A stretch of DNA of 25,504 nt from Utricularia gibba. Taxonomy: Eukaryota; Streptophyta; Magnoliopsida; Lamiales; Lentibulariaceae. Below the pieces are notes generated by a model. It was not told the origin of the DNA and did no database searches. It saw nothing but the letters and a program-made list of their open reading frames with translations. The stretch is from the NCBI GenBank assembly GCA_002189035.1, contig NEEC01000448.1:1-25504 (forward strand). Reading direction: 5' to 3'. A program made the position numbers and the translations under genes. Within the stretch, counting starts at the first letter, position 1. Each line of letters begins with the position of its first letter. Below are positions 1 through 25,504 of this stretch, in pieces.

Positions 1-275
1 TAAAATAAAAAATATACGCTCGATCCGCATCATATCTTAGAATCGAATGCAAATAGAATCGTTCAAATAAAAAATATACACTCGATGGAATCTTAACCAA
101 GGATCGAATGCTAATTAAAATGATTAAAATAAAAATGCACACTCCATCCAAAGTATAACTAAGGGTCGAATGCTAATAAAATTAAAAACTAAGAAACTTT
201 CACATGTAGTATATGCTTTAATAACTAACGTATTTACATTATTTATATTTTAATAAACATATATCACATGATTAT
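1..275. repeat. Right half of palindrome J0 (truncated by window start)
   Basis: AT-rich subrepeat arm lying left of the M1 core. It matches the right arms of the complete palindromes, but its partner lies before base 1. It holds three inverted-orientation subrepeats of the form CACTCGATCC...GGATCGAATGC, followed by AT-rich sequence ending in ATGATTAT. Confidence 0.85.
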
Positions 276-544
276 AAAAATATTTTTTTTGTCATTAGAA
301 AGCTCATCACGCCACGCACACCACCCTGGAGAGTTTCAACAGCTGTTATGAACTCACAAACCCCTTGCTCAGCAGATTCAGTAAAATTCTCTAACACTTG
401 GCTTCCAACGGATCATATCCCATATTCATTCATACGAAATTGTGCAAGAATAATGTGACTTTGAGTTTGAACTAGATAGTAGGACGCTGATCGAAGAATG
501 GCCCATCGAGTCTCTAAAATTGGCCGTCCTCGCTCAACAAATGT
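272..544 (-). pseudogene. PIF/Harbinger transposase fossil, M1 copy
   Basis: Same three-frame remnant as the reference copy. GT is missing near 296 (GTCATTAG), so the last frame shifts just before its usual end. GGAGAGTTTC near 331 lacks one G, and CTTGGCTTCC near 400 lacks one G in the DPLE block. Confidence 0.72.
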
Positions 545-1804
545 GGGGTGCACGTGACATCCCAATTTCAACAAATGCATCATGATTTTCGTCGAGTGGG
601 CCCATGAGCCCGTCCGAACCCGGGGCCCGGCCAAGGGCCCCTCGAGAGCGCCCGCCTCAATACGAGGAGGTGTTCCTTCAAAAACCATATACGCGTCTCG
701 TCACAAACCCAACGTTAATAAATGCATCACTTTTTTGGCGCGCTACTGCTGACTTTGGGCCTGAGTTCGGCACGACCTCCGGCTCGATCAGGGTGCCCCA
801 CCGAGAGCTCCTCCTTAAGTATAAAGTGTGTTGTTGAAAAAAACCGTGTGCGGTTCTCGTGACATCCTAACTTCAACAAATGCATCACGATTTTCGTCGA
901 GTCGGACGGGACCGGGCTCCCGGGCCCGGACGAGGCGCAGCGCGCCGCTCCCCTCCCCCCCAAAACTAGAAGGTGTTCCATGGAAAACCATTTAGGCGGC
1001 TCGTGACAACCCAAAGTTAATAAATGCATCACTTTCTTTGCCGGGCTACAATGACTTTACGCTCGAGCCTGGTACGACGTATGGGAAGATTCGAGTGCCC
1101 CCGAGAGCGTCTCCACAAGTATAAAGCGTGTTGTTGAAAAAACCGTGTTGGGTGCACGTGACATCCTAATTTCAACAAATGTGTCACGATTTTCGCCGAG
1201 TGGGACCAGAGTGGGCTCATCAGCCAGACCGAACCCGGGCCCAAGCCAAGGGCCCTCGAGAGCGCCCCCCCACAAAAACTAGATGGTGTTCCACGAAAAA
1301 AAATTAGGCGGCTCGTGATAACCCAACGCTAAGAAATGCATCCCTTTTTTCGCCGGGCTAAAACTGACTTTGGGCTCATGCCCGGCGCGACCCCCAGCCC
1401 GTGTGCATACGCAGCAGCACCACGAGGCCACATGGGCTTGGTTAATGCCCGCGTGCTCGAGCAGCAGCCACAAGGCCATACGGCCGTGGAAAAAAAGAAA
1501 AACAACCATAAAATACAATAAGCCAAAAATAAAAAATAAAATTGATAAACCCTTGGTTCGGTTCGGGCCCAATCAAAACCCGTAGGGTTTAACCCGTTCG
1601 GGTTGAACAGAAAGACAACCCCATGGGTCATGCAAACTGTAATACCCAGAATTTCATCGGGTTGGGTCCGAACCTGAATGGATCCAACCCAGGCCCATCT
1701 CTAATCATAATCATATGATATAGGTTTATTAAATTATAAATAATTGAAACATTATTTATTAAACCGTAGGATAACTGTGAAAGCTTCTTTGACTTAATTA
1801 TTAC

Positions 1805-2117
1805 CATTTGATCCTCAGTTGTACTTTGGATGGAGTGTGTATTTTTACTTTAGTCAATTTAATTAGCATTCGATCCTTGGTTATGATTCAGATCATATTT
1901 GCTATTTTTTTACTTTAAATATTTTTATTATCATTCGATCCTTAAGTATAATGCGGATCGAGCGGTATTTTTTATTTTATTAGCATTCGAACGTTAGGTA
2001 TGCTGCGGATCGAGCGTATATTTTTCACTCTCATATTTTTATTAGCCTTAGATCCTTAGGTATACTTTGGATCGAGTGCATATTCATTTATTTTAAATCT
2101 TAATTAGCGTTCCACCG
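1805..2117 (+). repeat. ~62-bp AT-rich subrepeats (left arm of J1)
   Basis: Five diverged subrepeats begin at about 1805, 1867, 1932, 1984 and 2046, with a partial sixth at 2107. The pattern is roughly CATTCGATCC, 10-14 bases, GGATCGAGTG, then a T/A-rich stretch ending in ATTAGC. Each has its own small inverted repeat (CGATCC against GGATCG), so palindromes occur inside the arm of the larger palindrome. The fourth spacing is short here because of a ~14-base loss; M3 and later copies keep it. The right arm holds the same subrepeats in reverse orientation. Confidence 0.85.
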
Positions 2118-2232
2118 TTAGGAGCAATTTAGAACGTGTATACATTACAATGCCATGCCACACGGGCGTGGTTTACGCACAACCCACGCCCGTGTGCCCT
2201 TGCAATGTAAACACGCTCCACATTGCTCCTAA
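2118..2232. repeat. Central GC-rich hairpin of the palindrome (115 bp)
   Basis: This is the axis of J1, bounded by TTAGGAGCAAT on the left and ATTGCTCCTAA on the right. The innermost stem at 2159-2196 has 13-bp perfect arms (CACACGGGCGTGG and CCACGCCCGTGTG) around a 12-base loop. It is GC-rich inside an otherwise AT-rich palindrome. The ends resemble those of small plant Tourist-like MITEs with GAGCA-type termini. However, the flanking subrepeats face each other instead of running on in one direction, so a simple MITE insertion into a subrepeat array does not explain it. The same hairpin lies at the centre of every other junction. Confidence 0.85.
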
Positions 2233-2588
2233 GGATCGAGCGTTAACACAAGTTTCAAGTAAACCATCTCCACTCGATCCGAATCATGTCTAAAGACCGA
2301 AAGCCAATAAAAATATTAAAATAAAAAATATACGCTCGATCCGCATCATATCTTAGAATCGAATGCAAATAGAATCGTTCAAATAAAAAATATACACTCG
2401 ATTGGAATCTTAACCAAGGATCGAATGCTAATTAAAATGATTAAAATAAAAATGCACACTCCATCCAAAGTATAACTAAGGGTCGAATGCTAATAAAATT
2501 AAAAACTAAGAAACTTTCACATGTAGTATATGCTTTAATAACTAACGTATTTACATTATTTATATTTTAATAAACATATATCACATGA

Positions 2589-2862
2589 TTATAAAAATAT
2601 TTTTTTTGTCATTGTAGAAAGCTCATCACGCCACGCACACCACCCTGAGAGGTTTCAACAGCTGTTATGAACTCACAACCCCTTGCTCAGCAGATTCAGT
2701 AAAATTCTCTAACACTTGGGCTTCCAACGGATCATATCCCATATTCATTCATACGAAATTGTGCAAGAATAATGTGACTTTGAGTTTGAACTAGATAGTA
2801 GGACGCTGATCGAAGAATGGCCCATCGAGTCTCTAAAATTGGCCGTCCTCGCTCAACAAATG
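2589..2862 (-). pseudogene. PIF/Harbinger (HARBI1-like) transposase fossil, C-terminal part, reference copy
   Basis: Read on the minus strand, three blocks in different frames match the end of plant PIF/Harbinger transposases (DDE_Tnp_4 domain) in order. Block 1 has VER near 2857 (the ER corresponding to the family's ER-x-FG-x-LK stretch with the last catalytic acid) and RWAILRSASYYLVQTQSHII at 2768-2827, ending at a stop near 2729. Block 2 reads YDPLEAQVLENFTESAEQG, with DPLE at 2722-2733. Block 3 reads FITAVETSPGWCAWRDELS (WCAWRDEL at 2619-2642) and stops at 2589-2591, inside the palindrome arm. The family's ACCLLHN-type segment is deleted at the first frame break. Most of the transposase, including the first two catalytic Asp residues, is absent, and upstream the sequence joins the satellite core. 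In these elements the enzyme excises and reinserts the transposon; this copy cannot. Assignment is by family recognition, not by a search. Confidence 0.75.
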
Positions 2863-2866
2863 TGGG

Positions 2867-3806
2867 GTGCACGTGACATCCCAATTTCAACAAATGCATC
2901 ATGATTTTCGTCGAGTGGGCCCATGAGCCCGTCCCGAACCCGGGGCCCGGCCAAGGGCCCCTCGAGAGCGCCCGCCTCAATACGAGGAGGTGTTCCTTCA
3001 AAAACCATATACGCGTCTCGTCACAACCCAACGTTAATAAATGCATCACTTTTTTTGGCGCGCTACTGCTGACTTTGGGCCTGAGTTCGGCACGACCTCC
3101 GGCTCGATCAGGGTGCCCCACCGAGAGCTCCTCCTTAAGTATAAAGTGTGTTGTTGAAAAAAACCGTGTGCGGTTCTCGTGACATCCTAACTTCAACAAA
3201 TGCATCACGATTTTCGTCGAGTCGGACGGGACCGGGCTCCCGGGCCCGGACGAGGCGCAGCGCCCGCTCCCCTCCCCCCAAAACTAGAAGGTGTTCCATG
3301 GAAAACCATTTAGGCGGCTCGTGACAACCCAAAGTTAATAAATGCATCACTTTCTTTGCCGGGCTACAATGACTTTACGCTCGAGCCTGGTACGACGTAT
3401 GGGAAGATTCGAGTGCCCCCCGAGAGCGTCTCCACAAGTATAAAGCGTGTTGTTGAAAAAACCGTGTTGGGTGCACGTGACATCCTAATTTCAACAAATG
3501 TGTCACGATTTTCGCCGAGTGGGACCAGAGTGGGCTCATCAGCCAGACCGAACCCGGGGCCCAAGCCAAGGCCCCTCGAGAGCGCCCCCCACAAAACTAG
3601 ATGGTGTTCCACGAAAAAAAATTAGGCGGCTCGTGATAACCCAACGCTAAGAAATGCATCCCTTTTTTCGCCGGGCTAAAACTGACTTTGGGCTCATGCC
3701 CGGCGCGACCCCCAGCCCGTGTGCATACGCAGCAGCACCACGAGGCCACATGGCTTGGTTAATGCCCGCGTGCTCGAGCAGCAGCCACAAGGCCATACGG
3801 CCGTGG
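2867..3806 (+). repeat. GC-rich core: three ~300-bp subrepeats of paired ~150-bp units (reference copy)
   Basis: Three diverged ~300-bp subrepeats begin at GTGCACGTGACATCCCAA (2867), GTTCTCGTGACATCCTAA (about 3171) and GTGCACGTGACATCCTAA (about 3471). Each splits into two related halves. The first half carries TTCAACAAATG(C/T)(A/G)TCA(C/T)GATTTTCG, and the second, starting at CTCGT(C/G)A(C/T)AACCCAA, carries AAATGCATCACTTT. Both halves end in related sequence (CGAGAGC..., then TGTT...AAAACC). The third subrepeat fades after GCCCGGCGCGACC, and an unrelated GC-rich tail with GCAGCAGC and CACGAGGCCAC runs to CGGCCGTGG. Minus-strand ORFs through it show the recurring peptide MHLLKLGCH, a by-product of the repeat. 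In M1 the six half-units start near 548, 696, 853, 998, 1152 and 1310. No protein function is apparent. Confidence 0.88.
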
Positions 3807-3871
3807 AAAAAAAGAAAAACAACCATAAAATACAATAAGCCAAAAATAAAAAATAAAATTGATAAACCCTT
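3807..3871 (+). other. A-rich spacer
   Basis: About 65 bases of A-rich, low-complexity sequence (AAAAAAAGAAAAACAACC, then AAATAAAAAATAAAATTG) between the GC-rich tail and the AACCCG-rich segment. It recurs in all copies with small changes in A-run length. It could be the decayed poly(A)-like end of an inserted element, but nothing decides this. Confidence 0.5.
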
Positions 3872-4020
3872 GGTTCGGTTCGGGCCCAATCAAAACCCGT
3901 AGGGTTTAACCCGTTCGGGTTGAACAGAAAGACAACCCCATGGGTCATGCAAACTGTAATACCCAGAATTTCATCGGGTTGGGTCCGAACCTGAATGGAT
4001 CCAACCCAGGCCCATCTCTA
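3872..4020 (-). mobile_element. hAT-like terminal fragment, AACCCG-rich (reference copy)
   Basis: Read on the minus strand the segment begins TAGAGATGGGCCTGGGTTGG and runs into many short GGGTT, AACCCG and GGTTCGGACC motifs. Termini of the form T/CAGNGATGGNN followed by dense GGGT/ACCC motifs are typical of plant hAT (Ac-like) elements, which carry short terminal repeats plus subterminal transposase-binding motifs. No matching second end with an 8-bp target duplication was found, so this is at most one end. The fragment ends exactly where the palindrome arm begins. A telo-box-like AAACCCTA lies inside it. The same segment lies at 1555-1703, 6178-6324, 8491-8638, 10811-10956, 13125-13272, 15426-15574, 17746-17892, 20068-20215, 22394-22542 and 24716-24864. 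Confidence 0.4.
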
Positions 4021-4909
4021 ATCATAATCATATGATATAGGTTTATTAAATTATAAATAATTGAAATACATTATTTATTAAACCGTAGGATAACTGTGAA
4101 AGCTTCTTTGACTTAATTATTACCATTTGATCCTCAGTTGTACTTTGGATGGAGTGTGTATTTTTACTTTAGTCAATTTAATTAGCATTCGATCCTTGGT
4201 TATGATTCAGATCATATTTGCTATTTTTTTACTTTAAATATTTTTATTATCATTCGATCCTTAAGTATAATGCGGATCGAGCGCGTATTTTTTATTAGCA
4301 TTCGAACGTTAGGTATGCTGCGGATCGAGCGTATATTTTTCACTCTCATATTTTTATTAGCCTTAGATCCTTAGGTATACTTTGGATCGAGTGCATATTC
4401 ATTTATTTTAAATCTTAATTAGCGTTCCACCGTTAGGAGCAATTTAGAACGTGTATACATTACAATGCCATGCCCCGGGCGTGGTTTACGCACAACCCAC
4501 GCCCGTGTGCCCTTGCAATGTAAACACGCTCCACATTGCTCCTAAGGATCGAGCGTTAACACAAGTTTCAAGTAAACCATCTCCACTCGATCCGAATCAT
4601 GTCTAAAGACCGAAAGCCAATAAAAATATTAAAATAAAAAATATACGCTCGATCCGCATCATATCTTAGAATCGAATGCAAATAGAATCGTTCAAATAAA
4701 AAATATACACTCGATTGGAAAACAAGGATCGAATGCTAATTAAAATGATTAAAATAAAAATGCACACTCCATCCAAAGTATAACTAAGGTCGAATGCTAA
4801 TAAAATTAAAAACTAAGAAACTTTCACATGTAGTATATGCTTTAATAACTAACGTATTTACATTATTTATATTTTAATAAACATATATCACATGATTATA
4901 AAAATATTT
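4021..4909. repeat. Giant imperfect palindrome J2
   Basis: The centre is damaged: the left stem reads CCCCGGGCGTGG near 4474 instead of CACACGGGCGTGG, so the innermost stem loses pairs. About 14 bases are missing from the left arm near 4287-4295. Confidence 0.88.
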
Positions 4910-6948
4910 TTTTTGTCATTGTAGAAAGCTCATCACGCCACGCACACCACCCTGGAGAGGTTTCAACAGCTGTTATGAACTCACAACCCCTTGCTCAGCA
5001 GATTCAGTAAAATTCTCTAACACTTGGGCTTCCAACGGATCATATCCCATATTCATTCATACGAAATGTGCAAGAATAATGTGACTTTGAGTTTGAACTA
5101 GATAGTAGGACGCTGATCGAAGAATGGCCCATCGAGTCTCTAAAATTGGCCGTCCTCGCTCAACAAATGTGGGGTGCACGTGACATCCCAATTTCAACAA
5201 ATGCATCATGATTTTCGTCGAGTGGGCCCATGAGCCCGTCCGAACCCGGGGCCCGGGCCAAGGGCCCCTCGAGAGCGCCCGCCTCAATACGAGGAGGTGT
5301 TCCTTCAAAAACCATATACGCGTCTCGTCACAACCCAACGTTAATAAATGCATCACTTTTTTTTGGCGCGCTACTGCTGACTTTGGGCCTGAGTTCGCAC
5401 GACCTCCGGCTCGATCAGGGTGCCCCACCGAGAGCTCCTCCTTAAGTATAAAGTGTGTTGTTGAAAAAAACCGTGTGCGGTTCTCGTGACATCCTAACTT
5501 CAACAAATGCATCACGATTTTCGTCGAGTCGGACGGGACCGGGCTCCCGGGGCCCGACGAGGCGCAGCGCCCGCTCCCCTCCCCCCCAAAACTAGAAGGT
5601 GTTCCATGGAAAACCATTTAGGCGGCTCGTGACAACCCAAAGTTAATAAATGCATCACTTTCTTTGCCGGCTACAATGACTTTACGCTCGAGCCTGGTAC
5701 GACGTATGGGAAGATTCGAGTGCCCCCGAGAGCGTCTCCACAAGTATAAAGCGTGTTGTTGAAAAAACCGTGTTGGGTGCACGTGACATCCTAATTTCAA
5801 CAAATGTGTCACGATTTTCGCCGAGTGGGACCAGAGTGGGCTCATCAGCCAGACCGAACCCGGGGCCCAAGCCAAGGGCCCCTCGAGAGCGCCCCCCCAC
5901 AAAACTAGATGGTGTTCCACGAAAAAAAATTAGGCGGCTCGTGATAACCCAACGCTAAGAAATGCATCCCTTTTTTCGCCGGGCTAAAACTGACTTTGGC
6001 TCATGCCCGGCGCGACCCCCAGCCCGTGTGCATACGCAGCAGCACCACGAGGCCATGGGCTTGGTTAATGCCCGCGTGCTCGAGCAGCAGCCACAAGGCC
6101 ATACGGCCGTGGAAAAAAAGAAAAACAACCATAAAATACAATAAGCCAAAAATAAAAAATAAAATTGATAAACCCTTGGTTCGGTTCGGGCCCAATCAAA
6201 ACCCGTAGGGTTTAACCCGTTCGGGTTGAACAGAAAGACAACCCATGGGTCATGCAAACTGTAATACCCAGAATTTCATCGGGTTGGGTCCGAACCTGAA
6301 TGGATCCAACCCAGGCCATCTCTAATCATAATCATATGATATAGGTTATTAAATTATAAATAATTGAAATACATTATTTATTAAACCGTAGGATAACTGT
6401 GAAAGCTTCTTTGACTTAATTATTACCATTTGATCCTCAGTTGTACTTTGGATGGAGTGTGTATTTTTACTTTAGTCAATTTAATTAGCATTCGATCCTT
6501 GGTTATGATTCAGATCATATTTGCTATTTTTTACTTTAAATATTTTTATTATCATTCGATCCTTAAGTATAATGCGGATCGAGCGCGTATTTTTTATTTT
6601 AATATTTTTTATTAGCATTCGAACGTTAGGTATGCTGCGGATCGAGCGTATATTTTTCACTCTCATATTTTTATTAGCCTTAGATCCTTAGGTATACTTT
6701 GGATCGAGTGCATATTCATTTATTTTAAATCTTAATTAGCGTTCCACCGTTAGGAGCAATTTAGAACGTGTATACATTACAATGCCATGCCACACGGGCG
6801 TGGTTTACGCACAACCCACGCCCGTGTGCCCTTGCAATGTAAACACGCTCCACATTGCTCCTAAGGATCGAGCGTTAACACAAGTTTCAAGTAAACCATC
6901 TCCACTCGATCCGAATCATGTCTAAAGACCGAAAGCCAATAAAAATAT
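4630..6948 (+). repeat. Satellite monomer M3 (2319 bp)
   Basis: Right arm to 4909, transposase fossil 4906-5168, GC-rich core 5174-6112, AACCCG-rich segment 6178-6324, left arm from 6325. Copy-specific changes: GGAATCTTAACCAAGG is shortened to GGAAAACAAGG near 4717-4729, one T is missing in GAAATGTGC near 5066, and one G in GAGTTCGCACG near 5397. Other differences are single bases in C or G runs. Confidence 0.95.
4906..5168 (-). pseudogene. PIF/Harbinger transposase fossil, M3 copy
   Basis: The C-terminal blocks are intact as in the reference. A one-base loss near 5066 (GAAATGTGC) moves the RWAILR block into a different frame relative to the YDPLE block, so the usual first stop is bypassed or shifted. 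Confidence 0.72.
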
Positions 6949-7224
6949 TAAAATAAAAAATATACGCTCGATCCGCATCATATCTTAGAATCGAATGCAA
7001 ATAGAATCGTTCAAATAAAAAATATACACTCGATTGGAATCTTAACCAAGGATCGAATGCTAATTAAAATGATTAAAATAAAAATGCACACTCCATCCAA
7101 AGTATAACTAAGGGTCGAATGCTAATAAAATTAAAAACTAAGAAACTTTCACATGTAGTATATGCTTTAATAACTAACGTATTTACATTATTTATATTTT
7201 AATAAACATATATCACATGATTAT
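6325..7224. repeat. Giant imperfect palindrome J3
   Basis: About 900 bp, with the central hairpin at 6791-6828 intact. This is a full-length example that keeps all left-arm subrepeats. Confidence 0.88.
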
Positions 7225-9263
7225 AAAAATATTTTTTTTTGTCATTGTAGAAAGCTCATCACGCCACGCACACCACCCTGGAGAGGTTTCAACAGCTGTT
7301 ATGAACTCACAACCCCTTGCTCAGCAGATTCAGTAAAATTCTCTAACACTTGGGCTTCCAACGGATCATATCCCATATTCATTCATACGAAATTGTGCAA
7401 GAATAATGTGACTTTGAGTTTGAACTAGATAGTAGGACGCTGATCGAAGAATGGCCCATCGAGTCTCTAAAATTGGCCGTCCTCGCTCAACAAATGTGGG
7501 GTGCACGTGACATCCCAATTTCAACAAATGCATCATGATTTTCGTCGAGGGCCCATGAGCCCGTCCGAACCCGGGGCCCGGGCCAAGGCCCCTCGAGAGC
7601 GCCCGCCTCAATACGAGGAGGTGTTCCTTCAAAAACCATATACGCGTCTCGTCACAACCCAACGTTAATAAATGCATCACTTTTTTGGCGCGCTACTGCT
7701 GACTTTGGGCCTGAGTTCGGCACGACCTCCGGCTCGATCAGGTGCCCCACCGAGAGCTCCTCCTTAAGTATAAAGTGTGTTGTTGAAAAAAACCGTGTGC
7801 GGTTCTCGTGACATCCTAACTTCAACAAATGCATCACGATTTTCGTCGAGTCGGACGGACCGGGCTCCCGGGGCCCGGACGAGGCGCAGCGCCGCTCCCC
7901 TCCCCCCCAAAACTAGAAGGTGTTCCATGGAAAACCATTTAGCGGCTCGTGACAACCCAAAGTTAATAAATGCATCACTTTCTTGCCGGCTACAATGACT
8001 TTACGCTCGAGCCTGGTACGAGTATGGGAAGATTCGAGTCCCCCCCGAGAGCGTCTCCACAAGTATAAAGCGTGTTGTTGAAAAAACCGTGTTGGGTGCA
8101 CGTGACATCCTAATTTCAACAAATGTGTCACGATTTTCGCCGAGTGGGACCAGAGTGGCTCATCAGCCAGACCGAACCCGGGCCCAAGCCAAGGCCCCTC
8201 GAGAGCGCCCCCCACAAAACTAGATGGTGTTCCACGAAAAAAATTAGGCGGTCGTGATAACCCAACGCTAGAAATGCATCCCTTTTTTCGCCGGGCTAAA
8301 ACTGACTTTGGGCTCATGCCCGGCGCGACCCCAGCCCGTGTGCATACGCAGCAGCACCACGAGGCCACATGGGCTTGGTTAATGCCCCGCTGCTCGAGCA
8401 GCAGCCACAAGGCCATACGGCCGTGGAAAAAAAGAAAAACAACCATAAAATACAATAAGCCAAAAATAAAAATAAAATTGATAAACCCTTGGTTCGGTTC
8501 GGGCCCAATCAAAACCCGTAGGGTTTAACCCGTTCGGGTTGAACAGAAAGACAACCCCATGGGTCATGCAAACTGTAATACCCAGAATTTCATCGGTTGG
8601 GTCCGAACCTGAATGGATCCAACCCAGGCCCATCTCTAATCATAATCATATGATATAGGTTTATTAAATTATAAATAATTGAAATACATTATTTATTAAA
8701 CCGTAGGATAACTGTGAAAGCTTCTTTGACTTAATTATTACCATTTGATCCTCAGTTGTACTTTGGATGGAGTGTGTATTTTTACTTTAGTCAATTTAAT
8801 TAGCATTCGATCCTTGGTTATGATTCAGATCATATTTGCTATTTTTTTACTTTAAATATTTTTATTATCATTCGATCCTTAAATTATAATGCGGATCGAG
8901 CGCGTATTTTTTATTTTAATATTTTTATTAGCATTCGAACGTTAGGTATGCTGCGGATCGAGCGTATATTTTCACTCTCATATTTTTATTAGCCTTAGAT
9001 CCTTAGGTATACTTTGGATCGAGTGCATATTCATTTATTTTAAATCTTAATTAGCGTTCCACCGTTAGGAGCAATTTAGAACGTGTATACATTACAATGC
9101 CATGCCACACGGGCGTGGTTTACGCACAACCCACGCCCGTGTGCCCTTGCAATGTAAACACGCTCCACATTGCTCCTAAGGATCGAGCGTTAACACAAGT
9201 TTCAAGTAAACCATCTCCACTCGATCCGAATCATGTCTAAAGACCGAAAGCCAATAAAAATAT
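6949..9263 (+). repeat. Satellite monomer M4 (2315 bp)
   Basis: Right arm to 7224, transposase fossil 7221-7496, GC-rich core 7501-8426, AACCCG-rich segment 8491-8638, left arm from 8639. Copy-specific changes: GAGTGGGCCC shortened to GAGGGCCC near 7548, GTACGACGTATG to GTACGAGTATG near 8027, GTGCCCC to GTCCCCC near 8039, CCCGCGTGCTC to CCCCGCTGCTC near 8386, and TTAAGTATAA to TTAAATTATAA near 8880. Because of these shifts a 199-codon minus-strand reading frame opens at 7913-8512; neighbouring copies do not keep it. Confidence 0.95.
7221..7496 (-). pseudogene. PIF/Harbinger transposase fossil, M4 copy
   Basis: All three blocks present. The T run before GTCATTG is one base longer (nine T), which would shift the last few codons before the terminal stop. 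Confidence 0.72.
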
Positions 9264-9538
9264 TAAAATAAAAAATATACGCTCGATCCGCATCATATCT
9301 TAGAATCGAATGCAAATAGAATCGTTCAAATAAAAAATATACACTCGATTGGAATCTTAACCAAGGATCGAATGCTAATTAAAATGATTAAAATAAAAAT
9401 GCACACTCCATCCAAAGTATAACTAAGGGTCGAATGCTAATAAAATTAAAAACTAAGAAACTTTCACATGTAGTATATGCTTTAATAACTAACGTATTTA
9501 CATTATTTATATTTTAATAAACATATATCACATGATAT
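8639..9538. repeat. Giant imperfect palindrome J4
   Basis: About 900 bp, central hairpin at 9106-9143 intact. The outermost right-arm pairing sequence is shortened to ATGATAT. Confidence 0.88.
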
Positions 9539-11579
9539 AAAAATATTTTTTTTGTCATTGTAGAAAGCTCATCACGCCACGCACACCACCCTGGAGAGGT
9601 TTCAACAGCTGTTATGAACTCACAACCCCTTGCTCAGCAGATTCAGTAAAATTCTCTAACACTTGGGCTTCCAACGGATCATATCCCATATTCATTCATA
9701 CGAAATGTGCAGAATAATGTGACTTTGAGTTTGAACTAGATAGTAGGACGCTGATCGAAGAATGGCCCATCGAGTCTCTAAAATTGGCCGTCCTCGCTCA
9801 ACAAATGTGGGTGCACGTGACATCCCAATTTCAACAAATGCATCATGATTTTCGTCGAGTGGCCCATGAGCCCGTCCGAACCCGGCCCGGGCCAAGGGCC
9901 CCTCGAGAGCGCCCGCCTCAATACGAGGAGGTGTTCCTTCAAAAACCATATACGCGTCTCGTCACAACCCAACGTTAATAAATGCATCACTTTTTTTGGC
10001 GCGCTACTGCTGACTTTGGGCCTGAGTTCGGCACGACCTCCGGCTCGATCAGGGTGCCCCACCGAGAGCTCCTCCTTAAGTATAAAGTGTGTTGTTGAAA
10101 AAAACCGTGTGCGGTTCTCGTGACATCCTAACTTCAACAAATGCATCACGATTTTCGTCGAGTCGGACGGGACCGGCTCCCGGGGCCCGGACGAGGCGCA
10201 GCGCCCGCTCCCCCCCCCCAAAACTAGAAGGTGTTCCATGGAAAACCATTTAGGCGGCTCGTGACAACCCAAAGTTAATAAATGCATCACTTTCTTTGCC
10301 GGGCTACAATGACTTTACGCTCGAGCCTGGTACGACGTATGGGAAGATTCGAGTGCCCCCCGAGAGCGTCTCCACAAGTATAAAGCGTGTTGTTGAAAAA
10401 ACCGTGTTGGGTGCACGTGACATCCTAATTTCAACAAATGTGTCACGATTTTCGCCGAGTGGGACCAGAGTGGGCTCATCAGCCAGACCGAACCCGGGCC
10501 CAAGCCAAGGGCCCCTCGAGAGCGCCCCCCCACAAAACTAGATGGTGTTCCACGAAAAAAAATTAGGCGGCTCGTGATAACCCAACGCTAAGAAATGCAT
10601 CCCTTTTTTCGCCGGGCTAAAACTGACTTTGGGCTCATGCCCGGCGCGACCCCCAGCCCGTGTGCATACGCAGCAGCACCACGAGGCCACATGGGCTTTT
10701 AATGCCCGCGTGCTCGAGCAGCAGCCACAAGGCCATACGGCCGTGGAAAAAAAGAAAACAACCATAAAATACAATAAGCCAAAAATAAAAAATAAAATTG
10801 ATAAACCCTTGGTTCGGTTCGGCCCAATCAAAACCCGTAGGTTTAACCCGTTCGGGTTGAACAGAAAGACAACCCCATGGGTCATGCAAACTGTAATACC
10901 CAGAATTTCATCGGGTTGGGTCCGAACCTGAATGGATCCAACCCAGCCCATCTCTAATCATAATCATATGATATAGGTTTATTAAATTATAAATAATTGA
11001 AATACATTATTTATAAACCGTAGGATAACTGTGAAAGCTTCTTTGACTTAATTATTACCATTTGATCCTCAGTTGTACTTTGGATGGAGTGTGTATTTTA
11101 CTTTAGTCAATTTAATTAGCATTCGATCCTTGGTTATGATTCAGATCATATTTGCTATTTTTTTACTTTAAATATTTTTATTATCATTCGATCCTTAAGT
11201 ATAATGCGGATCGAGCGCGTATTTTTTATTTTAATATTTTTTATTAGCATTCGAACGTTAGGTATGCTGCGGATCGAGCGTATTTTTTCACTCTCATATT
11301 TTTATTAGCCTTAGATCCTTAGGTATACTTTGGATCGAGTGCATATTCATTTATTTTAAATCTTAATTAGCGTTCCACCGTTAGGAGCAATTTAGAACGT
11401 GTATACATTACAATGCCATGCCACACGGGCGTGGTTTACGCACAACCCACGCCCGTGTGCCCTTGCAATGTAAACACGCTCCACATTGCTCCTAAGGATC
11501 GAGCGTTAACACAAGTTTCAAGTAAACCATCTCCACTCGATCCGAATCATGTCTAAAGACCGAAAGCCAATAAAAATAT
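9264..11579 (+). repeat. Satellite monomer M5 (2316 bp)
   Basis: Right arm to about 9538, transposase fossil 9536-9806, GC-rich core 9811-10746, AACCCG-rich segment 10811-10956, left arm from 10957. Copy-specific changes: ATGATTATAA shortened to ATGATATAA near 9532, GAAATGTGCAGAAT lacking two bases near 9703, GTGGGCCC to GTGGCCC near 9860, and GGGCTTGGTTAATG shortened to GGGCTTTTAATG near 10694. Confidence 0.95.
9536..9806 (-). pseudogene. PIF/Harbinger transposase fossil, M5 copy
   Basis: All three blocks recognisable. Two single-base losses near 9703-9712 (GAAATGTGCAGAAT) fall between the SHII block and the YDPLE block, and the terminal TTA is altered by the ATGATATAA deletion. Confidence 0.72.
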
Positions 11580-11854
11580 TAAAATAAAAAATATACGCTC
11601 GATCCGCATCATATCTTAGAATCGAATGCAAATAGAATCGTTCAAATAAAAAATATACACTCGATTGGAATCTAACCAAGGATCGAATGCTAATTAAAAT
11701 GATTAAAATAAAAATGCACACTCCATCCAAAGTATAACTAAGGGTCGAATGCTAATAAAATTAAAAACTAAGAAACTTTCACATGTAGTATATGCTTTAA
11801 TAACTAACGTATTTACATTATTTATATTTTAATAAACATATATCACATGATTAT
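10957..11854. repeat. Giant imperfect palindrome J5
   Basis: About 898 bp, central hairpin at 11422-11459 intact. A small loss in the right arm near 11671 leaves AATCTAACC. Confidence 0.88.
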
Positions 11855-13874
11855 AAAAATATTTTTTTTGTCATTGTAGAAAGCTCATCACGCCACGCAC
11901 ACCACCCTGGAGAGGTTTCAACAGCTGTTATGAACTCACAACCCCTTGCTCAGCAGATTCAGTAAAATTCTCTAACACTTGGGCTTCCAACGGATCATAT
12001 CCCATATTCATTCATACGAAATTGTGCAAGAATAATGTGACTTTGAGTTTGAACTAGATAGTAGGACGCTGATCGAAGAATGGCCCATCGAGTCTCTAAA
12101 ATTGGCCGTCCTCGCTCAACAAATGTGGGGTGCACGTGACATCCCAATTTCAACAAATGCATCATGATTTTCGTCGAGTGGGCCCATGAGCCCGTCCGAA
12201 CCCGGGCCCGGCCAAGGGCCCCTCGAGAGCGCCCCGCCTCAATACGAGGAGGTGTTCCTTCAAAAACCATATACGCGTCTCGTCACAACCCAACGTTAAT
12301 AAATGCATCACTTTTTTGGCGCGCTACTGCTGACTTTGGCCTGAGTTCGGCACGACCTCCGCTCGATCAGGGTGCCCCACCGAGAGCTCCTCCTTAAGTA
12401 AAGTGTGTTGTTGAAAAAAACCGTGTGCGGTTCTCGTGACATCCTAACTTCAACAAATGCATCACGATTTTCGTCGAGTCGGACGGGACCGGGCTCCCGG
12501 GCCCGGACGAGGCGCAGCGCCCGCTCCCCTCCCCCCAAAACTAGAAGGTGTTCCATGGAAAACCATTTAGGCGGCTCGTGACAACCCAAAGTTAATAAAT
12601 GCATCACTTTCTTTGCCGGGCTACAATGACTTTACGCTCGAGCCTGGTACGACGTATGGAAGATTCGAGTGCCCCCCGAGAGCGTCTCCACAAGTATAAA
12701 GCGTGTTGTTGAAAAACCGTGTTGGGTGCACGTGACATCCTAATTTCAACAAATGTGTCACGATTTTCGCCGAGTGGGACCAGAGTGGCTCATCAGCCAG
12801 ACCGAACCCGGGCCCAAGCCAAGGCCCCTCGAGAGCGCCCCCCCACAAAACTAGATGGTGTTCCACGAAAAAAAAATTAGGCGGCTCGTGATAACCCAAC
12901 GCTAGAAATGCATCCCTTTTTTCGCCGGGCTAAAACTGACTTTGGGCTCATGCCCGGCGCGACCCCCAGCCCGTGTGCATACGCAGCAGCACCACGAGGC
13001 CACATGGCTTGGTTAATGCCCGCGTGCTCGAGCAGCAGCCACAAGGCCATACGGCCGTGGAAAAAAAGAAAACAACCATAAAATACAATAAGCCAAAAAT
13101 AAAAAATAAAATTGATAAACCCTTGGTTCGGTTCGGCCCAATCAAAACCCGTAGGGTTTAACCCGTTCGGGTTGAACAGAAAGACAACCCCATGGGTCAT
13201 GCAAACTGTAATACCCAGAATTTCATCGGGTTGGGTCCGAACCTGAATGGATCCAACCCAGGCCCATCTCTAATCATAATCATATGATATAGGTTTATTA
13301 AATTATAAATAATTGAAATACATTATTTTATTAAACCGTAGGATAACTGTGAAAGCTTCTTTGACTTAATTATTACCATTTGATCCTCAGTTGTACTTTG
13401 GATGGAGTGTGTATTTTTACTTTAGTCAATTTAATTAGCATTCGATCCTTGGTTATGATTCAGATCATATTTGCTATTTTTTACTTTAAATTTTTATTAT
13501 CATTCGATCCTTAAGTATAATTTCGACGATTTTTATTTAATATTTATTTTTCGTTTAGTATGCTGCGGATCGAGCGTATATTTTTCACTCTCATATTTTT
13601 ATTTAGCCTTAATCCTTAGGTATACTTTGGATCGAGTGCATATTCATTTATTTTAAATCTTAATTAGCGTTCCACCGTTAGGAGCAATTAGAACGTGTAT
13701 ACATTACAATGCCATGCCACACGGCGTGGTTTACGCACAACCCACGCCCGTGTGCCCTTGCAATGTAAACACGCTCCACATTGCTCCTAAGGATCGAGCG
13801 TTAACACAAGTTTCAAGTAAACCATCTCCACTCGATCCGAATCATGTCTAAAGACCGAAAGCCAATAAAAATAT
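11580..13874 (+). repeat. Satellite monomer M6 (2295 bp, shortest copy)
   Basis: Right arm to 11854, transposase fossil 11851-12124, GC-rich core 12130-13060, AACCCG-rich segment 13125-13272, left arm from 13273. The short length comes mainly from 13521-13557, where one AT-rich subrepeat loses its GCGGATCGAGCGCG and GCATTCGAACG motifs and is replaced by a shorter disordered T-rich stretch. Also TTAAGTATAAAG is reduced to TTAAGTAAAG near 12398. Confidence 0.95.
11851..12124 (-). pseudogene. PIF/Harbinger transposase fossil, M6 copy
   Basis: Matches the reference closely, with the same three frames and no extra break seen. Confidence 0.72.
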
Positions 13875-14148
13875 TAAAATAAAAAATATACGCTCGATCC
13901 GCATCATATCTTAGAATCGAATGCAAATAGAATCGTTCAAATAAAAAATATACACTCGATTGAATCTTAACCAAGGATCGAATGCTAATTAAAATGATTA
14001 AAATAAAAATGCACACTCCATCCAAAGTATAACTAAGGTCGAATGCTAATAAAATTAAAAACTAAGAAACTTTCACATGTAGTATATGCTTTAATAACTA
14101 ACGTATTTACATTATTTATATTTTAATAAACATATATCACATGATTAT
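13273..14148. repeat. Giant imperfect palindrome J6 (left arm damaged)
   Basis: About 876 bp. The left arm carries the 13521-13557 lesion, which removes a subrepeat junction. The central left stem lacks one G (hairpin about 13718-13754). Confidence 0.86.
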
Positions 14149-16196
14149 AAAAATATTTTTTTTGTCATTGTAGAAAGCTCATCACGCCACGCACACCACC
14201 CTGGAGAGGTTTCAACAGCTGTTATGAACTCACAACCCCTTGCTCAGCAGATTCAGTAAAATTCTCTAACACTTGGGCTTCCAACGGATCATATCCCATA
14301 TTCATTCATACGAAATTGTGCAAGAATAATGTGACTTTGAGTTTGAACTAGATAGTAGGACGCTGATCGAAGAATGGCCCATCGAGTCTCTAAAATTGGC
14401 CGTCCTCGCTCAACAAATGTGGGGTGCACGTGACATCCCAATTTCAACAAATGCATCATGATTTTCGTCGAGTGGGCCCATGAGCCCGTCCGAACCCGGG
14501 GCCCGGGCCAAGGGCCCCTCGAGAGCGCCCGCCTCAATACGAGGAGGTGTTCCTTCAAAAACCATATACGCGTCTCGTCACAACCCAACGTTAATAAATG
14601 CATCACTTTTTTGGCGCGCTACTGCTGACTTTGGGCCTGAGTTCGGCACGACCTCCGGCTCGATCAGGGTGCCCCACCGAGAGCTCCTCCTTAAGTATAA
14701 AGTGTGTTGTTGAAAAAAACCGGTGCGGTTCTCGTGACATCCTAACTTCAACAAATGCATCACGATTTTCGTCGAGTCGGACGGACCGGGCTCCCGGGGC
14801 CCGGACGAGGCGCAGCGCCCGCTCCCCTCCCCCCCAAAACTAGAAGGTGTTCCATGGAAAACCATTTAGGCGGCTCGTGACAACCCAAAGTTAATAAATG
14901 CATCACTTTCTTTGCCGGGCTACAATGACTTTACGCTCGAGCCTGGTACGACGTATGGGAAGATTCGAGTGCCCCCCGAGAGCGTCTCCACAAGTATAAA
15001 GCGTGTTGTTGAAAAAACCGTTGGGTGCACGTGACATCCTAATTTCAACAAATGTGTCACGATTTTCGCCGAGTGGGACCAGAGTGGGCTCATCAGCCAG
15101 ACCGAACCCGGGCCCAAGCCAAGGGCCCCTCGAGAGCGCCCCCCACAAAACTAGATGGTGTTCCACGAAAAAAAATTAGGCGGCTCGTGATAACCCAACG
15201 CTAAGAAATGCATCCCTTTTTTCGCCGGGCTAAAACTGACTTTGGGCTCATGCCCGGCGCGACCCCCAGCCCGTGTGCATACGCAGCAGCACCACGAGCC
15301 ACATGGGCTTGGTTAATGCCCGCGTGCTCGAGCAGCAGCCACAAGGCCATACGGCCGTGGAAAAAAAGAAAAACAACCATAAAATACAATAAGCCAAAAA
15401 TAAAAAATAAAATTGATAAACCCTTGGTTCGGTTCGGGCCCAATCAAAACCCGTAGGGTTTAACCCGTTCGGGTTGAACAGAAAGACAACCCCATGGGTC
15501 ATGCAAACTGTAATACCCAGAATTTCATCGGGTTGGGTCCGAACCTGAATGGATCCAACCCAGGCCCATCTCTAATCATAATCATATGATATAGGTTTAT
15601 TAAATTATAAATAATTGAAATACATTATTTATTAAACCGTAGGATAACTGTGAAAGCTTCTTTGACTTAATTATTACCATTTGATCCTCAGTTGTACTTT
15701 GGATGGAGTGTGTTTTTACTTTAGTCAATTTAATTAGCATTCGATCCTTGGTTATGATTCAGATCATATTTGCTATTTTTTTACTTTAAATATTTTTATT
15801 ATCATTCGATCCTTAAGTATAATGCGGATCGAGCGCGTATTTTTTATTTTAATATTTTTTATTAGCATTCGAACGTTAGGTATGCTGCGGATCGAGCGTA
15901 TATTTTTCACTCTCATATTTTTATTAGCCTTAGATCCTTAGGTATACTTTGGATCGAGTGCATATTCATTTATTTTAAATCTTAATTAGCGTTCCACCGT
16001 TAGGAGCAATTTAGAACGTGTATACATTACAATGCCATGCCACACGGGCGTGGTTTACGCACAACCCACGCCCGTGCCCTTGCAATGTAAACACGCTCCA
16101 CATTGCTCCTAAGGATCGAGCGTTAACACAAGTTTCAAGTAAACCATCTCCACTCGATCCGAATCATGTCTAAAGACCGAAAGCCAATAAAAATAT
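13875..16196 (+). repeat. Satellite monomer M7 (2322 bp)
   Basis: Right arm to 14148, transposase fossil 14145-14419, GC-rich core 14424-15360, AACCCG-rich segment 15426-15574, left arm from 15575. Copy-specific changes: AACCGTGTGCGG reduced to AACCGGTGCGG near 14721, AACCGTGTTGGG to AACCGTTGGG near 15017, GTGTGTATTTTTAC to GTGTGTTTTTAC near 15709, and the right stem of the central hairpin loses TG near 16076. Confidence 0.95.
14145..14419 (-). pseudogene. PIF/Harbinger transposase fossil, M7 copy
   Basis: Matches the reference closely. It keeps CCCTGGAGAGG, from which the reference copy has lost one G. Confidence 0.72.
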
Positions 16197-16473
16197 TAAA
16201 ATAAAAAATATACGCTCGATCCGCATCATATCTTAGAATCGAATGCAAATAGAATCGTTCAAATAAAAAATATACACTCGATTGGAATCTTAACCAAGGA
16301 TCGAATGCTAATTAAAATGATTAAAATAAAAATGCACACTCCATCCAAAGTATAACTAAGGGTCGAATGCTAATAAAATTAAAAAACTAAGAAACTTTCA
16401 CATGTAGTATATGCTTTAATAACTAACGTATTTACATTATTTATATTTTAATAAACATATATCACATGATTAT
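15575..16473. repeat. Giant imperfect palindrome J7
   Basis: About 899 bp. The central hairpin at 16041-16076 lacks the final TG of its right stem. Confidence 0.88.
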
Positions 16474-18517
16474 AAAAATATTTTTTTTGTCATTGTAGAA
16501 AGCTCATCACGCCACGCACACCACCCTGGAGAGGTTTCAACAGCTGTTATGAACTCACAACCCCTTGCTCAGCAGATTCAGTAAAATTCTCTAACACTTG
16601 GCTTCCAACGGATCATATCCCATATTCATTCATACGAAATTGTGCAAGAATAATGTGACTTTGAGTTTGAACTAGATAGTAGGACGCTGATCGAAGAATG
16701 GCCCATCGAGTCTCTAAAATTGGCCGTCCTCGCTCAACAAATGTGGGTGCACGTGACATCCCAATTTCAACAAATGCATCATGATTTTCGTCGAGTGGGC
16801 CCATGAGCCCGTCCGAACCCGGGCCCGGCCAAGGGCCCCTCGAGAGCGCCCGCCTCAATACGAGGAGGTGTTCCTTCAAAAACCATATACGCGTCTCGTC
16901 ACAACCCAACGTTAATAAATGCATCACTTTTTTTGGCGCGCTACTGCTGACTTTGGGCCTGAGTTCGGCACGACCTCCGGCTCGATCAGGTGCCCCACCG
17001 AGAGCTCCTCCTTAAGTATAAAGTGTGTTGTTGAAAAAAACCGTGTGCGGTTCTCGTGACATCCTAACTTCAACAAATGCATCACGATTTTCGTCGAGTC
17101 GGACGGGACCGGGCTCCCGGGGCCCGGACGAGGCGCAGCGCCCGCTCCCCTCCCCCCAAAACTAGAAGGTTTCCATGGAAAACCATTTAGGCGGCTCGTG
17201 ACAACCCAAAGTTAATAAATGCATCACTTTCTTTGCCGGGCTACAATGACTTTACGCTCGAGCCTGGTACGACGTATGGGAAGATTCGAGTGCCCCCCGA
17301 GAGCGTCTCCACAAGTATAAAGCGTGTTGTTGAAAAAACCGTGTTGGGTGCACGTGACATCCTAATTTCAACAAATGTGTCACGATTTTCGCCGAGTGGG
17401 ACCAGAGTGGGCTCATCAGCCAGACCGAACCCGGGCCCAAGCCAAGGGCCCCTCGAGAGCGCCCCCACAAAACTAGATGGTGTTCCACGAAAAAAAATTA
17501 GGCGGCTCGTGATAACCCAACGCTAAGAAATGCATCCCTTTTTTCGCCGGGCTAAAACTGACTTTGGGCTCATGCCCGGCGCGACCCCCAGCCCGTGTGC
17601 ATACGCAGCAGCACCACGAGGCCACATGGCTTGGTTAATGCCCGCGTGCTCGAGCAGCAGCCACAAGGCCATACGGCCGTGGAAAAAAAGAAAAACAACC
17701 ATAAAATACAATAAGCCAAAAATAAAAAATAAAATTTAAAACCTTGGTTCGGTTCGGCCCAATCAAAACCCGTAGGGTTTAACCCGTTCGGGTGAACAGA
17801 AAGACAACCCCATGGGTCATGCAAACTGTAATACCCAGAATTTCATCGGGTTGGGTCCGAACCTGAATGGATCCAACCCAGGCCCATCTCTAATCATAAT
17901 CATATGATATAGGTTTATTAAATTATAAATAATTGAAATACATTATTTATTAAACCGTAGGATAACTGTGAAAGCTTCTTTGACTTAATTATTACCATTT
18001 GATCCTCAGTTGTACTTTGGATGGAGTGTGTATTTTTACTTTAGTCAATTTAATTAGCATTCGATCCTTGGTTATGATTCAGATCATATTTGCTATTTTT
18101 TTACTTTAAAATATTTTTATTATCATTCGATCCTTAAGTATAATGCGGATCGAGCGCGTATTTTTTATTTTAATATTTTATTAGCATTCGAACGTTAGGT
18201 ATGCTGCGGATCGAGCGTATATTTTTCACTCTCATATTTTTATTAGCCTTAGATCCTTAGGTATACTTTGGATCGAGTGCATATTCATTTATTTTAAATC
18301 TTAATTAGCGTTCCACCGTTAGGAGCAATTTAGAACGTGTATACATTACAATGCCATGCCACACGGGCGTGGTTTACGCACAACCCACGCCCGTGTGCCC
18401 TTGCAATGTAAACACGCTCCACATTGCTCCTAAGGATCGAGCGTTAACACAAGTTTCAAGTAAACCATCTCCACTCGATCCGAATCATGTCTAAAGACCG
18501 AAAGCCAATAAAAATAT
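16197..18517 (+). repeat. Satellite monomer M8 (2321 bp)
   Basis: Right arm to 16473, transposase fossil 16470-16743, GC-rich core 16747-17682, AACCCG-rich segment 17746-17892, left arm from 17893. Copy-specific changes: one extra A near 16385, AAGGTGTTCC reduced to AAGGTTTCC near 17167, AAAATTGATAAACCC reduced to AAAATTTAAAACC near 17731, and GGGTTGAAC to GGGTGAAC near 17791. Confidence 0.95.
16470..16743 (-). pseudogene. PIF/Harbinger transposase fossil, M8 copy
   Basis: Three blocks present. One G is missing in CTTGGCTTCC near 16600, and ATGTGGGTGC at the upstream edge lacks one G. Confidence 0.72.
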
Positions 18518-18791
18518 TAAAATAAAAAATATACGCTCGATCCGCATCATATCTTAGAATCGAATGCAAATAGAATCGTTCAAATAAAAAATATACACTC
18601 GATTGGAATCTTAACCAAGGATCGAATGCTAATTAAAATGATTAAAATAAAAATGCACACTCCATCCAAAGTATAACTAAGGTCGAATGCTAATAAAATT
18701 AAAAACTAAGAAACTTTCACATGTAGTATATGCTTTAATAACTAACGTATTTACATTATTTATATTTTAAAAACATATATCACATGATTAT
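17893..18791. repeat. Giant imperfect palindrome J8
   Basis: About 899 bp, central hairpin at 18360-18397 intact. The T run and one subrepeat of the left arm near 18175 are shortened by two bases. Confidence 0.88.
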
Positions 18792-20837
18792 AAAAATATT
18801 TTTTTGTCATTGTAGAAAGCTCATCACGCCACGCACACCACCCTGGAGAGGTTTCAACAGCTGTTATGAACTCACAACCCTTGCTCAGCAGATTCAGTAA
18901 AAATTCTCTAACACTTGGGCTTCCAACGGATCATATCCCATATTCATTCATACGAAATTGTGCAAGAATAATGTGACTTTGAGTTTGAACTAGATAGTAG
19001 GACGCTGATCGAAGAATGGCCCATCGAGTCTCTAAAATTGGCCGTCCTCGCTCAACAAATGTGGGGTGCACGTGACATCCCAATTTCAACAAATGCATCA
19101 TGATTTTCGTCGAGTGGGCCCATGAGCCCGTCCGAACCCGGGGCCCGGGCCAAGGCCCCTCGAGAGCGCCCGCCTCAATACGAGGAGGTGTTCCTTCAAA
19201 AACCATATACGCGTCTCGTCACAACCCAACGTTAATAAATGCATCACTTTTTTTGGCGCGCTACTGCTGACTTTGGGCCTGAGTTCGGCACGACCTCCGG
19301 CCCGATCAGGGTGCCCCACCGAGAGCTCCTCCTTAAGTATAAAGTGTGTTGTTGAAAAAAACCGTGTGCGGTTCTCGTGACATCCTAACTTCAACAAATG
19401 CATCACGATTTTCGTCGAGTCGGACGGGACCGGGCTCCCGGGGCCCGGACGAGGCGCAGCGCCCGCTCCCCTCCCCCCCAAAACTAGAAGGTGTTCCATG
19501 GAAAACCATTTAGGCGGCTCGTGACAACCCAAAGTTAATAAATGCATCACTTTCTTTGCCGGGCTACAATGACTTTACGCTCGAGCCTGGTACGACGTAT
19601 GGGAAGATTCGAGTGCCCCCCGAGAGCGTCTCCACAAGTATAAAGCGTGTTGTTGAAAAAACCGTGTTGGGTGCACGTGACATCCTAATTTCAACAAATG
19701 TGTCACGATTTTCGCCGAGTGGGACCAGAGTGGGCTCATCAGCCAGACCGAACCCGGGCCCAAGCCAAGGGCCCCTCGAGAGCCCCCCACAAAACTAGAT
19801 GGTGTTCCACGAAAAAAAATTAGGCGGCTCGTGATAACCCAACGCTAAGAAATGCATCCCTTTTTTCGCCGGGCTAAAACTGACTTTGGCTCATGCCCGG
19901 CGCGACCCCAGCCCGTGTGCATACGCAGCAGCACCACGAGGCCACATGGGCTTGGTTAATGCCCGCGTGCTCGAGCAGCAGCCACAAGGCCATACGGCCG
20001 TGGAAAAAAAGAAAAACAACCATAAAATACAATAAGCCAAAAATAAAAATAAAATTGATAAACCCTTGGTTCGGTTCGGCCCAATCAAAACCCGTAGGGT
20101 TTAACCCGTTCGGGTTGAACAGAAAGACAACCCCATGGGTCATGCAAACTGTAATACCCAGAATTTCATCGGGTTGGGTCCGAACCTGAATGGATCCAAC
20201 CCAGGCCCATCTCTAATCATAATCATATGATATAGGTTTATTAAATTATAAATAATTGAAATCATTATTTATTAAACCGTAGGATAACTGTGAAAGCTTC
20301 TTTGACTTAATTATTACCATTTGATCCTCAGTTGTACTTTGGATGGAGTGTGTATTTTTACTTTAGTCAATTTAATTAGCATTCGATCCTTGGTTATGAT
20401 TCAGATCATATTTGCTATTTTTTTACTTTAAATATTTTATTATCATTCGATCCTTAAGTATAATGCGGATCGAGCGCGTATTTTTTATTTTAATATTTTT
20501 TATTAGCATTCGAACGTTAGGTATGCTGCGGATCGAGCGTATATTTTCACTCTCATATTTTTATTAGCCTTAGATCCTTAGGTATACTTTGGATCGAGTG
20601 CATATTCATTTATTTTAAATCTTAATTAGCGTTCCACCGTTAGGAGCAATTTAGAACGTGTATACATTACAATGCCATGCCACACGGCGTGGTTTACGCA
20701 CAACCCACGCCCGTGTGCCCTTGCAATGTAAACACGCTCCACATTGCTCCTAAGGATCGAGCGTTAACACAAGTTTCAAGTAAACCATCTCCACTCGATC
20801 CGAATCATGTCTAAAGACCGAAAGCCAATAAAAATAT
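18518..20837 (+). repeat. Satellite monomer M9 (2320 bp)
   Basis: Right arm to 18791, transposase fossil 18788-19061, GC-rich core 19066-20003, AACCCG-rich segment 20068-20215, left arm from 20216. It carries one of the few clear substitutions, CCGGCTCG to CCGGCCCG at 19302. It also has a shortened T run near 18800, an extra A near 18901 and AGAGCGCCCCCC reduced to AGAGCCCCCC near 19780. Confidence 0.95.
18788..19061 (-). pseudogene. PIF/Harbinger transposase fossil, M9 copy
   Basis: Three blocks present. The T run near 18800 is shortened to six and AACCCTTGCTC near 18876 lacks one C, adding a frame change inside the ESAEQG block. An extra A near 18901 partly compensates. Confidence 0.72.
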
Positions 20838-21136
20838 TAAAATAAAAAATATACGCTCGATCCGCATCATATCTTAGAATCGAATGCAAATAGAATCGTT
20901 CAAATAAAAAAATACACTCGATTGGAATCTTAACCAAGGATCGAATGCTAATTAAAATGATTAAAATAAAAATGCACACTCCATCCAAAGTATAACTAAG
21001 GTCGAATGCTAATAAAATTAAAAACTAAGAATGCTAATAAAATTAAAAACTAAGAAACTTTCACATGTAGTATATGCTTTAATAACTAACGTATTTACAT
21101 TATTTATATTTTAATAAACATATATCACATGATTAT
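20216..21136. repeat. Giant imperfect palindrome J9 (right arm lengthened)
   Basis: About 921 bp. The extra length is the 25-bp duplication at 21004-21053 in the right arm. The central left stem lacks one G (hairpin about 20681-20717). Confidence 0.88.
21004..21053 (+). repeat. 25-bp tandem duplication unique to M10
   Basis: GAATGCTAATAAAATTAAAA plus five more bases (ACTAA) occurs twice in a row, at 21004-21028 and 21029-21053. All other copies have it once. It lies at the outer part of the right palindrome arm. It is either a genuine slippage or a local assembly join. Confidence 0.9.
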
Positions 21137-21401
21137 AAAAATATTTTTTTTGTCATTGTAGAAAGCTCATCACGCCACGCACACCACCCTGGAGAGGTTT
21201 CAACAGCTGTTATGAACTCACAACCCCTTGCTCAGCAGATTCAGTAAAATTCTCTAACACTTGGGCTTCCAACGGATCATATCCCATATTCATTCATACG
21301 AAATTGTGCAAGAATAATGTGACTTTGAGTTTGAACTAGATAGTAGGACGCTGATCGAAGAATGGCCCATCGAGTCTCTAAAATTGCCGTCCTCGCTCAA
21401 A
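21133..21401 (-). pseudogene. PIF/Harbinger transposase fossil, M10 copy, upstream edge lost
   Basis: C-terminal blocks as in the reference. Near 21386 a G is missing (AATTGCCG). The bases coding the VER upstream edge (ACAAATGTGGGGTG) are deleted around 21400, joining the fossil directly to CACGTGAC of the core. Confidence 0.72.
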
Positions 21402-22542
21402 ACACGTGACATCCCAATTTCAACAAATGCATCATGATTTTTCGTCGAGTGGGCCCATGAGCCCGTCCGAACCCGGGGCCCGGGCCAAGGGCCCCTCGAG
21501 AGCGCCCGCCTCAATACGAGGAGGTGTTCCTTCAAAAACCATATACGCGTCTCGTCACAACCCAACGTTAATAAATGCATCACTTTTTTTGGCGCGCTAC
21601 TGCTGACTTTGGGCCTGAGTTCGGCACGACCTCCGGCTCGATCAGGGTGCCCCACCGAGAGCTCTCCTTAAGTATAAAGTGTGTTGTTGAAAAAAACCGT
21701 GTGCGGTTCTCGTGACATCCTAACTTCAACAAATGCATCACGATTTTCGTCGAGTCGGACGGGACCGGGCTCCCGGGGCCCGGACGAGGCGCAGCGCCCG
21801 CTCCCCTCCCCCCCAAACTAGAAGGTGTGGGAAAACCATTTAGGCGGCTCGTGACAACCCAAAGTTAATAAATGCATCACTTTCTTTGCCGGGCTACAAT
21901 GACTTTACGCTCGAGCCTGGTACGACGTATGGGAAGATTCGAGTGCCCCCCGAGAGCGTCTCCACAAGTATAAAGCGTGTTGTTGAAAAACCGTGTTGGG
22001 TGCACGTGACATCCTAATTTCAACAAATGTGTCACGATTTTCGCCGAGTGGGACCAGAGTGGGCTCATCAGCCAGACCGAACCCGGGGCCCAAGCCAAGG
22101 GCCCCTCGAGAGCGCCCCCCACAAAACTAGATGTGTTCCACGAAAAAAAATTAGGCGCTCGTGAAACCAACGCTAAGAAATGCATCCCTTTTTTCGCCGG
22201 GCTAAAACTGACTTTGGGCTCATGCCCGGCGCGACCCCCAGCCCGTGTGCATACGCAGCAGCACCACGAGGCCACATGGGCTTGGTTAATGCCCGCGTGC
22301 TCGAGCAGCAGCCACAAGGCCATACCGGGAAAAAAGAAAAACAACCATAAAATACAATAAGCCAAAAATAAAAAATAAAATTGATAAACCCTTGGTTCGG
22401 TTCGGGCCCAATCAAAACCCGTAGGGTTTAACCCGTTCGGGTTGAACAGAAAGACAACCCCATGGGTCATGCAAACTGTAATACCCAGAATTTCATCGGG
22501 TTGGGTCCGAACCTGAATGGATCCAACCCAGGCCCATCTCTA

Positions 22543-23437
22543 ATCATAATCATATGATATAGGTTTTTAAATTATAAATAATTGAAATACATTATTTATT
22601 AAACCGTAGGATAACTGTGAAAGCTTCTTTGACTTAATTATTACCATTTGATCCTCAGTTGTACTTTGGATGGAGTGTGTATTTTTACTTTAGTCAATTT
22701 AATTAGCATTCGATCCTTGGTTATGATTCAGATCATATTTGCTATTTTTTTACTTTAAATATTTTTATTATCATTCGATCCTTAAGTATAATGCGGATCG
22801 AGCGCGTATTTTTTATTTTAATATTTTTTATTAGCATTCGAACGTTAGGTATGCTGCGGATCGAGCGTATATTTTTCACTCTCATATTTTTATTAGCCTT
22901 AGATCCTTAGGTATACTTTGGATCGAGTGCATATTCATTTATTTTAAATCTTAATTAGCGTTCCACCGTTAGGAGCAATTTAGAACGTGTATACATTACA
23001 ATGCCATGCCACACGGGCGTGGTTTACGCACAACCCACGCCCGTGTGCCCTTGCAATGTAAACACGCTCCACATTGCTCCTAAGGATCGAGCGTTAACAC
23101 AAGTTTCAAGTAAACCATCTCCACTCGATCCGAATCATGTCTAAAGACCGAAAGCCAATAAAAATATTAAAATAAAAAATATACGCTCGATCCGCATCAT
23201 ATCTTAGAATCGAATGCAAATAGAATCGTTCAAATAAAAAATATACACTCGATTGGAATTAACCAAGGATCGAATGCTAATTAAAATGATTAAAATAAAA
23301 ACACACACTCCAAAGTATAACTAAGGGTCGAATGCTAATAAAATTAAAAACTAAGAAACTTTCACATGTAGTATATGCTTTAATAACTAACGTATTTACA
23401 TTATTTATATTTTAATAAACATATATCACATGATTAT
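22543..23437. repeat. Giant imperfect palindrome J10
   Basis: About 895 bp, central hairpin at 23010-23047 intact. The right arm has small losses near 23257 and 23301-23312. Confidence 0.88.
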
Positions 23438-25491
23438 AAAAATATTTTTTTTGTCATTGTAGAAAGCTCATCACGCCACGCACACCACCCTGGAGAGGTT
23501 TCAACAGCTGTTATGAACTCACAACCCTTGCTCAGCAGATTCAGTAAAATTCTCTAACACTTGGGCTTCCAACGGATCATATCCCATATTCATTCATACG
23601 AAATTGTGCAAGAATAATGTGACTTTGAGTTTGAACTAGATAGTAGGACGCTGATCGAAGAATGGCCCATCGAGTCTCTAAAATTGGCCGTCCTCGCTCA
23701 ACAAATGTGGGGTGCACGTGACATCCCAATTTCAACAAATGCATCATGATTTTCGTCGAGTGGGCCCATGAGCCCGTCCGAACCCGGGGCCCGGGCCAAG
23801 GGCCCCTCGAGAGCGCCCGCCTCAATACGAGGAGGTGTTCCTTCAAAAACCATATACGCGTCTCGTCACAACCCAACGTTAATAAATGCATCACTTTTTT
23901 TGGCGCGCTACTGCTGACTTTGGGCCTGAGTTCGGCACGACCTCCGGCTCGATCAGGGTGCCCCACCGAGAGCTCCTCCTTAAGTATAAAGTGTGTTGTT
24001 GAAAAAACCGTGTGCGGTTCTCGTGACATCCTAACTTCAACAAATGCATCACGATTTTCGAGTCGGACGGGACCGGGCTCCCGGGGCCCGGACGAGGCGC
24101 AGCGCCCGCTCCCCTCCCCCCAAAACTAGAAGGTGTTCCATGGAAAACCATTTAGGCGGCTCGTGACAACCCAAAGTTAATAAATGCATCACTTTCTTTG
24201 CCGGGCTACAATGACTTTACGCTCGAGCCTGGTACGACGTATGGGAAGATTCGAGTGCCCCCCGAGAGCGTCTCCACAAGTATAAAGCGTGTTGTTGAAA
24301 AAACCGTGTTGGGTGCACGTGACATCCTAATTTCAACAAATGTGTCACGATTTTCGCCGAGTGGGACCAGAGTGGGCTCATCAGCCAGACCGAACCCGGG
24401 GCCAAGCCAAGGGCCCCTCGAGAGCGCCCCCCCACAAAACTAGATGGTGTTCCACGAAAAAAAATTAGGCGGCTCGTGATAACCCAACGCTAAGAAATGC
24501 ATCCCTTTTTTCGCCGGGCTAAAACTGACTTTGGGCTCATGCCCGGCGCGACCCCCAGCCCGTGTGCATACGCAGCAGCACCACGAGGCCACATGGGCTT
24601 GGTTAATGCCCGCGTGCTCGAGCAGCAGCCACAAGGCCATACGGCCGTGGAAAAAAAGAAAAACAACCATAAAATACAATAAGCCAAAAATAAAAAATAA
24701 AATTGATAAACCCTTGGTTCGGTTCGGGCCCAATCAAAACCCGTAGGGTTTAACCCGTTCGGGTTGAACAGAAAGACAACCCCATGGGTCATGCAAACTG
24801 TAATACCCAGAATTTCATCGGGTTGGGTCCGAACCTGAATGGATCCAACCCAGGCCCATCTCTAATCATAATCATATGATATAGGTTTATTAAATTATAA
24901 ATAATTGAAATACATTATTTATTAAACCGTAGGATAACTGTGAAAGCTTCTTTGACTTAATTATTACCATTTGATCCTCAGTTGTACTTTGGATGGAGTG
25001 TGTATTTTTACTTTAGTCAATTTAATTAGCATTCGATCCTTGGTTATGATTCAGATCATATTTGCTATTTTTTTTACTTTAAATATTTTTATTATCATTC
25101 GATCCTTAAGTATAATGCGGATCGAGCGCGTATTTTTTATTTTAATATTTTTTATTAGCATTCGAACGTTAGGTATGCTGCGGATCGAGCGTATATTTTT
25201 CACTCTCATATTTTTATTAGCCTTAGATCCTTAGGTATACTTTGGATCGAGTGCATATTCATTTATTTTAAATCTTAATTAGCGTTCCACCGTTAGGAGC
25301 AATTTAGAACGTGTATACATTACAATGCCATGCCACACGGGCGTGGTTTACGCACAACCCACGCCCGTGTGCCCTTGCAATGTAAACACGCTCCACATTG
25401 CTCCTAAGGATCGAGCGTTAACACAAGTTTCAAGTAAACCATCTCCACTCGATCCGAATCATGTCTAAAGACCGAAAGCCAATAAAAATAT
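23168..25491 (+). repeat. Satellite monomer M11 (2324 bp)
   Basis: Right arm to 23437, transposase fossil 23434-23706, GC-rich core 23712-24650, AACCCG-rich segment 24716-24864, left arm from 24865 and continuing past the window end. Copy-specific changes: GGAATCTTAACC reduced to GGAATTAACC near 23257, TGCACACTCCATCC changed to CACACACTCC near 23301, TTTTCGTCGAG reduced to TTTTCGAG near 24056, and GGGGCCCAAGCC to GGGGCCAAGCC near 24399. Confidence 0.95.
23434..23706 (-). pseudogene. PIF/Harbinger transposase fossil, M11 copy
   Basis: Three blocks present. CAACCCTTGCTC near 23523 lacks one C, as in M9. Confidence 0.72.
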
Positions 25492-25504
25492 TAAAATAAA
25501 AAAT
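24865..25504. repeat. Giant palindrome J11, truncated by window end
   Basis: Complete left arm, intact central hairpin at 25334-25371, and only the first part of the right arm. Confidence 0.86.

Follow-up and report, generated by a model that had tools for sequence, protein, structure and literature searches.

The tandem unit that fills the analysed stretch of the Utricularia gibba genome seems, with a probability of roughly 0.9, to be a chimera that holds a slice captured from the middle of an old PIF/Harbinger transposon and that was amplified by its host, not by Harbinger transposition. The unit is a mosaic of inverted-repeat arms, a transposase tail and about three GC-rich repeats of ~ 300 bp. 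Since each unit holds this transposase tail and fuller copies occur elsewhere in the genome, the satellite is partly built from a dead transposon, and the mobile-element ancestry put forward in the original prediction is borne out by the identity of this tail, at the DNA level, with Harbinger copies of that genome.

The window (i.e. the whole stretch analysed, bases 1-25504 of contig C254, in a genome of 100.09 Mb and 516 contigs) is a tandem repeat of ~ 2.3 kb with 11 transposase blocks, and in clean loci the period is 2336 bp. Seven clean units, from C211 and C257, were the sole basis of the majority consensus; five of these are identical (2336 bp being their length), while the other two differ by 1-2 indel columns. 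Compared with these copies, the 10 full units of the window (468 to 23631) contain 13-48 indel columns and 0-23 substitutions. Because of this many indels relative to near-identical clean units the window contig looks to be of low accuracy, as would be expected of a low-coverage long-read contig, and frame readings in it need care.

A 27-base marker of the unit has 213 exact matches in the genome (the 100 matches listed lying on C150 to C252), and arrays were seen on at least 17 contigs, for example C211 (23 kb), C254 (25.5 kb) and C257 (42 kb). These long head-to-tail arrays of near-identical units are satellite DNA. The array on C402 starts at C402:2605372 and can again be followed to the last base of the contig, 2629907 (with 2,107 bases in between unread), its units being 98-100% identical to the clean unit. 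It adjoins LTR-like sequence with an integrase-like open frame (L047 1660-7272), which from that frame we take to be Ty3/gypsy, and the frames further out presumably represent NOP56. On C349 (43 kb; L052, L066, L067) a variant with a period of ~ 2.44 kb is present in both orientations, including one piece that is 13% diverged; it lies at a K2P distance of 0.025 from the clean unit, and is perhaps an older part of the history of the array.

All 11 units of the window carry, on the minus strand, a decayed C-terminal piece of a PIF/Harbinger transposase of ~ 80 codons. In the unit on which the original prediction was made the block spans 2611-2864 (minus strand), close to the 2589-2862 originally proposed, and runs from VERGRPILETRWAILR, aligned to IERAWGILKTRWAILR of the transposase (a region which we assume to hold the catalytic E), to WCAWRDEL. 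The remaining blocks, likewise on the minus strand, are located at 296-545 (unit 1), 4918-5171 (unit 3), 7244-7498 (unit 4), 9557-9809 (unit 5), 11873-12127 (unit 6), 14167-14421 (unit 7), 16492-16745 (unit 8), 18809-19063 (unit 9), 21155-21408 (unit 10) and 23456-23709 (unit 11). The three peptides RWAILR, YDPLE and WCAWRDEL (at 2810-2827, 2722-2736 and 2619-2642 in the unit first read, minus strand) each occur 11 times on the minus strand of the window, and their order is kept in every unit.

This order and strand had been predicted together with three different reading frames, and it is the frames that did not hold. In all 15 units scored outside the window (loci L013, L014, L042, L043 and L047, with units counted if they yielded each of the three peptides), the first and third peptides share one frame and the middle one is shifted to the next, a pattern that is found in 5 of the 11 window units, the other 6 showing a different one. 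L042 contributed just 1 complete unit to this count (its exact matches to the three peptides numbering 4, 5 and 2), most of its units being unscorable for want of an exact match to the third peptide. The three-frame pattern is thus partly an artefact, with two frames in the cleaner arrays and the third resulting from small indels of the window contig. Because the clean units keep two frames, the frame breaks of the satellite itself come down to a 14-bp and a 1-bp deletion, together 15 bp.

At the protein level, one exon of the source element matched the unit in a tblastn search with 62 bits (E 3.4e-16; 79 residues, 51% identity) in one frame, in an alignment that reads through stops and through the out-of-frame middle of the block. 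Out of 500 dinucleotide shuffles 443 gave some match, the best reaching 23.1 bits. The satellite peptides read VERGRPILETRWAILRSASYYLVQTQSHIILAQ..., YDPLEAQVLENFTESAEQG and AVETSPGWCAWRDEL, and the source element reads IERAWGILKTRWAILRSASYYPVQTQSRIILACALLHNFVRMNMAYDPLEAEVSENFTESVEQGAGEFITAVETSSGWCT. A proposed HMM check of the fragments themselves failed: a Pfam scan returned 0 families for 5 peptides, 3 of which cover all or part of the block. Most of the fragment falls at the end of the DDE_Tnp_4 model or past it, and the source copies do match it. In a protein search of the genome with a 37-residue stretch of the block, each of the 150 matches listed lay on an array contig and showed 100% identity (150 of 275 candidates scored); since this query was swamped by the satellite itself, the search was run in reverse, from the Harbinger loci. 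A PDB search with a source-element exon gave two matches, both unrelated (E 0.11 and 0.26).

The genome holds at least 147 matches to the profile of DDE_Tnp_4 (PF13359; 150 of 266 candidates scored), none of which is in C254. Among 24 DDE_Tnp_4 loci there was one strong match to the satellite unit, C321:40458-41857 (84% over 262 bp, E 2.6e-78), where the spacer next to the transposase is moreover 88% identical to the arm of the unit over 147 bp. With a part of this locus that has no counterpart in the satellite as query, at least 8 long copies were found that are 88-100% identical to the query copy, which is counted among them (40 of 64 candidates scored), in addition to partial copies and older relatives. 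Seven of them were compared with the satellite block, leaving out the eighth long copy, C328, and all seven are 84-86% identical to it at the DNA level, over 246-262 aligned columns. Conversely, the transposase slice as genome query retrieves satellite copies at 85-86% identity (best E 2.0e-73; 40 of 230 candidates scored).

All seven fetched copies overlap, by position, a genome-wide PF13359 match. The copy on C413, of ~ 4.87 kb, matches DDE_Tnp_4 on two frames with 50 and 31.3 bits (E 3.2e-13 and 1.9e-7; cut-off 24.8 bits), and has a second gene, convergent with that of the transposase, with a Myb/SANT-like domain (PF12776, E 5.2e-12). The terminal inverted repeats are imperfect and of the GGCCGTGTTTGGTA type, with GGC(C/T)GT(G/A)TTTGGTA on the left and TACCAAACACGG(C/A)C on the right. 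Both copies of which both ends were read (C413 and C2a) are flanked by TAA on both sides, and the right ends of the seven copies are followed by TAA or TTA in six cases and by TGA in C321. By their DDE_Tnp_4 domain, Myb/SANT gene (C413), inverted ends and TAA flanks, the source copies are PIF/Harbinger elements. Taken with the DNA identity and the shuffle controls, these Pfam matches of the source copies uphold the central claim of the original prediction, that the C-terminus of such a transposase lies in broken frames in every unit. By K2P distance, the seven main copies lie 0.03-0.07 apart from one another and 0.10-0.12 from the satellite block; with bootstrap values of 67 and 57 at the two nodes adjoining the satellite branch, the satellite is not firmly placed inside or outside this young Harbinger family.

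In these elements the transposase gene ends mid-element, facing the Myb/SANT gene across a spacer. The gene end reads ELA(T/R)IMWNEY(M/T)NR in the six copies read, and is preceded by RDEL in five of them (in C321 it is shifted by a base there) and directly followed by a stop in four; in C413 a stop takes the place of the W of WRDEL. The slice in the satellite is collinear with the element, from which it differs, besides the two small deletions mentioned above, by the loss of ~ 190 bp across the gene end (element positions 2677-2865 are absent from the satellite). Because this deletion removed the true C-terminus, the stop at 2589-2591 derives from arm sequence; it follows WCAWRDELSTMTKKIFL and lies at the very edge of the palindrome arm but within it, as had been predicted of the last stop. 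The block makes up ~ 255 of the 2336 bp, and together with the shared arm ~ 400 bp of the unit match the element; the second gene and all of the transposase upstream of the ERAWG region are absent. The layout of arm, deletion and block is identical along the C402 array and in the four full blocks of the C349 stretch (19.8 kb). An intermediate with a full gene end was considered for C349, but all four full blocks in these 19.8 kb share the deletion.

Next to the block lies the right inverted-repeat arm (2243-2610), composed of ~ 62-bp sub-repeats, followed by a hairpin (CACACGGGCGTGGTTTACGCACAACCCACGCCCGTGTG; 2134-2213) and the left arm (1707-2133), which is in reverse orientation to the right one. 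The arms pair with 80% identity (unit positions 1-283 versus 2003-1721, where unit position 1 is window position 2310). The last ~ 150 bp of the right arm are 88-91% identical to the Harbinger spacer in six of the seven copies, while in the seventh, C1, just 80 bp were matched (87.5%). The same ~ 150 bp also match a separate family of dispersed repeats. The arm was originally thought to be the 3' end region of the transposon, which is contradicted by its position: it corresponds to this dispersed repeat in the spacer (element positions 2522-2676), ~ 2.5 kb from the left end of the transposon and ~ 2.1 kb from the right. Over 38 bp the hairpin is 84% identical to spacer sequence of the C413 element, and related hairpins are present in the dispersed repeat.

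Matches to the dispersed repeat stop at one common query base, 246, in at least 12 places of the genome (40 of 486 candidates scored); all six loci that were read continue past this base into a common sequence, which is absent from the six Harbinger copies aligned. As for the older Harbinger relatives, L048 is without the arm repeat and L049 has part of it. Features of the dispersed repeat itself (L057-L062) are sub-repeats of ~ 62 bp, hairpins similar to CACACGGGCGTGGTTTA and a tail with motifs similar to GGGTCAAATATG; when it was screened for hAT-type ends and duplications of 8 bp, nothing convincing emerged. It is conceivable, though we lean against it, that a foldback-type inverted-repeat family was the main founder of the unit beside the Harbinger tail, the transposase piece being a passenger: arms, hairpin and sub-repeats take up more than one third of the unit (its positions 1721-2336 and 1-301), and the dispersed copies extend, in the six loci read, past the part shared with Harbinger. 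Such a founder would not contradict a Harbinger origin of the block, however, and a single captured Harbinger slice explains both the end of the right arm and the block, because in the Harbinger copies, too, the two adjoin in this order.

On its other side, where the transposase homology stops, the block is joined directly to the GC-rich tandem repeats (about three of ~ 300 bp, at 2865-3710). A frame of 214 codons without a stop extends, in the clean units, from these repeats into the transposase block (unit minus strand, 1068-427), and a shorter form of this frame is present at window 5057-5617. Further on, a segment of ~ 217 bp (3807-4023) contains many GGTTCGG/CGGGTTGGG motifs and ends in CCATCTCTA, which to us resembles a hAT end. 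Outside the array contigs the GC-rich repeat was found, among the matches listed, at two sites of contig C460 (40 of 428 candidates scored). These two loci, L056 (C460:127500-133000) and L064 (C460:85500-91500), have the arm, the hairpin and the GC-rich repeat of the satellite, and in L056 a stretch of 34 bases (3744-3777) across the joint of transposase and GC-rich repeat is identical to the satellite, whereas the C-terminal block itself is missing. Because of this missing block the locus would be a cousin of the satellite founder and not its progenitor, as far as can be judged from the sequence, and both C460 loci are likely to be such cousins.

Could the Harbinger family itself have spread the unit? 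The relevant alternative is that the satellite is a non-autonomous Harbinger in tandem, a MITE-like array that the transposase of the family can still mobilise, which might be suspected from the youth of the Harbinger copies (the seven main copies being 0.03-0.07 apart, see above) and from the long inverted-repeat arms of the unit. The arms match the internal spacer and a different dispersed repeat, however, not the ends of the element. No site resembling a Harbinger end with up to 7 substitutions in 23 was found on either strand of the doubled unit, which at this threshold is also without Harbinger terminal inverted repeats and target duplication of its own. Since no Harbinger ends were found in the unit, a cut-and-paste origin of the array is unlikely, and we regard a mobilisable array as very improbable.

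Still less probable is that the likeness is to a domesticated, Harbinger-derived host gene and not to a transposon. Some DDE_Tnp_4 matches do lie in long open frames (L001-L004, 347-599 codons) that may be domesticated, but the block peptides match these no better than E 0.26, and the relatives of the block are multicopy, mostly with internal stops, and have transposon ends. That the reading of three peptides in these frames is due to chance, for which only the empty Pfam scan of the fragments could be adduced, is refuted by the shuffle control (62 versus 23.1 bits) and by the 84-86% DNA identity to all seven copies compared.

We thus return to the captured Harbinger slice, for which the following course of events is proposed. 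The slice would have comprised part of the spacer (already with the arm of the other repeat in it) and the 3' end of the transposase gene. The founder was presumably a degenerate Harbinger derivative with the layout of this slice, related to the rearranged C460 locus. Tandem amplification may then have proceeded through recombination by the host, i.e. by unequal exchange or by rolling-circle copying of an excised circle, after which the units would have been kept almost identical. The block probably yields no working transposase, and it would have been host processes that spread the satellite, not Harbinger transposition.

The arrays seen lie on small contigs and, in one case, at the end of a contig. 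A telomere pattern has 480 matches in the genome, of which those listed reach C4, and neither TTTAGGG nor CCCTAAA was found in the first 700 bases of C402. It is a rather speculative thought that the satellite forms heterochromatic or even centromeric blocks, as a Harbinger-foldback chimera caught soon after its birth from a transposon; it would then be unplaced or contig-terminal because such blocks broke the assembly. Equally speculatively, the host, whose putative centromeres have been described as being without satellites, would have a real long-array satellite. If true, the source family, the sister junction locus and the diverged variant would all still be readable.

Satellites derived from transposons, Harbinger included, are a kind already known, to which the U. 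gibba satellite adds a member. VaccSat7 of Vaccinium was suggested to have arisen from the terminal portion of a Harbinger element (PMC7290377, as far as consulted). Both are plant tandem repeats with Harbinger sequence, in the case of VaccSat7 within copies with 3-bp target duplications that are mostly TAA/TTA. VaccSat7, however, lies near the 3' terminus of non-autonomous Harbingers, with 3-5 tandem units inside the elements (PMC7290377), whereas the U. gibba satellite has a piece of transposase coding sequence in a mosaic unit of 2336 bp without Harbinger ends. Transposon-derived satellites in general are well reviewed, for instance those from Helitrons, which share with the present case that tandem arrays were born from DNA transposons (PMC9659126, PMC12628747, in the parts consulted); here, in contrast, a broken slice of Harbinger within a chimera is the founder. 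The words Harbinger and PIF do not occur in the main text of these two reviews as available to us, and the accessible part of a paper on U. reniformis (PMC6982007) describes no such satellite. A published description of the U. gibba satellite was not found in a search that lay outside the 2017 genome paper, so one may be in print.

With respect to its own source family, the satellite has the transposase C-terminus in the same order and orientation and 84-86% identical, but it is only a slice, without ends, second gene or upstream transposase. What it offers is a well-resolved case of the birth of a satellite, partly from a DNA transposon, in which the source family, the deletions, a cousin locus and a diverged variant are found together in a 100-Mb genome. 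It also illustrates that broken coding frames can reveal an ancestry of repeats that is missed by ORF and domain searches.
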